DNA from: Bdellovibrio sp. 22V
Lineage (GTDB): Bacteria; Bdellovibrionota; Bdellovibrionia; Bdellovibrionales; Bdellovibrionaceae
NCBI RefSeq assembly: GCF_030169785.1
Contig: NZ_CP125854.1
Location: 1,116,001 to 1,180,000, forward strand
DNA: 64,000 bases
Direction of reading: 5' to 3'
Part shown: positions 1-64,000 of the stretch, one piece after another
How the letters are laid out: every line of letters starts with the position of its first letter
How positions within the stretch are numbered: position 1 is the stretch's first letter
The notes under the pieces: model-generated
Databases searched by the model: none
The model's input: the letters and a program-made list of their open reading frames with translations, nothing else
What the model was told of the DNA's origin: nothing
Position numbers and translations under genes: made by a program

Positions 1-79
1 CATAGACAATAATCAGCGCAGTGACCGCCACCACAAGCAGTCGATGGTTCAACGCGAACCGAATAATAGTATTGAGCAT
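1..79 (-). CDS. CzcA/CusA-type heavy-metal efflux RND pump, N-terminal fragment
   Basis: Only the first 26 codons lie in the window; the gene runs off the left edge. The translation begins MLNTIIRFALNHRLLVVAV, which is the usual start of CzcA/CusA inner-membrane RND transporters: a short amphipathic start followed by the first transmembrane helix. Such proteins export divalent or monovalent metal ions together with a membrane-fusion protein and an outer-membrane channel. The small Cys/His-rich exported protein just upstream on the same strand fits a metal-resistance operon. The call rests on the N-terminus alone, so substrate and full length cannot be judged. Confidence 0.6.
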   Translation of the reverse strand, partial: MLNTIIRFALNHRLLVVAVTALIIVY

Positions 80-143
80 TTTAATGCCTCTAATTTCTAA
101 CTAAAGTGAATCGAAGGTGCGTGCGATAAATCGAAAGATCGAT

Positions 144-521
144 TTAAGCTCGGGGAGGTTGCCAAGGTTTACCTTGGACGAAAAGGGAACGAAGCGAAGA
201 CTCTCGAACCACAGTGAGAGGTTTCGCAAAATAATAGTCTTCAGGAACAATAGCATTACTTGTTACTAGGACCGAACAGTGTCCCATGTGACAATGACCC
301 AAAAAACAAAGGCCGATATCTTCGCAATCGGCTTGATGTGTCTCTGTACCATTCGAGTTCACGGTCTGCTCGCTTGTGACGTGAGAGCTTGTCAGATGTT
401 CATGACAATCCGCTTGGGTAAGGCTGAAGGAAACGATTTGCAGAGAAAATAAAAAGAGCATAAGCACCCAAAACGGGCGAAGAAAGATTTTGAACTTTTC
501 TGAGGAGTTCTTCGGTCTCAT
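144..521 (-). CDS. small exported CzcI/DUF2946-like protein
   Basis: This is a 125-residue protein with a hydrophobic segment at about residues 15-36 that looks like a signal peptide or single membrane anchor. A Cys/His-rich middle follows (C-H-E-H, then a C-F-L-G-H-C-H-M-G-H-C cluster near residues 72-82), and the C-terminus is a short proline-rich PPRA tail. This build resembles the small periplasmic proteins encoded beside czc/cus metal efflux genes. It lies 64 bp upstream of the CzcA-like gene on the same strand, so co-transcription is likely. A role in periplasmic metal sensing or binding is inferred from context and from the His/Cys cluster. Confidence 0.55.
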   Translation of the reverse strand: MRPKNSSEKFKIFLRPFWVLMLFLFSLQIVSFSLTQADCHEHLTSSHVTSEQTVNSNGTETHQADCEDIGLCFLGHCHMGHCSVLVTSNAIVPEDYYFAKPLTVVRESSLRSLFVQGKPWQPPRA

Positions 522-584
522 GCTTCAATAAGACTACGCTCCTAAAGAGGGAATGTCCACCGGTCATTTCAAATGATGCCGCAT

Positions 585-1532
585 CTATTTAAGACATTGA
601 TCTTCGCTGAGATATTCTCGGTTGGCGAAAGTCTGTGTCTTTAAGAACTCATATTTTTCGGGCTGGGCTTTCTTTAAGTAAGCTCCGCGAAAGCGATAGG
701 CGACTACGGACTCTGCAAAATCCTCTTGAGGATTGAGCATGCCATATTCTGAGACAGCCTTGCTTGGATCCGCCAACTCATAGACTTTGTACTCGAGCTT
801 ATTCACGAGCTTACGCGACTCTTTCCAACCGCCGATTTTTAGCCACGCAGTCGAAGTGTCAAGCTGACCGCGGTAGGCGAGCGTGTGACCCAATTCATGC
901 AAAAACGTCTGCTGCCGCTCCGGAAAAGAAAGTTCATTCCAAAGATCAAAAACTTCCATACTGGCGTTGGCCACGATTTCTTCACCGAAGCTGTACCTTT
1001 TGCCACGGGCGAAATGAATAAGGCGTTTGTTATAGGTAATCGGATAAAGCGAAAGAGGATAATCATGCAGGGCTTGCAGAATTTCATTCAACTCATCCGG
1101 TCTCCAGGCAGAGGCATTGGCTGTGCGCAGATGTGAACCGTTAAAGCCAAAGGTCTTCAAAAGATAAAGAAGCTGTACTCCTTCATCGTCTCCGTAGATT
1201 TCCTTCATCGCACAGACAACTTTGTCGCACTTTACGGAAAATTTTAGCGCCGGTCTGCCACGCCAGCTGATGTCTAAGGCGTGCAAATCAGCGAAAAGTT
1301 GAATTAAAGGCTGAGCCTCATTTTTGAAGGCCACGCCATGAACCGTCGTTGTAAGCAGGGAAGCCCGAGGAAACTTCAAACTTTGCAACATCTCTTGGCG
1401 AGAAGGCGGATGCTGCGTTTTGCAAGGCGCTTGCAAGACCTGCTCTGCGGTGGCGGCCCACCACGTCAGCTCCTCAGCCATGACGGGACTGGTGAGACAA
1501 AACAAACATAGAATCGTTAAAGAGCGCAACAT
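585..1532 (-). CDS. exported putative zinc metallopeptidase (HExxH)
   Basis: The protein has 315 residues and a clear signal peptide ending near VMAEE (about residue 20). Near residue 212 it carries FLHELGH, a classic HExxH zinc site. About 60 residues later NPQEDFAES could supply the third, glutamate ligand, as in gluzincin-like peptidases. Four or five cysteines in the first half may form disulfides in the periplasm. I do not recognise a named family beyond a putative zinc-dependent peptidase. It is monocistronic on the minus strand, about 60 bp upstream of the CzcI-like gene. Peptidase activity is inferred from the motif and the substrate is unknown. Confidence 0.6.
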   Translation of the reverse strand: MLRSLTILCLFCLTSPVMAEELTWWAATAEQVLQAPCKTQHPPSRQEMLQSLKFPRASLLTTTVHGVAFKNEAQPLIQLFADLHALDISWRGRPALKFSVKCDKVVCAMKEIYGDDEGVQLLYLLKTFGFNGSHLRTANASAWRPDELNEILQALHDYPLSLYPITYNKRLIHFARGKRYSFGEEIVANASMEVFDLWNELSFPERQQTFLHELGHTLAYRGQLDTSTAWLKIGGWKESRKLVNKLEYKVYELADPSKAVSEYGMLNPQEDFAESVVAYRFRGAYLKKAQPEKYEFLKTQTFANREYLSEDQCLK

Positions 1533-1749
1533 CGGGGCGTAAATTTCAGGAATATCGCCGTGAAGTCAAAGGAAAACGGGCGAGGGTGCCGCTTCCGGAA
1601 AAGATTTTGGAACAGGCACTTTTTTTAGAGTCACTTTTGAAAGCGTCAAGGCCCTGGACAGCGCTCTTTCTGACGAGGCTTTAAATTCCAGGAGATTCCG
1701 GAATGAACCTTGCTAAAACCAGAGCGTTACTAATTTTGTGGAGGATTAT

Positions 1750-2352
1750 ATGAAAGCAATATTGGCACTCTGGGTTCTTGTGATCGCGCTCCCGGCATCA
1801 GCCGCTTCCTTGGCGGAGGGAGATACCGTGTATGATAAAGTCACGGGCTGGGTTTACTATATCGACAGCATTCATGGCGATAAAATCTATATCCACAACA
1901 ATGACGAAAAGGCCTGGCCTCTTCAGCGTAAAAGTTCCGACTTGCTTAAAAGTATTGAGTCCTACGGGCGAGTTTCCACAGGCGCGACGGTGACTTATTA
2001 TAACGAATCGACAAAGTACATGGAGACTTCGGAAGTAACAGCGGTCTTCGAAAACGGTCTGGCCTTCTTGTGGTCCACCGTCATGAATAAACCGTGGTTA
2101 AAGCGCAGCACACGTATTGCTGTGGCGAAGTTGGGAGTCGAAGTCGCGGAATACATGGGCGTTCGCGCTGGAGATCATCTTTGTGTGCCTAAAAAACTTT
2201 ACGCGGCAAAAGGCTCTGTCAAAGCTGGCACACAAGCTATCGTGAGCAAAGTGTACGATAACGGCAGTGCGGAAGTGAAATTGGGAAAGGTCCTTTTCCT
2301 GCAATATAAAGAAGTCCTTCTGTTGAAAGACCTCAGCGCCTCTTGTAACTAA
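1750..2352 (+). CDS. exported hypothetical protein
   Basis: A 200-residue protein with a signal peptide (MKAILALWVLVIALPASAA, cleavage after ASA). The body is beta-rich with repeated G-D-x-V-like turns, for example near residues 24 and 140, which suggests small SH3-like or KOW-like barrels, but I recognise no family. The start was set at the ATG at 1750 because GGAGGA lies just upstream and the signal peptide begins there; an in-frame GTG at 1738 would only add four residues. Its stop abuts the stop of the convergent ROK kinase gene with no spacer. Confidence 0.65.
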   Translation: MKAILALWVLVIALPASAASLAEGDTVYDKVTGWVYYIDSIHGDKIYIHNNDEKAWPLQRKSSDLLKSIESYGRVSTGATVTYYNESTKYMETSEVTAVFENGLAFLWSTVMNKPWLKRSTRIAVAKLGVEVAEYMGVRAGDHLCVPKKLYAAKGSVKAGTQAIVSKVYDNGSAEVKLGKVLFLQYKEVLLLKDLSASCN

Positions 2353-3312
2353 TTAGCGGTACAAATAGGGGAGATAACCGGCCCCTAAAACGCCAGCATG
2401 ATTCTTCGTTTTTGCGATCTCAATCTTGCACTCAAAAGCGGGGTTCATCTGGCGGATCATCGTTTTGTAGTGCGCTTTCATTTCGTTGAAATAAAGATTT
2501 TTGATCTTAATAAGGCCACCGCTCAGGAAAATTTTCTCTAAGTTATAGCCAATAGAAAGATTGTAGCAAAGGCACGCTAAAGCACTGGCCATTTCATTAA
2601 ATAAAACGCCGTACTTCGCATCTTTAGTTTCGATAAGTTCCTCGACAGAATTTCCCTGGAACCCCATTTCTTTCGCGCGACGAAGGAGTCCCGTTCCGGA
2701 GGCAACACCTTCCACCGTGCAGTGGTGGAGTTTGTTGGGTTGGTTCTGCAGTCTTTTGAAATCAACGATCGTGTGACCGTATTCAGAGCCCATTCCGCGG
2801 CTTTGCGCTGGCAAACCGTTGAAGATAACTCCGGAACCGATGCCGGTTCCAACGCTGACGACGGCAAAGGAAGACATCGCTTTAGCTCCGCCGACCCAAC
2901 CTTCCGCAAGGGCCGCCGCTGTAGCGTCATGCTGGAAGTACACTTTGGTTTTAAATCCCTGACGAAGCACTTCTTTTTCCAAAAGGTCGCGGATCGGAAC
3001 GATTTTCCAACCGGGATAATTCACGGGATGAATCAGTTTTCCCTCGGCGGCATTCAAGGGCCCGGCACTAGCCAAGCCAATACCTAAAAAGGTTTTACCG
3101 CTGGTTTCCTTCGGGAATCTCTTTTTGAAATCCAGAGCAATATCGGCCATCAAACCAATCACGCGCTTTTGTGTTTTTGCCGCGGATCCTTCGCGTTTCA
3201 TATCGACGGGCACTTTAATGAAGTCGATCATGTCGCCTTTGTTGGATAAAAGCGCTGCCGCAAGTTTCGTTCCGCCAAGATCAAAGCCGATAGTGTACGT
3301 GGTTTTTTTCAT
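2353..3312 (-). CDS. ROK-family sugar kinase (probable glucokinase)
   Basis: A 319-residue ROK kinase. Residues 8-20 form the phosphate-1 loop (GFDLGGTKLAAAL), and HDATAAALAEG near residue 130 holds the catalytic aspartate of the family's [NH]-D-A-x-A motif. SVGTGIGSG supplies the phosphate-2 region. The zinc-binding Cys cluster of typical ROK proteins is missing; only HHCTVEGVASG remains at that place. As the last gene of the maltodextrin operon it most likely phosphorylates glucose released by amylase and pullulanase products. One base separates it from the alpha-amylase gene. Fructokinase or N-acetylhexosamine kinase activity cannot be excluded. Confidence 0.8.
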   Translation of the reverse strand: MKKTTYTIGFDLGGTKLAAALLSNKGDMIDFIKVPVDMKREGSAAKTQKRVIGLMADIALDFKKRFPKETSGKTFLGIGLASAGPLNAAEGKLIHPVNYPGWKIVPIRDLLEKEVLRQGFKTKVYFQHDATAAALAEGWVGGAKAMSSFAVVSVGTGIGSGVIFNGLPAQSRGMGSEYGHTIVDFKRLQNQPNKLHHCTVEGVASGTGLLRRAKEMGFQGNSVEELIETKDAKYGVLFNEMASALACLCYNLSIGYNLEKIFLSGGLIKIKNLYFNEMKAHYKTMIRQMNPAFECKIEIAKTKNHAGVLGAGYLPYLYR

Positions 3313-3313
3313 A

Positions 3314-4753
3314 TTACTCTAAGATATTTTTTGTCGTTGATTTACGCAAGAAGGCCACCGCCGACATCGCCGGGACCAGGATTCTGACACGGTTGTTGCT
3401 GACACGATAACCTTGCGCACACGTTTTATTTTTAATGTTGTAACCGGAATCCAGGATGTTGCAGTAAATTCCTTCGGGGAGTGTCGTCGAGAAATCCTGC
3501 GTGACGTCCTTATTCGAGAAATTCAAGGCAAGAAATCCGTACGCGCCTCTACTGAAGGAGAGAACGTCGCGACCGTTGCTCCACCAGTTATTTACTGTGA
3601 ACGCTTTGTCTGTTTGATTGCGGAAGTCCACCATCGCTGCGACTTCCGGTAAGCGGTGTTCGCAAGTCCAAGGGGCATGACATTGATTGCTGGCATCTAA
3701 AATAGGAAGTGTTGAATAGTCTGCCGCTAAAGGCGGTCCCTGTTCAGGGTTGTTGAACGCATACCCAGAGTAAAGTTGCGGATAACCAAAGGGCCAGGCC
3801 AGCATGAAGATCTGCGCCAGGCGATACAGGTTTTGTTCCGAACCGTTGTAGCTTAAAATATTTCCAGTGCGCTCAAGATCGTGATTCGTGACGAAAACGA
3901 TTGAGTCAATGCTCGCCGGGAATCCTTGCGCGATATTTTGCAAAGGCTCGGTTTTTTTATCACGGAATCCATACGCCAACACGCGAGGATAGTCATAGGC
4001 CATGACGTCGCCGACCGGAAGATAATCGTTGTACTCAACGGGACCGCGTGGATCGTAAATGACCTCTTGATAGATATAAGCGGAGCGCTTGAGTTTCCAT
4101 TTGATCGCGGCTAAATCCTGCACGGGAATGTGTTTGGCGGCGTCGATACGAAATCCTGTAACACCGAGATCCAGCAGATGATTGAGGTAATCCGCGATTT
4201 TTGTGCGCACGTATTCGGACTCGGTCGCGAGATCGGCAAGATCTAAGAGCTCGCAGTTCTGCAATTCGTAGCGGTCATTGAAATTCGAGATATTGTCGTT
4301 GCCGTTGCGACCGCAGTGATGAAAATCGTTGTAAGAATAAAGACCGGGATACTCATAGTGACTGAATTTTGTTCCCGCATATCCGATGCCGCCGGGAATT
4401 CCTGTAGCATGGTTGATCACGGCATCGACGTAAACGTCGACACCCGCTTGCCGGCAACGGCGAACCATGTCGGCAAATTCCGTTTCATTGCCACTGCGCG
4501 ATTGAATTTTGTAAGACACCACTTGATAGCGTTCCCACCAAGGATTGTCTTGCCATAAGATGTGTTCATGAGGCGGCGAGACCTGAACGGCGGCAAAACC
4601 GGCAGGACCCAAATAAATCTCGCACTCGCGAGCAATATCTTTCCACGGCCATTCAAAAAGATGCACAAAGACCGTGCGCGGGGCCGCGTGCGACTGCAAA
4701 GCCAGAAGCAGAACGAAGAACGGGATTATTCTGGCAAAAAAAGACGTCGGCAT
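3314..4753 (-). CDS. secreted alpha-amylase (GH13)
   Basis: This 479-residue protein has a signal peptide (about residues 1-24) followed by a GH13 TIM barrel that starts TVFVHLFEWPWKDIA, typical of the animal-like alpha-amylase subgroup. All four conserved regions are visible: DAVINH (110-115), GFRIDAAKH with nucleophile Asp204, YIYQEV with acid/base Glu230, and FVTNHD with Asp292. A short all-beta C-terminal domain follows. It hydrolyses internal alpha-1,4 bonds of starch or glycogen, most likely in the periplasm or outside the cell. It lies 8 bp downstream of malK within the maltodextrin operon. Confidence 0.9.
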   Translation of the reverse strand: MPTSFFARIIPFFVLLLALQSHAAPRTVFVHLFEWPWKDIARECEIYLGPAGFAAVQVSPPHEHILWQDNPWWERYQVVSYKIQSRSGNETEFADMVRRCRQAGVDVYVDAVINHATGIPGGIGYAGTKFSHYEYPGLYSYNDFHHCGRNGNDNISNFNDRYELQNCELLDLADLATESEYVRTKIADYLNHLLDLGVTGFRIDAAKHIPVQDLAAIKWKLKRSAYIYQEVIYDPRGPVEYNDYLPVGDVMAYDYPRVLAYGFRDKKTEPLQNIAQGFPASIDSIVFVTNHDLERTGNILSYNGSEQNLYRLAQIFMLAWPFGYPQLYSGYAFNNPEQGPPLAADYSTLPILDASNQCHAPWTCEHRLPEVAAMVDFRNQTDKAFTVNNWWSNGRDVLSFSRGAYGFLALNFSNKDVTQDFSTTLPEGIYCNILDSGYNIKNKTCAQGYRVSNNRVRILVPAMSAVAFLRKSTTKNILE

Positions 4754-4761
4754 CGCAGCTC

Positions 4762-5805
4762 CTAGACGCGTTGATTGAGTCCGGTTTTTTTATCAAAGAG
4801 GTGAGCCTTTGTCAGGTCGATCTTCAGCGTGACCTTTTGATCCTTGGAAAAATTATCCGCTGAATCCACAAGAATTCTGACGTTTTGACCCGCTAAGTTT
4901 CCATGAAGCATTTGCTGCCCGCCAAGATTTTCAGATAGTTCGATCTGATAGCTCCCCAATTCGATTTCATTGGCTGCGAGCGGTCCTTGTGACACCTTTA
5001 GAGCTTCGGGACGCGCCCCTAAAATCTGTCCCGGGACACGAGCTTCCGGCCAAGGAAGTTTTTGCACGGGTTCACCTTCGATGAAATTCATCTCCGGGGA
5101 CCCGATAAAGCTCGCAATAAAAAGATTTTTCGGTTTGTGATAAATCTCGGAAGGCGTTCCGATTTGTTCAATAACACCTTCTTTGAGCACGGCGATACGA
5201 TCGCCCATCGTCGTCGCTTCCATCTGATCGTGAGTCACATAGATCATCGTGCTTTTCAGATTCTGATGCAGACGTTTGATCTCCACACGCATTTGACTGC
5301 GCAGATGCGCATCCAAATTTGAAAGTGGTTCGTCAAAAAGAATAATAGAAGTGCGACGAGCTAAAGCGCGCCCTAAAGCCACGCGCTGGCGTTGCCCGCC
5401 GGAAAGTTCTTTTGGTTTGCGCTGTAAAAGATGATCGATTTGCAAAAGCTGCGCGATTTCTTTTACACGTGATTCAATTTCGGACCCGGAACGTTTTTGT
5501 AACTTCAAAGCAAAGCCCATGTTTTCGGCCACGTTCATGTGCGGATAAAGAGCGTAATTCTGAAACACCATGGCAACGTCGCGGTCCTGCGGTTCGATTT
5601 TGTTGATCGTTTTACCGTCGACTTTGATTTCACCGGCATCCGCTTTTTCCAGACCAGCCAAAGTGCGAAGCAATGTGGATTTGCCGCATCCCGAAGGACC
5701 CACGAGAACCAGAAACTCGCCCGAGGAAATCTGCAAGTCGACGTTCTTTAAGATATGTTGCGGGCCGAAACTTTTAGAGAGCTGAGAGAATTCAATGTGC
5801 GCCAT
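4762..5805 (-). CDS. malK: maltodextrin ABC transporter ATP-binding protein (MalK-type)
   Basis: A 347-residue ABC ATPase of the MalK/UgpC class. Walker A is GPSGCGKST (36-44), the signature motif is LSGGQRQRV (134-142) and Walker B is IILFDEP (154-160), followed by the D-loop and THDQMEA switch histidine. The C-terminal third is the TOBE-type regulatory domain of carbohydrate importers. It would dimerise and power the MalEF/MalG permease. The gene starts 3 bp after malG. The two genes are clearly one transcriptional unit with the rest of the locus, so maltodextrin specificity is inferred from context. Confidence 0.9.
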   Translation of the reverse strand: MAHIEFSQLSKSFGPQHILKNVDLQISSGEFLVLVGPSGCGKSTLLRTLAGLEKADAGEIKVDGKTINKIEPQDRDVAMVFQNYALYPHMNVAENMGFALKLQKRSGSEIESRVKEIAQLLQIDHLLQRKPKELSGGQRQRVALGRALARRTSIILFDEPLSNLDAHLRSQMRVEIKRLHQNLKSTMIYVTHDQMEATTMGDRIAVLKEGVIEQIGTPSEIYHKPKNLFIASFIGSPEMNFIEGEPVQKLPWPEARVPGQILGARPEALKVSQGPLAANEIELGSYQIELSENLGGQQMLHGNLAGQNVRILVDSADNFSKDQKVTLKIDLTKAHLFDKKTGLNQRV

Positions 5806-5808
5806 AAA

Positions 5809-6627
5809 CTATCCTTTCACGCTTCCCATCGTCAGACCGGAAACCAAATAACGTGAAATACTGATGAATAAAATCAAAACGGGAATGCTTACGATCAATG
5901 CTCCCGCTGCATACAAACCCCATTGCGTCGCGAGGCTGGCTTGAAACGAGCGCAGGCCCAGCGGCAAAGTGTAAAGCTGCGGGTCTTGCAAAACGACGGC
6001 GGCGATAACGTACTCGCTCCAACTTGTCATGAAACTGAAAAGAGCGGTGATAACCAAAGCTGGTGAAGACACCGGCAGAATGATTTTATAAAAAGTTTTC
6101 CATGGAGAACAACCGTCTAATAGCGCCGCTTCTTCGAGTTCTTTAGGAATCGTGTCGTAGTACGCCTTCATCTGCCACACGCAGAAAGGCAGAGCCGTTG
6201 AGGAGTATATAATGAAAAGTCCCCAGAAGCTGTCGATCAAACGCAATTTAGAGAGAATAATGTAAAACGGAAGGATCAACATCGTGGCCGGAAACATCTG
6301 CGTCGCCAGCAAAGAGAACAGCATCATGTTGCGGCCGCGGAACTGATAGCGTGACAAAGCATAAGCGCTTGTCGACGCGAACGCGACACCCAAAAGAGTT
6401 GTCATCGTCGCGACTAATAAAGAGTTGCGCATCCACAAAATAAAATCGGTATTAACGAAGAGATCTATAAAATTCTTTACGGTGGAGGTGCTTGTAAAGA
6501 TCTCCAGTGAATGGGACTGGAAAGCATTATCACCGCGTAAAGAAACGGAAAGCACGTACAACATCGGATAGATGGAAAACACCGCAAAAAGAAGAATGCT
6601 TAGCCAAGCGAGAGTTTTTTTGATCAT
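5809..6627 (-). CDS. malG: maltodextrin ABC transporter permease (MalG-type)
   Basis: A 272-residue inner-membrane protein with about six transmembrane helices and the EAA coupling motif (EEAALLDGCSPWKTFYKIIL) that docks on MalK. I chose the ATG at 6627 because the protein then begins MIKKTLAWLSILLF, as MalG homologues do, and because it overlaps the malEF stop as ATGA. A longer reading frame upstream is only out-of-frame sequence of malEF. It pairs with the MalF half of the fusion gene upstream to form the translocation pore. Confidence 0.9.
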   Translation of the reverse strand: MIKKTLAWLSILLFAVFSIYPMLYVLSVSLRGDNAFQSHSLEIFTSTSTVKNFIDLFVNTDFILWMRNSLLVATMTTLLGVAFASTSAYALSRYQFRGRNMMLFSLLATQMFPATMLILPFYIILSKLRLIDSFWGLFIIYSSTALPFCVWQMKAYYDTIPKELEEAALLDGCSPWKTFYKIILPVSSPALVITALFSFMTSWSEYVIAAVVLQDPQLYTLPLGLRSFQASLATQWGLYAAGALIVSIPVLILFISISRYLVSGLTMGSVKG

Positions 6628-8831
6628 ACTTTTTTCTCTTTGTTGTATTGGCGTACAAGCGAGCCCAAGCTCCAGCCGACGAGGATCAGGAAGATAAGAA
6701 CAGACACGGCCGCCGCGTACCCGTAGCGATAAAGATTGAAGGCGGCTTTGTAAACGTAGCTCACTAAGATATGCGTTTGATCGCCGGGTTCGCCGGCATT
6801 GCTGACGAGCCATACGATGTTCAAATTATTAAATGTCCATATACAGCCAAGCAAAGCTGCCGGGATCATCACCGGCATTAAGAGTGGCAGGGTGATGTGG
6901 CGGAAGCGTTGCCAAGCATTGGCCTTGTCCAGGTAAGCTGCTTCATAAAGCGAATGCGGAATGGATTGCAGTCCGCCTAAAGCGACAATCATCATGAAAG
7001 GAAAGCCAAGCCATACATTCGTGATAATACACGCCGTGAAGGCCGTGAACGGTTGGCTTAACCATTGGACCGGTGAAAGGTGCAAAAATTTTTGCAGGAA
7101 AATATTAATCGGGCCGTACTCTTGGTTAAACATTCCCCGCCATGTCAGTGCCGTGATGTACTGAGGCACCGCCCATGGAATAATGAAAAGCGTTCTCCAG
7201 AAGCCTTTGGCCGGCATCACCTGATTGATGATCACCGCCAGAAAAATACCCAACGTTACGTGAAAGAAAACGTTCACGACGGTCCAAATCACTGTCTTTA
7301 AAAGAAGAGAATAGAACTTCGGATCTGTCAAAGCATCGACGTAGTGTTGAACACCGACAATCGACCAATCCTGGAATGTGCGCAGACTGAAATTAGAAAA
7401 CGAGATCGCGATATTATAGAAGAACGGATAAATAATAACGGCAAAGATTCCCACAAACGCCGGTAGCATCATGTAGTATACGAACTTCTGCGGTCCACGG
7501 AAACCTTGGATGAAGTGGCCGACGGAGTTTCGAGACATCCACAGAAGAGCAAGGATTCCCGCTAAAATAAGTCCTTTGATAATGAAAGCCGAAGCATCCG
7601 GTTGAATGACTTCATTCATGTCATGAATCTGCGCTTTCGCCATGGACTGTGCTTCTTGCGCAGCCGCCTGCGGAGTTACCGAGCCCGCCAGAAGCTTTTG
7701 ATACTGAATGCGAAGACTGTCCCACACCGCGCGCACCTCGGGCACCACCGGCATGGGCGTGCCGACTTCCATGATTTGCGAAGAAACCTGCAGCAACGGA
7801 TTGTCTTTGACCAAAGGATTCGCGCGCAAGGAAAGGAGTGAAGGCAGGACACCCACACGTTCTGTGAAAAGCAGCTGGACTTTTTCGGAAGTCAGATACT
7901 TCAAAACTTTTAAAGTCGCGGCAAGATGTTCGGGACTGCGAATGTTTGCATTCACGGAATAACCGGCCGTTCCGACCAAAGGACTTGGCCAACGCTGCGT
8001 CTCGCTGATCATTGGGATGCGTGCGATGCCGAAATCCACGCGAGCTTCTTTGTAGTCGCCCCAAGACCAGTCGCCATTGATAAGCATGGCCGCTTTGCCT
8101 TGTTTGAACAAAGCATTGGCGGTTTCGTAATCGCACTCTTTAGGAATGATTTTATACTTATCGCGCAGATCTAAAATGAACTCGAAAGTTTTTTGCAAAG
8201 CCGGTGTGCCTAGATTCGGCTCTGTATTCCCGGTCATAAACGGCGCGCCAAAAGCTGGAATAAACGGAGCAAAAAAGAAAGGCTCCGTATAGTTGAAAAC
8301 CAAACCGAAACGGTCGATCTTGCCGTCGCCATCAAGGTCCGCGGTCATTTTCTGACCGATCTCAATCAGCTCTTGAGACGTTTGCGGCGGTTGCGACAAA
8401 AGCTTCTTGTTATAAAGAAGCATCAGGTGATTTCCGACGCCGCCGCCGATCATGTAGTATTTTTCCTGGTACAGAGGTGTCGCTAAGGGATCGAACTGTT
8501 TGAAATAATCTTTTTCTAAAAGCTCATTCAAAGGACGAATGATATTCATCGCCGCGAAAGGGCCGATTTGATCGCTAGGACCATAGACAAGTTCCGGACC
8601 GCTGCCACCCATTGCCGCCGCTTGATAAGAGGACCGCAGTTCTTCCGTCTCGCGATAAGTTTCTTGTACGACGATATCGGGATTTTCTTTTTCAAAAGCG
8701 CGCAGAGCTTCGGCTAAAACCTGGCGATGGCCGTAAATCATTTGATGCCAAAGCTGAATGCGCACCGGTTCCGCGTGAGCCGTCGCGATGTTCATAAGTA
8801 GGCTTAGAAAAAATACCAGTCGCAAAAACAT
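6624..8831 (-). CDS. fused maltodextrin-binding protein and permease (MalE-MalF)
   Basis: One 735-residue chain joins two transporter parts. Residues 1-20 are a signal peptide. Residues 21 to about 405 form an extracellular solute-binding domain of the MalE type (EPVRIQLWHQ start, then GPELVYGPSD and DRFGLVFNYTEP). A transmembrane helix at about 415-433 leads into a MalF-like permease, with the EAA loop at 630-651 (EAAYLDKANAWQRF, with Lys where Gly is usual). No separate malE is present here, so each transporter carries one tethered receptor. A MalE-MalF fusion of this kind has been characterised from B. bacteriovorus. It overlaps pulA by 1 nt and malG by 4 nt. Confidence 0.92.
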   Translation of the reverse strand: MFLRLVFFLSLLMNIATAHAEPVRIQLWHQMIYGHRQVLAEALRAFEKENPDIVVQETYRETEELRSSYQAAAMGGSGPELVYGPSDQIGPFAAMNIIRPLNELLEKDYFKQFDPLATPLYQEKYYMIGGGVGNHLMLLYNKKLLSQPPQTSQELIEIGQKMTADLDGDGKIDRFGLVFNYTEPFFFAPFIPAFGAPFMTGNTEPNLGTPALQKTFEFILDLRDKYKIIPKECDYETANALFKQGKAAMLINGDWSWGDYKEARVDFGIARIPMISETQRWPSPLVGTAGYSVNANIRSPEHLAATLKVLKYLTSEKVQLLFTERVGVLPSLLSLRANPLVKDNPLLQVSSQIMEVGTPMPVVPEVRAVWDSLRIQYQKLLAGSVTPQAAAQEAQSMAKAQIHDMNEVIQPDASAFIIKGLILAGILALLWMSRNSVGHFIQGFRGPQKFVYYMMLPAFVGIFAVIIYPFFYNIAISFSNFSLRTFQDWSIVGVQHYVDALTDPKFYSLLLKTVIWTVVNVFFHVTLGIFLAVIINQVMPAKGFWRTLFIIPWAVPQYITALTWRGMFNQEYGPINIFLQKFLHLSPVQWLSQPFTAFTACIITNVWLGFPFMMIVALGGLQSIPHSLYEAAYLDKANAWQRFRHITLPLLMPVMIPAALLGCIWTFNNLNIVWLVSNAGEPGDQTHILVSYVYKAAFNLYRYGYAAAVSVLIFLILVGWSLGSLVRQYNKEKKV

Positions 8832-11461
8832 CAGTGCGTTCTTTCAGCGGGATTGAGTCGCAAGACAAGAGTTGTACGCCCGGGAATTTGTACGGACTCT
8901 TGATGAGGATTTAAAACCACTTGGCTTAGAACCGGATCCACTTGTGAATCCAGGAGCGGATGCACATGCCAAGGGAATTTAAGTAAATGATGTTGAAACA
9001 CTCGAGCTTCACGAGAAGCATTGAGGAATATCAATAAAGACTCTTGGTGATTGCGCAGGGACATGGCAATCAAACCCGGCTCGGCTTGTTGATCGTTATC
9101 AATAAACTTCAAATGCGCCTGAACTTCCGAAGCTGTACGCAGCTTGAAAAGATCCGAGCTTTGGCGTAAACGCAGCAGCGCTTTGAAATAACGACTTGTT
9201 TGCGCCAGTAAAGCTGATGAAGGCTTAAGTGCAGGCTCTTGCAGGCGCGGTTGCCAGAAAGACCAATCGTTCAGATTTTTCCACGCCGGGGGAAGACCTT
9301 CGCCCCAATGGTTCGAGCGCAATGTCCAATCCAGGCGATTAAAGAAATCTCCTGAGTCGTAACTGTCTTGATCGCCATTTTTTGAGCGCAGCAACTCGGT
9401 GCCGCCTTCAAAAAACGGAATGCCCTGACCCAGAAGAGGAATCGCGAGTGCCAATTGGTGCATGCGCTGGCGGTCTTCCGCTGTTGCGGTGGCAGGGCTT
9501 CTGTAAGGAGTGTGGAAAGGGGCCTTAGCTTGGATGGCATCCCACAAACTGTAACCGTCGTGCGCGACCACATAGTTGACGGTTTCAATCGTATCGTGAG
9601 CAAAGGCCACGGGAGTGCCACGGAAGCGTAAATCGCCCGAGCGAATGGTTGTGCCAAGATGTTCACGGAAACTATAGTCTTGCAGATTACCCGCAAGGCC
9701 GACTTTAATCACATCGCCTAAGTGCAAAAGTTTTCCGCGTTGCGCTTGTAAGTCTGTCGGTGTGTTGCGATTGGCAGGCTCATGATTGAAATCGAAATAA
9801 AGCCCCGTTGCAAAACCTTGATCCGATTTTTCAGCGGAATTCGTCGTTCCGCCGCGAACGGCATCACGCAGACGATCGTTGAAAAATCCAAAACCGCTTC
9901 CCGCCGAATTTTCAACCGTCATCGCTTCACGAGGGAAACGGTCATAGAAAGACCCGAAGCTCCAGCCTTCTCCGTAGAAAAGAATCTTTTCGCCATCGAC
10001 GCCGTCCCGTTGCAAAGTCAAAGAGCGAACTGTGTCGCGCAGCTTTTCCATGGTTGCGCGAGAATGAAATGACATCAGATCAAAGCGGAAGCCATCGAGC
10101 TTGTATGTCTTAGCCCAAAACACCACGCTGTCGATCATGAGTTTTTCCATCATGCGATGTTCGCTCGCGGTGTCGTTGCAGCACGAAGATTTGTGAACCA
10201 CGCCCGCGTCGTCCACACGATAATAATAAAGCGGCACGATCTTATCAAAAACCGAGAACGGCTCTGCACCGCTTTGGTAGGTGTGATTGAAAACAACGTC
10301 TTGGACCACGCGCAGACCCAGCTCGTTGATCGCTTGAATCATTGAGCGCACTTCGCGGATGCGGTTGGCTCCTTGTCCTTGCACGGCATAGCTGCCTTCA
10401 GGAGCGAAATAATGAACGGGATCATAACCCCAGTTGAAAGGGTCGGAGGCGCGAATAAGGCCGATCTCGCTTTGCGGTTCTTGCAAATCTCCTGGGTGAT
10501 GTTGGTATTGATTCCACTGTGATTTGTCTTCGTTCACGCTGCCAAAGTCATTGAAAGGCAATAGATGTAAATGCGTCAGACCCGCTTTGGCCAAGGAGCG
10601 CAGGTAGTGAACTCCGTCGGAGTTTTCCTCTGAAAAAGCCAGATAAGTTCCGCGCAGAAAGACGGGAACACTTTGGTCGTCAGCGCTGAAGTCTCGCACG
10701 TGCAATTCATAGATCACAGAATCCTTCAGCGAGTTCAAAGGCGGTTTTACAAAGTTTTTCCAATGTGCCGGTGTTGTTTCCGCTGAGTCCAAATCCACAA
10801 GCTGCGAATGAGTGCCGCCCAAAGAAAGACTGAAGCTGTACGGGTCTGTCGTTATGGACGTCTCGACCTGATCTTTAAGTGGTTGATACACCTGCACTTC
10901 ATACTGATAGTAGGCAAGAGCGTACGAGCGCGGTAGCTGCAACGACCAAACACCTTTGTTCTCGCGAATCATCGGGAGGGATTCAGTGCCGATCAAGACG
11001 CGTACGTTTTGCGCGGTCGGTGCCCAAAGTTTTAGACGGCAATTGACAGCAGAGCAGTGTCCGCCCAGATCGTCGCCGGCGTAAAAATAGTTTTCATCGA
11101 GCAGACCCGCATATTGAATCGCCGTCATGTCGAGGATTTGTTTATTGTTGTTCGTAATCACAACTTTCAACGGCAGACGAATCAGCTGATCTATTGTCGC
11201 AAGAGGAATGTGCGCGGCACTCAATTCGGCAAAGGCACCTTGCGCGCGAATCAGCGGTAAAGAAATCGAAGTTCCAGCGCGCAAGGTTTGAACGCTGTCG
11301 ACTAAAGAAAACTGCGTTGTCGAGGAATTGACATAAAGACCTGGAGGCAATTGCAGACGAATTGTCGAGGAGTTCAACCACTGCGCACGCGCCAAACCTG
11401 CCATCGCGCTGGAGCAATGGAGCAACAATAAGAATGGCAACACCCAGTAGCTTTTTTTCAA
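8831..11461 (-). CDS. pulA: secreted type I pullulanase (GH13)
   Basis: An 876-residue debranching enzyme with a signal peptide (cleavage near AMA, residue 21). N-terminal beta-sandwich modules include a CBM48/E-set domain at about 140-230. The GH13 barrel starts near residue 248 (VIYELHVRDFS). FNWGYDP at 342-348 corresponds to the type I pullulanase signature. The catalytic residues are nucleophile Asp461 (GFRFDLM) and acid/base Glu498 (FYGEGW), with VVAHDG giving the third Asp. It cuts alpha-1,6 branches of pullulan, starch or glycogen and feeds linear dextrins to the importer. It is the first gene of the operon, and its promoter must lie in the gap to lamB. Confidence 0.9.
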   Translation of the reverse strand: MKKSYWVLPFLLLLHCSSAMAGLARAQWLNSSTIRLQLPPGLYVNSSTTQFSLVDSVQTLRAGTSISLPLIRAQGAFAELSAAHIPLATIDQLIRLPLKVVITNNNKQILDMTAIQYAGLLDENYFYAGDDLGGHCSAVNCRLKLWAPTAQNVRVLIGTESLPMIRENKGVWSLQLPRSYALAYYQYEVQVYQPLKDQVETSITTDPYSFSLSLGGTHSQLVDLDSAETTPAHWKNFVKPPLNSLKDSVIYELHVRDFSADDQSVPVFLRGTYLAFSEENSDGVHYLRSLAKAGLTHLHLLPFNDFGSVNEDKSQWNQYQHHPGDLQEPQSEIGLIRASDPFNWGYDPVHYFAPEGSYAVQGQGANRIREVRSMIQAINELGLRVVQDVVFNHTYQSGAEPFSVFDKIVPLYYYRVDDAGVVHKSSCCNDTASEHRMMEKLMIDSVVFWAKTYKLDGFRFDLMSFHSRATMEKLRDTVRSLTLQRDGVDGEKILFYGEGWSFGSFYDRFPREAMTVENSAGSGFGFFNDRLRDAVRGGTTNSAEKSDQGFATGLYFDFNHEPANRNTPTDLQAQRGKLLHLGDVIKVGLAGNLQDYSFREHLGTTIRSGDLRFRGTPVAFAHDTIETVNYVVAHDGYSLWDAIQAKAPFHTPYRSPATATAEDRQRMHQLALAIPLLGQGIPFFEGGTELLRSKNGDQDSYDSGDFFNRLDWTLRSNHWGEGLPPAWKNLNDWSFWQPRLQEPALKPSSALLAQTSRYFKALLRLRQSSDLFKLRTASEVQAHLKFIDNDQQAEPGLIAMSLRNHQESLLIFLNASREARVFQHHLLKFPWHVHPLLDSQVDPVLSQVVLNPHQESVQIPGRTTLVLRLNPAERTH

Positions 11462-11553
11462 AAACCCCCCTCAAGGAAATGTCAGTCTCTACGCGTAATG
11501 TATGGTCAGGCGCCGACTTTATGGGTATCCCTCGTCTTTTTCAAGGGGCGAAG

Positions 11554-12828
11554 GTGAAAAGTATTACGTTGTTCTTAATGCTAGTTTTCTCGGGAAATTT
11601 TGCGTCGGCATTGGATGCTGAATTTACAGGCTACCTTCGCGGGGGCACGGGAATAAATCTCGAAGGCGGCAAACAAGATTGTTTTTTTAATACGGGAATC
11701 CCTGGGAATTTCCTGCGTTTAGGTAATGAGTGCGGATTCTATTCAGAGTTGGCCCTGATCTTTCATCACAAGAAACCGGAACCGACAGATTCTGTCTATT
11801 TCAAAACTCAGATGCGCCTCGTCTTCAACTCCAAAGGCACGCGCCAGTGGGAACCTGCGGCAAACCGCGACATGAGCCAGATTGAAGCCTTCGTTAAAGC
11901 GGGTGGATTCACGGAAATTCCTGGAGACTTGTGGATCGGGAAACGCTTTTACCGTGATGTCGATCTTTATATTTTTGACTGGTACTACTATGCCGATATG
12001 AGCGGTGTGGGCGCAGGGATTGAAAACATTCCGTTGGGCGAAGGTCGTTTCGCTGTCGCGCACTTGGTGCAGGCCAACGACGATCTTTCAACGTCTGTGG
12101 GTCTGCCTGTTTTGCAAGCTGTGGACTTGCGTTGGACGACGATTCCAGTGACAGAAGACCACAATCTGAATTTCTGGGCCGTGTATGCGTGGGCTCCGGA
12201 AAGCAACGATGGGATGACTTCTTATCGCTCAACAAACGGTTACTCCATCGCTTCACGCTTACAGGGATTGTGGTGGGGCGGACAGAATAACTTTGCACTT
12301 CTTTACGGCAAAGGAACGATGAAGGATTTTAATATCTATGCGAAGAGCGCCCTGCCTGCCAATGACGACAGTCAAAATAAAGCGTGGACTTTGCGTATCG
12401 TTGAAGACTGGCATCAAGATGTTTCTGATCGCTGGGCTGTGATGTTAGGTGTGGCCGCAGAGATAGGCGATAACGGCACGGAAGACGACAGCAACAATCA
12501 TCGTGAATTTCAAGAAATCGGCATTCGACCTATTTACTTCGTGTCGGATCGTTTCCAGTGGGTTTTTGAAGCCGGTTATTCCCGCTACAAAAACGACAAC
12601 GAATTTTCCGGCGCCGAGAGAGTGGGTGCCAGAGAATTGGCGCGTGTGACGATTGCTCCGCAGCTTTCAATTCGTAAATCTATTTGGGGACGTCCGGTTC
12701 TAAGAGCCTTCTTGTCGCAGTCTTTTTGGAACAACAACAACAAAGATGCCATCGCGACGCAGGCGCCGGCTTTCAGAAATCAAAATGACGGGACGTCGTT
12801 TGGTTATCAGTTCGAAGCTTGGTTCTAA
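11554..12828 (+). CDS. lamB: maltoporin (LamB-type outer-membrane porin)
   Basis: A 424-residue outer-membrane protein. The likely start is the GTG at 11554, which has AAGGGG a few bases upstream and gives a signal peptide (VKSITLFLMLVFSGNFASA). The mature part begins AEFTGYLRGGTG, the first strand of maltoporins, and goes on with alternating amphipathic strands, an early disulfide-type Cys pair, and the typical WIGKRFYRDVDLYIFDWYY segment. It ends in aromatic Phe (EAWF), the barrel-insertion signal. It would admit maltodextrins across the outer membrane. It is divergent from the pulA operon, with a shared regulatory gap of about 90 bp. Confidence 0.9.
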   Translation: MKSITLFLMLVFSGNFASALDAEFTGYLRGGTGINLEGGKQDCFFNTGIPGNFLRLGNECGFYSELALIFHHKKPEPTDSVYFKTQMRLVFNSKGTRQWEPAANRDMSQIEAFVKAGGFTEIPGDLWIGKRFYRDVDLYIFDWYYYADMSGVGAGIENIPLGEGRFAVAHLVQANDDLSTSVGLPVLQAVDLRWTTIPVTEDHNLNFWAVYAWAPESNDGMTSYRSTNGYSIASRLQGLWWGGQNNFALLYGKGTMKDFNIYAKSALPANDDSQNKAWTLRIVEDWHQDVSDRWAVMLGVAAEIGDNGTEDDSNNHREFQEIGIRPIYFVSDRFQWVFEAGYSRYKNDNEFSGAERVGARELARVTIAPQLSIRKSIWGRPVLRAFLSQSFWNNNNKDAIATQAPAFRNQNDGTSFGYQFEAWF

Positions 12829-12961
12829 ACGTCGCGTTTCAGAGTGAGAATTTTCATTTTGAGAAAGTGTCGATGCTGACAGCAGGTTGTAAAAGAAGCT
12901 GACAACCAGCTAACAATAATCGGCACTAGAGGCGGTCTTAGTTTTGCTTTGTCTTAAAAGC

Positions 12962-13657
12962 ATGACAAAACAAACACAGCTTAAAATCATGATGTTCTGT
13001 TCAATGATGATGGCGGCCGAGGTTGCAGAATCTCGCTGCTCTGACGGAATTGCGACAACATCCATGTACTTCATCCCGCATATTAAGGACTATTGCAAAG
13101 GTTCCACTCCTTGCAAGAAGTTCAAAAAAGAAGTGAAGATGCAGGGCTCTGGAACTTTGCCTGGCAATAAGCTTCTCACTTATACGGGAAAGACCATTTC
13201 ACTAGGAAGCTGTGACACGGCTTTCGGTGCGAGTGGAAATTGTTTGATTCCATTTATTTCCGTTGCTGCCGACGCCGACCACTATCAAATGGGCGACATT
13301 ATTGAAATGCCTTCATTAAGAGGTAAAATCTTTACTTTGCCAAACGGAAAACACATGGTGCATCCAGGTTATCTCATCGTGCACGACACGGGTGGGGCTA
13401 TTAAGGGCAAAGGTCGCTTTGACTTCTTCACGGGCTCTTATGCTATCGACAACTGGAACAATCCGTTCGGCTTAAGAGGCGCTAAAGACGTGCGCATGGT
13501 GGATACGGGCGAGTGTTCTCTTCACAAACAATACTCTGTGATCCGTCGTGAAACTCCAAATTACGAGTCATCATTGGCAGCTATTGAAAATGCGACTCGA
13601 AATATCAGCACTTCCGCGATCGAAGTGATGGTAGCCGCTGTTGGAGGAGTACGCTAA
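12962..13657 (+). CDS. exported 3D-domain (double-psi barrel) protein
   Basis: About 231 residues. The N-terminus is a signal-like stretch followed by a Cys-containing region. The C-terminal half matches the 3D domain named after its three conserved aspartates: VAADADHYQMGD, then VHDTGGAIKGKGRFDFFTGS and a downstream N-x-FG. This fold is shared with the catalytic domain of MltA lytic transglycosylases and with Rpf/YabE proteins, so an action on peptidoglycan is plausible. Start choice is uncertain: ATG 12962 lacks a good ribosome site, while TTG 12944 has AGAGG upstream. It overlaps the next gene by one base. Confidence 0.65.
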   Translation: MTKQTQLKIMMFCSMMMAAEVAESRCSDGIATTSMYFIPHIKDYCKGSTPCKKFKKEVKMQGSGTLPGNKLLTYTGKTISLGSCDTAFGASGNCLIPFISVAADADHYQMGDIIEMPSLRGKIFTLPNGKHMVHPGYLIVHDTGGAIKGKGRFDFFTGSYAIDNWNNPFGLRGAKDVRMVDTGECSLHKQYSVIRRETPNYESSLAAIENATRNISTSAIEVMVAAVGGVR

Positions 13658-14127
13658 TGGGTTCATTGAAATTACTTCTTCTGGGGCTTCTGGCATTTTT
13701 GATGATGGGCACGGCTTCTTTTGCCTCGGCGGAAGTTCTGCAAGTCGGTGAAGATAAAATCGATATGGCGGAGCCGCCATTTTGGATGTCGTCTTACGAC
13801 GAGTTCAAAGATCTTCGTCCGGAACAAAAAACGTTTTATCTGGAGGCTTTAACTAAGGCTCTTCCGAAGGTGCCTTCGCTTGAAGGGACCGACAAGCATA
13901 CGCTGGAAGAAGCGGCGGAGTGGTATCAGTCCTGGAATATCTTGCGCCGTAAACTTTACGTTTCTTGCCATAAGTCTTCGTTGCATGAAACCTGTCAAAA
14001 AATCGCGGCTCTTCGCAAAGAGACCCTAGGGATGTTCGCGAATAAAAAGAAAGAAAATCGCGAAGCGCTGGGCGAAAAAGACACCGATGACGAGAGCCCG
14101 GCAGAAGAGACTAAGAAGAACCCTTAG
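13657..14127 (+). CDS. exported hypothetical protein
   Basis: A 156-residue protein with a signal peptide (about residues 1-25, ending FASA), a mostly helical body and a charged low-complexity C-terminus (KKKENREALGEKD onward). Two cysteines near residues 107 and 116 may pair. I do not recognise the family. The start overlaps the stop of the 3D-domain gene by one base (TAATG) and has GGAGG eight bases before it, so the two are translationally coupled and may act together on the cell wall. Its stop overlaps that of the convergent methyltransferase by 4 nt. Confidence 0.65.
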   Translation: MGSLKLLLLGLLAFLMMGTASFASAEVLQVGEDKIDMAEPPFWMSSYDEFKDLRPEQKTFYLEALTKALPKVPSLEGTDKHTLEEAAEWYQSWNILRRKLYVSCHKSSLHETCQKIAALRKETLGMFANKKKENREALGEKDTDDESPAEETKKNP

Positions 14128-14795
14128 TCTTTTTTAAAAAGAACTAAATCCGTGCCACGAATGTCGCCCAGACTCTGGATGGAAACCCTTTTCGAGACAA
14201 GTCTTTCCGCCTCTTTGAGGTAACTCATTCCATGATCCGCTAAACTTCGCAAAAGAACGAAAGCCCGTCCTTGCGGCGCCAAACTGTTTTCAATTCCCAA
14301 AATCAACGAGCGAAAATCCGAGTCGATAAAAAAGCGGCAACGATTTTTAAATTCGGACGGAGAGAGTTTTCCCTGACCCACTTGGAAATACGGTGGGTTT
14401 GATAAAACGATGTCGTAACGTTCTTTGAAAGGCTCGGTGCTGAGAACTTGATAATTGTCGTTAATAAAATGACAAGCCGTTTTAGTTTCGCCAAGTTCAC
14501 ACAGATTTTTTGTAAAATGGTCGTGATAAAGAGACTGCACTTCCAAAAAATCGAAAGCGGCCAAAGATTTCCCGGTTTCATTTTGCAGGTGAAACAAAAA
14601 ATCAAGACCGATGATACCGCAGCCGGAACAAAGGTCTAAGCCGCGTGCCTGATCCCAATCGTCATCCTTAACGAATTCAAACACTCTTCGGGCCAAAAAC
14701 ACCGAATCATGGGAAAAGCGATACTCTTCGGGTTGCGAGTATTGAAAGGTGTAGTGCGGGTTTATGGACGACATGGCTCTTTTTAGCCTTTTCAA
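14124..14795 (-). CDS. TrmN6/YfiC-like SAM-dependent methyltransferase
   Basis: A 223-residue class I methyltransferase. It opens with YTFQYSQPEEYRFSHDSVFLA, as in tRNA1(Val) adenine-37 N6-methyltransferases. GLDLCSGCGIIGLDFL is the SAM-binding motif I, and the amino-methyltransferase motif NPPYF is near residue 125 (LSNPPYFQVGQGK). The NPPY motif points to methylation of an exocyclic amino group. An in-frame ATG 21 bp downstream (MSSINPHYT) is an alternative start. It is a single gene with divergent and convergent neighbours. Confidence 0.75.
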   Translation of the reverse strand: MKRLKRAMSSINPHYTFQYSQPEEYRFSHDSVFLARRVFEFVKDDDWDQARGLDLCSGCGIIGLDFLFHLQNETGKSLAAFDFLEVQSLYHDHFTKNLCELGETKTACHFINDNYQVLSTEPFKERYDIVLSNPPYFQVGQGKLSPSEFKNRCRFFIDSDFRSLILGIENSLAPQGRAFVLLRSLADHGMSYLKEAERLVSKRVSIQSLGDIRGTDLVLFKKD

Positions 14796-14851
14796 AATAA
14801 AAAAGCCAGTTTCATTCTATTTTTTACCGACCTGTGATAGGGTGGGGATCT

Positions 14852-15340
14852 ATGGAAAGTTGTTCAGTTTGCCAAAAGCCTAAAGCCACGCTTCAATGCG
14901 GATGTTGTCAAAGTGCCGTTTGTAAGAACTGCGCCCAGTTTTTAGAAGAGGGCAGCTTTTCTTTTTTGGCAAAAATCCCTGAGGACCTTTCTCATTCAAC
15001 TTATTGCGGTCCTTGTTTTGACGCCAAGGTGGCGCCGGAACTGGAAAGTTATAATCAAGCGTTGGAAGACGCCAAGAACATCATCGTGTTTTTTAAAACT
15101 CAGTCGAAAGAAACACGCAACTTCAAAAGAAACGAGACACCTTTTAAGGTGAAAGGATGCGCCGACCGTGAAGAGACTTTGCTGCGTCTTGCATTCTTTG
15201 CCGTCAAAGGCCGTTTTAATGCCTTAATCGATGTCGACATCACGTCGGAAAAAGTTTTGAAAGGCCGTTATCAAACGCAGATCTGGCATGGCACAGCTAT
15301 TCCTGCGCAAGTCACCTCTGAAAGAATGAAGCCCTCATGA
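14852..15340 (+). CDS. hypothetical protein with N-terminal zinc-finger-like Cys clusters
   Basis: 162 residues. The first 60 carry a treble-clef-like Cys series: C-S-V-C, then C-G-C-C, C-K-N-C and later C-G-P-C-F-D, compatible with two zinc sites of the B-box/FYVE-like kind. The rest is a small alpha/beta domain of unknown identity. The ATG at 14852 follows GGTGGGGATC and was preferred over an in-frame codon 18 bp upstream. Its stop overlaps the start of the DNA glycosylase-like gene (ATGA), so the two are coupled. Confidence 0.6.
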   Translation: MESCSVCQKPKATLQCGCCQSAVCKNCAQFLEEGSFSFLAKIPEDLSHSTYCGPCFDAKVAPELESYNQALEDAKNIIVFFKTQSKETRNFKRNETPFKVKGCADREETLLRLAFFAVKGRFNALIDVDITSEKVLKGRYQTQIWHGTAIPAQVTSERMKPS

Positions 15341-16470
15341 AAATTTCAAAGGCTCAGGCGCGCCGTATGTGGTTGCGAGCGCAGCGTTTGGACGAAAAGA
15401 CGCCTTTTGGGAAAGGGGTCTCTGCCACGGAGGCAGCCGTTGAACACTTGGGTTACGTTCAGATCGACACCATCCATGTGATCGAACGCTGCCATCATCA
15501 CATTCTTTTTACGCGGATTCCCGCTTATACACGCAAAGATCTTTTTGCGGCCCAATCTAAAAACAAATCCGTTTTTGAATATTGGACTCACGCTTTGTCG
15601 TACATTCCGACGAAAGACTTTCCCTTTTTTGTGAACGAGATGAAGCGCATGCAAAAGACTCCGTCGCGGTGGTTTCAATCGGTGACGAAATCGGATTACA
15701 GCAAAGTGTTGCGGATGATTAAAAAAGACGGGGCGTTATCTATCCGGGATATTGAGGACGACGTCTTAGTTGAAAAGACTCACGCTTGGGCCAGCAAAAA
15801 ACCTTCGAAACGAGCACTGCAGTTGGGCTTTTACTCTGGCAAGCTGACGATCAGCGAGCGCGTGGGGATGTTGAAAAAGTACGAACTGACCGAGCGTCAC
15901 TTTGGCTGGGATCGTTTTCCCAAGGCCGCTTCTGAAAAGCAATGTACGGAGTATTTGTTAAATCGCTCTTTGCGCGCGCAAGGGCTTGTGACTTTGGATT
16001 CCATTTGTCATCTTTACCCCAGCCGTAAACCTGTCGTGAAAAAAGTCATCGACGAAAAAGTAAAAAAAGGTTTGTTATTGCCCGTGGAAGTAGCGGGGCT
16101 TGAGAAAATCTTTTTTTGGGCGACTCCCGAAGCTTTGCAAGAGGATCTTCAACCGCGGGATGAAATGACTCATATTCTTTCTCCTTTTGATCCTTTGGTT
16201 ATTCAGAGAAAACGTCTTAGCGCTTTGTTCGATTACGATCACCGTTTTGAAGCGTATCTTCCGAAAGAAAAAAGAGTGTTCGGTTATTTCGCTTTGCCGG
16301 TTCTGATCGATGATCGCATTGTGGCGGTGATGGACTTGAAGGCCGATCGTGAAGAGCAAGAACTCTTGATTCAAAAATGGACATGGCTAAAAAAAGAAAA
16401 AACGGCTTCTGCTAAACGCAAAGTGGAAGAAGAACTGCATCGCTTTGAAAAATTCCAATTCGGTATTTAG
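15337..16470 (+). CDS. YcaQ/AlkX-type DNA crosslink glycosylase (HTH_42 family)
   Basis: A 377-residue winged-helix protein of the DUF1006/HTH_42 family. The start ISKAQARRMWLRAQRL is the first wing helix, and VQIDTIHVIER near residue 42 holds the Gln-x-Asp catalytic motif of the YcaQ (AlkX) branch; AlkZ enzymes have Gln-x-Gln instead. ERCHHHILFTRIP and FEYWTHALSYIP are further family signatures. Members unhook interstrand crosslinks and remove bulky N-alkyl lesions. The gene is coupled to the zinc-finger-like gene upstream by a 4-nt overlap. Confidence 0.8.
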   Translation: MKISKAQARRMWLRAQRLDEKTPFGKGVSATEAAVEHLGYVQIDTIHVIERCHHHILFTRIPAYTRKDLFAAQSKNKSVFEYWTHALSYIPTKDFPFFVNEMKRMQKTPSRWFQSVTKSDYSKVLRMIKKDGALSIRDIEDDVLVEKTHAWASKKPSKRALQLGFYSGKLTISERVGMLKKYELTERHFGWDRFPKAASEKQCTEYLLNRSLRAQGLVTLDSICHLYPSRKPVVKKVIDEKVKKGLLLPVEVAGLEKIFFWATPEALQEDLQPRDEMTHILSPFDPLVIQRKRLSALFDYDHRFEAYLPKEKRVFGYFALPVLIDDRIVAVMDLKADREEQELLIQKWTWLKKEKTASAKRKVEEELHRFEKFQFGI

Positions 16471-17132
16471 TGAGGCAACGGCGCCGTCGTCAAGACGCCG
16501 ACCGAAAGATGATACGAATCCGTAATCGCATGGGCTTTATGCCAATAGCCTGCGGGGATGTAAAGCCAGTCGCCGGCTTTAAGCCAGCAGCGTATTTCTT
16601 GAGAGCGCGGCTCTTTCATAAAATCGGCATTCTGCTTTTTTAAGTCATAAGGTTTTTCAGAGACCGTATTTCTGCGCAGATGAAATTCTTTTTCCCCGGC
16701 ACTTTGAATGACAAAAACGTCTTCGATGTCATAATGCCAATCAAAACCTTGCTGCTGCGCCGGCGTACAATAAAGCTGGATATCGATTGGTTTGTTAAAG
16801 AGTCTTTTGAAATCCGTTCCAATCAGAGTCATTAAAGGATGTGCTTCCTCGGCATGTCGAACAAGAACCGTGCGTCCTTCGACAAAACCTTGACGGGCTT
16901 GTTCGTAATTGAGCAAGCCGGTATTAAGGTGAGGCTCGTCTGGCAGACATCCTGCTTTTGGCAACCAACAATTTCTGTGTCGGGATAAAAAGATTTCTTT
17001 CAACAAAGACCACGAGACCGTGTTTTTCAAAAACGACGCCTTAAAGGGCGCTGCAAACGCTTCTCTTTGGAAGTAGTGAGTTTGGAACTCTGACAATGTC
17101 AGAGGAGACAGAAGTTCTTCCAAAATAGACAT
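16467..17132 (-). CDS. JmjC/cupin-type 2-oxoglutarate oxygenase (ribosomal oxygenase-like)
   Basis: A 221-residue cupin_4 protein. FDWHYDIEDVFVIQSAG near residue 132 supplies His-x-Asp of the iron facial triad, and GDWLYIPAGYWHKAHA near residue 197 gives the distal His. The leading part (LTLSEFQTHYFQREAF) matches the start of ribosomal-protein hydroxylases such as YcfD/RoxA, though the C-terminal winged-helix domain of RoxA is absent. Hydroxylation of a protein substrate is inferred. It overlaps the convergent glycosylase stop by 4 nt. Confidence 0.7.
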   Translation of the reverse strand: MSILEELLSPLTLSEFQTHYFQREAFAAPFKASFLKNTVSWSLLKEIFLSRHRNCWLPKAGCLPDEPHLNTGLLNYEQARQGFVEGRTVLVRHAEEAHPLMTLIGTDFKRLFNKPIDIQLYCTPAQQQGFDWHYDIEDVFVIQSAGEKEFHLRRNTVSEKPYDLKKQNADFMKEPRSQEIRCWLKAGDWLYIPAGYWHKAHAITDSYHLSVGVLTTAPLPH

Positions 17133-17257
17133 GTAGAGAGCTCCTCGTGAAAGCTTTCATACTCTGCCGAGAGAAAACCTACAAATTACAAATTGCTGAG
17201 GGGACGGGGGGCTCTTAAAATTTTGGCATCGAGAAAAAATAATGGAAGGAGTCCTTT

Positions 17258-17773
17258 ATGTACAGCAAAGCCAAGATCGGCCGTCATCCTATTCATCCTA
17301 TGTTTGTCGCGTTCCCAATCACTTTTTACCTTACGACATTTGTGGCTTTCTTAGTGTACCAAACGGCGAGCAACGACATCTTCTGGTTTAAGCTTGCTTA
17401 TTTCTGCAATTTTGCCGGCGTAGTCACGGCTTTAGTGGCAGCGATTCCCGGGTTTATTGATTGGGCCTTCGGGATTCCCCGCGACACTTTGGCGAAGAAA
17501 GACGGAATGATTCATATGACTCTAAATCTCATCACTCTGGGCATTTTCGCTACGAATGCGATTATGATCTCGGGCCAATGGGAAACGGGCATTACCGGCG
17601 TTGGCATGAGTGTCGTCTTGACCGCCTGCGGTTGTATCACCCTTATGTTCGCCGGATTCTACGGCTGGAAGATGGTGGGCCAACACAAAGTAGGTGTCCT
17701 CATGACCGCAGAACAAGAAAGAATTCAAGATCGTTATGAAAATGAGGAAGAGCCTCCCGTCGTCTTCCATTAA
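17258..17773 (+). CDS. DUF2231 family membrane protein
   Basis: 171 residues with four predicted transmembrane helices. It opens with the DUF2231 signature GRHPIHPMFVAFPIT followed by a helix, and IPGFIDWAFGIP after the second helix is the other conserved patch. The function of the family is not established. A good ribosome site (GGAAGGAG) precedes the ATG. The phosphoribosyltransferase-like gene starts 14 bp downstream, so the pair is probably one operon. Confidence 0.75.
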   Translation: MYSKAKIGRHPIHPMFVAFPITFYLTTFVAFLVYQTASNDIFWFKLAYFCNFAGVVTALVAAIPGFIDWAFGIPRDTLAKKDGMIHMTLNLITLGIFATNAIMISGQWETGITGVGMSVVLTACGCITLMFAGFYGWKMVGQHKVGVLMTAEQERIQDRYENEEEPPVVFH

Positions 17774-17787
17774 GAAAGTGATTTGTG

Positions 17788-18429
17788 ATGTTTCAAAATC
17801 GTGATGAAGCAGCTCGTTTGCTCTTAAAAAAATTAGGCGCCTATAAAGACAAGAACGTTCTGGTTCTGGGGATTCCCCGAGGCGCCGTGCCTATGGCAAA
17901 AACGATTGCGGAGGGCTTGCACGGCGAACTCAGCGCCGTGCTCGTGCATAAAATTCCCGCTCCCGGTTATGCGGAATTGGCTATCGGCTCGATCGGTTTA
18001 AGCGGAAAAATTTTTCGCAACAAAGGCTTGATCACCGTGTATGGCATTCCTGAAAGTTATGTCGAACGGGCCGCGGCTGAAGAGCTCGCGGTGCTCAAAA
18101 GACGCCAAGCTCAGTTTCATCTTAAAGATATTTCTTATCGCGATCGTATCGTTATGATCGTGGATGACGGAATTGCGACTGGTGCCACCGTTCTTGGCGC
18201 TATTGAAGAAGTGAAATCACAGCACCCTAAAGAGGTCGTGGTTGTCACAGCCGCCATTGCTCACGATACGGCGGATAAGATTCGCCCGCAGGTGGATAAG
18301 CTGGTGTCGTTGGTAGAGTCTGACTCGTTCTATGCTGTCAGTCAGTATTTCGTGGAGTTTCCGCAGGTGACAGATGAAGAGGTTATTAAGATTCTTCACC
18401 CTTCTTCGTACAAAGAGTTTTCAATTTAA
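17788..18429 (+). CDS. phosphoribosyltransferase-domain protein
   Basis: A 213-residue type I phosphoribosyltransferase-like protein. The PRPP-binding motif VMIVDDGIATGATV lies near residue 132, and NVLVLGIPRGAVPMA is the usual flavour of the orphan PRTase family found beside stress or dienelactone-hydrolase genes. These proteins have no established substrate. The ATG at 17788 directly follows an in-frame GTG, so the start is uncertain by one codon. It is likely co-transcribed with the DUF2231 gene. Confidence 0.75.
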   Translation: MFQNRDEAARLLLKKLGAYKDKNVLVLGIPRGAVPMAKTIAEGLHGELSAVLVHKIPAPGYAELAIGSIGLSGKIFRNKGLITVYGIPESYVERAAAEELAVLKRRQAQFHLKDISYRDRIVMIVDDGIATGATVLGAIEEVKSQHPKEVVVVTAAIAHDTADKIRPQVDKLVSLVESDSFYAVSQYFVEFPQVTDEEVIKILHPSSYKEFSI

Positions 18430-18446
18430 AAAGACGCCAAGGCAAA

Positions 18447-18476
18447 AAAAGGAGGAGTCCTTGCGAACTCCTCCCT
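18447..18476 (-). terminator. rho-independent terminator after pirin gene
   Basis: An 8-bp perfect GC-rich stem (GGAGGAGT with ACTCCTCC, 18451-18458 and 18467-18474) is followed on the minus strand by seven T residues. It starts 10 bp after the pirin stop. On the plus strand there is no T run, so it serves the minus strand. Confidence 0.8.
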
Positions 18477-18483
18477 TAAGGGT

Positions 18484-19365
18484 TTACTGTGATCCTTCGA
18501 TGGATCCAATCTGACCCATTTTGCCTTGTTGAAAGTCGACAAAGGCTTGGCGAATTTCCTCTTCAGAATTCATCACGAAGGGACCGTAACCGACGATTCT
18601 TTCGTTGATAGGTTCTCCGCCGAGGAAAAGCAATTTTGTATCGGTCGTTGCCGACATAACAATGCTGTCGCCATCGCGATCAAAAACGCCAAGTTCCGCT
18701 TCGCTCAAAGTTTCACCGCTTCCTAAAGTCACTTTTCCACTCAAGACAAACACGGCAGCCGTATGACCGCGTGGAGGAGTGAACTCGAACTTGTGACCTG
18801 CATTAAGACGCACGTCCCACAAGTTCATCGGAGTGAAGGTGCTCGCAGGACCTTGGGCTCCTTGGTATTCGCCGGCAATGACTCTTAAGTATCCAGAAGA
18901 ATCCGCCAGTTCTACTTTCGGGATTTGCGCGTTACGAATGCCTTGGTACTTAGGTTTTGCCATTTTATCTTTCTTAGGCAAGTTGACCCAAAGTTGAATC
19001 ATCTCAAAGGGACCGCCTTTTTTCGCAAACGCGGTTCCATGAAATTCTTCATGCACAAGGCCCGAAGCCGCTGTCATCCATTGCACGTCGCCCGGAGTGA
19101 TCAGACCGCCGCCACCGGAGGAATCGCGATGTTCCACTTCACCTTCATAAACAATCGTCACGGTTTCAAAACCGCGATGGGGATGCTCACCCACACCACG
19201 GCGGTGTTCAGTCGGAGGAAACACCGCAGGTCCCGCATAGTCCATAAGAAGAAATGGGGACATTTCGCGAGCGATATCGTTGTAAGTAAAGATCGAGCGG
19301 ACTGGAAAACCGTCGCCAACCCAGTGACGATCATTACTTTGTTGAGAGAATAATAGCTTTTTCAT
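18484..19365 (-). CDS. pirin family protein (bicupin)
   Basis: 293 residues. It contains the pirin N-terminal cupin with HPHRGFETVTIVYEGEVEHRDS, whose His residues and Glu bind iron, then the central TPGDVQWMTAASGLVHEE and a second cupin towards the C-terminus (VFVLSGKVTL). Bacterial pirins include quercetinase-like oxygenases and redox-sensitive regulators, and the sequence does not decide between them. The ATG at 19365 was chosen because AAAGGACT lies just before it; an in-frame ATG 15 bp upstream is part of that ribosome site. Confidence 0.85.
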   Translation of the reverse strand: MKKLLFSQQSNDRHWVGDGFPVRSIFTYNDIAREMSPFLLMDYAGPAVFPPTEHRRGVGEHPHRGFETVTIVYEGEVEHRDSSGGGGLITPGDVQWMTAASGLVHEEFHGTAFAKKGGPFEMIQLWVNLPKKDKMAKPKYQGIRNAQIPKVELADSSGYLRVIAGEYQGAQGPASTFTPMNLWDVRLNAGHKFEFTPPRGHTAAVFVLSGKVTLGSGETLSEAELGVFDRDGDSIVMSATTDTKLLFLGGEPINERIVGYGPFVMNSEEEIRQAFVDFQQGKMGQIGSIEGSQ

Positions 19366-19683
19366 ACTCAGTCCTTTCATCTATAGAGAGACTATACTCC
19401 CGTTCGCGGGCCTTGATTAGTCCGTATAAAATGAAAAGATTATTCAGCCTATTGGATAATAGGAGCGATTTAAAGGCATCTAGCAGGTTTTAGGCCACTT
19501 TAGGAAGTTTCAGAATCCCATGAATAAACAATCGACACTAAAATAGACCTTTTTTGAAAGTTGTAAAAAGCGTCAAAAACTTAGAGAGACGTGCAGGTCA
19601 TGATGAGCCAACATGCGCGAATTTATAGAAACTCCAAAAGCTTCTTGTAACATAAAGGTCAAGCAAACCATCAGGAGTCTTGT
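19366..19683. other. intergenic gap of 318 bp, divergent promoters expected
   Basis: No gene was found between the divergent pirin and PKD/Hint lipoprotein genes. The only structure I see is a 16-bp dyad, CCTATT-GGAT-AATAGG at 19448-19463, about 85 bp upstream of the pirin start, which might be an operator. No clear -35/-10 pair stands out. AGGAG at 19672-19676 is the ribosome site of the lipoprotein gene. Confidence 0.4.
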
Positions 19684-22422
19684 ATGAATAAAAAGATTCT
19701 CTTAGTAGCATTAGGATTGTGCGCGCTGACGGCGGGTTGTTCGAAATCGCCGGAAGCAGGCGGGGAGCTCGAATTGACGAGTGGTAATTCAGCTCTGAGC
19801 TGCACGCCCGGTTCTGAAAAAGTAGGGACGGAGGGCTTGAGTATTCAAGGAAACTCTGTCAGTCAGGCTGGTGAATCCGTCTCATACAGACTTAATAAGT
19901 CTTTAAGCTGTGATGGAAATCAACAGGTCGTATGGAAAACAGTTGGTGGCAGCACTTATACTGCAACCAGCGTGAACTCCACATTTAATAAAGCTGGAAC
20001 ATATATAGTAACAGCGAAGATTGAGGACGGAGCCTCTTCTTCTCAAGAAGTTGCTATGATGACAACAGTCGTATCGGATGAGGTTGTTGTATCAGGTCCG
20101 CAAGTGGGCGTGGTCAACGAACCTGTCTCTTTACAATTGGCTGTTCCAAGCCACGTCACCTTATATAGAGCCATTTGGAACTTTGGAGACGGATCTCCAA
20201 CTGAGACGACGCTGCAGCCGGTGCAACACACGTTTACCGCTGTGGGAACATATCAGGTGAAAGTTGAAATTGCCGGTGACTACGGTAACGAAAAAGTTTT
20301 GACTCACACAATTGAAATCACAGAAGCACCTGTGGAAAATTGTACGATGGCGGCAGCGATCTCGGGTCCTTCTGAAGCGAAGGTGGATTCTCCGATCGCA
20401 TTGTCTATTTATATGCCACAGTGTTTGGCTGATAAAGTGACTTCGATTAAATGGACGATGGGTGACGGTGGCACGGCTTCAGGCCAATCCATCCAACACA
20501 CTTATGGTGCGAAGGGGACATACGCGGTTGAGGCTGTGTTGTACTCTTCAGACAAAGCTCTTTTCACGTTGGAACATTCAGTTCTTGTAACTGAAAAAAC
20601 AACGGAGCCAGAACCAGAGCCCACGCCAACACCGACACCTGAACCTCTTGCGTGTTCAGTTGCGGGTCAGACTCGTGAATCTCATGGTGAAATTTACTCT
20701 GAGACAGCGTCTTGCGGTATCGACGGAACGAAAGAGATGTCTTACCGCGATCTTATTAAAGAAGAATGTAAGCTTGTAGGCGAAACGTTGAAATGGGTTG
20801 AAGTTTCTCGAACAAAAGAAACGACTCATGAAGGAACTTGTGAAGGCCAATCTTGCCGTTTGCCTGATGGAACGATCGTGCCTAATGGAACTTCGCATGT
20901 CCTTTATTCAACGCAAACTCCTGCGGGAAGTTGTGCGACAGTAAGCCAAACACGCGTATGTACGAACGGTGTCCTTTCGGGATCTGAGTCTTACAATCAA
21001 AGATCTTGTCATAATGGTTGTGGTGACTTCGGTTCTCATGGAACGGTGAAAACAAACGTCGTGACTGGTGAAATCAGCATCGCGAAAACTTGTGCTTACG
21101 GTGAAACTGGTATCTTTGATATCTTTGAGCAAGTGTCTGATCAAGCCTGTGTTGAAGGCCAGATTGTGACCTCAAACACTCACCAAGGAAATATCAAAAC
21201 TCCAGGTGTATGTCCTACTTATAAATATGCTCCGACAGATAACTTCACAGCTTGTTCTGCAGACTGCGGAGGCAAACAATCACGTATCTTCGTTTGCGTG
21301 GACGATAAAGGGACGCAAGTCGATGCCGCTCGTTGTGCGGGACTTGCATATCCAATCGAAGAACGCCTTTGTGACGGAAATCCAGAAGCGGTTCGCCGCC
21401 AAGAGTCCTCTGTTGCGATCGAAGAAGCAAACAGCTCGCAAACATGCCCTGCCAACCAAATCGGTGTGGTTGTGAACAAACGCGAAGTAACGACAGTGAA
21501 AACTTATGCATGTATTGATCACCAAGTGCAACTCGAGGGACAAAACGTGATCTACGGTGCTTGGGTCTCTGAAAGTTACTGCCGTGACTACGTGGCACAC
21601 AGATGTTCACACGACAGCTTGAGCAACTCTGAAGCGCAAGGCCGCTATGAATGGATGGTGAAGTGTCAGGATCAATTGCCAATCATCAAAGAATTCCTAG
21701 TGTACTTCGAAGATGTTCAGAAGAAAAAAGGCAACACGTCTTACGCTTTGGATTCCAAAGGTCAGCACTTGTATCCAAGCTTCATGAACCGCGCGACGGT
21801 GCCAGAAAAACCTTGGATTGCGCCTAAGAAGAAAAGCGCTCCTTGTGAAATGCCAAGCACGGTTTACGTAGCGACAGTGTGTGTGTCTTCATGCGCGACA
21901 CCTGAACAGCAAATACTTGCTCAGGCAGAGGGCTCAGGTAAGTTGCAATACGTTCCGTTTGTTGAGGCTTTGACGAAGAACTATATGTTCGTGGCGTCAC
22001 TACAAAGCGCTCAATCAATGGGCAGCAAAGACGTTCAGAAAACGAGAGTGGATCAATGGGTGACAGAGCTTATCGACAGTGAACATGACATCCTTGTTTT
22101 CAAAATGAAGTCGGGTCGTGAGTTGCGAGTGACTCCAAACCATCCTCTCGTGGCTTCGAACGGATTTATGAGACTTTCGCAAGAGTTCAAAGTAGGTGAT
22201 GATCTTGTCCAAGTCGGCGGCATCTTGGATCCGATTGTGTCGATCACTCCTATCAAGTACTTCGGTAAGGTTTACAACGTGTATGTGAAATCCAATGCGA
22301 TTCATCACAACATCATCGTCCTTAACGGCTACTTGAACGGTTCCGCATACTTCCAAAATGCGGGCGCGAAAGATCTGAATCGTTCACTCTTTAGAAAAAC
22401 TCTGACACGCGGAGCTTTCTAA
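19684..22422 (+). CDS. lipoprotein with PKD-like domains, TSP1-like module and C-terminal Hint domain
   Basis: 912 residues. A lipoprotein signal ends in LTAGC (Cys19). Ig/PKD-like domains lie at about 45-130, 135-215 (WNFGDGS, then GTYQVKVEI) and 220-303 (WTMGDGG, GTYAVEAVL). A Pro/Glu/Thr linker (308-321) leads to a long Cys-rich region, in which 515-565 (FTACSADCGGKQSRIFVC) resembles a thrombospondin type 1 repeat. From Cys733/Cys737 onward the chain looks like a Hint (intein/hedgehog) domain: CATPEQQI, TPNHPLVASNGF (817-828) and HHNIIVLNGYLNGS (874-887). The last block lacks the usual terminal His-Asn. It is probably a surface protein that processes itself or retains a broken Hint fold. 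Confidence 0.7.
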   Translation: MNKKILLVALGLCALTAGCSKSPEAGGELELTSGNSALSCTPGSEKVGTEGLSIQGNSVSQAGESVSYRLNKSLSCDGNQQVVWKTVGGSTYTATSVNSTFNKAGTYIVTAKIEDGASSSQEVAMMTTVVSDEVVVSGPQVGVVNEPVSLQLAVPSHVTLYRAIWNFGDGSPTETTLQPVQHTFTAVGTYQVKVEIAGDYGNEKVLTHTIEITEAPVENCTMAAAISGPSEAKVDSPIALSIYMPQCLADKVTSIKWTMGDGGTASGQSIQHTYGAKGTYAVEAVLYSSDKALFTLEHSVLVTEKTTEPEPEPTPTPTPEPLACSVAGQTRESHGEIYSETASCGIDGTKEMSYRDLIKEECKLVGETLKWVEVSRTKETTHEGTCEGQSCRLPDGTIVPNGTSHVLYSTQTPAGSCATVSQTRVCTNGVLSGSESYNQRSCHNGCGDFGSHGTVKTNVVTGEISIAKTCAYGETGIFDIFEQVSDQACVEGQIVTSNTHQGNIKTPGVCPTYKYAPTDNFTACSADCGGKQSRIFVCVDDKGTQVDAARCAGLAYPIEERLCDGNPEAVRRQESSVAIEEANSSQTCPANQIGVVVNKREVTTVKTYACIDHQVQLEGQNVIYGAWVSESYCRDYVAHRCSHDSLSNSEAQGRYEWMVKCQDQLPIIKEFLVYFEDVQKKKGNTSYALDSKGQHLYPSFMNRATVPEKPWIAPKKKSAPCEMPSTVYVATVCVSSCATPEQQILAQAEGSGKLQYVPFVEALTKNYMFVASLQSAQSMGSKDVQKTRVDQWVTELIDSEHDILVFKMKSGRELRVTPNHPLVASNGFMRLSQEFKVGDDLVQVGGILDPIVSITPIKYFGKVYNVYVKSNAIHHNIIVLNGYLNGSAYFQNAGAKDLNRSLFRKTLTRGAF

Positions 22423-22423
22423 G

Positions 22424-23161
22424 ATGACGACAAAGGTGAAACTCGGTCTTGTATTAGGAATGATAGTTATTGTTGGGGGAGTCATGCTGGTCATGACTTC
22501 CTCTCAGTCTGAAAAAGTGGAAGAGGCACCAACGCAAGAAACCGGTGTCGGCGAAACGGAAGTGATGGAAGCGAAAGCCCCGTCACCCGCGGCGCCAGCA
22601 GTGAAGGCCCCGGTAGTTCAAGCAGGGAAAAAATCCGTGGCCGAGACCAAAGCTTTGTTAGACAAAGCCGATGTCGTCTTTCGGGATTTTCCATATAAAA
22701 AAGATCTTGAAGAGTATAAAAAGATTCATACGAAAGTTTTCTTAACTCCAGAAGAACGCAATTTCCGCAAAGATCTGCTTAATAACCACCGTGCGATCGC
22801 GAGCATGAAGGATCTGCTTTTAGTTCCTGCGACAAAACCAGATCAAGAGTCCATGCAAAACGCAGCCTTGGATTTGCTTTTGGAAGGCTTGCAGAAATCA
22901 GCGAATAGTGAGGCCGCGCAAGTCCTAAAGGATGTTGTGGCCGATTCTGCCGTCGAGGACAACAAAGTCGATGCGGATATTCGTAAATCTTTAGGCGGAA
23001 TCAAGGGCGAGATTCTGTATCAGTGGAGTTCACTCTACCCACAAAGCCAGGGCGATCTAGAAAGAATGCTGCCTGGTCCGTCCTCTCAAAAAATTTGGGC
23101 CAATGTTAAAGCCCAACAAGAAAGCAATCTCGCCGAATCGGCCTTTGAAGCCGGAAAATAA
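22424..23161 (+). CDS. membrane-anchored hypothetical protein, partner of the Hint lipoprotein
   Basis: 245 residues with one N-terminal transmembrane helix (about 7-26, GLVLGMIVIVGGVMLVM), a Glu/Pro/Ala-rich linker to about residue 70, and a helical C-terminal domain rich in Lys and Asp. I recognise no family. The ATG follows the stop of the PKD/Hint lipoprotein gene after one base, so the two are almost certainly translated from one mRNA, and a shared periplasmic role is inferred. A strong terminator follows. Confidence 0.65.
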   Translation: MTTKVKLGLVLGMIVIVGGVMLVMTSSQSEKVEEAPTQETGVGETEVMEAKAPSPAAPAVKAPVVQAGKKSVAETKALLDKADVVFRDFPYKKDLEEYKKIHTKVFLTPEERNFRKDLLNNHRAIASMKDLLLVPATKPDQESMQNAALDLLLEGLQKSANSEAAQVLKDVVADSAVEDNKVDADIRKSLGGIKGEILYQWSSLYPQSQGDLERMLPGPSSQKIWANVKAQQESNLAESAFEAGK

Positions 23162-23185
23162 AAGCTCTTTAAACCACGTTCTTGA

Positions 23186-23220
23186 AAAACAACTCAGCCT
23201 TTTTTCGACTGAGTTGTTTT
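23186..23220. terminator. bidirectional rho-independent terminator
   Basis: A perfect 12-bp stem (AAAACAACTCAG with CTGAGTTGTTTT, arms 23186-23197 and 23209-23220) closes an 11-base loop. It lies between two convergent genes, and the A/T ends provide a T run on either strand, so it can stop transcription from both sides. Confidence 0.85.
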
Positions 23221-23224
23221 AATC

Positions 23225-23662
23225 TTAATGCTTATGCGGTTCTTGCGCGTAAGTCGCCATACCTTGGAAGTCTACGATCACGACAGGTTCATCGCCGACG
23301 ACCCAAGCATCGTGGCCCGGAGGGACGTTTGAAATATCTCCCGCTTTACATTCGATTTCGGTGCCGTCGTCCATTTTAATTTTGAGAACGCCAGACACAT
23401 GATATTGAAAGTGCGGAGCTTCGCAGCTTTCGGTGCCTGCGATGGATTTTACCGACTCGGACCATTTCCAGCCCGGTTGCAAAGTGGCTCTGCCAATCAC
23501 TCGATCACCAAACTTGAGCAGCTCAAGTTTGCCATTCGGGAATTCGCGAACTTCGGTCGCTTCCGAAAAGTTTTGACTCGAAATTTTATCTAAACTTTCC
23601 TGAAAGCCCTGAGGTTGTTGTTTTTGCGGCGACGGGGTTTGCCCAGATACATTTGTTGCCAT
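23225..23662 (-). CDS. cupin-domain protein
   Basis: 145 residues. A Gln/Pro-rich N-terminal extension (about 1-25) precedes a single cupin barrel: ATLQPGWKWSE, then HFQYHVSGVLKIKMDDGTE and the second motif GDISNVPPGHDAWVVG. Metal-ligand histidines are fewer than in enzymatic cupins, so a binding or sensing role is as likely as catalysis. It stands alone, ended by the bidirectional terminator. Confidence 0.65.
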   Translation of the reverse strand: MATNVSGQTPSPQKQQPQGFQESLDKISSQNFSEATEVREFPNGKLELLKFGDRVIGRATLQPGWKWSESVKSIAGTESCEAPHFQYHVSGVLKIKMDDGTEIECKAGDISNVPPGHDAWVVGDEPVVIVDFQGMATYAQEPHKH

Positions 23663-23778
23663 AACCGCCTCCTTTACTGTTTCTTTATATTTTACTCCTC
23701 AGGGACAGGAAAAGATTCCGGTCTGCAATTCGACAGGGCTTTTGGTCCACGTAATTCCGAAAATATACATAATTCCTT

Positions 23779-24297
23779 TTATATCTGGGCTATTTTTTCT
23801 TTAGAGGGACCTTGATTTGGGATGCGCAACGTTTGTCCTGGATAGATCTTATCGGGCGAAGAAAGCATCGGACGGTTGGCTTCAAAGATCACACTGTACT
23901 TGTTGGCATCGCCATAATATTGCTTCGCGATTTTTGAAAGGGTGTCTCCCGACTTTACGGTATAAAACTGTGATTCCCCCGAAGCTTGAGTCACCGTGAG
24001 ATTGTCCTCCACGGCGCCAACGCCTTGAATATTCCCGCAGCAAAGAAGCAATTTTTCTTTTGTCTCCTGATCGGGTACTTTGCCCGAGATAACAACTTTA
24101 TCCTGAAGGCTATCAAAAGAAATGTTAATCCCGTCCGTGGAAATGCCTTGGGCTTGAATGTACTTTTTGATGGCGTCGATGTTGGTTCCTGCAGGAGGTG
24201 TGGCTGGTGACTGAGCCGTCGCGGTTGGTGCCGCCTTCGTGTCTTTTGCTCCGAACAATTTTTCTCCGGCGTCTTTCATGAAATTCAGAAGTCCCAT
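23779..24297 (-). CDS. kbp: BON and LysM domain protein (Kbp/YgaU-like)
   Basis: 172 residues. It begins MGLLNFMKDAGEKLFG, as the potassium-binding protein Kbp (YgaU) of E. coli does. A BON domain at about 45-105 (IKKYIQAQGISTDGINISFD, GAVEDNLTV) and a C-terminal LysM domain (FYTVKSGDTLSKIAKQYYG) follow. No signal peptide is visible, as in E. coli Kbp, which binds K+ in the cytoplasm. An Ala/Thr/Pro-rich insert at about 18-38 is extra. The K+ role is known for the family and is inferred here. Confidence 0.8.
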   Translation of the reverse strand: MGLLNFMKDAGEKLFGAKDTKAAPTATAQSPATPPAGTNIDAIKKYIQAQGISTDGINISFDSLQDKVVISGKVPDQETKEKLLLCCGNIQGVGAVEDNLTVTQASGESQFYTVKSGDTLSKIAKQYYGDANKYSVIFEANRPMLSSPDKIYPGQTLRIPNQGPSKEKIAQI

Positions 24298-24401
24298 CTT
24301 GGATCCTTTCTTTTTTGTTTCAGATATCTTCGATCGTAGGAGTTAAACAAAAGAACGAACACTTGATTGATAGCAAGAGGCGGAGGTGTTACTATTCAAG
24401 C

Positions 24402-25217
24402 ATGAGTCCTGCTTTAGAGAAAATCGGCATAAAAAGATTGATGGAGGTGTTCAAAGACACTCTTCAACAAATGCGTGACGGAGAGTTGGCATTGGTGGCG
24501 GCTTCGTTGTCGTTCTCTACAGCTATTGCTCTGGTTCCTTTTATCGCCGTCGTGCTTGCGACTTTTCAATCTATCGGTGGACTCGAGGCTTTTTACCCGA
24601 AGGTGGAAGCTCTTCTTTTGCGCAATATGAGGGAAGCGGCGGGGAGTGATGTCACAAAGTTCATCCGCATTTTTCTGAAGAACATCAGTGCCGGCAAGCT
24701 CGGTTTTACGGGCGCGTTGTTGCTTTTCCTGACGTCGCTTCGTTTGCTTCATGATATGGAAGTCGGTATTCACCGTGTGTGGAACCAGCGCAACACTCGA
24801 CCGTTTTACAAGCGGCTGATCTATCAATGGGGTTTGATTCTGGCGATTCCTCTGCTCTTGGCGGTCTATGTGGGTTTCACATCTTTGGAGCAGTTCAAGT
24901 TCGTTCATCGTGTGTTACCCGCGACGGTTTCCAACTCTCTGGTTTTGGTGGGAACTTTGTTTCTGATTTACAAGATGGTGCCGGATCTTGCCGTGCGTAC
25001 GAAAGCGGCCTTTGTAAGCTCTATTCTGACATCGATCACATTGTATGGAGTACATAAGGCGTATGCGATTTTGGCGATCAAATTTTTTGCTTACAATAAA
25101 ATCTATGGCTCGTTCGCCGCTCTTCCGATTCTTTTGTTATGGATTCTCACGATGTGGTACGTGATCCTTGGGGGAGTCGCCTTGTGCGCCTCTTTACAAA
25201 AACGACACGTTGCGTAA
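24402..25217 (+). CDS. YihY/BrkB family inner-membrane protein
   Basis: 271 residues with about six transmembrane helices. Family marks are DGELALVAASLSFSTAIALVPF near residue 28, GKLGFTGALLLFLTSLRLL, and YGSFAALPILLLWI in the last third. Members were once thought to be RNase BN, but that assignment was withdrawn; the transport or structural role is not settled. The ATG at 24402 matches the family length. GGAGG lies 15 bp upstream, rather far, and no better start exists. Divergent from kbp. Confidence 0.8.
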   Translation: MSPALEKIGIKRLMEVFKDTLQQMRDGELALVAASLSFSTAIALVPFIAVVLATFQSIGGLEAFYPKVEALLLRNMREAAGSDVTKFIRIFLKNISAGKLGFTGALLLFLTSLRLLHDMEVGIHRVWNQRNTRPFYKRLIYQWGLILAIPLLLAVYVGFTSLEQFKFVHRVLPATVSNSLVLVGTLFLIYKMVPDLAVRTKAAFVSSILTSITLYGVHKAYAILAIKFFAYNKIYGSFAALPILLLWILTMWYVILGGVALCASLQKRHVA

Positions 25218-25300
25218 ATTAAGGTTTTTGCGTCCCATAGGCTTGGATTTTCGGAATCAATTTGCTAGGTTGTCCCTCTTTAAGATATTTTTATCTTCGT

Positions 25301-25377
25301 GGTCCGGTAGCTCAGCTGGATAGAGCAACTGCCTTCTAAGCAGTAGGTCGCACGTTCGAGTCGTGCCCGGATCACCA
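25301..25377 (+). tRNA. tRNA-Arg (anticodon TCT)
   Basis: A complete 77-nt cloverleaf. The acceptor stem GGTCCGG pairs with CCGGATC, followed by discriminator A and an encoded CCA end. The D arm is GCTC-AGCTGGATA-GAGC and the anticodon stem ACTGC/GCAGT holds the loop CTTCTAA with anticodon TCT at positions 34-36. The T arm has GTTCGAGTC. It reads the AGA/AGG arginine codons. The last eight bases (25370-25377) are the start of a 24-bp inverted repeat. Confidence 0.95.
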
Positions 25378-25585
25378 TTTCCCTCTCTTGCGCCGCGAAC
25401 AGTGTTACTGCCTTCCTGGCAGTAATCCCTAGCGGGACTACGCGAAAAAATGCCTTCCTGGCATTTTTTTCCTCGCTCGTTTTTTTCTTTTTAGTTTAGT
25501 TTGAATTTTGGCTCGATGGTGTTTTTTGCCTTCGTGTGAATTTGCTTTTGCTGCGGAACTTGCGCAAGAGAGGGAAATGGTGATC
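25370..25585. repeat. 24-bp perfect inverted repeat starting in the tRNA 3' end (element A)
   Basis: Arms 25370-25393 and 25562-25585 are perfect inverted copies separated by 168 bp. The left arm contains the last eight bases of tRNA-Arg, so the right arm is the copied side. Within the spacer are two small hairpins sharing the 13-mer TGCCTTCCTGGCA (25409-25421 and 25451-25463), the second acting as a terminator. The sequence ACTGCCTTCCTGGCAGT at 25407-25423 matches the tRNA anticodon arm at 25328-25344 at 14 of 17 positions. No gene is supported in this gap of 331 bp. Confidence 0.85.
25445..25470. terminator. terminator hairpin downstream of tRNA-Arg
   Basis: A 10-bp stem AAAAAATGCC/GGCATTTTTT (25445-25454 and 25460-25469) with a TTCCT loop ends in seven T residues. 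It lies 68 bp after the tRNA and is the first strong intrinsic terminator for it. Because of the leading A run it could also stop transcription from the other side. Confidence 0.75.
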
Positions 25586-25634
25586 TGCGTTTGTAAGTTG
25601 TAATGAGGGATTGGTCTTTGACATTGCTTGTAGG

Positions 25635-25689
25635 CGAAGTCTTGAATTTCTCCGTTTAGAAGGGAGAAATTAAGGCGAAATAAACTTCG
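25635..25689 (+). promoter_or_regulatory. nested hairpin in the 5' leader of the isochorismatase-like gene
   Basis: A perfect 9-bp stem, AATTTCTCC/GGAGAAATT (25645-25653 and 25663-25671), is enclosed by CGAAGT/ACTTCG (25635-25640 and 25684-25689). It ends 20 bp before the start codon, just upstream of the ribosome site GAAAGGA. A role in mRNA stability or translation control is only a guess. Confidence 0.4.
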
Positions 25690-25708
25690 TTTTGAAAGGA
25701 TTGTTGTA

Positions 25709-26428
25709 ATGAAAAGCACACCTATCAGAGATCAAGTTAATGATCACTTACTCACACCCAAAAATGCCGCTCTCGTCATTATTGATTATCAGCCCCCGCA
25801 GATTTTTACGACCGTGTCGATGGATCGGCAACTCCTGATTGACAACATGAGGGCTCTTATCAAGACGGCGCAGAACTTTAAACTTCCCATTGTTCTCAGC
25901 ACGGTGAACCATACTAACGGGCGAAATCCCGATACGATTCCGCAACTCAAAGAACTTTTGGAGGGTGTTCCATCGATAGACCGAACATCGATTAATTCTT
26001 GGGAGGATGAAGAGTTCGTGAAAGCAGTGAAAGCAACCGGGCGAAAAAAACTGCTGATCGCGGCGCTATGGACGGATGCATGTCTGTTGTTTCCGACAAT
26101 GGATGCACTCAAGGAAGGCTTTGAAGTGTTTCCAGTTGTTGACTGCGTGGGCGCGAATTCATTGGAAGGACACCGCGCGGCTCTTGAGCGAATGGTTCAT
26201 GCGGGCGCACAACCCGTTGGCTGGAATTCCGTCGCTTGCGAATTGCAGAGAGATTGGGCGCGGTCCGAGACGGTCTCGGGATTTGTGCAAACCGCTGTAG
26301 ATCAGGGTGGAGCTTGGGGTTGGTACCTGACCCTTGAAGGTGAAGTCGCTGCTTATCATAAATATAAAGCTGGAGGCGAAATGCGAGCGTCGGGAAAATC
26401 CTCTGGGGAGGAGCATAGACCGCATTAG
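25709..26428 (+). CDS. isochorismatase-family hydrolase (YcaC-like)
   Basis: 239 residues of the cysteine-hydrolase fold. ALVIIDYQPPQI near residue 22 carries the first catalytic Asp, and the nucleophile Cys sits in LLIAALWTDACLLFPTMDAL near residue 122. The region after it (GAQPVGWNSVACELQRDWAR) matches the YcaC-like branch, whose members hydrolyse unknown amides. A charged C-terminal tail (KSSGEEHRPH) is extra. The gene stands alone and is followed by a strong terminator. Confidence 0.85.
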   Translation: MKSTPIRDQVNDHLLTPKNAALVIIDYQPPQIFTTVSMDRQLLIDNMRALIKTAQNFKLPIVLSTVNHTNGRNPDTIPQLKELLEGVPSIDRTSINSWEDEEFVKAVKATGRKKLLIAALWTDACLLFPTMDALKEGFEVFPVVDCVGANSLEGHRAALERMVHAGAQPVGWNSVACELQRDWARSETVSGFVQTAVDQGGAWGWYLTLEGEVAAYHKYKAGGEMRASGKSSGEEHRPH

Positions 26429-26439
26429 CCGTGTCTTAA

Positions 26440-26483
26440 GAGCGTAGAGCCATTCTTGCCTCTACGCTCGAGTTTGTTTTTTT
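26440..26483 (+). terminator. rho-independent terminator after the hydrolase gene
   Basis: A perfect 10-bp stem, GAGCGTAGAG/CTCTACGCTC (26440-26449 and 26460-26469), is followed by GAGTTTG and seven T residues that reach the stop codon of the convergent mraY-like gene. Confidence 0.85.
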
Positions 26484-27531
26484 AGCGGATCTTAATCAGG
26501 AAAATTAAGAGTGTGAGAGTGATCATCACTTGGATCAGAGCAAAGCGGACTAATACTTGAGTGTTGGACCAGCCTTTGTTGTGGCGCATGTGATCGTGCA
26601 AAGGGAAGCGAACGTTTTTGAGAAAAGCTACTTTGAAGAAGCGCATGATCGCTACCTTCACAAGACCTGTTCCTCCGTTGACCATCAAGACGGCGGAGAC
26701 GATCAAGATACAGAAAGGGTTGCCTGACTTGATCACGAAAACGCCAAGCAAAAATCCTAAAGCGCGCGAACCCGCATCACCCATGAGTAAAATGGAAGGA
26801 TTGGCGTTGTACCAAAGATAACCCAAGATACAGCCGACCATCGAGAAAGCCATCATTCCCCAGTTGGCACCGTCAGCGTAGTGAGGCAACAACAAGTGGT
26901 TCGCGATTTCTTTGTGGCCCAGGATAAAATACAGCAACGAACCCAAGCTCGTGAAAGCAAACGCCGTCAAAGTGCCCGAAAGACCATCGACGCCATCTGT
27001 GCAGTTCGTAGAGTTGATAGTCGCCCAGAGCAGAATAGTTGCGAGAGGAACAAAGAGCCACAACGGAAGCAAAAACATTTGCGAAGTAAAAGGCAGCCAA
27101 ATTTCAACGTCTTTCATTCCACTAAGCAAAAAGGCCGCCGCGATGGCAAGAACCATGTCGATCAAACCTTTTTTGTACTCGCCCCAGGAAGTGACTGACT
27201 TGTCATCGAGCCATCCCGACATCATAGCTCCGAAGGTTAAAAGCAGAATTCCCAAGACCTCAATGGACAAGGGTAAAAACAAGAGCTCGACGACAACAAA
27301 AAGACTGACGAAAATTACACCCGCGCCCGTGGGTTTGCCAGCGGCAACGGCCCCTTGGACCGCATGATTGCGACCGCGATCACGTGGCAGCTTATTCATC
27401 AGACGAGGCAGCAGGAAAAAACTTAAAACAAAGCAGGATAGAACGCTAAGACCACTCAGGACCAAGTGCGACGTCAAAAGACGAAACGGTCCATAATACT
27501 GAGCGAGAATTTCCCCTAACCAATAAATCAT
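26482..27531 (-). CDS. mraY: MraY-type phospho-N-acetylmuramoyl-pentapeptide transferase
   Basis: A 349-residue polytopic membrane protein with about ten helices. Family marks in order are RDRGRNHAV plus AAGKPTGAGVIFV, the DD motif in SGWLDDKS, NCTDGVDGLSGTL, MGDAGSRALG, and PLHDHMRHNKGWSNTQV. The last corresponds to the His-rich loop of MraY but reads H-D-H where many bacteria have H-H-H. It would make lipid I for peptidoglycan. None of the neighbours is a cell-division/wall gene, so this copy lies outside a dcw cluster. A related GlcNAc-1-P transferase role is possible but less likely. Confidence 0.8.
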   Translation of the reverse strand: MIYWLGEILAQYYGPFRLLTSHLVLSGLSVLSCFVLSFFLLPRLMNKLPRDRGRNHAVQGAVAAGKPTGAGVIFVSLFVVVELLFLPLSIEVLGILLLTFGAMMSGWLDDKSVTSWGEYKKGLIDMVLAIAAAFLLSGMKDVEIWLPFTSQMFLLPLWLFVPLATILLWATINSTNCTDGVDGLSGTLTAFAFTSLGSLLYFILGHKEIANHLLLPHYADGANWGMMAFSMVGCILGYLWYNANPSILLMGDAGSRALGFLLGVFVIKSGNPFCILIVSAVLMVNGGTGLVKVAIMRFFKVAFLKNVRFPLHDHMRHNKGWSNTQVLVRFALIQVMITLTLLIFLIKIR

Positions 27532-27695
27532 TGAGCTTACTCCACTTCTTCACAAAGACAGAACGAACGACTTTTAAAGTATAGAGGCAGCGTTTGTGAA
27601 TGTACAGAACTCGCCTGTGTTTTTCGCCACATCCACCAAGGCGGCAAGTTGACCCGCACCAGACAAATATCAAAATGGAGGTATGAGAGGTTTCC

Positions 27696-27923
27696 ATGCG
27701 CTACAAAAACCGCAGCGGCAATTCCGGCGTGGTTGCTTACGAGACCGGCGAGGATTCGATCTCGGTGACCTTCGTTGACGGAAAAGTCTACGTCTATAAT
27801 TACGCGGTCACCGGTAAAGACGAAGTGGAAACTATGAAACGGCTCGCGCAAGCCGGAAGGGGACTGAGCACGTATATAAGCACCGTCGTTCGCACGCGGT
27901 ACGCGCAAAAAAGAACGGCTTAG
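27696..27923 (+). CDS. small KTSC-like domain protein
   Basis: 75 residues. The pattern of two beta-hairpins and a helix (ISVTFVDGKVYVYNYAV, then a helix, then GLSTYISTVVRTRYAQ) resembles KTSC domains, small domains often fused to or encoded near nucleic-acid-processing enzymes. GGAGG lies 13-17 bp before the ATG. The function is unknown. The stop is three bases from the stop of the convergent hydrolase. Confidence 0.6.
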   Translation: MRYKNRSGNSGVVAYETGEDSISVTFVDGKVYVYNYAVTGKDEVETMKRLAQAGRGLSTYISTVVRTRYAQKRTA

Positions 27924-27926
27924 AAA

Positions 27927-28829
27927 TTAAAGCCAGAATCTTTTTTGAACGGCGAAATCGTGACCGCTTTTTTCAATAACGGCGGCATCACAGTAAGGAT
28001 CGTGTTCAAAGAACAAGTACCATTTCTGATCGGCAGCCTGGCTCAGGAATTTTTGTTTTTCCTCCATCAATGTCAACGGATGCAGATCATAACCCATGAG
28101 CCACGGAATTTTCACGTGCGTGCTTGTTGGCACAACATCACCGCAATAAAGCACCGTGGTTTTTCCATCGGTGATTTTCACCATCTGTTGCGCTTGCGTG
28201 TGACCATTGGAAATGAGCACGGAAATCCCCGGCAGAATTTCTTTTTCTCCTTCGATGATGTTCAGGACGCCTGCATCCATCAAGGGTTGAAAATTCGCCG
28301 GATAATAACTGGCGCGCTCACGCAAGTTAGGATGGCTGGCTGTTTCTAGGTTGCCTTTTTGAATCCAATATTGAGCATTGGGAAATGTCGGCACAAGTTT
28401 TCCATTTTTTTCCGTTGTCGCTCCGCCTGCGTGGTCGAAATGCAGGTGAGTCAGAATCACGTGATGAATGTCTTCGGGTTTTAAGCCGTGCGCCGCCAAC
28501 GATTTTAAAAGTGAAGGACCGCTGTCTTCGATGTTGTACATCTCGGCGAATTTGTTACCGAGCTTTTCCCCGTATTTTGCGACGAAATCTTTTCCGTTCC
28601 CGGTGTCGATCAAGATATTCATCCCCTCTGACTTTAATAAAAGACCGCGGGCTTCCATCTCGATACGATTTTTTTCATCAGGAGGATTGGTTTTTTCCCA
28701 AAGAACTTTGGGAACGGTTCCAAACATAGCACCGCCGTCCAAACCAAATATGCCTGTGGGAACTGGGCATACTCGGTAAGGACCAACGGTTAAATCTGTC
28801 TTTTCAACGTCAAACTTGCTCGGAGTCAT
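27927..28829 (-). CDS. metallo-beta-lactamase-fold hydrolase
   Basis: 300 residues. HLHFDHAGG near residue 119 is the metal-binding H-x-H-x-D-H motif; further ligands are in ISNGHTQAQQM and VLYCGDVVPT, with a final His in FFEHDPYC. The overall build matches the quinoprotein/lactonase-like MBL branch (GGAMFGTVPKVLWEKTNPPDEKNRI). The start ATG at 28829 has AGAGGAAG before it and lies inside the end of plsC. It is the last gene of the lipid operon. The substrate is not evident. Confidence 0.8.
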   Translation of the reverse strand: MTPSKFDVEKTDLTVGPYRVCPVPTGIFGLDGGAMFGTVPKVLWEKTNPPDEKNRIEMEARGLLLKSEGMNILIDTGNGKDFVAKYGEKLGNKFAEMYNIEDSGPSLLKSLAAHGLKPEDIHHVILTHLHFDHAGGATTEKNGKLVPTFPNAQYWIQKGNLETASHPNLRERASYYPANFQPLMDAGVLNIIEGEKEILPGISVLISNGHTQAQQMVKITDGKTTVLYCGDVVPTSTHVKIPWLMGYDLHPLTLMEEKQKFLSQAADQKWYLFFEHDPYCDAAVIEKSGHDFAVQKRFWL

Positions 28830-29571
28830 CTTGAGCTTCCTCTTTAGGAGCTGCAAAGGCATTCGGATTGATAGTTACAACCCATGCCTTATAAGCATCA
28901 TACACCTGTTGAATCGGACCGGGGGGATGAACCGGACCAACGTGCAAAACTAATTTACCTGGTAATGGAATCGGCTGACCCTTCGGCCAAAGCTCCATAT
29001 TTCCCTCGAGATATGTGAATAAAAGAGGCGTTTGCGTGCGCTCGGAAAATATAGAAACGCCTCGCTTAAATTCCTGAATTTTTCCGTCTTTAGAACGCGT
29101 GCCTTCGGGGAAAATAATCAGCCACATGCGCGGAAGTTCTGAAAGCAATTTTAAGATCAGATTGATCGCTTCTCCACGGCGGTCCTTACGGTCGATAGGA
29201 ATCGCGCCCAAGCAGTGCTGCGAGAAAAACGTAAATAAACCGTTCGAGAAAAAATAATCCTTCGCCGCCGCGATATACAAGTTCAGCCAGTAGCGGCGCG
29301 GAATAGAAGCGGCGATGGAAACCGCATCCAAGTGGCTTGCGTGATTACTGATAATAATCAGCTTCGGCTGCGTTTTGTAAATTTCTTTAAATGGCGTGCC
29401 TTTGACTTCCAGGCGAATGTAAAATTTAAACGCGACATTTTTCAGAAAAATCGACCACAAAAAACGCATGAACACACTGAACGAGTCAATATGTCTCGTA
29501 AAAAGCGGCAGATGTTTTAAATATGTCGGCAGTTTGGTCCACTGCTCATTTTCGTAGTTCCAGTCCTTCAT
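28810..29571 (-). CDS. plsC: 1-acyl-sn-glycerol-3-phosphate acyltransferase (PlsC-like)
   Basis: 253 residues. The acyltransferase motifs are ISNHASHLDAVS (H-x4-D, near residue 93), the FPEGTRSKDG block near residue 157, and a hydrophobic region before the first motif. It would add the second acyl chain to make phosphatidic acid, the substrate of CdsA encoded just upstream. It overlaps cdsA by 4 nt and the MBL gene by 20 nt, so the three are translated from one message. Confidence 0.8.
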   Translation of the reverse strand: MKDWNYENEQWTKLPTYLKHLPLFTRHIDSFSVFMRFLWSIFLKNVAFKFYIRLEVKGTPFKEIYKTQPKLIIISNHASHLDAVSIAASIPRRYWLNLYIAAAKDYFFSNGLFTFFSQHCLGAIPIDRKDRRGEAINLILKLLSELPRMWLIIFPEGTRSKDGKIQEFKRGVSIFSERTQTPLLFTYLEGNMELWPKGQPIPLPGKLVLHVGPVHPPGPIQQVYDAYKAWVVTINPNAFAAPKEEAQDDSEQV

Positions 29572-30512
29572 AGAATAACCGTCATCACGTAATAATAAAT
29601 CGGTGCCACGAAGATCAAACGGTCCACACGGTGAAGAAAGTCACCGCGGCCGATGATGAAAGGTCCCACAGTTTTCATGCCTGCATCCCGGCGCACCACT
29701 GTCATCACTAGATCTCCCACGAAACCGCCCAGAGATGCAACGAGACCAGAGGCCAGCCAGTATTTGTCAGAGCCATCAGGCAAAAGGAAGCGCATGGAGC
29801 CCGCCAGGAAAATAGTCAGAGCCACGGACACCGCGAAGCTGCCTACGGTACGGCGCGGGTTGATACCGGGAAACATTCTCCAGCCGCCGAAGTAACGGCC
29901 CATTGCCAAGTTCGTGTTATCACAAAACTCCGTCAGGATGATAAGGTACATCACTTGGTAAACGCCGTTCGGGAATTTTAAAATCAATCCCAAGTGCATG
30001 AACGACCAGCCCAAGAAGATGAACGCAAGCAATGTCAAAGACATGTACTGAATCATGCGTTTATAAGAGTTGCGAATCAGCGGCACCAGACAGCTTGCGC
30101 CTAACACCATCATCGGCATGGAATTGTAAACATCAAGACGGTCATACCAAGCGCAGATTCCCAAACCAATAATGCCCGCGTAACAAATCATGACGAAATT
30201 ACTGCGATGGAACATGCCCATGATTTGAAAGAAGATCTTCGCCCCAAGAATTGCAAGAGCCGTTAGGAACACCAACGGCCAAGGCTCTGGCAGGCCCATC
30301 ACGATGAACATCAATGGCGCCGCAATCAGCCAGCTCTTGATGCTCGCCCAGGACTGCACGAAGTAATAGTTTCTGTTACGGAAGAAAAAGATGATCGCGC
30401 CGGAAACAAAGATGATCGAAAGAACAATCAAAACAGTTTGGCGGTAGATATGACTTTCCCAAGCGGTGGGCATAGCAATACGGATGGGAAAATTAAAATC
30501 AAAAAAATCCAT
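29568..30512 (-). CDS. cdsA: phosphatidate cytidylyltransferase (CdsA)
   Basis: 314 residues and about eight membrane helices. The end of the family signature is visible: GDLVMTVVRRDAGMKTVGPFIIGRGDFLHRVDRL, here described as R-R-D-A-G-x-K followed by GRGDFLHRVDR in place of the more common HGG-x-x-DR. LTEFCDNTNLAMGRYFGG is another conserved Asp block. It makes CDP-diacylglycerol from phosphatidic acid and CTP. It overlaps the sigma-54 activator stop by one base and plsC by four. Confidence 0.8.
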   Translation of the reverse strand: MDFFDFNFPIRIAMPTAWESHIYRQTVLIVLSIIFVSGAIIFFFRNRNYYFVQSWASIKSWLIAAPLMFIVMGLPEPWPLVFLTALAILGAKIFFQIMGMFHRSNFVMICYAGIIGLGICAWYDRLDVYNSMPMMVLGASCLVPLIRNSYKRMIQYMSLTLLAFIFLGWSFMHLGLILKFPNGVYQVMYLIILTEFCDNTNLAMGRYFGGWRMFPGINPRRTVGSFAVSVALTIFLAGSMRFLLPDGSDKYWLASGLVASLGGFVGDLVMTVVRRDAGMKTVGPFIIGRGDFLHRVDRLIFVAPIYYYVMTVIL

Positions 30513-31870
30513 TACGAAGGGTCCTCTTCAATTTTGTAGTCTTTAACCTTTTTGTACAGGTTGGAGCGCGATACTTGCAGTGCTTTTGCAGCCTGCTCGA
30601 TATCGCGGGTCTGTTTTAAACAGCTGCGAATCACATGGGCTTCGAACTCTTCAACCAAAGTGTTCAAACCTTTATTAAAATCAATCACGGTATAAGAAGG
30701 TGCACCGCTGGGAGTCGCCGCGGGCTTTAGCCAAGACAAAACATCTTCTTCGCGAATAAACGGCAGGGGCGATGTCAGGCTCAATTGTTCACACACACGC
30801 TTGAGTTCGCGCACGTTGCCGGGCCAGTTGTACTTTTTCAAAGTTTTCAGTCCGTCTTCCGCAAACGTCTTGTTACGGCGCGGGCGTTCGGCCTGTAAAA
30901 AGTGCGAAGCTAACTCGTCGATATCTTCCAGTCTTTCGCGTAAAGGCGGGAGTTCAATTCGCTGTGAAGCCAAACGATAAAGAAGATCTTCACGGAACTC
31001 TCCGGCTGCAACCATTTTTTCCAACGACTTGTTGCTGGCGACGATCACACGAGTTTTAACCTGTGTCGTTTCTTTGGCACCGACGCGGCGGACCTCGCCC
31101 GTTTCCAAAAAGCGCAAAAGTTTTGCTTGTTGTGAAAGAGGCAATGCTTCGATTTCGTCTAAGAAAAGATCTCCACCATTGGCGGCTTCAGTCAAACCGA
31201 CTTTGTTTTGATCGGCTCCGGTGAAAGCGCCTTTCACGTGACCGAACATTTCTGATTCAAAAAGATTTTCAGGAATGCTTGCGACATTCACAGCGATGAA
31301 AGGGCGTTCGCCCTCTTGCTCGTGTAAAAGGCGCGCGACCACTTCTTTCCCGCAGCCTGTTTCGCCTTCGATAAGAACGGGATTTGCTTCCCCGCGCAGA
31401 TCCGCGATGCGTTTTTTAATTTTTTGCGAAGCGGAAGAGGTGCCAACCCAGCGCACAGTACGGCGGTCGGCGCTAGGGTCCACGCTGCGCAAGTCCCACA
31501 GGGCCTCGATTTTTTCCAGCACTAAAAGAATTTCTTCAGGCATCAGTGGTTTTGCTAAAAACCTTTGGGCTCCGGCCTTAAGACAGTTTTCCATCAGCTC
31601 GCGGCTAAGATCGCCCGACATCGCGACGACTTCGAGTTGGTTGTTGTGTTTAACAAGTTTTTCTATGACCTGAGGTCCTGCCGCTGTCTTCGCGTTCGGT
31701 TCAAGATGCATGTCCACGAAGGCAGCATGATAAAAACGCTCGTATTGGATCGCTTCCAGTTTAGGTGCAGAAAAAACTTTCCAATGCGTTGGCAGGCACA
31801 TCTTCAATGATTGATGCACCAGAGGGTCGTCATCGACGATTAATAGAGAAAATACTCGAGTGGAAGTCAT
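30512..31870 (-). CDS. sigma-54-dependent response regulator (NtrC family)
   Basis: 452 residues in three domains. The receiver (1-125) keeps the acidic DDD (13-15), phosphoacceptor Asp53 (AAFVDMHLEP) and Lys107. The AAA+ domain has Walker A GETGCGKE (169-176) and the GAFTGA loop (214-219) that contacts sigma-54. The C-terminal Fis-type helix-turn-helix has IEQAAKALQVSRSNLYKKVK. No histidine kinase is encoded nearby. It is the first gene of the cdsA-plsC-MBL operon, an unusual position for such an activator. Target promoters are unknown. Confidence 0.92.
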   Translation of the reverse strand: MTSTRVFSLLIVDDDPLVHQSLKMCLPTHWKVFSAPKLEAIQYERFYHAAFVDMHLEPNAKTAAGPQVIEKLVKHNNQLEVVAMSGDLSRELMENCLKAGAQRFLAKPLMPEEILLVLEKIEALWDLRSVDPSADRRTVRWVGTSSASQKIKKRIADLRGEANPVLIEGETGCGKEVVARLLHEQEGERPFIAVNVASIPENLFESEMFGHVKGAFTGADQNKVGLTEAANGGDLFLDEIEALPLSQQAKLLRFLETGEVRRVGAKETTQVKTRVIVASNKSLEKMVAAGEFREDLLYRLASQRIELPPLRERLEDIDELASHFLQAERPRRNKTFAEDGLKTLKKYNWPGNVRELKRVCEQLSLTSPLPFIREEDVLSWLKPAATPSGAPSYTVIDFNKGLNTLVEEFEAHVIRSCLKQTRDIEQAAKALQVSRSNLYKKVKDYKIEEDPS

Positions 31871-31979
31871 GCTCTAAGTTTGAATCCTCCTCACAGTTTT
31901 GACTATGCTTAGCGCGTTAAATTTTCGTATGGCTTATGGCGTTTTTGTGATTAAACTAAAGAGAATGGAGGTGCGGTTC

Positions 31980-33185
31980 ATGAGCGCGCTCAGAATTCTT
32001 CTTGTTGAAAATATCCACACCGTGGCGAAAGAAAAATTAGAAGAGGAGGGCTTTAAAGTCGATCTTCTTTCTTATGCTCCTTCGGAAGAAGAATTGCTTA
32101 AAGTTTTGCCGAATTACGATGTTTTGGGAATTCGCTCCAAGACGGAAATCACCGGCAACGTTCTAGAGAAGAACCCGCATCTTACAAGCATCGGCTGCTT
32201 TTGCATTGGTACAAATCAGGTGGACTTAATGACAGCACGGGAGCTTGGTATCCCGGTGTTCAATGCTCCTCATTCGAACACTCGATCGGTCGCGGAGCTC
32301 GTGATTGCCGAGATGATTTCTCTGTCTCGACAATTGGGCGATCGTAACAGCAAAGCCCATATCGGGGAGTGGGTGAAATCCGCTGAAGGTTCGCGCGAAG
32401 TGCGCGGAAAAACTGTGGGGATTGTGGGCTACGGTCACATCGGGAGCCAGGTCAGTGTTCTTGCCGAAGCTATGGGCCTTAAAGTCGTGTTTTATGACGT
32501 CGTTAAAAAACTTCCGCTGGGAAATGCGGAGGTAAAAACGTCTTTGGAAGAGCTTCTGCGTGTCTCTGACTTTGTGACTTTGCATGTCCCTGAAACTTCC
32601 GAAACGAAAGACATGATTGGCGCGAAAGAACTTGCACTGATGAAACGCGGAAGTCATCTGATCAACGCCAGCCGCGGAACGGTCGTGGTCATTGAAGCCT
32701 TGGTGGAGGCGCTCAAATCGAAACATATCGCCGGCTGTGCCATTGACGTTTTTCCTGAAGAACCGGCATCAAATAAAGAGAAATTCAAATCTCCTTTGCA
32801 GGGATTGAATAACGTGATTCTGACTCCGCACATTGGTGGCAGCACGGAAGAAGCCCAATACGCCATCGGTATGGAAGTCGCTGAAAGTTTTCGCCGCTAT
32901 CTCAAGATCGGGTCTTCCTCAGGCGCTGTGAATTTCCCGAACGTCGATCTGCCAGTGAAGCAGGGAACGTCGCGCTTGTTGAATGTGCATAAGAATGAAC
33001 CGGGCGTTTTGGGTGAGATCAACGGTCTGATCTCAAAAGCCGGTGCGAACATTGAAGGCCAGTATCTTTCAACGGACGAAAAGATTGGTTATCTGGTGAT
33101 GGATGTGCACGCCGCGCATGCAAAAACTTTGGCGGATGATATCGGGAAGCTGTCGCGTTCGATTCGAACACGCCTTGTTTACTAG
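31980..33185 (+). CDS. serA: D-3-phosphoglycerate dehydrogenase
   Basis: 401 residues. The NAD-binding motif is GIVGYGHIGSQ, the substrate-binding part includes NAPHSNTRSVAELV, and the catalytic residues appear in INASRGTVV (Arg), DVFPEEP (Glu) and LTPHIGGST (His). The C-terminal 75 residues form an ACT domain (NEPGVLGEINGLISKAGANI), as in the E. coli type that is inhibited by serine. It performs the first step of serine synthesis. The start at 31980 follows GGAGG with eight bases between; 27 in-frame codons upstream are ignored. Confidence 0.92.
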   Translation: MSALRILLVENIHTVAKEKLEEEGFKVDLLSYAPSEEELLKVLPNYDVLGIRSKTEITGNVLEKNPHLTSIGCFCIGTNQVDLMTARELGIPVFNAPHSNTRSVAELVIAEMISLSRQLGDRNSKAHIGEWVKSAEGSREVRGKTVGIVGYGHIGSQVSVLAEAMGLKVVFYDVVKKLPLGNAEVKTSLEELLRVSDFVTLHVPETSETKDMIGAKELALMKRGSHLINASRGTVVVIEALVEALKSKHIAGCAIDVFPEEPASNKEKFKSPLQGLNNVILTPHIGGSTEEAQYAIGMEVAESFRRYLKIGSSSGAVNFPNVDLPVKQGTSRLLNVHKNEPGVLGEINGLISKAGANIEGQYLSTDEKIGYLVMDVHAAHAKTLADDIGKLSRSIRTRLVY

Positions 33186-33209
33186 ACGGTCTGCCGGTCG
33201 GCCGTGCTC

Positions 33210-34967
33210 TTATTCAAAGAGCACCGTGCCGGCGGGGCTGAATTTCTTGATAGCACTATTGGCGTTGTCGGCCACAAAAATATTTCCATAGATATCCGCG
33301 AAAATTGCCCAGGCTTGATTAAACTTATCAAGGCTCGCGCCCGTTCCTCCGAAACTTGTCACATAAGTGCCGTCAGCTTCGTAAGTGTAAACCTTGTTTT
33401 TAGTAGCACTTGTAATGACAACGCGACCGTCTTTAAGTTCCGTGATTCCAAAGGCTGCACCAAGTGTGATGTCTGCACCGGCCGCGTCGAACGTATCTAA
33501 TAACACTCCGGCAGCATTGAATCTTTTTGGAGTGGAGTTTGTGCCATCAAAGTCTAACACCAAAATAGTTCCGTCCTGCGCGATATGAACGCCGGCGACG
33601 ATTGCGATCGCAGTGGGGAATGCAGAAGCCGTCTGGCTAACTGTTGAAAGAACAACAAGACCTGCACCGCCGCCATCAGCGATGTAGATATTATCGTTTT
33701 TATCAATCGACATTCCATAGGGAGCTGCCAAACCAGGAACATTGATAGTGCCTAGAGCATTTCCGTTGAGATCGAATTTATAAATCGTCGTCGGAGATCC
33801 TAAGTTTGCCACATAAAGAACGTTTTGACTTGAAACCACCATCGCCGTAGCGAGGTTGGGGCCGAAGAGTCTTTGCCATTCGCCTTTTGCATTATATTGG
33901 TGGACACCCGTTGTTGTCCCAACAAAAAAAGTTCCGTTCAAGGCTTGCGTGATACTCATGGGATTTTGCATAGGTGTCGCATAGTCTTTAAGGTAAGTAC
34001 CGTCAGACGCATAGACATAAAGGCCTTCACGAAAACCCACATAATATTTGCCGTCATACTTTGTATATGTCAGTAGGTTGCTATCCCACTTCGTGCCGCC
34101 GTTTTCAGTGCCGTCGAGAGACCATAACAGTGATCCCGTGCTGCTAAAACTCGTGATACGCCCGTCGCCTCCCATGCGCTCCGAGATAACGAAACTGCCA
34201 TCGGGGTTGCGACTAAGATCTTCGATAACACTGCCTGGAATTTGTCGCGGCCACATAAACTTGCTGTTATAGGAACCATCAGCATTGAATTTTTGAACTC
34301 GATCCGAGAAAACATCAGCGACATAGAGGGACCCATCCGAGTTCACAGTAAATGACGGACTGCCGTGAAGCTCGCCGTCATTCGCACCTTGAATGGTTCC
34401 GAACGTCGTTAATAACACACCCGAAGAATTGTATTTTCTGATCTGCTCAAAGATCGTCACATAGATGGTTCCGTCATCAGCGACATAAGGATTTCGTGGT
34501 AAGCCCACCATAGTTCCAGCTCCAGGATCCTCATCGCCATAGGTGATAATTTCACCTAGATAGTTGCCGCTGATATCATACTTCCGCAAGAATCGATGAT
34601 CATTTTGATTGGGAGCGTCCGCTTCGCCGGTTATATAGATGTGACTGCTTGAATCAACAAACAGCCCGTCAATCGCGGAAGTGTCGGCGGGCTCGAAACT
34701 CGTCAACAAAATGCCACTATCATTGACGACATGAATCTTGCCATTGAAATCCGCGAAAACAAATTTCTTGTCAGGAGCCGCCCTGATATAATTTTTGAAT
34801 TCGGCCGTAAAAGGACTGATGATCGGAAAAGTTCCTTTCACGGCCTGAAGATTGTCGGAAGAAGGAAGAGAAAGTTTTTCTCCACCAAAAAGCGAAGTTT
34901 TAATCGTGCATCCGCTTAAGAATGCCAGCAATCCAATAAGGAGGAGTACGTACCGCGTGGTTCTCAT
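33210..34967 (-). CDS. NHL-repeat beta-propeller lipoprotein
   Basis: 585 residues. A lipoprotein signal ends FLSGC (Cys near residue 20). The rest is a series of about ten NHL-like blades with the repeated pattern G-x-I/L-Y-V/I-A-D and Y-x-x-x-G-x-x-L, for example GSLYVADVFSDRVQKFNADGSY and NIFVADNANSAIKKFS at the end. Such propellers bind protein or sugar partners and sit on the cell surface or in the periplasm. No enzyme motif was seen. A perfect 8-bp hairpin (33204-33224) spans its stop codon. It stands alone. Confidence 0.8.
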   Translation of the reverse strand: MRTTRYVLLLIGLLAFLSGCTIKTSLFGGEKLSLPSSDNLQAVKGTFPIISPFTAEFKNYIRAAPDKKFVFADFNGKIHVVNDSGILLTSFEPADTSAIDGLFVDSSSHIYITGEADAPNQNDHRFLRKYDISGNYLGEIITYGDEDPGAGTMVGLPRNPYVADDGTIYVTIFEQIRKYNSSGVLLTTFGTIQGANDGELHGSPSFTVNSDGSLYVADVFSDRVQKFNADGSYNSKFMWPRQIPGSVIEDLSRNPDGSFVISERMGGDGRITSFSSTGSLLWSLDGTENGGTKWDSNLLTYTKYDGKYYVGFREGLYVYASDGTYLKDYATPMQNPMSITQALNGTFFVGTTTGVHQYNAKGEWQRLFGPNLATAMVVSSQNVLYVANLGSPTTIYKFDLNGNALGTINVPGLAAPYGMSIDKNDNIYIADGGGAGLVVLSTVSQTASAFPTAIAIVAGVHIAQDGTILVLDFDGTNSTPKRFNAAGVLLDTFDAAGADITLGAAFGITELKDGRVVITSATKNKVYTYEADGTYVTSFGGTGASLDKFNQAWAIFADIYGNIFVADNANSAIKKFSPAGTVLFE

Positions 34968-35133
34968 AAAATAGTCCAATCAAAGGTCTTATGTGCTCTA
35001 AGAGACTTTTCGGATTTTTTAGAGAAGGCCTCGAGAAGAAGCCGACAGCACTCGGTAATCCTGCTCCACGAAATTTCGGCAAAACCCCTCTTTCTCGAAG
35101 TGAGACAGAGGGATGTGAGTCTATAAGGATTTA

Positions 35134-36516
35134 TTAAATGACTTTACCGGGATTCATGATCGAATCCGGATCGAAGACTTTTTTAATTCCGCGCATGATC
35201 GCGATTTCCGCTTCCGAGCGCGTGTAAGTGAGGAACGAACGTTTCGTCATTCCCACGCCATGCTCTGCAGAGATTGAGCCTTTGTACTTTTTCACGGTAT
35301 CAAAAACCATAACATCGACTTTGCGGCACTCTTGCACGAATTCTTCTTTCGTCATTCCTTGCGGGCGCAGGATGTTGATGTGCAGATTTCCATCGCCGAT
35401 ATGACCGAACCAAACAACTTCCCATGTCGGATAAGCTTGGGCCAAAACTTTATCAAGATCTTCCATAAATGGAGGCACTTTAGAGATCGTCACGGCGATA
35501 TCGTTTTTATAAGGTGAGTACTTCGCCAAAGATTCAGAGATGTCTTCGCGGTAACGCCAAAAAGTCGCGGCTTGGACGTCAGACTGACTGATGACGCCGT
35601 CAAGAACCCACGCTTCTTCCAAACATTTTTCAAAAACACCCAAAGCGTGTTCTTCATCTTGCTCGTTGCGAGTTTCCACTTCTGCAAGAACGTAAAACGG
35701 TGACTGTGTTTCGAGGGGAGCCGGCAGACCCGTGTTCTCTAAAACTTTTTTCAAAGCTTTGTCCGAAAACATTTCAAACGCCACCAGCGACGTTTTCGTT
35801 TTAAACTCTGCAAAGATTTTCATGACAGCATCAAGGCCGCTGACAGCCATAACCAAAACTTTCATTGGCGGAGGTGCCGGAGCCAGGCGGATGGTCGCTT
35901 CAACGATGAAACCCAATGTACCTTCCGAACCGATGAAAAGATGGCGAAGATCGTAGCCAGTCGCGTTCTTCACAAGACCGTTATTAAGTTCAAGAACATC
36001 ACCGGCGCCTGTAACAACTTTCAGACCGATGATCCATTCACGCGTCAAACCGTAGCGAACGACTTTGATGCCGCCGGCGTTGGTAGCGATGTTACCGCCC
36101 ATTTGCGAAGAACCAGTCGCGGCGAAATCAACAGGATAGAAAAGATTTTTTGAATGCGCGAACTCTTGCAAAGCTTCCGTTACCACGCCCGGCTCAATCA
36201 CAACGGATTGATCGACGCCGCTAAAGTCTTTGATTTTGTTCATTTGATCAAAAGAAACGACGACCTCGCCTTGAGTCGCCACGGCCGCGCCTGACAGTCC
36301 CGTACGTCCTCCCGAGGGAACGAGCGCGATTTTGTTTTTGCGCGCCCATTTAACCAGGCTCACAACATCTTCAGTACTGCGGGGAAAAACGATCGCGGAG
36401 GCTTTGATGTCGAAATAGGTTGTCCAGTCTTTGCCCCAATACTTCAGACTCTCTTCGTCGGTCTTGATCTGGTCTCTGTGTAAAAAACTTTCGAGTTCGA
36501 CAAGGGCAGTAGACAT
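35134..36516 (-). CDS. FAD-linked oxidase (D-lactate/glycolate/2-hydroxyglutarate dehydrogenase type)
   Basis: 460 residues of the GlcD/D-LDH family. The FAD domain has SGGRTGLSGAAVA near residue 68 and GGNIATNAGGIKVVRYG near residue 140. The C-terminal cap contains HIGDGNLHIN, whose His residues bind the metal or substrate, and SAEHGVGMTKR near the end. It oxidises a D-2-hydroxy acid; the exact acid is not decided by sequence. No GlcE/GlcF-type partners are encoded here. It is the last gene of the bolA-grx operon, 9 bp after the DUF2892 gene. Confidence 0.85.
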   Translation of the reverse strand: MSTALVELESFLHRDQIKTDEESLKYWGKDWTTYFDIKASAIVFPRSTEDVVSLVKWARKNKIALVPSGGRTGLSGAAVATQGEVVVSFDQMNKIKDFSGVDQSVVIEPGVVTEALQEFAHSKNLFYPVDFAATGSSQMGGNIATNAGGIKVVRYGLTREWIIGLKVVTGAGDVLELNNGLVKNATGYDLRHLFIGSEGTLGFIVEATIRLAPAPPPMKVLVMAVSGLDAVMKIFAEFKTKTSLVAFEMFSDKALKKVLENTGLPAPLETQSPFYVLAEVETRNEQDEEHALGVFEKCLEEAWVLDGVISQSDVQAATFWRYREDISESLAKYSPYKNDIAVTISKVPPFMEDLDKVLAQAYPTWEVVWFGHIGDGNLHINILRPQGMTKEEFVQECRKVDVMVFDTVKKYKGSISAEHGVGMTKRSFLTYTRSEAEIAIMRGIKKVFDPDSIMNPGKVI

Positions 36517-36525
36517 AGAAACATC

Positions 36526-36735
36526 CTATTCTTGGTCGCGAATCGGTCGGTGAAAATCTCTCAGAGTTCTAATTCTAAAGAAAGCGTAAATGGGACACAA
36601 GCCCCAAGCCGCTGTGATAAGTCCATAAATGCCGATGTACGCCCAAAAAGGACCGCCTGCAATAGCGTAAGCGGTGAGGCCGACGCCCAAGATAAATCTT
36701 AAAATGCGGTCCCAAAGGGCGACATTGCATCTCAT
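36526..36735 (-). CDS. DUF2892 family small membrane protein
   Basis: 69 residues with two short transmembrane helices. It has the DUF2892/YgaP-like pattern: an N-terminal W-D-R-I-L-R-F-I-L-G, then a G-x-x-x-x-I-x-A-W-G-x-C-P-x-Y block with one Cys. Such domains occur with rhodanese and sulfur genes. Only one base separates it from the glutaredoxin gene upstream, so it belongs to the same operon. Confidence 0.75.
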   Translation of the reverse strand: MRCNVALWDRILRFILGVGLTAYAIAGGPFWAYIGIYGLITAAWGLCPIYAFFRIRTLRDFHRPIRDQE

Positions 36736-36736
36736 C

Positions 36737-37045
36737 TTACTGTTTCAAGAGCTCTTGCAGCTCGCCAGATTGGTACATTTCCATCATGATGTCGCTTCCG
36801 CCCACCAATTGTTTGTTGATGTACAACTGCGGAATTGTCGGCCAGTTGCCGTATTCTTTGATGCCAGAACGGATTTCTTCATCATCCAAAACGTTGACGT
36901 CGTGGAATTTGATGCCGATGTCTTGCAAGATCGCGCAAGCACGTGCAGAGAAACCGCACATAGGGAACTGTTGTGTGCCCTTCATGAAAAGCACGACTTT
37001 ATTTTCATTCAAAATATTTTCAATTTTTTCGTGTACTGTTGCCAT
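36737..37045 (-). CDS. grxD: monothiol glutaredoxin (Grx4/GrxD type)
   Basis: 102 residues, a full-length monothiol glutaredoxin. The active site is CGFS (near residue 29, FPMCGFSARA), followed by the glutathione-binding WPTIPQLYI and GGSDIMMEMY. These proteins bind a [2Fe-2S] cluster as homodimers or as heterodimers with BolA, and bolA lies directly upstream. A role in Fe-S trafficking or iron sensing is known for this pair. Confidence 0.9.
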   Translation of the reverse strand: MATVHEKIENILNENKVVLFMKGTQQFPMCGFSARACAILQDIGIKFHDVNVLDDEEIRSGIKEYGNWPTIPQLYINKQLVGGSDIMMEMYQSGELQELLKQ

Positions 37046-37059
37046 GAGTAGATCCTTTT

Positions 37060-37290
37060 TTAATTCTTAATCTTAGTCTTGATTGAAAGCGCGTGAACCT
37101 CTCCAGTCTTCAATTCTGGACCAAAGCAGGCCATCACATGCTGATGTTGTTGAATACGAGACATCCCCGCAAAAACCGGGCTTTCCACAAAGACCTCATA
37201 GTGATCTTGAGTGCCTGTGAGATCGAAAACTTCGACTTTGCAGTCGGGATAGTGCGTTTCTAATCGTTCTTTCATTTGTTCTGGTGTCAT
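37060..37290 (-). CDS. BolA family protein
   Basis: 76 residues with the BolA fold. HYEVFVESPVFAGMSRIQQHQHVMACFG carries the conserved region, including the invariant His pair that can bind the Fe-S cluster shared with Grx4. It is 14 bp upstream of the CGFS glutaredoxin gene on the same strand. This is the first gene of a four-gene operon. It is closer to the short IbaG/YrbA branch than to long BolA. Confidence 0.85.
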   Translation of the reverse strand: MTPEQMKERLETHYPDCKVEVFDLTGTQDHYEVFVESPVFAGMSRIQQHQHVMACFGPELKTGEVHALSIKTKIKN

Positions 37291-37340
37291 AGGAGGCGAA
37301 CGTAGCAGAGGCCCGAAATGAAGTCACAGGTCTGGCTTGT

Positions 37341-39302
37341 ATGACACATGCGGTCGATGTAGTATTAGGGCTTATGTTTGGTCCTACTCATCGGTTGCTT
37401 AAAATCTTCTCCCTGGTCCTTGTGGCTTTGCTCTTTTATTTCTTCGCACGGGTGGAGTTTTTGCTATGGAACTGGAGTTTATTTAAGAATAAGCCGGTCC
37501 TCGATATTCTGTGGTCCTTTGTGGTGGGACTGCGCTTTGATGCCGCCGCTGCATTGAGTGTCACGGCTCCTGTTCTGCTTTTGGCTTTCGTGCCGTGGCC
37601 GAAGAGCTGGCATTGGCACTGGTCGACGCTGACGTGGGTGCTTTTCTCTTTGCTGCAAGTGCCATTTCTGATTCTCAATCTTGTCGACGTAGAGTTTATT
37701 AATTTCGTCGGCCGTCGTTTTTCTTACGACACTCTTTTTATTGTGAATGAAATTCCCGGTAAGTTTTGGAATTTTGTTACCAGCTATTGGCTGCTCTTTT
37801 TGATCAACACCTTGCTGGTGGTTTTGTTCGTCTTCTGTGTTCGTCGTGTGATGACACGCGAATCGCAAGAGGTCGTATGGCCGGGAGAGAAGAAAAGCTC
37901 CGTAAAACTTTGGCTCTCGCACGCCTTTTTATGTTTTGTCGCTTTGGCGGTTTCGGTCGTGGGCATTCGCGGCGGATTGCAAAGCAAGCCGATCAATTTT
38001 GTGAATGCGAATGTCTTTACGGCGCCGCTTTTAAACAATTTGGTTCTAAACTCGACGTTTACTTTTATTAAAAGTTACGGCGCCGAAAGTCTTAAACGCG
38101 AAAAATATTTCGCCAACAAAGATGAAATGCTGACCCACCTTAATGGTTTTCTCAAGGTTTCTGCGCTCGAGGGAAAACGTCCCGCCAAGCCTCAAAATGT
38201 CATGATTATCATCCTTGAAAGTTTCGGCGAGGAATTTCTAGGCCCCGTGAACGGCAAAACCTACACGCCGTTTTTGGATTCTCTTATGGCGAAGTCGTTG
38301 GTTTTTAAAAATGCTTACGCGAACGGCCGCCGCTCTATTGAAGGCGTCGGAGCCGTCATGGCCGGCATTCCGGCTTTGATGAGTGAGCCGTTTATCTCTT
38401 CGCATTTCACGTCCAATTACTTTTTGGGTTTAGGAACACTGGTTTCACAGAAAGGCTATGCGACAAGTTTTTTCCATGGCGGTCATAACGGGACGATGTA
38501 TTTTGATTCCTTCATGCAAAGTGCCGGGGTGGAAAAATACTATGGCGCGCGTGAATACGGAAATGCCGCCGATGATGACGGTGTGTGGGGAATTTGGGAC
38601 GAGCCGTTCTTGCAGTGGATGCTCGGGCAAATGGATTCGCTACCTCAGCCTTTCATGAACACGGTGTTTACGCTTTCTTCCCATCAACCGTTTAAAGTGC
38701 CGGAAAAATACCAGGAGACTTTCCCTGAAGGTCCATTGCCGATTCTCAAGACGATCGCCTATACGGATTATGCTCTGAAAAAGTTCTTTGCCGAGGCGGA
38801 AAAGAAGCCGTGGTTTAAAGATACTTTGTTCATCATCACGGCCGACCATGCGGCTCTTCATTATCGTCCTGAATATGAAAACGACATCGGCAGCTACCGC
38901 ATTCCGTTGTTCTTTTATCATCCGTCCTATTCGTTTCCCAAAGTGGATACGGAGATGATCGTGCAGCAAATCGACATCTTGCCGACGGTTTTGGATTTCT
39001 TAGGTTTGCCAGAGAAAGACAAAAACTATCTTGGCAGCTCCGTTTTTATTTCCGGAGATAAAACCGTCGTGAACTATATTGACGGCCGGTACATTCTTTT
39101 CGCCAAAGAGGCCCACCTGCGATGGTCACCGGGACATAACGAACCGCAGATGTTTGCCATCGACGACCGCGTCGGCGAGCGCGAACTTTCGTCTGCAGAA
39201 ACCAACGCGCGCAAGCAGCAGTTGACGGAAAAATTGAAAGCCACTATACAATATTTCAACGAAGGAATGTGGGATAATAAATTGTATTATCCATCTAAGT
39301 AG
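37341..39302 (+). CDS. LtaS/MdoB-type sulfatase-fold phosphotransferase
   Basis: 653 residues. Five transmembrane helices (about residues 15-215) anchor a periplasmic alkaline-phosphatase-like domain. IILESFGEEFLG gives the first metal ligand, NGRRSIEGVGAVMAG the catalytic Ser/Thr region, and IITADHAALHYRPEYEND the distal metal site. Relatives transfer phosphoglycerol or phosphoethanolamine to glycans or lipids. The acceptor here is unknown. An alternative start at 37374 (MFGPTHRLLK) would remove eleven residues. It stands alone on the plus strand. Confidence 0.82.
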   Translation: MTHAVDVVLGLMFGPTHRLLKIFSLVLVALLFYFFARVEFLLWNWSLFKNKPVLDILWSFVVGLRFDAAAALSVTAPVLLLAFVPWPKSWHWHWSTLTWVLFSLLQVPFLILNLVDVEFINFVGRRFSYDTLFIVNEIPGKFWNFVTSYWLLFLINTLLVVLFVFCVRRVMTRESQEVVWPGEKKSSVKLWLSHAFLCFVALAVSVVGIRGGLQSKPINFVNANVFTAPLLNNLVLNSTFTFIKSYGAESLKREKYFANKDEMLTHLNGFLKVSALEGKRPAKPQNVMIIILESFGEEFLGPVNGKTYTPFLDSLMAKSLVFKNAYANGRRSIEGVGAVMAGIPALMSEPFISSHFTSNYFLGLGTLVSQKGYATSFFHGGHNGTMYFDSFMQSAGVEKYYGAREYGNAADDDGVWGIWDEPFLQWMLGQMDSLPQPFMNTVFTLSSHQPFKVPEKYQETFPEGPLPILKTIAYTDYALKKFFAEAEKKPWFKDTLFIITADHAALHYRPEYENDIGSYRIPLFFYHPSYSFPKVDTEMIVQQIDILPTVLDFLGLPEKDKNYLGSSVFISGDKTVVNYIDGRYILFAKEAHLRWSPGHNEPQMFAIDDRVGERELSSAETNARKQQLTEKLKATIQYFNEGMWDNKLYYPSK

Positions 39303-39325
39303 TTCCGCTTTGTTGAGCAGCTTGT

Positions 39326-39934
39326 ATGTCTGAAGAAAATAATAATAATTTTGAAATGCGTTGTGGGGTTGTGATCGCGATTTTTGCGGCGATCATGGCG
39401 GTGAGTGATTTGGTCGCGGGCAAGTACGGGGACGATGAGATCATCGGCACCAACGAAAAGGCCGCCGCATATATGTGGTATCAATCGAAAAGCATCAAAG
39501 AAACTTTGGTGGAAGGGGAGAAGTCCCTTCTTGTGAGTCTTAAGGAAGCGGGAGCCATCGAAGCCAAAGCAGCACCAGGTGTAGACCGGCACATCACCAA
39601 TTTAGAGCGAAAAATTCTGCGCTATAAAAAAGAGAAGAACGAAATTCTCAAAGGATCACAAAGTGTCGGCCCTGAAAACTGGGTGCAGGATCTTAACGGC
39701 GAGCTCGGAAAAATCATCGGGGCGCAAGAAATGGAAGCCCATTTGGCGTCTCTGGGGAAGGCCGGAGATCGCTTCGACATGGCCAGCTTGTTTTTTCAAG
39801 TATGCTTGGTTCTCGGAGCATTAAGCTTGGTTCTAAAAAAAGAAAAACTGCAAATGGTGTTCTTTTCGGGGATGTGCCTGCTGGGAGTTTTGGGCGCCGG
39901 AATTTCTTTGTGGGCGTTTGTCTCTGTCGCATAA
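39326..39934 (+). CDS. DUF4337-like membrane protein
   Basis: 202 residues. One transmembrane helix near the N-terminus (about 13-29), a long helical loop containing NEKAAAYMWYQSKSIKETL, and two more helices in the last 50 residues match the DUF4337 layout. The function of the family is unknown. It starts 23 bp after the phosphotransferase gene and may be co-transcribed. Its stop is 9 bp from that of the convergent PilZ gene. Confidence 0.65.
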   Translation: MSEENNNNFEMRCGVVIAIFAAIMAVSDLVAGKYGDDEIIGTNEKAAAYMWYQSKSIKETLVEGEKSLLVSLKEAGAIEAKAAPGVDRHITNLERKILRYKKEKNEILKGSQSVGPENWVQDLNGELGKIIGAQEMEAHLASLGKAGDRFDMASLFFQVCLVLGALSLVLKKEKLQMVFFSGMCLLGVLGAGISLWAFVSVA

Positions 39935-39943
39935 AGCGAGCGT

Positions 39944-40630
39944 TTAGCCCGCTTTTCTAAAATAAATTTCTCTTTGCAAATCGGTGAGGGAGGTGACGAT
40001 TTTTCCCTCGCTCGCATTCGCCATGTGATTAAACTCAATGCCTAACACAAGATGGGTCATGCCTTGGGCGCGGATATTTTTAAGCAAACCCTGCACAAGA
40101 ATCGGATCACGATCCCCTAAGAAAATCTCTGCTTCTACAAGGTCTTCCAGTTTAAGATTGGCATCTTCTTGCGGGATTTCGACAGCGCAGCCTTCCGTGC
40201 TGAGATCCAAAAGACGGCAAGAAATGGAGCAAATACCCTGGTTCAGACAGTTAATAACGAACTGAGCGGAATAATCCTTCGGAAGCACGTAGCGATAGTT
40301 GCGACGTCTTTGTAAATGGAAAAGATTCAGCACTGTCAGTGTGACATAGTTGTCGCCCACGATCGGGTGGGTTTCGAAAATGTATTTTTCCCCCTGAATG
40401 GAGAAGCTTGCGGTGAAAGTTGCATTCTCCTGAGTGTTCATGGAAGTTTCCTCAGGAGGATGACATTTGATTTGTTGGTTCGAGTTAATGCTTACGGGCT
40501 TTAAGGAAATATTGCGGTCGAACTTATCGCGCAAATAGATCGTCTCTTTGCTCGCAAGAATTTTTTGCAACAAGAACTGCTTGTCGGCTTCGTTATGAAT
40601 GGCTTTGAAAACGATCAGGGCCTCACTCAT
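39944..40630 (-). CDS. PilZ domain protein (probable c-di-GMP receptor)
   Basis: 228 residues. An N-terminal YcgR-like half (1-105) leads into a PilZ domain that keeps both c-di-GMP motifs: RRRNYRYVLP (R-x3-R type) near residue 112 and LDLSTEGCAVEIP (D-x-S-x-x-G) near residue 143. It most likely changes conformation on binding c-di-GMP and acts on a partner protein, often in motility. It begins one base after the cyclic-nucleotide-binding gene, so the two signals may be read by one operon. Confidence 0.85.
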   Translation of the reverse strand: MSEALIVFKAIHNEADKQFLLQKILASKETIYLRDKFDRNISLKPVSINSNQQIKCHPPEETSMNTQENATFTASFSIQGEKYIFETHPIVGDNYVTLTVLNLFHLQRRRNYRYVLPKDYSAQFVINCLNQGICSISCRLLDLSTEGCAVEIPQEDANLKLEDLVEAEIFLGDRDPILVQGLLKNIRAQGMTHLVLGIEFNHMANASEGKIVTSLTDLQREIYFRKAG

Positions 40631-40631
40631 A

Positions 40632-41777
40632 TTATGCCGCCGCTACAATCTTGTGACCACACTCGTGACAGAATTTCGCGCCCGCTTGAAGCTCGACAGA
40701 GCACGCAGGGCAGGAGGGTCCGCCAGAAGCTTTTTTCTTGGGACGTTCTTCTTTTTCATCCATGTCAACGAAACCTTTTTCGTTCCACTTTTCAATTTCA
40801 CGAAGCATCTTCCAGCTTTGGAAAATTGAGCGGAACTCTTTCACTTCAAATTGCAACAGAACGCCGGAACCGCCATTTTTTCTTTTCATGAAGACACCTT
40901 TGCCTTCAAGACGGTTGAAATGGTCGTTATTCAAGTTAATGCCGATTTCATTTTTACAGTGTTCAGAAAATTTCGCGAAATCAACACCCACAATACCAAA
41001 GCGGTCTGGTTGCTCGTTCTCGCAAAGTTTCAGAAGAGCTTCCAACATTTGCTGGCAAAGCTCGTCGACTTTAAGAAGCTCTGAACGGCCGCCTTTAAAG
41101 TAGTAATACTGATAGAACTCAAAGAAGCTTTCCACCAATGGCAGATCCAAGAAATGCACTTTCTGGATTTCATCCGGTCCATCTGGATTGTCGGGCGCTT
41201 TCCCCATTTCATAAAGAGCGAGCTTCAGCTTCACAAGAATATTAATCGCCTGTTCAATGCGCTTCGGAGATTCGCCCATCACACGTTGTGAGTATTGTTT
41301 CATCATACTCCAGTCGACGACAATACGGCCGGCTTGTGACCGATCACCCTTATGATTTGCGGTGTGGAAGACAGCCCCGAAAACTTTAGCCACCTGATCT
41401 TCCGGACAAGGTGAGGAGTCCTTTTCAAGTTTGCTCGAACGCACGTCATTGACGGCCAAACGCAAACGTTCTGCCAATGATTTGATGATCACTTTGAGCA
41501 TTTGCGGAGCGCCCTCATATTGCTGCTTCAAAGTCTCAACAGGAATTTCCAGAACTTTGGTTTCTGTCGTCGCAATGGCGGAAGTAGGGTGAGTGTTTTG
41601 CCCCAGAATCACTTGATCGCCGAGAATGTGCGAAGAGCCTAACTGAAAGAAATCAATGGTCTTCTTACCGCGGATAAGGCATTGGTTGGCGCCTCCCGTT
41701 TGGATCAGATAAACCGACGTGATCTTATCGCCATCCTTATAGATGACTTCGCCTTTTTTGAAGGTTTTAACAGACAT
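40632..41777 (-). CDS. cyclic-nucleotide-binding domain protein with C-terminal zinc ribbon
   Basis: 381 residues. Residues 1-120 form a cNMP-binding domain (FKKGEVIYKDGDKITSVYLI, LGDQVILGQ). The middle (about 130-340) is helical and unassigned. The C-terminus is a zinc ribbon: CPACSVELQAGAKFCHECGHK (354-374), with two Cys-x2-Cys knuckles. No DNA-binding helix-turn-helix of the Crp type is obvious. The gene is followed one base later by the PilZ gene. Confidence 0.8.
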   Translation of the reverse strand: MSVKTFKKGEVIYKDGDKITSVYLIQTGGANQCLIRGKKTIDFFQLGSSHILGDQVILGQNTHPTSAIATTETKVLEIPVETLKQQYEGAPQMLKVIIKSLAERLRLAVNDVRSSKLEKDSSPCPEDQVAKVFGAVFHTANHKGDRSQAGRIVVDWSMMKQYSQRVMGESPKRIEQAINILVKLKLALYEMGKAPDNPDGPDEIQKVHFLDLPLVESFFEFYQYYYFKGGRSELLKVDELCQQMLEALLKLCENEQPDRFGIVGVDFAKFSEHCKNEIGINLNNDHFNRLEGKGVFMKRKNGGSGVLLQFEVKEFRSIFQSWKMLREIEKWNEKGFVDMDEKEERPKKKASGGPSCPACSVELQAGAKFCHECGHKIVAAA

Positions 41778-41900
41778 GGGCAGAACTCCTTAGAGTTCCA
41801 TATCGGAAAAATCCCCGAATAATTGAGGTTTTAACCGGTCTCTTTCGTCCAGTTTCGGCTGCCTCTTGCGGGCGAGGAGGACTTCGTTTATAACAGGCCC

Positions 41901-42230
41901 ATGGATTATTTCTTTTCCCCGGCCTCACCAGAACATCAAAAGCGCGAAAAGGCGAAAGCCCGTGAATTGCGTTTGAGTCAGTGGTGGAAGCAGGAGCTAG
42001 GCAAAGGTCTGTGCTATCACTGCGGAGAGCGTTTTAAACCGGCGGAATTGACCATGGATCACCTGATTCCCATTGCACGCGGCGGGAAGTCCAATAAGAA
42101 CAACTGCGTTCCTTCATGCAAAGACTGCAATACGAAAAAAGGTTACAAGACCCGCGCGGAAATGGCTTTGGAATCGCTGTCTCAAACTGCGACAACAACA
42201 GAGCCTGATTCAAACGACGAAGAGTCTTAA
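41901..42230 (+). CDS. HNH endonuclease domain protein
   Basis: 109 residues. CYHCGERFKPAELTMDHLIPIARGG contains the zinc Cys pair and the D-H catalytic core of the HNH fold; NNCVPSCKDCNTKKG supplies the Asn, second Cys pair and final Lys/Gly. The short size and Gln/Thr-rich tail suggest a free-standing nuclease rather than a restriction enzyme. No methyltransferase or other defence gene is close. It overlaps the stop of the convergent gene by 4 nt. Confidence 0.8.
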   Translation: MDYFFSPASPEHQKREKAKARELRLSQWWKQELGKGLCYHCGERFKPAELTMDHLIPIARGGKSNKNNCVPSCKDCNTKKGYKTRAEMALESLSQTATTTEPDSNDEES

Positions 42231-42862
42231 GCTAAAGACGCCGTCGCAATCAAGATGACAGCCACATCAACGCCCTCTTTTTTGAGGGGCGAAGCCCACA
42301 AGAGTTTGTTGCGAATGGAGAGACGCTCTAAAGAATCTCTTTCTTTAATGACGTGCTCAGGATTATTCACTCGAATCGTTTTTTTCTGCGCGAAAAGCTC
42401 TGCCGCTGTTTTTTCAATGGCGGCCTGGTCGGCAGGAGTGCGTTCGTAAAGATTATACCACTTACGACAGTACAGATCTTCCAGGGTGTAGCTGCCTACC
42501 TCAAAGAAAAGCAAAGTCCGGAAAATCTGCGTTTGTAAAAAGTTGTAAAATTCAACGAGATGATTCGATTCGATTTTATCGAGAAGGTCCGGATCCACGG
42601 CGAAGCCATGCCGCTCTAACGCCTTGAGTGTGAAAAACTTTGTGTCGCGCAATGAACGGCCGTTCATCTTAACATCCAAACAAATTTGGTAATATTGCTG
42701 CAAGTCGCGAATCACTTGCAGTTTTTCATCGTCGTTTAGCAAATTAAAAAAAGGAAGTCCATGCCGAGCGTGAGGACGAATGACGATCCCTTCTTCCTCT
42801 ACAAGAGCGCAAATATTTGAAGCGTGTATACGAAAACGTTCTTCGAGAGACGTCAATGGCAT
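42227..42862 (-). CDS. hypothetical cytoplasmic protein
   Basis: 211 residues, mostly helical by composition, without signal peptide or membrane segment. The N-terminal half contains LLNDDEKLQVIRDLQQYYQICLDVKM and looks like a helical bundle; the C-terminus ends VAVILIATASLA, a hydrophobic tail. I do not recognise a family or motif. It is a single gene between the fibre-like gene and the convergent HNH gene. Confidence 0.55.
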   Translation of the reverse strand: MPLTSLEERFRIHASNICALVEEEGIVIRPHARHGLPFFNLLNDDEKLQVIRDLQQYYQICLDVKMNGRSLRDTKFFTLKALERHGFAVDPDLLDKIESNHLVEFYNFLQTQIFRTLLFFEVGSYTLEDLYCRKWYNLYERTPADQAAIEKTAAELFAQKKTIRVNNPEHVIKERDSLERLSIRNKLLWASPLKKEGVDVAVILIATASLA

Positions 42863-42920
42863 AAAAACTTTTATACCAGTCTTTGTTTGGTGTGACTACA
42901 AGAAGTGTTGTGTACAAAAA

Positions 42921-44726
42921 TTATTGACCGACACCCATCCACTTGATCGCAAAATTGAAGTTGTTGTGAGGCAAGGGACCCGTAGTATTACAAGTGGATG
43001 TCCAATTTCCCATCAAGTTGACGTACACACGAAAGCCAGTGGGAGTTGCGCTGTAGACAGAGGTCGCACCATAAGAGGCCCAGTGCGAGCCACCCGCATG
43101 AAGCGTCGTAAAATAGTTAAAGATAGAAGTAAATCCGCAGGCAGATGTGTTTACATCCAAGTACGCACCACAGTTGCCAGTGCCACCCACATCGACAGCG
43201 TAATAAACCCAGCCGGTGTTGTTGCTTGTTCCCACGCAAGAGCGCAAAGCATTTCCTGACGTGTCTTTCACGGCACCATAAAGATTTCCCGTCACCTTAG
43301 CGTCGCCTGCGACTTCCAACTTCGCAGTCGGTGCCGCGGTATTAATGCCGACATTTCCGTTTTGGTCGACACGAATTCTTTCTTGACCGTTTGTCGCGCC
43401 ATTTGGAGTTGTCACGATTCGCAGAGAAGTTCCATGACCTGTTGTGCTCCAGTTCTCCGTCGCGATGGCGTTGATACCAGGAGGTTGCGCTTGAGCTGTA
43501 AAGGCCGAGCCGTTGTATCCGTTAAAGGCATACCAACCATAAGAGTCGTTCGTTTGCAGAGCTGTCGGAGCGCTTGCTGTCCCGCGGGCCCCTCGAGTTT
43601 GAATAAGTCCTCCCGGATTGACGGAAGAATATTGTGTAGAGCTGATTCCACGGCTCGCAGTTGCTGTCGTGTCGACAACTTCCAGGGCCGTTGATGGCGC
43701 TGTCGTGCCCAAGCCGACTTCACCATTGGATTCGATCACGAAGGCGCGAGGACCGTTGTATTTAAAAGCATAGTTCCCTGTAAGACCGGTCACGCCATCA
43801 GAAGTCTCGATATTAATACCGACGTATTCAGAAACTGTTCCCGTATTTGTAGGAGTTTTGACGTTAAGGCCGCGCGCCGTCGTGACGGTACCGCCTGTAT
43901 TGCGCACGCGTGTCGACATACCATCCACTGTTGTGACGGTACCCGCGGCGCTGTTGATAAATGCATCTGCAAAAACGCCGGCACCGTATTTAAAGTTGTT
44001 GTTTGTCTGCGTGCTGGTGTTTTCTACTGAAAAATAGCCTCCATAAATTCCGTCACAACTACTATTTGAGTTGATACTGCAATCTGCCTCACCGCGAACG
44101 GCTGAAACATTGGAGCTGAATCCTCCAGGCCAGTAGTTAGCGCTGGTCTCACCATAGACACCTGCATTTTCAGAGGTTGAGAAAGGAAGACTCAAATTAG
44201 GCGCTTGCCCGCGAATAGAGGCATTGAGTGCGCCGGCGGTTGATGTTGATAAGACATCCAAACGGTAGCCTGGTGTCGCCGTGCCGATACCCACTTTACC
44301 ATCGGTGAGAATCGTCATACGTGTTGTGCCGGCTGTTTCAAACGCGAGAGTGTTGGAATCGTTTGTTCCTAAAACGGCGGCTGCAGCAAAAGAGTTTCCG
44401 CCATTGGCGAACATTCCTGAAGAAGAGTAGCTCGTGCAACCCATAATGCCTGAAGCATCAAACGTCACAAGCTGACCGACGCTGCAGTTGAATGGAATGA
44501 TGGCCGATCCGCTTGCATTTGAAACTAATAATCTATTTGCAGTCAGACCCGTTGAGCCTGTACCGCCTTTACTAACAGGAACTGCCGAAGGGAAGTTCGC
44601 AGGGTCCGCGGTGATCGTTCCGGCAGAGACAGCGATACCTGCGCCGACTTGCACAGCGCCTTTCGCCAACGTTGTTGCATCAGCAATTGAAATCACCGGT
44701 GTTGGGCCTTTTTCAACAGCCGTCAC
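42921..44726 (-). CDS. trimeric fibre-like surface protein (MAT-like), apparently lacking its N-terminus
   Basis: 601 residues in tail-fibre/adhesin style. VPVSKGGTGSTGLTANRLLVS (49-69, cited as a phage-tail-like junction) is followed by three pseudo-repeats of G-x-V-G-I/L-x-T-x-x-P-x-x-x-L-x-V (144-157, 336-350, 458-472). The Cys-containing tip domain covers about 485-601. Similar chimeric trimers form Bdellovibrio surface fibres. No signal peptide is present: the frame opens at a GTG overlapping the stop of the TPM gene, with a stop two codons upstream, and the first residues (TAVEKGPTPVISIAD) look like mid-protein sequence. Either the gene lost its 5' part or it is translated by coupling without export. 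Confidence 0.65.
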   Translation of the reverse strand: MTAVEKGPTPVISIADATTLAKGAVQVGAGIAVSAGTITADPANFPSAVPVSKGGTGSTGLTANRLLVSNASGSAIIPFNCSVGQLVTFDASGIMGCTSYSSSGMFANGGNSFAAAAVLGTNDSNTLAFETAGTTRMTILTDGKVGIGTATPGYRLDVLSTSTAGALNASIRGQAPNLSLPFSTSENAGVYGETSANYWPGGFSSNVSAVRGEADCSINSNSSCDGIYGGYFSVENTSTQTNNNFKYGAGVFADAFINSAAGTVTTVDGMSTRVRNTGGTVTTARGLNVKTPTNTGTVSEYVGINIETSDGVTGLTGNYAFKYNGPRAFVIESNGEVGLGTTAPSTALEVVDTTATASRGISSTQYSSVNPGGLIQTRGARGTASAPTALQTNDSYGWYAFNGYNGSAFTAQAQPPGINAIATENWSTTGHGTSLRIVTTPNGATNGQERIRVDQNGNVGINTAAPTAKLEVAGDAKVTGNLYGAVKDTSGNALRSCVGTSNNTGWVYYAVDVGGTGNCGAYLDVNTSACGFTSIFNYFTTLHAGGSHWASYGATSVYSATPTGFRVYVNLMGNWTSTCNTTGPLPHNNFNFAIKWMGVGQ

Positions 44727-45460
44727 CAGTTACCCGAGGCGCCGCCTCCCGAGAATCCCCCGCCACCGCCGGACCAGCCGCCACCACTACCACCGGAGCC
44801 CCAACCTCCGCCGCCGAAGGTGCCTCCGCCCCAGCCACCGCCACCACGATAGTAACGACCGCGACCGCCGCCGAAACGACCTAAGATGGAGATGATGATG
44901 AGAATAGCGATGATGACAAAGACAGGAATGTCTCCGCCGCCTTTGGAATCATTTTCTTGAAGTTGTTTTTCATCGGCGAATTCTTTATCTGCAAGACGCA
45001 GAATTTCGTGAACACCGACGACGACACCCGCGGAATATCTTTTCGCTCGGAAAAGCGGAATGACCTGATCGCTGATAATTCGTTTTGCGTAAATATCAGG
45101 AATAGCGCCTTCAAGGCCCTGCCCGACTTCGATGCGCATTGCACGCTCTTGCGCCGAGATCAAAAATAAAACACCGTTGTCTTTCTTTTTATCCCCCAAC
45201 TGCCATTGATCCGTGATTTCAATAGAAGCCTGCTCGATTGGAATTCCCTGCAAATCGGGAACGATCAAGACCTGAACTTGCGCTACCCCGCGACGATTGA
45301 AATCGTAAAGAAGCTGCATCAATTCTTGACGGTCATTGCGAGTGAGAAATCCCACCTCATCAATCACGGGACCTGACAAAGGAGGCGGATCAAATTTGGC
45401 CCAAGCAGAAAAACTCAGGCCGAAAAAGAATAATAAAAAAGAAAGAGCGATTGCGCGCAT
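44723..45460 (-). CDS. TPM domain protein (YgcG-like)
   Basis: 245 residues. A signal peptide (about 1-22, ending SAWA) is followed by the TPM domain: VIDEVGFLTRNDRQELMQLL, RGVAQVQVLIVPDLQG and MRIEVGQGLEGAIPD. A transmembrane helix near 190-208 (IPVFVIIAILIIISIL) precedes a Gly/Trp/Ser-rich tail ending ASGNW, as in complete family members. TPM domains resemble Psb32/acid phosphatases and usually occur with LemA, as here. The ATG at 45460 was preferred over a TTG nine bases upstream. Confidence 0.85.
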   Translation of the reverse strand: MRAIALSFLLFFFGLSFSAWAKFDPPPLSGPVIDEVGFLTRNDRQELMQLLYDFNRRGVAQVQVLIVPDLQGIPIEQASIEITDQWQLGDKKKDNGVLFLISAQERAMRIEVGQGLEGAIPDIYAKRIISDQVIPLFRAKRYSAGVVVGVHEILRLADKEFADEKQLQENDSKGGGDIPVFVIIAILIIISILGRFGGGRGRYYRGGGGWGGGTFGGGGWGSGGSGGGWSGGGGGFSGGGASGNW

Positions 45461-45480
45461 CAGATTCAAATCTTCCGCGA

Positions 45481-46068
45481 CTAGAATTTAACTTCAGGCG
45501 CTTTTTCCGCCTGAGCTTTTTCTTCCGCTGTCATATCCCATTGAGGCATTTTTTCGAAATGATACATGATCGAGTTTGTCCAGCTTGTTGGAGGAACCGT
45601 CACAAGATTGTTAAACTCTTTGATCGCTTCGATATATCTTTGACGAGCAATTGTGATGCGATTTTCTGTGCCTTCAAGTTGCGCTTGAAGATCGCGGAAG
45701 TTCTGATCCGCTTTCAAATCAGGATATTTCTCCGCAACAACCATCAAGCGCCCCAAAGCTTGCGAAAGCCCGGACTGTGCTTGTTGAAACTTCGCCAATT
45801 GTTCGGGACTCACCTTCGAAGGATCAATCTGCGTCGCCGTCGCTTTTGCACGCGCCTCCGTCACTTGTGTCAAAGTCTCTTGCTCATGCTTCGCATACCC
45901 TTTAACAACATTCACAAGATTAGGAATCAAATCAGCACGACGTTTGTACTGGTTATTCACCTCAGCCAAAGCCGCCTCAGTCATATTCTTCCCTTGCGGC
46001 AAAGATTGAATTCCACATCCCGCCAAAAAAGGCATTACTAAAAGGACTACTATCATCAGGTTTTTCAT
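45481..46068 (-). CDS. LemA family lipoprotein
   Basis: 195 residues. The signal ends FLAGC, a lipobox. The body has the LemA signature: long helices with AEVNNQYKRRADLIPNLVNVVKGYAKHE near residue 36 and RFREAIKEFN-like YIEAIKEFNNLVTVPPTSW towards the end. LemA forms a helical bundle of uncertain role and is often paired with a TPM protein, encoded 20 bp downstream here. GGAGAA precedes the ATG, and a possible TATAAT box lies about 25 bp upstream of it on the minus strand. Confidence 0.88.
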   Translation of the reverse strand: MKNLMIVVLLVMPFLAGCGIQSLPQGKNMTEAALAEVNNQYKRRADLIPNLVNVVKGYAKHEQETLTQVTEARAKATATQIDPSKVSPEQLAKFQQAQSGLSQALGRLMVVAEKYPDLKADQNFRDLQAQLEGTENRITIARQRYIEAIKEFNNLVTVPPTSWTNSIMYHFEKMPQWDMTAEEKAQAEKAPEVKF

Positions 46069-46080
46069 ACGGTTCTCCGT

Positions 46081-46219
46081 TATTCGCTAGAAATTATAGC
46101 TGGATCTTGAATCCCGAGTTCCGCAGCGAGGCAAAATCCACCGGCGGAAGCCATCACCTAACATAACGAGCGAGGACTGTTTGAGGGAGGCAAGGTCCAG
46201 CTATAATTTCTAGCGAATA
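46081..46219. repeat. long inverted repeat between divergent genes (element B), with TATAAT in both arms
   Basis: Arms 46081-46104 and 46196-46219 are perfect 24-bp inverted copies; with one mismatch they extend to 29 bp (to 46109 and from 46191). The spacer is about 80-90 bp. Each arm contains TATAAT pointing outwards: plus strand 46202-46207 towards the RluA-methyltransferase gene, minus strand 46098-46093 towards lemA. TTGAGG at 46181-46186 could be a weak -35 for the plus side (15-bp spacing). It fills almost the whole gap between the two start codons. Confidence 0.8.
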
Positions 46220-46259
46220 TACCGATGACCCTCAATGAAAACCGGATTATAGTAGGCCG

Positions 46260-47825
46260 ATGACACGTGTGATTAAGCTTCGATACACAGAGACAGCCGG
46301 CTGCATTTTCGTTGACAAGATAGCTGGCCTCAACACCCATACGCCTGAATACGGTCAGCGCGGTTGCGTAGAGATTTATGAAGATGAATTGGATCGAAAG
46401 CTTTACGTCGTTCACCGTCTGGATAAAGCGACATCGGGCGCGCTGGTGTTTCCTACTTCTCCGGAGCTGGCCACTGAAATCACGCAGCTCTTTGAGCAAC
46501 ACAAGGTCGCAAAAAAATATCTTCTGCTAACTGACAAGAAAATCGGAATTAAAGAATTCACCTACGAATCGACGATTACAAAAGAGAAAAACCAATTCGT
46601 CAGCACCCCCAGCAACGAACCGAACGCGAAGACGTCGTTTAAGTGGCTCAAAAGCCTGGGCCCTTATGAACTTTGGGAAGCTGTCCCGCACACGGGAAAG
46701 CCGCACCAAATTCGTTTGCACGCGGAAGCGAGCGGCATGCCTATTTTGGGAGATGAAGATCACAACGGCTCTCCGTACTTCCGTCTTTGTTTGCATTCTT
46801 TGTCTTTGAAGTTTGCATTGCGCGGTCAACAAATCGACTTTGAAACAGATTGGCCGGAATGGGCCGTGAGTGATGATCCTTCACAACTGGAAGACCTTAC
46901 TTTGGCAGAAGCTTTTCAACGTCGCGAGCGTCTGTATAAATTCTCGGAATTAAAAGACGAATCCTTACGTTTAAGTCACCGCGAACTGGATACGTACCGC
47001 ATTGACCAATACGGCGAATACCTATGGGTCTATTGGTACAAAGAGTCTGATCCCACGGTGCAAGATCTTCTGCGTTTTGAAAAACTCGCAAAGAAACATC
47101 AAAAGAAAATTCTTGTGCGCAAGATGCTCAACCGCGGGGAAGATCCTAACGCCGAAATTCTTTGGAAGATCGGCAACACAGCTCCCCGTTGGACTGCAAA
47201 AGAAAATGGCGTGAAGTATGAACTGCGCACGGACTCGGGTTTGTCGCCAGGCCTTTTCTTGGATCAGCGCGAGAATCGTTTGTGGGTGCAAGAGCACGCG
47301 CAAGATCGACGTGTGCTTAATTTATTCTCGTACACAAGCGGCTTTAGCGTTGTGTCGGCGCTAGCCGGTGCGCAAGAAGTTTGTACCGTCGACGTTTCTC
47401 AAAACTTTATCGACTGGAGTAAAGAGAATTTCAAACTCAACGGTTTGGATCCCGAAGCCGAGAACTACGAGTTCTGGGTGCAAGACTGCCTTCTCTTCCT
47501 TAAGGGCACCATCCGTCGCAAAAGAAAATTCGGACTGATTATTTGCGACCCGCCTTCTTTTGGTCGTTCTAAAAATGGCGTTTTTTCAATTAGTAAAAAC
47601 TTCGACGAGCTGTTGATTAATTGCATGTATTGCCTGGAAAAGAACGGACTGCTTTTGTTCTGTACGAACTATGAAAAGTGGACGACCGGCGACTTACATT
47701 TGCGTTTGAATAAGCTCAAGAAAGACTTTTCATTTAAGATTCTGCCGGCTCCCAATCAGGGACTTGATTTTGAACTCCCCGATCAAGAGCCTTTGATGAA
47801 ATCCATCATTCTGCGCAAGAACTAA
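46260..47825 (+). CDS. RluA-type pseudouridine synthase fused to an RlmI/RlmK-like methyltransferase
   Basis: 521 residues in two enzymes. Residues 1-200 are an RluA-family pseudouridine synthase: VVHRLDKATSGAL with catalytic Asp55, then HTGKPHQIRLHAEASGMPILGD (144-165). Residues about 220-521 are a class I methyltransferase of the rRNA m5C/m7G kind: LFLDQRENRLWV (332-343), NLFSYTSGFSVVSALAG as SAM motif I (354-370), and CDPPSF (429-434). No PUA domain is present. Both halves keep key residues, so one protein may modify two bases of the same RNA region. It is a single gene on the plus strand. Confidence 0.85.
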   Translation: MTRVIKLRYTETAGCIFVDKIAGLNTHTPEYGQRGCVEIYEDELDRKLYVVHRLDKATSGALVFPTSPELATEITQLFEQHKVAKKYLLLTDKKIGIKEFTYESTITKEKNQFVSTPSNEPNAKTSFKWLKSLGPYELWEAVPHTGKPHQIRLHAEASGMPILGDEDHNGSPYFRLCLHSLSLKFALRGQQIDFETDWPEWAVSDDPSQLEDLTLAEAFQRRERLYKFSELKDESLRLSHRELDTYRIDQYGEYLWVYWYKESDPTVQDLLRFEKLAKKHQKKILVRKMLNRGEDPNAEILWKIGNTAPRWTAKENGVKYELRTDSGLSPGLFLDQRENRLWVQEHAQDRRVLNLFSYTSGFSVVSALAGAQEVCTVDVSQNFIDWSKENFKLNGLDPEAENYEFWVQDCLLFLKGTIRRKRKFGLIICDPPSFGRSKNGVFSISKNFDELLINCMYCLEKNGLLLFCTNYEKWTTGDLHLRLNKLKKDFSFKILPAPNQGLDFELPDQEPLMKSIILRKN

Positions 47826-48250
47826 GGATAAAAATCGTACTTCACTTGCACACGTTTCTCCCCTTGCAAGCCCATCTTAGAGCCGCTTGCATAAGGAGGC
47901 ACCGTTCGTGCGACTTTCTTTTTGCCCTTAGGATAAATCTTATCGTCAACCGTGCAATCAAAGCGTTTGTCTTTGCAAAGACGGGTAAAGTTTTTCTTTT
48001 CGTTTTTAAGAACGTAAGATTCGACGGCTTTGTTCATTTTCTCCAGCACAGCAACGTCGCCGGCATCGACAACGATCGAACTGGCTTTGGCCGGCGCTTC
48101 CGAAGGCGCAGATTCCGCGCGCGAAGACCTTTTCGTCGCGCCCGAAGAGGTCGATTTTTGTTGAACTTCGTCAAAAGACAATTCGTCTTTCGGTTGTGTT
48201 GCGCAGGCACTGATAAAAATCAACACGGATACTAGAAATAGCTTTTTCAT
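47822..48250 (-). CDS. small lipoprotein paired with the PTP-like phosphatase
   Basis: 142 residues. The lipoprotein signal ends FISAC. A Ser/Lys/Ala-rich linker leads to a C-terminal half with two Cys (RLCKDKRFDCTV) and many Lys. I recognise no family. The ATG at 48250 overlaps the phosphatase stop as ATGA, which supports this start and translational coupling. It overlaps the convergent fusion gene's stop by 4 nt. Confidence 0.65.
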   Translation of the reverse strand: MKKLFLVSVLIFISACATQPKDELSFDEVQQKSTSSGATKRSSRAESAPSEAPAKASSIVVDAGDVAVLEKMNKAVESYVLKNEKKNFTRLCKDKRFDCTVDDKIYPKGKKKVARTVPPYASGSKMGLQGEKRVQVKYDFYP

Positions 48251-49131
48251 TTCTGTCTCACCCATTCTGACCACGTCATCCCCTCACCGCGCGGATGAGC
48301 TTTGGCGTATTCATAGAAATTGCGAACGAAATCCGCACGCTCTTTCTGATAAGGATACTTCCATTCTTTCGGGTCGCCAACTGCTATGACGTCATAGTCA
48401 TTGCTGAGTTTCGTATTCTTATTGATGATCTCGTCAAATTCCGAGTATTTCGCGCGAAGAAGCATTTCATAAAGAACCATAAACGTCGTTGTACGACCCT
48501 TGCCGGCGCGACAATGGAAGTGAATCCAAGAGTTTTCAGGCAACGCTTGAACCGCCTCGATAAAACGATCCACTTCCGAATCCACCGGGCGTACATGGTC
48601 CGTCACCGTCAAACGCACATACTGATGGCCGCTGCTGCGAACCATGCTCTCTTCCGTTTCGATACTTTTAATCTCTTGCCCGGCGATTCTTTCGCCAACG
48701 CGAAGGTCCCCAAGAAGGCGTCTTTCACGTCGGACCGCCTCATCATGATTTAAATCAGCATTGGCCCAGTCGCGGTCGGCTTGCCAAGTCACGGGAATAT
48801 CGTTGATCAAACCGTGAGACTCCTGGCGCAGATCAAAAATATGCAGAATGGACTTGTTCTTTTTTGTCGGCTTTGCAATCACTTTTAAAGCCTTTGGTCC
48901 AAACATCGCACTGCCTGACATCTTCAATTCATCATTCTTGCGGTAGTTATTGGGCTTAGCCCCCGCACGCTCTTTTTCAAAGACCAGCTCCACGGGCTCC
49001 GTTGGCTGAGGTCGAGTCATAAAGAAAGAGGATTTTGGAGACGATTCCGACGGACCTGAGTGTTCTTGGGCGATTTTTTTCTCCGCACAAGCGGTCACGA
49101 ACAACAAGATGAATATCAACGATGCTTTCAT
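48247..49131 (-). CDS. lipoprotein PTP-like phosphatase (phytase-class cysteine phosphatase)
   Basis: 294 residues. The signal ends FVTAC (Cys15), so the enzyme is probably lipid-anchored in the periplasm. The P-loop is HFHCRAGKGRTTT with Cys207 and Arg213 (C-x5-R), and TDHVRP (177-182) offers the general-acid Asp178, as in PTP-like phytases. A closely similar enzyme from B. bacteriovorus has been structurally characterised and related to that class. It may dephosphorylate inositol phosphates or phosphoproteins from prey, which is inference. It is coupled to the small lipoprotein downstream. Confidence 0.85.
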   Translation of the reverse strand: MKASLIFILLFVTACAEKKIAQEHSGPSESSPKSSFFMTRPQPTEPVELVFEKERAGAKPNNYRKNDELKMSGSAMFGPKALKVIAKPTKKNKSILHIFDLRQESHGLINDIPVTWQADRDWANADLNHDEAVRRERRLLGDLRVGERIAGQEIKSIETEESMVRSSGHQYVRLTVTDHVRPVDSEVDRFIEAVQALPENSWIHFHCRAGKGRTTTFMVLYEMLLRAKYSEFDEIINKNTKLSNDYDVIAVGDPKEWKYPYQKERADFVRNFYEYAKAHPRGEGMTWSEWVRQK

Positions 49132-49231
49132 AGTCCTCCCTTACCGAAAATCCTAGAGGAATTTGCGCCCGCAAACAACACTTCCTTATTCTGGACTCGA
49201 AAGGATCTCGGAATATCTCTATCCTAAAGCA

Positions 49232-49855
49232 ATGAAGACATTTATCTGCAGCTTCTTGTTTCTTGGTCTTTTTTCCCTGCAAGCTCACGCATCGCAAGAG
49301 CTCAATCAGCTCATACAATGTCACGAAGCCCTTGACGGCAAATCCGAAGGCCAAAGCAATAAACTGAGCATCGAAACACCGACGCCGATTCTTGTGCCGT
49401 CAGGTAAGAAGCTCTACTTCGTCACTCAGAAATCCATTTATGTAACAGACAATACCTTCGCCGATAAAGACGTCGTTATACGTTTAGAAAATCATCCGAC
49501 GCCATTCTTTCGTAAACTGAGTTTTCGAAAAAACGGAGAACTCGGTAACATTGATTATGCCGAAGTAACCTCCGATCAAAAGAAAAACGCCGTCGACCCC
49601 CGCGCGGCGCTCGACGATAAAAGTCTTTCCGTTGTTAAAAAAGATCTGCTGAAAAGAATGAATAGTGTTATGGGCGAATATCAAAACAAGTATGATCCGC
49701 AAGACACGATCGATGCCCTTTTGAAATGTCGAAACGTGTCCTCTTCTGAGTTGCAGAAAAGTCTAGATAAGAATGTCGCTTATTACGAAAAAATGGCTCG
49801 CAAGAAAAAATCCGCGGGCGGCTCGTACAACAAAAGCGCGCCGGGCACTAAATAA
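49232..49855 (+). CDS. exported hypothetical protein
   Basis: 207 residues with a signal peptide (MKTFICSFLFLGLFSLQAHA). The body mixes beta strands (KLYFVTQKSIYVTD, VVIRLENHPTPFFRKLSF) with a helical C-terminus ending in a Lys/Ser/Gly-rich tail. I recognise no family. The ATG at 49232 was chosen for the signal peptide; the 23 in-frame codons upstream give no plausible N-terminus. No good ribosome site is visible. The stop lies 6 bp from the convergent methyltransferase gene. Confidence 0.6.
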   Translation: MKTFICSFLFLGLFSLQAHASQELNQLIQCHEALDGKSEGQSNKLSIETPTPILVPSGKKLYFVTQKSIYVTDNTFADKDVVIRLENHPTPFFRKLSFRKNGELGNIDYAEVTSDQKKNAVDPRAALDDKSLSVVKKDLLKRMNSVMGEYQNKYDPQDTIDALLKCRNVSSSELQKSLDKNVAYYEKMARKKKSAGGSYNKSAPGTK

Positions 49856-49861
49856 TCAGAT

Positions 49862-50578
49862 TTAAGCTTTAAGAAGACCGCGCGCAAACATCTCTTCAAG
49901 ATATTGAGTCGCGGAGTCCTGCGTGCGCATATAGTAGTGCGCGCGCAAAATCGCCTGCTCTTCATCGTTTAATGAAGCGTTGGAACCCAAACGCTTCATA
50001 CGATCTTGCGAAATATGATAAAGGCTTAACGCCCCTGCCACAGAGATATTAAAACTTTGCACAAAGCCTGACATCGGAATGATGATCGTTTCATCCGCCG
50101 CCGCAATCATTTCCGGAGTGACACCGTCTTTCTCGTTCCCGAGAACCAAAGCGACTTTACCGGAAAAATCGATCTCATGAAGAGGTTTGGATTTCGCATC
50201 CAGATGAGTCACACAGATTTTGTAACCTTGTTTTTTCAAAGTCTGCACACAGTCGGCGGTTTTTTTCCACTTCTGAACTTCGACCCATTTGTCGGCGCCT
50301 TGAGTGACACGGTTGGCCTCTTTGAATTTTTCCTGCGTTTCAATCACGTGGAAATTGCCGAAGCCCAAGCCTTCCGCACTTCTCATGACGGCGGAAATAT
50401 TTCCGCGATCATAGATGCCTTCCAAAACAACAGCCGTATCGAAATTACGAAGAGCAACGACGCGCTCGATTTTTTGTCGGCGCTCGTCTGTGAGCAAAGG
50501 CCCGATTTTCTCAAGAATCAGTTGATGGTGCACTTTGAGGTTGGCATTGATCGCCAATTCGGGCCCGTATGGAAACAT
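49862..50578 (-). CDS. TrmH/SpoU-family RNA 2'-O-methyltransferase
   Basis: 238 residues of the SPOUT superfamily. Motif 1 is IYDRGNISAVMRSAEGLGF, motif 2 LVLGNEKDGVTPEMIAAAD and motif 3 IIIPMSGFVQSFNISVAGAL, which form the deep-knot SAM site. The short helical N- and C-terminal extensions are as in tRNA (guanosine-18-2'-O)-methyltransferase TrmH, the most likely activity. It starts 12 bp after the acyl-CoA dehydrogenase stop and may be co-transcribed. Confidence 0.82.
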   Translation of the reverse strand: MFPYGPELAINANLKVHHQLILEKIGPLLTDERRQKIERVVALRNFDTAVVLEGIYDRGNISAVMRSAEGLGFGNFHVIETQEKFKEANRVTQGADKWVEVQKWKKTADCVQTLKKQGYKICVTHLDAKSKPLHEIDFSGKVALVLGNEKDGVTPEMIAAADETIIIPMSGFVQSFNISVAGALSLYHISQDRMKRLGSNASLNDEEQAILRAHYYMRTQDSATQYLEEMFARGLLKA

Positions 50579-50590
50579 TTTTAAATCGCC

Positions 50591-51799
50591 TTACTTGTAC
50601 AATGACTCAGGGTTTTTCGCCAAGTCACGTGTGATATTCTTTTGGTGCGCTTCCAAAGTCCCGCCGCCGATTTCAAGAAGCTTTGCATCTCTCCAAAGTC
50701 TTTCCACAACGTACTCGCCGACGTAACCGTAACCGCCCAATACTTGGATCGCACGGTCTGCCACGTTTTTCGCCATTGTCGTCGCCACAAGTTTCACACC
50801 GTCTGAATCCAGGCGATTTCCTTCTTTGTTCAGATCCATGCGACGGGCTGTCTCGTAAACGTAAGAGCGTGCTGCTTTGTATTCCGCATAGCTGTCAGCG
50901 ATGTAGCGCTGAACTTGGCCGAAGTGGTTGATGGATTTGCCGAACGCCTCACGCTCAACCGCATAACGATTCATGATTTCGATAGAGCGCCGAGCGATAC
51001 CGATGCTCATCGCTGCCAACGTCAGACGCTCGATCTCAAGATTTCTCATCATGTGCAACATTGAGTCGCCTTCATGGCCGACAAGTGCTGTCTCTGGAAC
51101 ATGGCAGTCTTGGAAAACAAGCTCCGCCGTGTTCGAGCCGCGCATGCCCAACTTGTCTTTGATTTTTTGGCCTACAGCGAAACCTTTGTGATCTTTTTCA
51201 ACAAGGAAAGTGGAGATCAATGCGCGACCGTGTTTTTCACCCGTTTTTGCGTAAACTAAAACAAGATCGCAAGGCGTGTTGTTTTCATCAATCGTTCCGT
51301 TTGTGATCCACATCTTGCGGCCATTGATGATGTATTCGTTGCCGTGCTTGACGGCTTTCGTTTGCATGCCCAAAACGTCAGTGCCCACGGCAGGTTCTGA
51401 CATCGCCATCGAACCGACCCATTCGCCAGAACACAATTTCGGCAAAACGCGATGACGTTGATCATCACTGCCGTTCACAGCGATGTTGTTCACGCAAAGC
51501 ATGGAGTGGGCAAGATACGCCAAACAAAAACCCGGGTCAGATGCTGATAATTCTTCATGTACGATCGCTGCCGCTGTTGCATCCATTCCAGCGCCGCCGA
51601 ACTGTTCAGGAACGGTGATACCCAAAAGACCCAGCTCACCGATTTTTTTGAAAAGGCCGAGGTTGAATTTTTCGGAACGATCGTATTCGTGAGCTTGAGG
51701 TTCGATCTCTGCTTCCGTAAAAGCTTTTACAGTCTCACGCAACATGGCGTGTTCAGGTGTTGGATTGTAAAGATCAAACTCTTTCCAATTGAAAGACAT
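50591..51799 (-). CDS. acyl-CoA dehydrogenase (short/branched-chain type)
   Basis: 402 residues covering all domains. The N-terminal helical part has GITVPEQFGGAGMDATAAA. The middle has MSEPAVGTDVLGMQT and MWITNGTIDE, and the C-terminal part has EREAFGKSINHFGQVQ and QVLGGYGYVGEYVVERLWRDAKLLEIGGGT. The pattern is close to isovaleryl-CoA dehydrogenases. It uses FAD and passes electrons to ETF. No other beta-oxidation or leucine catabolism genes are next to it. Confidence 0.85.
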   Translation of the reverse strand: MSFNWKEFDLYNPTPEHAMLRETVKAFTEAEIEPQAHEYDRSEKFNLGLFKKIGELGLLGITVPEQFGGAGMDATAAAIVHEELSASDPGFCLAYLAHSMLCVNNIAVNGSDDQRHRVLPKLCSGEWVGSMAMSEPAVGTDVLGMQTKAVKHGNEYIINGRKMWITNGTIDENNTPCDLVLVYAKTGEKHGRALISTFLVEKDHKGFAVGQKIKDKLGMRGSNTAELVFQDCHVPETALVGHEGDSMLHMMRNLEIERLTLAAMSIGIARRSIEIMNRYAVEREAFGKSINHFGQVQRYIADSYAEYKAARSYVYETARRMDLNKEGNRLDSDGVKLVATTMAKNVADRAIQVLGGYGYVGEYVVERLWRDAKLLEIGGGTLEAHQKNITRDLAKNPESLYK

Positions 51800-51990
51800 G
51801 GTGACTCCTTGGGCTCAAATAGAACTCTTATTCAACGCGAGAATCTATTGAGAGACGCCCTCACGGGCAAGGTTTTGACCACAATAATGCGCCGCATTTG
51901 GGCCATTTCGCAATGACTCAGCGGGAGCACCTGGACTCCTATCCAGACGAAGCCTTAAGTAAATATTAATCTCACTTTTTCAGGAGGAAT

Positions 51991-53103
51991 ATGCAAAAAG
52001 TCTCTCTCGTCCGGCTCGTGATTGCGTGGGCATCTGTTCTGTGTTTTTTCATCTTTGGTTCGACTTGGCTCTCCAATCTCGATTCTCCGGTCGTTTTAAC
52101 GGGACTTTTTTTGTGGGTTTTCTCGGTCATTCTATGGTCGGCTTTTGGCGTCGTTCATGAAGCGGAGGAATTGGCCGCTCTTCTTGGCGAACCACAGGGA
52201 ACTCTGATTCTTACTCTCTCGATCGTTATTATTGAGGTGGCTCTTGTCGCCGCCGTGATGTTGGGAGCCAAGGCGGCTCCGACATTGGGTCGTGACACGA
52301 TGTTTGCTGTTTTGATGATTATCATGAATGGCGTTGTCGGTCTGGGACTTCTTATCGGCGGCTACAAATATCGCGAGCAGTCTTATAACTTGCAAGGTTC
52401 CGCTTCTTATTTGGCTGTTTTGATTCCGTTAACAACCGTGCCCTTGATCCTTCCGAACTTTACGACGTCAACGGAGGGTGGGACTTTGACGACGTTGCAG
52501 TCCGTGGCCTTTTCGATTTTCACGATCGTGCTTTACGGAATTTTCCTAATCACTCAAACCGGGCGGCACAAATCTTTTTACGTTCATCCGGATGCTTTGG
52601 AGGCGACCAAGGCGGATCACTCGAATGAAGACCCCGTCACCATCGCTAAACACACTGTCTTTAAGCACACGCTTCTTTTGCTCGCGCACATTCTTCCGAT
52701 CGTGTTGTTGTCGAAGAGTCTTGCGAAAATTCTGGATCATGGTATCAGCGTTTTGAATTTACCGGCCGCTTTGGGTGGTGTGGTTGTTGCCGCGATTGTT
52801 TTTACGTCAGAAGCGATCAGCTCTTTGAAAGCCGTGGCTCGCAATGATCTGCAAAGAGCTATCAATCTTTGCCTGGGTTCTGCGGCGTCCACGGTAGGTC
52901 TTACGGTTCCCGCCGTTCTGATTATCGGTTTGGTCACGGGCCAGCCGGTTGTTTTGGGATTAAAGCCCACGGAGATGACGTTGTTAGCCGTGACTTTGCT
53001 TTTAAGCACGCTCACCTTTTCTAACAAAAGAACAACGTTGTTGGAGGGCGCGGTGCATTTGACGATGTTCCTTGTTTATCTCACTCTTGTTTTCAGCCCT
53101 TAG
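51991..53103 (+). CDS. calcium/sodium:proton antiporter (ChaA/CaCA family)
   Basis: 370 residues with about eleven transmembrane helices. Both alpha repeats of the CaCA superfamily are visible: VHEAEELAALLGEPQGTLILTLSIVIIEVALV near residue 52 and VFTSEAISSLKAVARNDLQRAINLCLGSAASTVGL near residue 270. It matches the ChaA-like Ca2+/H+ branch in length and in the acidic HEAEEL/SEAIS motifs. It starts after AGGAGG and sits 15 bp before the CinA-like gene, so the two may be one operon. Confidence 0.85.
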   Translation: MQKVSLVRLVIAWASVLCFFIFGSTWLSNLDSPVVLTGLFLWVFSVILWSAFGVVHEAEELAALLGEPQGTLILTLSIVIIEVALVAAVMLGAKAAPTLGRDTMFAVLMIIMNGVVGLGLLIGGYKYREQSYNLQGSASYLAVLIPLTTVPLILPNFTTSTEGGTLTTLQSVAFSIFTIVLYGIFLITQTGRHKSFYVHPDALEATKADHSNEDPVTIAKHTVFKHTLLLLAHILPIVLLSKSLAKILDHGISVLNLPAALGGVVVAAIVFTSEAISSLKAVARNDLQRAINLCLGSAASTVGLTVPAVLIIGLVTGQPVVLGLKPTEMTLLAVTLLLSTLTFSNKRTTLLEGAVHLTMFLVYLTLVFSP

Positions 53104-53118
53104 TTTTTGGAGTATTCC

Positions 53119-54222
53119 ATGAAAGCATCCATTCTCGGTATTGGTACTGAACTCACGGACGGACAGATTGTAAATCAAAATGCCTCGTGGATTTCAAAAC
53201 AGTTGAAAGACGCCGGTATTACGACGACGTCTCATCTTGTCGTACCTGATGAGCGCGCTTTGATGCGCGAAGGGATTGAATTCATCGCCGCTCACGGAGA
53301 CGTTCTGTTTATTACGGGAGGTCTTGGCCCCACCTCTGATGATTTCACGCGCGATATCGTCGCGGAGTGGGCGGGTTTGCCTTTAAAGTTTGATGAAACT
53401 TCCTGGAAGCACGTGAATGAACGTCTTACTTCGCGCGGTTATGTCGTCAAAGATATTCAACGCCAGCAATGTTATTTTCCCGAAGGCGCCAAGGTTCTTT
53501 TTAACTCGCAAGGCACCGCCAATGCGTTTCAGTTGCAGGTTCACGGCAAAACTGTTTTCGTTCTGCCGGGACCACCGCGCGAGATTGAAGCGGTTTGGGG
53601 TTCCTCCATTTCATTTTGGCTCGATGAAAATACGAAGCATCTTGATCCTCGGATTACAAGAAGCTGGGACACCATGGGCGTCGGTGAATCCGATGTCGCC
53701 GTCATTGCTGAAGAAGTTCTTCAAGGTGTCGACGTCGAAAAAGGATATCGCGTGCATCTGCCTTATGTGGAAGTGAAGCTGTCTTACTTAAGTTCGCGCG
53801 AAAAAGAGATGGAACCTGTCATTGAAAAATTGAGTGAGGCTTTGCAGTTTTGTACAATCGTGCGCGATCAAAAAGATCCCGCCCAGCATTTCGCCGAAAT
53901 CGTTAAGCCGATCCAGTCCATTTGTGTGATTGATGAGGTGACCGGATCTTTCTTGATGAACCGTTTGATGCCCGTTCTGCGCACGTATATGAGCGAACAA
54001 ATGTGGAGCTTCTCAAAATCGCGCGCCGCTAAAAGTCCGGCGGATCTGCACTTGCATGTTCTTCCCAAGGACGAGCACAGCTGCGAAGTCAGTCTCGAAT
54101 ATCGCGGTCGCAAAATCAAAGACATCATCACAACTCCCTACAAAACCGCGAATATGCGCGAGCGCCGCCACCAATACATGGCCGAGATGGCTTTGATTTT
54201 TTGGATTAAGAATCTTCAATAG
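53119..54222 (+). CDS. CinA-like protein with degenerate C-terminal domain
   Basis: 367 residues. The N-terminal MoCF-type domain is well kept (ILGIGTELTDGQIVNQNASW, ITGGLGPTSDDFTRD, FVLPGPPREIEAVW). At the place of the amidohydrolase domain's E-S-C-T-G-G motif it reads CVIDEVTGSFLMNRL, so the catalytic Ser is missing and the domain is shorter than usual. Pyrophosphatase activity could remain, but nicotinamide-nucleotide deamidation is doubtful. The ATG at 53119 follows GGAG; an upstream TTG at 53107 lies before that ribosome site. A strong terminator follows. Confidence 0.8.
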   Translation: MKASILGIGTELTDGQIVNQNASWISKQLKDAGITTTSHLVVPDERALMREGIEFIAAHGDVLFITGGLGPTSDDFTRDIVAEWAGLPLKFDETSWKHVNERLTSRGYVVKDIQRQQCYFPEGAKVLFNSQGTANAFQLQVHGKTVFVLPGPPREIEAVWGSSISFWLDENTKHLDPRITRSWDTMGVGESDVAVIAEEVLQGVDVEKGYRVHLPYVEVKLSYLSSREKEMEPVIEKLSEALQFCTIVRDQKDPAQHFAEIVKPIQSICVIDEVTGSFLMNRLMPVLRTYMSEQMWSFSKSRAAKSPADLHLHVLPKDEHSCEVSLEYRGRKIKDIITTPYKTANMRERRHQYMAEMALIFWIKNLQ

Positions 54223-54231
54223 CTTGAACTA

Positions 54232-54260
54232 AAAAAGCCGCTGTTTTGCAGCGGCTTTTT
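54232..54260. terminator. bidirectional rho-independent terminator
   Basis: A perfect 12-bp stem (AAAAAGCCGCTG with CAGCGGCTTTTT, 54232-54243 and 54249-54260) with a short loop lies between the convergent CinA-like and S1-protein genes. Both ends give T runs, so it serves both. Confidence 0.88.
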
Positions 54261-54280
54261 AGTTTTCGAATCGCAACCTT

Positions 54281-55471
54281 TTACTTAGGTTTGATATTCA
54301 AATTCTTAAACGCATCCCCTAAAGAGCCGAAGCCGTTTGCGGAGGATGTATGAGATTTCCAGCTTGTGTCTTCGACTTCGCCTGGAAGCCCCAAAGAGAT
54401 CTTCTTTTCTTCGAAAAGAATTTGATCGACTTGCACTGTGATCTCGTCACCGCGCTTTTTGTTTTCGAATTGGGAAGCCTCCACAGAGTCGCGCCATTTT
54501 GATTTTGGCAAAAGACCTGTCACGCCCGGAGCGATGTTGACGAAAAGACCGTAAGTCTCTTTCTTTTCAACTTTGCCTTTTACAACCGTTCCCACAGGGA
54601 ATTTTTGCGGCACGGACAACCAAGGATTGCCTTCGCCATCGGCTTGTTTCAACGACAACGAAATTTTCAATTTGCCGTCGATCTCTTCCGTTTTCAAAAG
54701 TTTTACTGTGAGGTTTTGACCAACGGAGACAATCTCATGCGGATCGTTTACGCGGGACCACGCCAATTCAGAGACGTGAACCAAGCCCTCAATCCCCGGC
54801 TCCAATTCAACGAAAGCACCGAAGCGCTCCAAGCGCACCACTTTACCGTCAAGCAAAGCGCCCGGCTGGTGCTTCAGCATGAACGTGCCTTCGTTTTCGG
54901 CTCTTTGCAGCTCGAGCAAACGACGGCGAGAAACCACGATGTTGCGCTTGTCGAATTGTGTGATCAAGAATTCAAACTTTTTACCAACGTATTCACTTGC
55001 GTCTGTTGCAAACTTCATATCGATTTGGCTGATAGGACAGAACGCCGTTTTACCTTGAACGTTCACGCGGAAACCGCCGTTGCAAGTCTCTGTCACGCGA
55101 CCTTCAACAGGAAGTTCCATGTCAAACGCGTCTTCCAATGAATCTGTCGTCGCACCTTTAGCGCCACGTTTTGCAAGACGAACTTCGCCGCCTTTGATGG
55201 CTGTGACAACGCAGTCGATGATGTCGCCGACTTTGTATTTTACTTCTTTGTTTTCATCCATCAAATCTCTTGTGAAAATCATGCCGTCCACAGGAGTGCC
55301 GGTAGAAACAAAAGCCTCTTCTTTACCGATAGAAAGAATTTCTGCGCGGATTTCATCGCCTACGCGAAGACGGCGATCAAGGCCTTTATCTGATTGAGCG
55401 AAAAGTTGCTCAAAACTCGCCATGTCTTTTGTTTCTTCAATATCATCACCAAAAATATCTTTTTTAGACAT
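54281..55471 (-). CDS. S1 RNA-binding domain protein (four S1 repeats)
   Basis: 396 residues. Four S1/OB-fold repeats cover about residues 40-105, 120-190, 205-275 and 290-360; the third is the most canonical (LLDGKVVRLERFGAFVELEPGIEGLVHVSELAW), cited by residues 207-239. The N-terminus is acidic and the C-terminus short. Length is below that of ribosomal protein S1 (six repeats), so it may be a second S1 protein or a short RpsA that helps mRNA binding. It is a single gene. Confidence 0.82.
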   Translation of the reverse strand: MSKKDIFGDDIEETKDMASFEQLFAQSDKGLDRRLRVGDEIRAEILSIGKEEAFVSTGTPVDGMIFTRDLMDENKEVKYKVGDIIDCVVTAIKGGEVRLAKRGAKGATTDSLEDAFDMELPVEGRVTETCNGGFRVNVQGKTAFCPISQIDMKFATDASEYVGKKFEFLITQFDKRNIVVSRRRLLELQRAENEGTFMLKHQPGALLDGKVVRLERFGAFVELEPGIEGLVHVSELAWSRVNDPHEIVSVGQNLTVKLLKTEEIDGKLKISLSLKQADGEGNPWLSVPQKFPVGTVVKGKVEKKETYGLFVNIAPGVTGLLPKSKWRDSVEASQFENKKRGDEITVQVDQILFEEKKISLGLPGEVEDTSWKSHTSSANGFGSLGDAFKNLNIKPK

Positions 55472-55540
55472 AATGTCGTCCTTTATACGTGTACCTGAGG
55501 AAGCGAGCTTACCCTAAGCTAAGCCCGCTGAAAAGAAAGA

Positions 55541-57832
55541 TTACGAGCACCCGACCGTCGTGCCGCAGTTAGGACAACGATAACAACCACTTGTGAGCAC
55601 CGTGTCGCTTCCACATTCGGGACATTTCATCGTGAAATTAGGGACCGCGGGCTCCTCGGATTTCTTAGGTTTTTGCATATTTAGAGGCTGGCTCTGCTTA
55701 CTGCCGTCACGATAAACCGCGACCGCTTTAAGACCCAGTTTCCATGCGAGCATATAGATCTGGCTGATGTCCTCTTCCGTCGCACTGTTCGGCAGATTGA
55801 CGGTTTTGGAAATGGCACCGCTGATAAACGGTTGCACGGCCGCCATCATCTTCACGTGACTTTCAGGTGAAAGCACACGGCTGCCCTGCACGCCCGCCGC
55901 ACAGTCAAAGACACTGATGTCTTCACCATGAATGGCAGAGCTGCCCACAACGGTGTTATGCTCTTCCACGTATTTGATAATCTCTGCGATCTCTTCGTCG
56001 GTGTATTCCAATGTTCGCAAAGCGGGTTCTACCGCTTGATTGACGATTTGAATCTCTCCGCCGCCGACAAGTTTCTTGTACTTGATCAAAGAGAAATCCG
56101 GCTCAATTCCCGTCGTATCACAATCCATCAGCAAACCAATAGTTCCGGTGGGCGCAATCACCGTCGCTTGAGAGTTTCTATAACCGTGCTTGCCACCGTT
56201 ATAGATCACGCCCTTCCAAAGATTTTTTACCGCTTTATCCAAGCCGTGCGGAAGAAACGACCACGCCACATCTTTAAGAGCACTTTCGTGCATCTTCATC
56301 ACTCGCAACATCGGTGCGCGATTTTTCTTAAAGCCGGCAAACGGGCCTTTCGCACGCGCCATCTCGGAACTTGTAAGATAAGCCACACCGCTCATAAGAG
56401 CGGTCAAAGCGCCCGCCCACGCACGTCCCTCATCGCTGTCGTAAGGAATTCCCTTACGCATCAACAGACTTCCCAGATTTGCAAACCCCAATCCTAAAGG
56501 ACGATAGTCATGCGAGTTCTGCGCGATCTTCTCTGTCGGATAGCTTGAGTAATCGACAAGAATTTCCTGCGCGACAAAGAGTGTGCGGGCTGTATGAATA
56601 AAAGATTCAAAGTCGAAATTTCCATCTTCACCCAAAAATCTAACGAGATTAATCGATGAAAGGTTGCACGCGGAATCATCCAGGAACATGTACTCCGAAC
56701 ACGGGTTGCTCGAATTAATATCGTCCGTATTCGGGCACGTATGCCATTTATTAATCGTATTGTGAAACTGCACGCCAGGATCCGCGCACATCCACGCGGC
56801 ATGAGTGATTTTTTTCCAAACCTCCGCAGCCGGCAACTCACGCATCGTTTTCCCGGTAACACGCGCTTTGAGTTTCCACGGGCTGTCTTTTTCCACAGCC
56901 TTCAAGAAAGCATCCGTCAATCTTACGGAGTTGTTGGCATTTTGGCCCGAAACGGTTCTGTAAGCTTCGCCTTCAAACTCGGCACTAAGACCTGCGGCGA
57001 TCAACATGTGCGCTTTCTTTTCTTCGCGCATTTTCCACTCGATAAAGTCGAGAACTTCGGGATGATCAATATCCACAACGACCATCTTCGCTGCACGCCG
57101 AGTGGTGCCGCCGGATTTGATGGCTCCCGCGCCTTTGTCTAAAACCTCGAGGAACGAAAGAAGTCCCGAGCTCAGTCCGCCCGCGCTGGTCTGTTCATAG
57201 CGGCTGCGGATTTTCGAAAAGTTACTTCCTGTGCCGGAACCGTACTTAAACAGCTTCGCTTCGGTTTTCGCGAGATCAAAAATTCCTTCGATGGAATCAT
57301 CGACACTTTGGATGAAGCACGCAGAACACTGCGGCCTTTCGTAAGCGTTGTGCGTGTTTAAAATCTTTTTCTTCTTTTCGTCCCATGCATAGTGCTCACT
57401 TGGAGAAGAAATTTTATAAGACTCCCACAAACCGGCATTGAACCACACCGGGCTGTTAAAGGCGCCTCTTTGCGAGAGCAAAATATACTTAAGTTCTTTA
57501 GCAAAGATGTCGGCCTCTTTTTTGGATGCGAAATAGCCGCCTTGTTTCAAGGCGGAGGCCGTGATTGCTTTCACCACGCGATCGACGAGTTGGCGCATGG
57601 AGTGTTCGTGGTTTGTTTTGGGAACTCCGACTTTGCGGAAATACTTGCTTGCGGCAATATCAATTGCAAGCTGCGACCAGCCTTCAGGCGCTTCGACGTT
57701 TTTCATAGAGAAAAATGTTTCACCCTTGCGATTGCGAATTTCACAATCGACTTTCTTCCATTGGAATAAGTCTTCGGGTTTCTTTCCGGCAGGCACGAAA
57801 TAAGAGGGACTGTGCAGAGAGAATTTTTTCAT
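55541..57832 (-). CDS. nrdJ: adenosylcobalamin-dependent ribonucleotide reductase
   Basis: 763 residues, class II reductase. [11 protein letters not shown] near residue 370 holds the radical-site Cys region, [18 protein letters not shown] and [19 protein letters not shown] the substrate-binding segments, and [18 protein letters not shown] the phosphate-binding loop. The C-terminus ends in a Cys-rich zinc ribbon ([15 protein letters not shown]) used for re-reduction. It makes dNDPs with B12, independent of oxygen. The start is uncertain; ATG 57832 has no ribosome site and a TTG at 57889 is an alternative. I saw no cobalamin riboswitch upstream. Confidence 0.88.
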
Positions 57833-58034
57833 GAAGACATTGTAAGCTCTCTTGCGGTGCCCGCCAAGATCTCCTGTTGTATCCAACAACTGTGCATAGG
57901 ATTCGCTGACTTTAGCCTAGGCTCCGTTAAGCCTTCGCAATCTTTGCAGATTTAATTCTTAAACACTTCTTTGCTGTCCTGAATAAACCGTTAAGAGTCT
58001 AGGTCACAAACAATATTCTTTTACGAGGTCCGTC

Positions 58035-59477
58035 ATGCAACAAGAGAATATGAAGAAGACGTTACTTATCATCAAGGCGCAGCCTCAGAGTCTCGGAACC
58101 GTCGAAGGATTTTTACGAAATCGTGAATGGAAGATCAAATCCACAAGCAATCTTAAAGAAGCTTTGATCTTCCTTGTGCAAGAACAACCCCAGTTCGTAA
58201 TGGTTTGCATTGATCATCCCAATCGCAAAGTGCGCAATCTTCCGAAAATTTTAACTCAAGCCTTTCCCGTGTGTGTGATCGCCTTCACGGAAGAATCGTC
58301 TGCGGCTTCCTTCAACCTTTTAAGCAATAGCTCGACGGAGTATTTGGTCTACCCTCCCGTCACGGGTCCCGCCGTTGAAAGAACGGTGAATAAATATCTC
58401 AAAGACCTTCATGCAAAAGGACTTACCTCTCCTCCGCGCGGTGGTCTCAATGCCGTCAATAACGGCGTGATTTCCATTAAGGGCGAAGGCGGTTCTTTCT
58501 CTTCTCACGATGCGCAGAGTATTCTTGCGCACATGCTTTCCAATGACGAGAACTCGGCTTATCTTGCTTCGTCGGCGAACACTTCACAACCTGGTATGGC
58601 GGCTCACGGTCTTGGTGCGGGCACTCTTCATTCAGCGATGCTTGCAAATGCAACCGTCGATCCATTGGCGACCCGACAAAATCAGGCGCGCGCACCCATG
58701 ATGGGTTGGACGCCTCTGCCTTCCGCCCTCAATAAAAAACAACCATTAACGCCAGAGCAGATTGAGCAAGAACCGCGAGCGACAAAAAAGGATTCCATCA
58801 TTTTGCGCGGAACCAAGGAAGCTCTGGAAAAAGCCTGCGTGAAACCTCCCCTGCAACCGACAACATTTATTGAAGAAGCCTCCAACGTCGCTTGTATCGT
58901 GATTCAGTCGGCGCGTTTTTCGGGTTATCTGATTACGGCGATGTCCAAAAATAAAAAGATCGACTCCGTTTTTATGGATAAAGTGCGGGAGCGGCTTTTT
59001 CGTTTTCTTAAGGAAAATGGCGAGAACGTCACGGATGGCGAAAAGATGGATTTACAAATCAAACAAGTACCCTTTGAAGATTGGGCTCTCGATTGTGCCG
59101 AGTTTTTACGAAAGTCAGTGCATGAAGGCCAAGAAGTCGCGATGGCTTTTTTTCCGCGCCAAGATATTGAAGTGCGCTTAGCGGATTCTCCGACGGAAGA
59201 AATGGCGGCCATCAAAATTGAAGAACTCGCTGGAGATGTCGCGGTGGAGTTCAATGTTTATATTCATTTGCCACGAAACAATAGGTACGTTCTTTACACT
59301 CCCCGAGGCAGCGTCTTTTATCATGTGCAGAAAGACCGCTTATTAAGCCAGGGCATTTCTCAGCTGCATATTTTGAAGGGAGATTTGAGGGATTTAGACA
59401 AATACCGTGCGCAAAATTTCCTCAATGAAAAAATCCAGGAATTCGAGGAAAAACTAGGTTCCAAAGAGCCCGCATAA
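58035..59477 (+). CDS. degenerate receiver-domain protein with unassigned C-terminal domains
   Basis: 480 residues. The first 120 resemble a response-regulator receiver: strand and helix order fit and FVMVCIDHP keeps an Asp, but the acidic pair after strand 1 reads IKAQPQ and the conserved Lys position reads YLVYPP. A low-complexity linker (about 130-240) follows. The C-terminal half (about 275-480) contains VEFNVYIHLPRNNRYVLYTPRGS and KDRLLSQGISQLHILKGD, similar in pattern to the N-terminal domain of some HD-GYP proteins. Signalling is likely but the output is unknown. GAGG precedes the ATG. Confidence 0.6.
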   Translation: MQQENMKKTLLIIKAQPQSLGTVEGFLRNREWKIKSTSNLKEALIFLVQEQPQFVMVCIDHPNRKVRNLPKILTQAFPVCVIAFTEESSAASFNLLSNSSTEYLVYPPVTGPAVERTVNKYLKDLHAKGLTSPPRGGLNAVNNGVISIKGEGGSFSSHDAQSILAHMLSNDENSAYLASSANTSQPGMAAHGLGAGTLHSAMLANATVDPLATRQNQARAPMMGWTPLPSALNKKQPLTPEQIEQEPRATKKDSIILRGTKEALEKACVKPPLQPTTFIEEASNVACIVIQSARFSGYLITAMSKNKKIDSVFMDKVRERLFRFLKENGENVTDGEKMDLQIKQVPFEDWALDCAEFLRKSVHEGQEVAMAFFPRQDIEVRLADSPTEEMAAIKIEELAGDVAVEFNVYIHLPRNNRYVLYTPRGSVFYHVQKDRLLSQGISQLHILKGDLRDLDKYRAQNFLNEKIQEFEEKLGSKEPA

Positions 59478-59511
59478 GCGGTTTTACGCTCTGTAGAACG
59501 TAAAAAATCAC

Positions 59512-59524
59512 CAGGCACCTTTTT
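59512..59524. repeat. short repeat CAGGCACCTTTTT, copy 1
   Basis: This 13-mer also occurs at 61327-61339, in the same orientation about 1.8 kb away. Here it lies in the gap before the cysteine desulfurase gene. Both copies border genes, so it may be a small dispersed intergenic repeat of this genome. Confidence 0.5.
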
Positions 59525-59567
59525 GGGGGTTGACGCGGCGATTGGGACGGGATTAGCTCAAGGGGCT

Positions 59568-60761
59568 ATGGAATTGAATACTGAGCGCCCTATGGGAACA
59601 AATCTGCAACAAGATAAGTCTATCTATTTGGATTACAATGCCACGACTCCCGTGGACCCTCGCGTATTTCAAGCCATGGAGCCTTACTTTAAGGAACACT
59701 TTGGCAACCCTGCCAGCGCCGGCCATCATTGGGGTTGGATCGCTGACAATGCGGCGACAAAAGCGCGCAGCCAAGTAGCTTCGTTGATTGGCGCAAAATC
59801 TTTGGAAATCACTTTTACGGCTGGAGCCACGGAATCAAACAACTGGGCGATCTTTGGTTTGATTTCAAAACTGCGCGAAGAAAATCCACAAACGCCGATT
59901 CACTTTATCACTTCTTGCGTTGAACACAGCTCTATCATGAAAGCGATGGCGGCTGCAGAAAAAATGGGTGTGGAAGTTGACTTCCTTCCCGTTAATTCTT
60001 ACGGACAAGTCGAAATTGAAACTGTTCGTAAAGCTATCAAGCCGCACACAAAACTGATGAGTTTCATTTGGGTGAACAACGAAATCGGCACGATCAATCC
60101 TATTCCGGAACTCGCTCGTCTGGCGAAAGAACATCAGATTTATTTCCATACTGATGCGACTCAAGCCGTCGGCAAAATTCCTGTGAACGTGACAGAGATG
60201 GGAATTGACTTGATGTCTTTCTCTGGTCACAAAATTTACGGACCTAAAGGCATCGGTGCTCTTTATATTCGCTCGAAAGATCCTAAAGTTCAGATCAATC
60301 CGTTGATTTACGGCGGAGGCCAAGAGCGTGGACTTCGCTCTGGCACTTTGAATGTGCCGGCGATTGTGGGCTTGGGTGTCGCTGCTGAAATTTGCGCGCA
60401 GAATCTGAACGAAGAAAAAGCTCGCATGACAGAACTCCGTGATTTTTTCTGGAGCAAGCTTCAAGCGGCTGTTCCGGGCATTCGTTTGAATGGCCATCCC
60501 ACCGAGCGCGCGCCAAATAATTTGAACGTGACTTTACCAGGTCATAAAACCGAAGCGTTGATCGCCCGTCTGCAAAAGATCGGCGTCAGCACCGGCTCTG
60601 CCTGTGGCACAGGAGCGATGGTCATCAGTCACGTTTTAAAAGGCATTGGTTTGAGCACCGAAGAAATCCAATGTTCGTTGCGTTTAAGCTTGGGTCGCTG
60701 GACAACTCAAGAAGAACTTGAAAGAGCTGCGGAAATCCTTAAAAACGCGCTTCCTCACTAA
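59568..60761 (+). CDS. cysteine desulfurase (IscS/NifS family)
   Basis: 397 residues, PLP-dependent. It starts IYLDYNATTPVDPRV, as IscS/NifS do. EHSSIMKAM holds the cofactor-stacking His, HTDATQAVGK the PLP-binding Asp, SFSGHKIYGPKGIGAL the Schiff-base Lys, and STGSACGTGAM the catalytic Cys loop, whose Cys is followed by G-T-G rather than the usual T-S-G. It supplies persulfide sulfur for Fe-S clusters or tRNA thiolation. No iscU or iscR is next to it; an A-type carrier gene follows after about 115 bp. ATG 59568 was chosen; GAAC-rich ATG 59592 is an alternative. Confidence 0.85.
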   Translation: MELNTERPMGTNLQQDKSIYLDYNATTPVDPRVFQAMEPYFKEHFGNPASAGHHWGWIADNAATKARSQVASLIGAKSLEITFTAGATESNNWAIFGLISKLREENPQTPIHFITSCVEHSSIMKAMAAAEKMGVEVDFLPVNSYGQVEIETVRKAIKPHTKLMSFIWVNNEIGTINPIPELARLAKEHQIYFHTDATQAVGKIPVNVTEMGIDLMSFSGHKIYGPKGIGALYIRSKDPKVQINPLIYGGGQERGLRSGTLNVPAIVGLGVAAEICAQNLNEEKARMTELRDFFWSKLQAAVPGIRLNGHPTERAPNNLNVTLPGHKTEALIARLQKIGVSTGSACGTGAMVISHVLKGIGLSTEEIQCSLRLSLGRWTTQEELERAAEILKNALPH

Positions 60762-60876
60762 ATTTCAATAAATTTAAACACTTAGAAAGCCTGAAAAGCG
60801 CGGAAATCGGGCCTCCCCAGGGCTTGACACCTATGATATACTACCCACGTTGTATTTCAGAATAGGGAGCCCTTTT

Positions 60877-61203
60877 ATGATTCAAATTTCACCAGAAGCA
60901 GCTCAAAAGCTTGCTCATCTTAAAAAAGAAGAAGGAAAAGACGATGCCGCATTCTTGCGCGTTGAGGTGAAAAAAGGCGGCTGTTCTGGCTTGTCTTACA
61001 AAATGCAATTTGAAAACGATCAACGCGAAGGCGATAAAGTTTTTGAATCTAACGGTCAAAAAGTCGCCGTAGATCCACAAAGTATGCTCTACATTTTGGG
61101 TATGACTTTGGAATATTCAGGCGGATTGAATGGCAAAGGTTTTGTCTTCAACAATCCAAATGCCTCCAAGCATTGCGGCTGCGGTTCAAGCTTCAACGTT
61201 TAA
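60877..61203 (+). CDS. A-type iron-sulfur carrier protein (IscA/ErpA family)
   Basis: 108 residues. The three cluster-binding Cys are visible: VKKGGCSGLSYKM near residue 34 and the C-terminal HCGCGSSF. The start at 60877 follows AGGGAG and gives the standard length; nine upstream codons are ignored. It accepts and delivers [2Fe-2S] or [4Fe-4S] clusters. Encoded after the cysteine desulfurase on the same strand, it suggests a small Fe-S assembly unit. A rho-independent terminator follows its stop. Confidence 0.9.
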   Translation: MIQISPEAAQKLAHLKKEEGKDDAAFLRVEVKKGGCSGLSYKMQFENDQREGDKVFESNGQKVAVDPQSMLYILGMTLEYSGGLNGKGFVFNNPNASKHCGCGSSFNV

Positions 61204-61238
61204 TTTTTCATCCGATTTAAGATTCGAATAACGGACTA

Positions 61239-61269
61239 AGAGCTTCTCCATGAGAGGCTCTTTTTTTTT
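61239..61269 (+). terminator. rho-independent terminator after the IscA-like gene
   Basis: A 10-bp stem with one G-T pair (AGAGCTTCTC with GAGAGGCTCT) and a 3-5 base loop is followed by nine T residues. It lies 36 bp after the stop. Confidence 0.85.
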
Positions 61270-61326
61270 GGACGCTGTGGCCGTCAATATTCGAACGAAA
61301 TGACGTGGCGTAGCCAGAAAAAGAAG

Positions 61327-61339
61327 CAGGCACCTTTTT
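61327..61339. repeat. short repeat CAGGCACCTTTTT, copy 2
   Basis: Identical to the 13-mer at 59512-59524. This copy touches the stop codon of the alpha/beta hydrolase gene on the minus strand. Confidence 0.5.
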
Positions 61340-62154
61340 TAGGCGGCGATTTGGGATTCTAGGAATTCGAGCATGAGCTGGGAGATGATTTCGGGGCGGG
61401 TTTTGATGGCTAAGTGGCCAGCCCCCGAGATGGCGATGATGTCGTCGCAGCCGATATGTTTTGCGAATTCGCGGTAAGCGGCTTGATCGAAAAGAAGATC
61501 TTCTTGATCGAAGATCAGTCGGCACTCCCCGCGATGTGAATACAAACGCTGATGCCAGTACTGCCAGTCTTCCGAGCGCAAGATCCAAGAAAAATGATGA
61601 ATCATGTGAGCGACAAACTGCAATTTGCGTCCTTGTAAACGCTCGACAGAAATAGAACCTTCACTGCGTTCGTCACGGAAAATCTGCGCCGCCCGCTTCA
61701 GGAAAATGCGTCCCATCGGCGTTGAAAGCATCAAATAAATACTTTTTAAATTCAGCGGAATCGAAAAGAAAAATTTCAATTCTTTCGGCAAGAAATGTTT
61801 CACAGGATTCGTGACCATCGGATTAATAAGCAAAGACTTTTGCACAAGCTCCGGATGCTGAGTCGCCAGCCCCCAACTCAAAGCCCCGCCATAACTAAGC
61901 CCCGCAACATGCACTTTTTGCTCAGGAAAAGTCTCTCGAATAAACTTCGCCAAAACTTCGATCTGCACAGAGAAAAACAGCTTATCACTGCTCATGTAAA
62001 GATGGCTCAAATTCGGAATCACAACACGATACTTCTCCGCAAGCCTGTCAGCCACCGCATCCCAATGATGAACACTTCCACCATAGCCATGAAGAAGAAT
62101 TAAGATAGGCCCTTGCTCCGGCCCGCGCTCTCTGAAAGTAATCTTGTGAGACAT
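61339..62154 (-). CDS. alpha/beta-fold hydrolase
   Basis: 271 residues. The oxyanion-hole motif is LLHGYGGSVHHWD near residue 21, the nucleophile elbow is GLSYGGALSWG near residue 93 (Ser), and the catalytic His lies in ISGAGHLAIKTRP near residue 248; the acid is likely the Asp in LIFDQEDLLF. The cap region is hydrophobic. Substrate cannot be told; esterase or lipase-like activity is inferred. No signal peptide. Confidence 0.82.
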   Translation of the reverse strand: MSHKITFRERGPEQGPILILLHGYGGSVHHWDAVADRLAEKYRVVIPNLSHLYMSSDKLFFSVQIEVLAKFIRETFPEQKVHVAGLSYGGALSWGLATQHPELVQKSLLINPMVTNPVKHFLPKELKFFFSIPLNLKSIYLMLSTPMGRIFLKRAAQIFRDERSEGSISVERLQGRKLQFVAHMIHHFSWILRSEDWQYWHQRLYSHRGECRLIFDQEDLLFDQAAYREFAKHIGCDDIIAISGAGHLAIKTRPEIISQLMLEFLESQIAA

Positions 62155-62532
62155 TCACAGAACATATCGGCATTAATGACTATGCAATAAACAGGACCAA
62201 AGCCCTACTTCTTCACAAGATATTAACCACCAATCCCAAAAAACCAAAAAGCCCAAGCTCCGGAAAAATACCAGCAAAACCTTTAAAAAAATTCTAAATC
62301 AGACGGCTCTTTTTAAAGAAAGTTTGAAAGCAAGATTTGTTGCTGGAGGGCCTTCCCTAGCTTTGTCCGAAGGCTCGGCCTTAGCCGGCGCAGGATGCGC
62401 GAACCGCACGAAGTGCGGCGGCGATTGAGCACGGATGCGTGCCGACCGAAGCGACAAGGCTAGGGAAGGCACTCCAGCAACAAATCCCTCGCTATCAACC
62501 GAGACTAGGTAAAAACGACTCTCGTATTCAGA
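62155..62532. other. intergenic gap of 378 bp
   Basis: No gene found. It holds element C (62334-62486) and an A/T-rich 9-bp inverted repeat, CTTTAAAAA/TTTTTAAAG (62281-62289 and 62310-62318), with a 20-base loop. The rest is A-rich and featureless. Confidence 0.5.
62334..62486. repeat. 34-bp imperfect inverted repeat with structured GC-rich spacer (element C)
   Basis: Arms 62334-62367 and 62453-62486 match as inverted copies at 32 of 34 positions. The 85-bp spacer is GC-rich and contains CCGCACGAAGTGCGG (62404-62418), a perfect 6-bp stem with a GAA loop, and other short dyads, so the whole block can fold into one long structure. It lies downstream of the ferredoxin gene and upstream of the hydrolase gene, both on the minus strand. 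Confidence 0.8.
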
Positions 62533-62940
62533 TTATCTTTTAGGTTTTTCTTCGTCTTTTTCCGCGAGCAACATTGTATCGTTGACGGCTTTTGATTCGA
62601 TTTGTTTGTTAGAACGGAAACCGCGGATTTTCTTAGTTTGATTTTCTTGGCGCTCGACTTGTTCTGTGAGGTCGACCGTCACGTCACCGAAGCAGCGTAC
62701 TTGGCAGCTCAAACGGCGGCCATCGATAAAGTGGCTAGTGCCGATCAGATTTAATTCAGCTTTGCCCGGAGGAAGAACATTCGACTCCCCTTCCGTGATT
62801 CTTACGCGGCATTCAGCGCAAGAGGGAACGCCTTTGCAGATTGAACGAATCTCAAGCTGGTTTTCCGTCGCAATCTGCAAAAGACTCTTGTTAGGAGTTC
62901 CTTCGACTTCGATATTTTGCGGAAGAAATTTAATTTTCAT
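62533..62940 (-). CDS. [2Fe-2S] ferredoxin (adrenodoxin spacing)
   Basis: 135 residues. The cluster Cys pattern is C-x5-C-x2-C (CKGVPSCAEC near residue 34) with the fourth Cys in RLSCQVRCF, the adrenodoxin/ISC-ferredoxin spacing rather than the plant one. The last 45 residues are a charged Lys/Glu/Gln-rich tail not usual for the family. It could donate electrons in Fe-S assembly, given the cysteine desulfurase and A-type carrier genes 2 kb away. It follows tyrS by 39 bp on the same strand. Confidence 0.82.
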   Translation of the reverse strand: MKIKFLPQNIEVEGTPNKSLLQIATENQLEIRSICKGVPSCAECRVRITEGESNVLPPGKAELNLIGTSHFIDGRRLSCQVRCFGDVTVDLTEQVERQENQTKKIRGFRSNKQIESKAVNDTMLLAEKDEEKPKR

Positions 62941-62979
62941 AACTTGAGATTCCTATTTCACTTAACAATTATAACACTT

Positions 62980-64000
62980 CTATTTTAGAACGACCTTCGC
63001 GTATTTCGTCTTACCCGCTTTGATCACAAGACCGTTCGCTAAGTCGGCCTCTGCAATCTTCAATTGAGGGTCCGAAATCTTCGTTCCTGCGATTTGTACG
63101 GCACCGCCTTGAATCAGACGTCCGGCTTCTCCGTTAGAAGCTGCTAAACCGACTTTCACCATCAACGGGCGAATACCAATAGTGCCGCCTTCAAGATCCG
63201 CCGCAGAGATATTCGCCACTGGAATTTCATCCGGAAGACCTTTATCGACGAAAATACGATTAAACTCTTCTTCAGCGGCTTGCGCTGCGGCTTCAGAGTG
63301 GAAACGTTTGATCAAGAACTTCGCCAAGTTCACTTTCACATCACGAGGATGTTTGCGTTTTTCCGCCACGTCGGTTTTCAACTGCGACAACTGATGCGCG
63401 GAAATATCCGTGAGCAATTCGTACCAGCGGAACATCAACTCGTCAGAGATGCGCATCGTTTTACCAAACATGTCTTTCGGCGTATCGATCACGGAAATAT
63501 AGTTGTCCAAAGACTTGGACATTTTATTCACGCCATCGATCCCCTCAAGAATCGGCATCGTCAAAACACATTGAGGCTCTTGGCCGTAAGCGGATTGCAT
63601 GTCACGACCAACAAGAAGATTGAACTTCTGATCCGTACCGCCCAACTCGACGTCAGCGTTCAAAGCCACAGAGTCATAGCCTTGAGTCAAAGGATACAAG
63701 AATTCGTGAATACCGATCGGTGTTCCGGATCTGTAGCGCTTCGTGAAGTCTTCACGCTCAAGCATACGCGCGACCGTGTATTGTGCCGACATTTTGATGA
63801 AATCAACAGGAGTCATTTTGCCAATCCAAGAGGAGTTGTAAACGATCTCTGTTTTTTCCGGGTCCAAAATCTTAAAGATTTGCTTCGCGTAAGTACGACC
63901 GTTTTCTTCGATCTCTTCGCGCGTGAGCATAGGACGAGTCGTATTTTTTCCTGAAGGGTCCCCAATCATCGCCGTGAAATCCCCGATCAAGAAGAAAACT
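62980..64000 (-). CDS. tyrS: tyrosyl-tRNA synthetase, partial (5' end outside the window)
   Basis: About 340 C-terminal codons are in the window and the frame remains open at the right edge. [17 protein letters not shown], the start of the visible part, and [11 protein letters not shown] (the KMSKS loop) identify a class I tyrosyl enzyme; [15 protein letters not shown] gives the tyrosine-binding part. The C-terminal S4-like domain ([11 protein letters not shown]) is complete. The HIGH motif lies beyond the edge. The [11 protein letters not shown] stretch marks the TyrS-2 type. Confidence 0.93.

What the first reader, a model, noticed from the sequence alone, without database searches (positions are those of the whole stretch)
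19684..22422. Lipoprotein that ends in a Hint (intein/hedgehog-like) domain with a broken C-terminal junction
The C-terminal 180 residues show Hint blocks (Cys737 start, TPNHPLV at 817-823, then a final strand pair), but where self-splicing proteins have Val-His-Asn the chain reads LNGYLNGS and then continues to its end. The N-terminal half carries PKD-like and thrombospondin-like modules on a lipid anchor. A surface protein that can cleave at the Hint N-side Cys and attach its N-part to a nucleophile, as hedgehog does, would be a new kind of surface event in predatory bacteria.
Basis: partly seen in the sequence, partly recalled or inferred. Interest (0 to 1): 0.75.

Follow-up and report, generated by a model that had tools for sequence, protein, structure and literature searches.

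The report
Self-cleaving Hint lipoprotein, Bd2400 ortholog
This Bdellovibrio surface lipoprotein ends in a real intein/hedgehog-type self-cleaving domain, but it is the counterpart of Bd2400, a protein already described in 2009 as the founder of the "C-type bacterial intein-like" family; what is added here is a strictly linked partner gene, a split version of the system across the phylum, and the pattern of conserved residues that points to one-sided, hedgehog-like cleavage.

Summary
Window 19684-22422 (+) encodes a 912-aa lipoprotein: signal peptide with lipobox, PKD repeats, Cys-rich/TSP1-like region, then residues 737-888 with the Hint fold (VIA Z 17.3 to BIL2 and 15.9 to Drosophila hedgehog 1at0; Cys737 superposes on intein residue 1 and hedgehog Cys258). 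The C-side junction is not "broken": in every relative the penultimate-His position is Gly886 and the terminal-Asn position is Ser/Thr/Asp (Ala once), followed by a conserved 24-residue tail. N-side thioester chemistry is predicted without splicing, as in hedgehog.

It is not new in kind. Published bd2400 qPCR primers match the ortholog exactly at the Cys737 region. Bd2400 is the founding C-type BIL (Dori-Bachash 2009; I recall in-vitro N-side cleavage and in-vivo processing, but could not read the paper here).

Additions: (1) the adjoining downstream gene 22424-23161 is the only conserved neighbour and was never found without the Hint gene. (2) Across the phylum the Hint part is usually a small secreted protein, often beside a separate lipoprotein (subtilase where tested) and the partner; here lipoprotein and Hint are fused. 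(3) Mature Cys number is odd in 52 of 57 relatives, even in the only natural Cys737 mutant. What captures the thioester is unknown.

The parts
19684..22422 (+). Whole gene: 912-aa lipoprotein with C-terminal C-type BIL (Hint) domain; Bd2400 ortholog
19684..19740 (+). Signal peptide and lipobox LTAGC (lipidated Cys19)
   Evidence: sequence; Cys19 conserved in all 19 aligned orthologs
19849..20598 (+). PKD repeats, residues about 56-305; fastest-diverging part (16-47% identity to distant orthologs)
   Evidence: Pfam PF18911/PF00801, three stretches; per-domain identity
20653..21579 (+). Cys-rich region, residues about 324-632, with TSP1-like stretch 519-564
   Evidence: TSP1_ADAMTS 22.1 bits, cut-off 23.8; invariant Cys
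21580..21891 (+). PPS-1-like region just upstream of the Hint, residues about 633-736 (RC-x2-DSL ... R-x2-W-x2-KC motif; C721, C733)
   Evidence: conserved across the phylum; PPS-1 is named as the C-type BIL companion in PMC9185962, equating it with this region is inference
21892..22347 (+). Hint (C-type BIL) domain, residues 737-888
21892..21894 (+). Cys737, predicted N-S acyl-shift nucleophile; scissile bond Ser736-Cys737
   Evidence: aligned to intein residue 1 / hedgehog 258; kept in 57 of 58 relatives
22132..22143 (+). Block B TxxH (T817-P-N-H820)
   Evidence: H820 in every relative compared, T817 T/S
22339..22347 (+). G886-S887-A888 where inteins have His-Asn and the +1 nucleophile
22348..22419 (+). 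24-residue post-Hint tail (Q...NR..LR/FR), conserved across the family; predicted helix 889-907
22424..23161 (+). Partner gene: 245-aa protein with N-terminal membrane segment, Pro-rich linker, no Cys; starts 1 nt after the BIL stop codon

Best explanation
The gene encodes a C-type bacterial intein-like (BIL) lipoprotein, the ortholog of Bd2400. After export and lipidation, the PKD/Cys-rich arm and PPS-1 region fold with their disulfides; the one cysteine left unpaired, Cys737, attacks the Ser736-Cys737 bond with help from the block B TxxH motif to form a thioester. Because the His-Asn end and the +1 nucleophile are absent, nothing can be spliced. The thioester is resolved by an outside nucleophile (water or a small acceptor), separating an about 77-kDa lipid-anchored arm (residues 19-736) from an about 20-kDa Hint-plus-tail fragment (737-912). 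The adjoining downstream membrane-anchored protein is a dedicated helper. Shown: fold, residue positions, conservation, linkage, identity with the Bd2400 family. Inferred: cleavage in this organism, identity of the nucleophile, role of the tail and of the partner.
For: Hint fold with Cys737 on intein residue 1 and hedgehog Cys258. Cys737 kept in 57 of 58 relatives, H820 invariant, Gly886 and Ser/Thr/Asp887 (one Ala) in place of His-Asn. Mature Cys number odd in 52 of 57 relatives with Cys737 (14 of 14 short forms under 330 aa of the main type have exactly five), even (22) in the only Cys737 mutant. Published bd2400 primers (PMC11271337) lie exactly in the ortholog just after the Cys737 codon, 122 bp apart. 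C-type BIL with PPS-1 in Bdellovibrio: PMC9185962, title and citation in PMC2797640. Partner gene: only conserved neighbour, usually overlapping or within a few bases; present in 21 of the 22 genomes that have the Hint gene and in none of the other 44 of 66. From memory, not readable here: Dori-Bachash 2009 reports in-vitro autocatalytic N-side cleavage and in-vivo processing of Bd2400.
Against: No processing was or could be measured here. Sequence scores to curated Hint models are near their cut-offs. Cys733 sits four residues before Cys737 and could form a disulfide with it, blocking activity; parity alone does not settle which Cys is free. Five relatives with Cys737 have an even Cys number (L048, L120, L122, L141, L142). 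The Hint model has modest confidence (mean pLDDT 65; low in the tail, and low at 737-740 in the full-length model).
Confidence: 0.8

Rival explanations
1. Hedgehog-like ligation: the thioester at Ser736 is passed to a specific acceptor (lipid, glycan, peptidoglycan amine, or the partner protein), with the conserved tail acting as an adduct-recognition region.
For: Same layout as hedgehog (exported N-part, Hint, short C-terminal extension); no C-junction chemistry; tail conserved throughout the family; in most of the phylum the protein is just signal peptide + about 100-aa domain + Hint.
Against: No acceptor is known; the tail is only 24 residues and not modelled confidently; plain hydrolysis explains the same sequence features.
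Confidence: 0.25
2. Redox-gated BIL: Cys733 and Cys737 form a disulfide in the oxidising periplasm that holds the domain inactive until the protein meets a reducing environment (for example the prey).
For: Cys733 is nearly as conserved as Cys737 (only L141 lacks it) and lies at -4; intein redox traps have a solved example among the structural hits (3nzm).
Against: Spacing of the five Cys in the short forms suits C641-C661 and C721-C733 pairs; the Cys737 mutant L062 keeps both C721 and C733.
Confidence: 0.15
3. A Hint fold kept as a structural or binding module, not catalytically active.
For: One relative (L062/L148) lost Cys737 but keeps the rest of the domain and its partner gene.
Against: 57 of 58 relatives keep Cys737 and TxxH is kept throughout; remembered in-vitro activity of Bd2400.
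Confidence: 0.07

Closest known systems
C-type BIL domains, Bd2400 of Bdellovibrio bacteriovorus (Dori-Bachash et al. 2009, pmid 19153786)
   Same: Same family and gene: published bd2400 primers match the ortholog exactly; PKD domains, upstream PPS-1-like region, C-terminal Hint, predator.
   Different: The window's copy is 55% identical over the whole protein and comes from another species of the genus; the partner gene and the split subtilase-lipoprotein arrangement were not found in any held text.
Hedgehog Hog/Hint domain (1at0)
   Same: Fold, N-side Cys, block B TxxH, no His-Asn-Cys end, C-terminal extension (for the fold; rest from general knowledge of hedgehog).
   Different: No Hedge domain, tail of 24 residues instead of a sterol recognition region; cholesterol is not a usual bacterial product (general knowledge).
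Class 1 inteins (Pho RadA, Npu DnaE, Mtu RecA)
   Same: Fold, Cys1, block B.
   Different: No terminal His-Asn, no +1 nucleophile, no C-extein host protein; splicing not expected by the standard route.
[quoted passage not shown]
   Same: Hint fold in secreted variable bacterial proteins.
   Different: A-type ends in His-Asn; here Gly-Ser/Thr/Asp followed by a conserved tail.
Secreted bacterial Hint-like proteins with two conserved upstream Cys (Buerglin 2008, PMC2362128)
   Same: Signal peptide, short N-part, C-terminal Hint, Myxococcus/Stigmatella members; possibly the same family.
   Different: Sequences not compared here; short forms here have four conserved upstream Cys.

Membership tests
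HINT superfamily | Hint fold | tested here: met
   55 Foldseek hits E<=1e-3, the 50 listed all Hint proteins; Z 17.3 / 15.9 over 142 / 135 residues
HINT superfamily | Nucleophile at position 1 and block B TxxH | tested here: met
   Cys737 superposed on residue 1; T817/H820 conserved
C-type BIL | Orthology with Bd2400 | tested here: met
   bd2400 primers match ortholog L027 exactly; L027 is a full-length homolog of the window protein, 55% identical
C-type BIL | PPS-1 domain immediately upstream | tested here: inconclusive
   a conserved domain is there and PPS-1 is named in PMC9185962; the PPS-1 sequence definition was not readable
C-type BIL | Autocatalytic N-side cleavage | not testable with these tools
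   needs protein chemistry
Class 1 intein | C-terminal His-Asn and +1 Cys/Ser/Thr | tested here: not met
   G886-S887-A888 at the superposed positions, conserved in relatives
A-type BIL | C-terminal His-Asn | tested here: not met
Hedgehog / Hog | Hedge signalling domain upstream | tested here: not met
   N-part is PKD + Cys-rich; no Hedge match in Pfam
Hedgehog / Hog | Catalytic Asp for sterol activation (Drosophila D303) | tested here: inconclusive
   D798 is D/E in the aligned orthologs but DnaE-type inteins also have Asp near there; residue-level superposition not available
Hedgehog / Hog | Transfer of the N-part to a sterol or other adduct | not testable with these tools
   needs mass spectrometry

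The most novel reading that the evidence does not exclude
A phylum-wide bacterial hedgehog-like ligation system: the Hint domain activates the C-terminus of the PPS-1/lipoprotein part and, with the linked membrane-anchored partner (and the separate lipoprotein in the split form), attaches it covalently to an acceptor on the predator's or prey's envelope, using the tail as the acceptor-recognition element.
Probability: 0.18. Interest if true: 0.75.

Novelty: new member of a known kind. Interest (0 to 1): 0.42.

Why it matters
It ties an orphan observation to an already described family. The strict partner gene, the split/fused layouts and the five-cysteine minimal form give concrete handles on the open question of what C-type BILs do: the 30-kDa short forms are simple enough to express and test for a thioester-derived adduct.

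Tried and rejected
Intein insertion (a host protein interrupted by an intein): rejected, no C-extein and no His-Asn end. Decayed junction: rejected, conserved family-wide. Paralogs in the same genome: none found; a weak second hit in G000 (L016) has six in-frame stops. Viral origin: no match in viral contigs. Domain assignment of the partner: no Pfam family. The subtilase lipoprotein of the split form is not part of the window's locus. The primary 2009 paper is not held. Disulfide distances could not be measured because model coordinates are not exposed. A plasmid search failed on a frame error and was not repeated. An NCBIfam scan of split-form proteins failed on a frame error and was not repeated. 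Promoter and terminator scans gave no more sites than shuffles. A PDB sequence search with the fourth gene of the split loci found nothing.

Full report
OBSERVATION. The ORF is real and at the stated coordinates: 912 aa with lipobox LTAGC19. Pfam gives PKD (E 6.6e-26, three stretches) and a sub-threshold TSP1_ADAMTS at 519-564. Hint models are hit weakly by sequence: TIGR01445 from residue 737 exactly, E 1.6e-4; Pho RadA intein E 8.1e-5. An AlphaFold model of residues 685-912 from 12 sequences (mean pLDDT 65) retrieves inteins, hedgehog and BIL domains: 55 Foldseek hits at E<=1e-3, of which the 50 listed are all Hint proteins; VIA Z 17.3 with BIL2 6y75 and 15.9 with 1at0. In that superposition model residue 53 = Cys737 falls on intein residue 1 and hedgehog 258, and model residue 203 = Ser887 on the intein terminal Asn.

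FAMILY. The protein occurs in 14 of 24 genomes of the genus and 22 of 66 of the family (three further hits, in G000, G010 and G025, are weak and not counted), one clear copy each. A named relative is Bdellovibrio bacteriovorus strain kdesi (L051). PPS-1, Hint and tail are the best conserved parts (PPS-1 and Hint 51-70% identity, tail 46-62%, where PKD repeats are 16-47%, comparisons L026, L042, L047). A profile of the C-terminal part finds the domain in 63 of 369 genomes of the phylum, the weakest hits being doubtful. Outside the family many members are short secreted proteins of 260-450 aa: signal peptide, an about 100-aa domain with the motif RC..DSL....R..W..KC, then Hint and a ..NR..LR tail.

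WHY ONE-SIDED CLEAVAGE. Over 58 distinct relatives Cys737 is kept in 57 (the exception, L062/L148, has Gly); block B Thr/Ser and His are kept throughout; the His-Asn positions are Gly and Ser/Thr/Asp (Ala once), never Asn. All 14 short forms under 330 aa of the main type have exactly five cysteines (the C641, C661, C721, C733, C737 equivalents) and three of a sub-type have seven. Counting mature Cys (with two hand corrections for the lipid Cys: L022 29, L142 54), 52 of 57 relatives with Cys737 have an odd number; the Cys737-less one has 22. This fits disulfide pairing of everything except one nucleophile. It is inference, relatives are not independent, and five exceptions exist (L048, L120, L122, L141, L142).

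CONTEXT. Of 16 window genes around it only the next one, 22424-23161, is regularly found with it: its start overlaps or follows the Hint stop by a few bases in nearly all long-form loci. It has an N-terminal membrane segment, a Pro-rich linker and no Cys, and matches no Pfam family. In 66 genomes it is found in 21 of 22 with the Hint gene and in none without; G040, the apparent exception by BLAST, has a similar-looking ORF in place. In short-form loci the order is often PPS-1-Hint, then a separate 400-700-aa lipoprotein, then the partner; two of these lipoproteins were tested and are subtilases (Pfam S8, E 2.6e-18 and 5.9e-16). In L121/L122 a partner-like stretch is fused behind the Hint tail (weak: i-E 1.6e-6 and 1.7e-4 in a small set). 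The window's protein thus looks like a fused version of components that are separate elsewhere, though its own lipoprotein arm is PKD/Cys-rich and not a subtilase.

WHAT IS KNOWN. Primers published for bd2400 (PMC11271337) match ortholog L027 exactly, 122 bp apart, starting at the codons for ATPEQQI just after Cys737. Bd2400 is the subject of Dori-Bachash et al. [quoted passage not shown] that the paper's protein is Bd2400 is from memory). C-type BILs with PPS-1 are summarised in PMC9185962. [quoted passage not shown] From memory only, the 2009 abstract reports in-vitro autocatalytic N-side cleavage, secretion and life-cycle-dependent processing.

VERDICT. Real, correctly read in anatomy, not new in kind. 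The fate of the thioester remains open; hydrolysis is the default, ligation possible.

Noticed in passing
L062 / L148, C-terminal part: Natural variant of the family with Gly in place of Cys737 (CLSGGSTPE) that keeps the rest of the domain and the partner gene; its mature Cys number is even.
   Followed up: partly
L121 1312-2622, L122 4173-5477 (+): Short-form Hint proteins with an extra C-terminal stretch that weakly matches the partner-protein profile, a possible fusion of the two genes.
   Followed up: partly
L117, L123, L125, L131, L133-L135, L138, L139, gene after the partner: A fourth conserved gene: about 420-aa conserved N-domain (alignment A4), followed by LRR and Kelch repeats where long enough; no informative Pfam match for the N-domain, and it occurs in a few Bdellovibrio genomes away from the Hint gene.
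   Followed up: partly
L133, L134, L135, separate lipoprotein: By eye, the subtilase GTSxA motif looks degenerate in these relatives, so the S8 domain may be inactive there.
   Followed up: no
L146 (G010) 3220-6378 (+): A second, distant Hint-like C-terminus on a 1053-aa protein (ends VYNLVLDSSSDGYIANNVRVLSYPK; E 7.3e-5).
   Followed up: no

Follow-up and report, generated by a model that had tools for sequence, protein, structure and literature searches.

A headless MAT fibre reading frame beside lemA-tpm in a Bdellovibrio chromosome is probably part of an ordinary fibre gene cut at an assembly join

The window, the whole stretch of 64,000 nucleotides that was analysed (genome 1116001-1180000, from a single contig), contains a fibre ORF of 601 aa on the minus strand (42921..44726), which corresponds to the 3' part of a mosaic adhesive trimer (MAT) gene, with shaft and C-terminal tip. 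Its upstream neighbours, also on the minus strand, are a complete tpm gene (44723..45469; TPM domain, E 6e-34) and a complete lemA gene (45481..46068), the latter syntenic with all relatives. In most congeners, the operon consists of lemA, tpm and a second TPM-domain gene (window 44723-46068 for the first two). The downstream flank of the fibre is formed by a 211-aa gene (42227..42862, minus strand), an HNH-type gene (41901..42230, plus strand) and a crp-like gene of the cyclic-nucleotide-binding type (40632..41777, minus strand). The GTG start of the ORF overlaps the tpm stop, and an in-frame TAA lies two codons 5' of it (TAA CTG GTG). These features had been described in an earlier sequence-only reading and were confirmed, as was the completeness of tpm: its product ends in GNW, a form of the usual G-x-W end that is common to the relatives.

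The N-terminus of the ORF, MTAVEKGPTPVISIADATT, is shaft sequence without a hydrophobic segment. Read directly, and with the in-frame stop two codons upstream, it holds no signal peptide. An NCBIfam model search gave no match in the window ORF for the conserved ~130-aa beta-rich MAT N-terminal domain (NF053851), a model that scores 234-244 bits on four intact relatives of the window fibre. In all 21 MATs of HD100, a ~130-aa domain directly follows the signal peptide (Caulton et al. 2024, PMC10769870). The shaft-like first residues and the missing export signal noted by the sequence-only reading are thus real. Because the signal peptide is missing, the product is not exportable as drawn; lacking a surface anchor as well, it would be located in the cytoplasm or not be made, and would be inert in this form. 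A sequencing error hiding an upstream signal peptide was ruled out: the upstream sequence is the intact tpm gene, and homology ends abruptly.

Homology of the window ORF to its paralogues begins at residue 7-8 and reaches 72% amino acid identity (E 1.5e-61). Over the tip, identity to full-length fibres is 58-64%. Judged by these alignments, the similarity to both groups is far beyond chance. MAT-type shaft repeats were recognized by matches to paralogues, relatives and PDB entries: residues 379-491 match the solved MAT fibre Bd1334, overlapping stretches match Bd2133 and Bd2439, and residues 120-201 match Bd3182. No Pfam family scored above the cut-off within the fibre ORF. The C-terminal tip (residues about 492-601; 42924..43253, minus strand) is of a non-S74 type and common to the intact fibres of four relatives. 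These last ~110 residues have 52-61% identity to the tips of five fibre ORFs from other species, four of which carry MAT_N. The tip had no sequence match in the PDB, a contig scan with the tip sequence gave no confirmed relative, and megablast against plasmids returned no match.

Fibre sequence starts at window position 44,704, in codon 8, and the preceding 22 bases of the ORF are tpm spacer. By DNA alignment, the first codons (44704..44726, minus strand) thus consist of the tpm stop overlap and this spacer, and are not fibre. This alignment, with a paralogue at 751 kb, begins at 44704 and has 97-98% identity over 145 bp. The junction between tpm spacer and fibre shaft (J3, 44703..44704, genome 1160.70 kb) has a 2-bp overlap (CA). 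Next to it lies the 16-bp word TGTTGAAAAAGGCCCA (44703..44718, minus strand), found again at genome 1206136-1206151. The word forms an end of a palindromic intergenic repeat of ~116 bp that also stands in front of a TPM-like gene at 1206 kb. That repeat spans genome 1206036-1206151, with about ten similar stretches in the genome, and one of the same type is located between prfA and prmC of the relative G021. An Rfam search of the window and two related loci found tRNAs only; the repeat near tpm accordingly matches no described RNA family.

The genus was sampled as 24 species genomes, including the source genome. Among the 23 others, one was excluded from the count of tpm neighbours, its contig ending behind tpm. 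A second TPM-domain gene ('MAWINKYLS...') follows tpm in 21 of the 22 informative genomes, the sole exception being G022. In the source genome, this gene is found at 1205362-1206024, 45 kb from tpm, beside another junction (J5, genome 1206.03 kb) and the second occurrence of the 16-bp word. Compared with G021, the tpm block and the TPM-like-gene block are swapped, as would result if a circle of 45 kb had opened up between the two.

The other side of the junction has its own native context. G021, G003, G006 and G010 each have, between a 591/595-aa gene and the HNH-type and crp-like genes, an intact fibre that carries the same tip together with a signal peptide and MAT_N; the crp-like gene lies just beyond this fibre. 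The HNH-type gene normally adjoins the crp-like gene, and the 211-aa gene is normally near it; in no relative was a crp-like gene found near tpm. On the downstream side the native context of the window fragment is therefore preserved, whereas upstream it is gone. The 595-aa gene of the source genome was found at 1.717 Mb, adjoining a fibre head that runs on into the catalytic domain of PrmC. Together, the displaced tpm neighbour and the intact same-tip fibres beside the crp-like and HNH-type genes of relatives indicate that a chromosome junction truncated the gene.

At least three non-native junction sets are present in the source chromosome (window fibre/tpm, prmC and rng). The prmC gene, a single undivided match in 23 of 23 relatives, is here divided between two chimeric ORFs that lie 969 kb from each other; in both, the PrmC part is fused in frame to fibre. 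One is a 917-aa ORF (genome 1718716-1721469, plus strand), followed by murA; its fibre part, with signal peptide and MAT_N, covers ~680 residues before the PrmC catalytic domain (J2, genome 1720.76 kb). In the reciprocal 811-aa ORF (genome 749263-751698, minus strand), the PrmC N-terminus (~66 aa, behind prfA) at 751.7 kb passes without loss of frame into the 3' half of a fibre that has an S74 tip (J1, genome 751.50 kb). The two junctions are a reciprocal pair, consistent with one 969-kb inversion. The RNase G/E gene rng is likewise split, with its N-terminal part at 876 kb (875973-876638; J6, genome 876.65 kb) and its C-terminal part at 534 kb. No undivided copy of prmC or rng was found elsewhere in the source genome.

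At the 534-kb site (J4, genome 534.03 kb), another fibre with a head but no tip (534050-536155) breaks off at the shaft point where the fibre of the 917-aa fusion also ends. It runs into homopolymer-rich sequence and then into the C-terminal part of RNase G/E. The 23-T run at this place (534029-534051, plus strand) is the only homopolymer >10 in 628 kb sampled. Either of the two headed pieces, the 1.717-Mb fusion or 534050-536155, is a candidate for the former 5' partner of the window fragment. Duplicated words were found on both sides of the cut host loci: 20 bp at prmC, 21 bp at rng and 16 bp in the tpm spacer. Genome-wide, the 20-bp word is confined to the two prmC junctions, which rules out that these arose at a word repeated elsewhere. 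In one more fibre gene (genome 987532-991240, minus strand), a frameshifting internal deletion in the shaft, at 989.7 kb, leaves two ORFs, a head of 516 aa and a tail of 766 aa.

The G+C skew of the source genome changes sign many times (100-3500 kb, sampled) and flips at J3, J5 and J4. In G001, which served as a control together with G021, G-C skew at third positions stays positive to at least 1.8 Mb and has turned negative by about 2.1 Mb. The overall skew of G021 is broadly like that of G001, with a single switch near 2 Mb in both. The many switches suggest widespread wrong joins or recent inversions.

Junctions, lost synteny, split genes, duplicated words and patchy skew are all present in the chromosome sequence itself. 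We consider it probable that the window ORF represents the rear half of an ordinary Bdellovibrio prey-recognition gene of the MAT type, cut at a non-native junction that is most likely technical. Contigs ending in near-identical fibre shafts were most likely connected in the wrong way during assembly, in which case the reads would not support the joins. The 5' part, with the signal peptide and the N-terminal anchor domain, was separated at window position 44,703/44,704, and the same junction tore the third gene from the lemA-tpm operon. Synteny is lost on both sides and single-copy genes are split, as expected of an assembly chimera. The split but undecayed housekeeping genes, the junk sequence and the patchy skew favour wrong assembly joins. 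Against an assembly error speak the single-contig assembly with an estimated completeness of 99.99%, and the fact that both prmC junctions are in frame, for which the chance expectation is about 1 of 9. In addition, the word lengths of 16, 20 and 21 bp differ, and no single k-mer size explains them. At prmC, no assembler would have been misled by a repeat, because the 20-bp word occurs nowhere else. As to artefact or REARRANGEMENT, a real recent rearrangement stays in play because the words are unequal, the one at prmC is not repetitive and the fusions are in frame.

Real junctions, to which we give a smaller but still appreciable chance, would mean several recent rearrangements, for example the 969-kb prmC/fibre inversion, with staggered breaks that were filled and rejoined. 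Fibre shafts would then be fragile partners, and the fragment a dead by-product. The geometry of J1 and J2 fits one simple inversion, the 16-21-bp duplications fit staggered breaks, the J3 overlap is just 2 bp, and the frame is kept in both prmC fusions. However, prmC and rng would then be split with no other full copy found, the sequences show no decay, the many skew switches need many recent polarity-breaking events, and the homopolymer-rich junk at J4 resembles a technical product. It is improbable that the chromosome is truly arranged in this way, with fibre shafts as recurrent partners of gene-breaking inversions with 16-21-bp duplicated ends, and with PrmC present solely as a pair of chimeras, in one of which an exported fibre head is fused to a methyltransferase domain.

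The sequence-only reading had proposed that recombination joined a headless fibre gene to lemA-tpm, possibly as a silent cassette for tip exchange. The junction does exist, but the joins were probably made during assembly, and the cassette found no backing. A headless fibre kept as tip donor for recombination with expressed fibre genes is very improbable, even though MAT fibres are modular (PMC10769870) and recombination could take place, given about 97% identity between its first 145 fibre bases and another fibre of the genome. A headless fibre follows tpm in none of the 22 other congeners with usable sequence at that place. The fragment retains its ancestral downstream neighbours (211-aa, HNH-type and crp-like genes), the gene lost at the site is the neighbour of tpm, and the same tip sits on full-length genes in relatives. 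Moreover, prmC and rng, which are unrelated to tip exchange, are cut by other junctions of the same set. Apart from the fact that similar shafts could in general recombine, nothing speaks for a tip-donor role. Least credible of all is a native, expressed short fibre protein, cytoplasmic or non-classically exported. The 601 open codons overlap the tpm stop and could be translationally coupled to tpm, but the first codons come from non-coding spacer, a different gene occupies that place in relatives, and the MAT N-terminal domain is lacking.

Reading the locus as a probable assembly or breakpoint product keeps it from being mistaken for a novel mechanism of tip switching. The number and length of fibres, as well as gene order, should be verified before they are taken from the source genome. 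Real junctions would make fibre repeats hot partners in the large rearrangements of a predatory bacterium.

In comparison with the MAT fibres of Bdellovibrio bacteriovorus, the shaft and pre-tip repeats of the window ORF match 8OML/8ON4 (Bd1334), 8OND (Bd2133), 8OL4 (Bd2439) and 8OJN (Bd3182), and its non-S74 tip is also carried by full-length MAT genes of relatives. It differs from them in lacking the signal peptide and the ~130-aa N-terminal domain, being only the 3' part of a gene. The lemA-tpm operon has both its complete genes in the usual order, whereas its usual third gene, for the second protein with a TPM domain, lies 45 kb away. Chimeric assembly joins at repetitive genes are resembled in the several splits with near-identical shaft-repeat partners, the junk sequence and the patchy skew; unusual for such joins, the prmC and rng breaks are not themselves in repeats.
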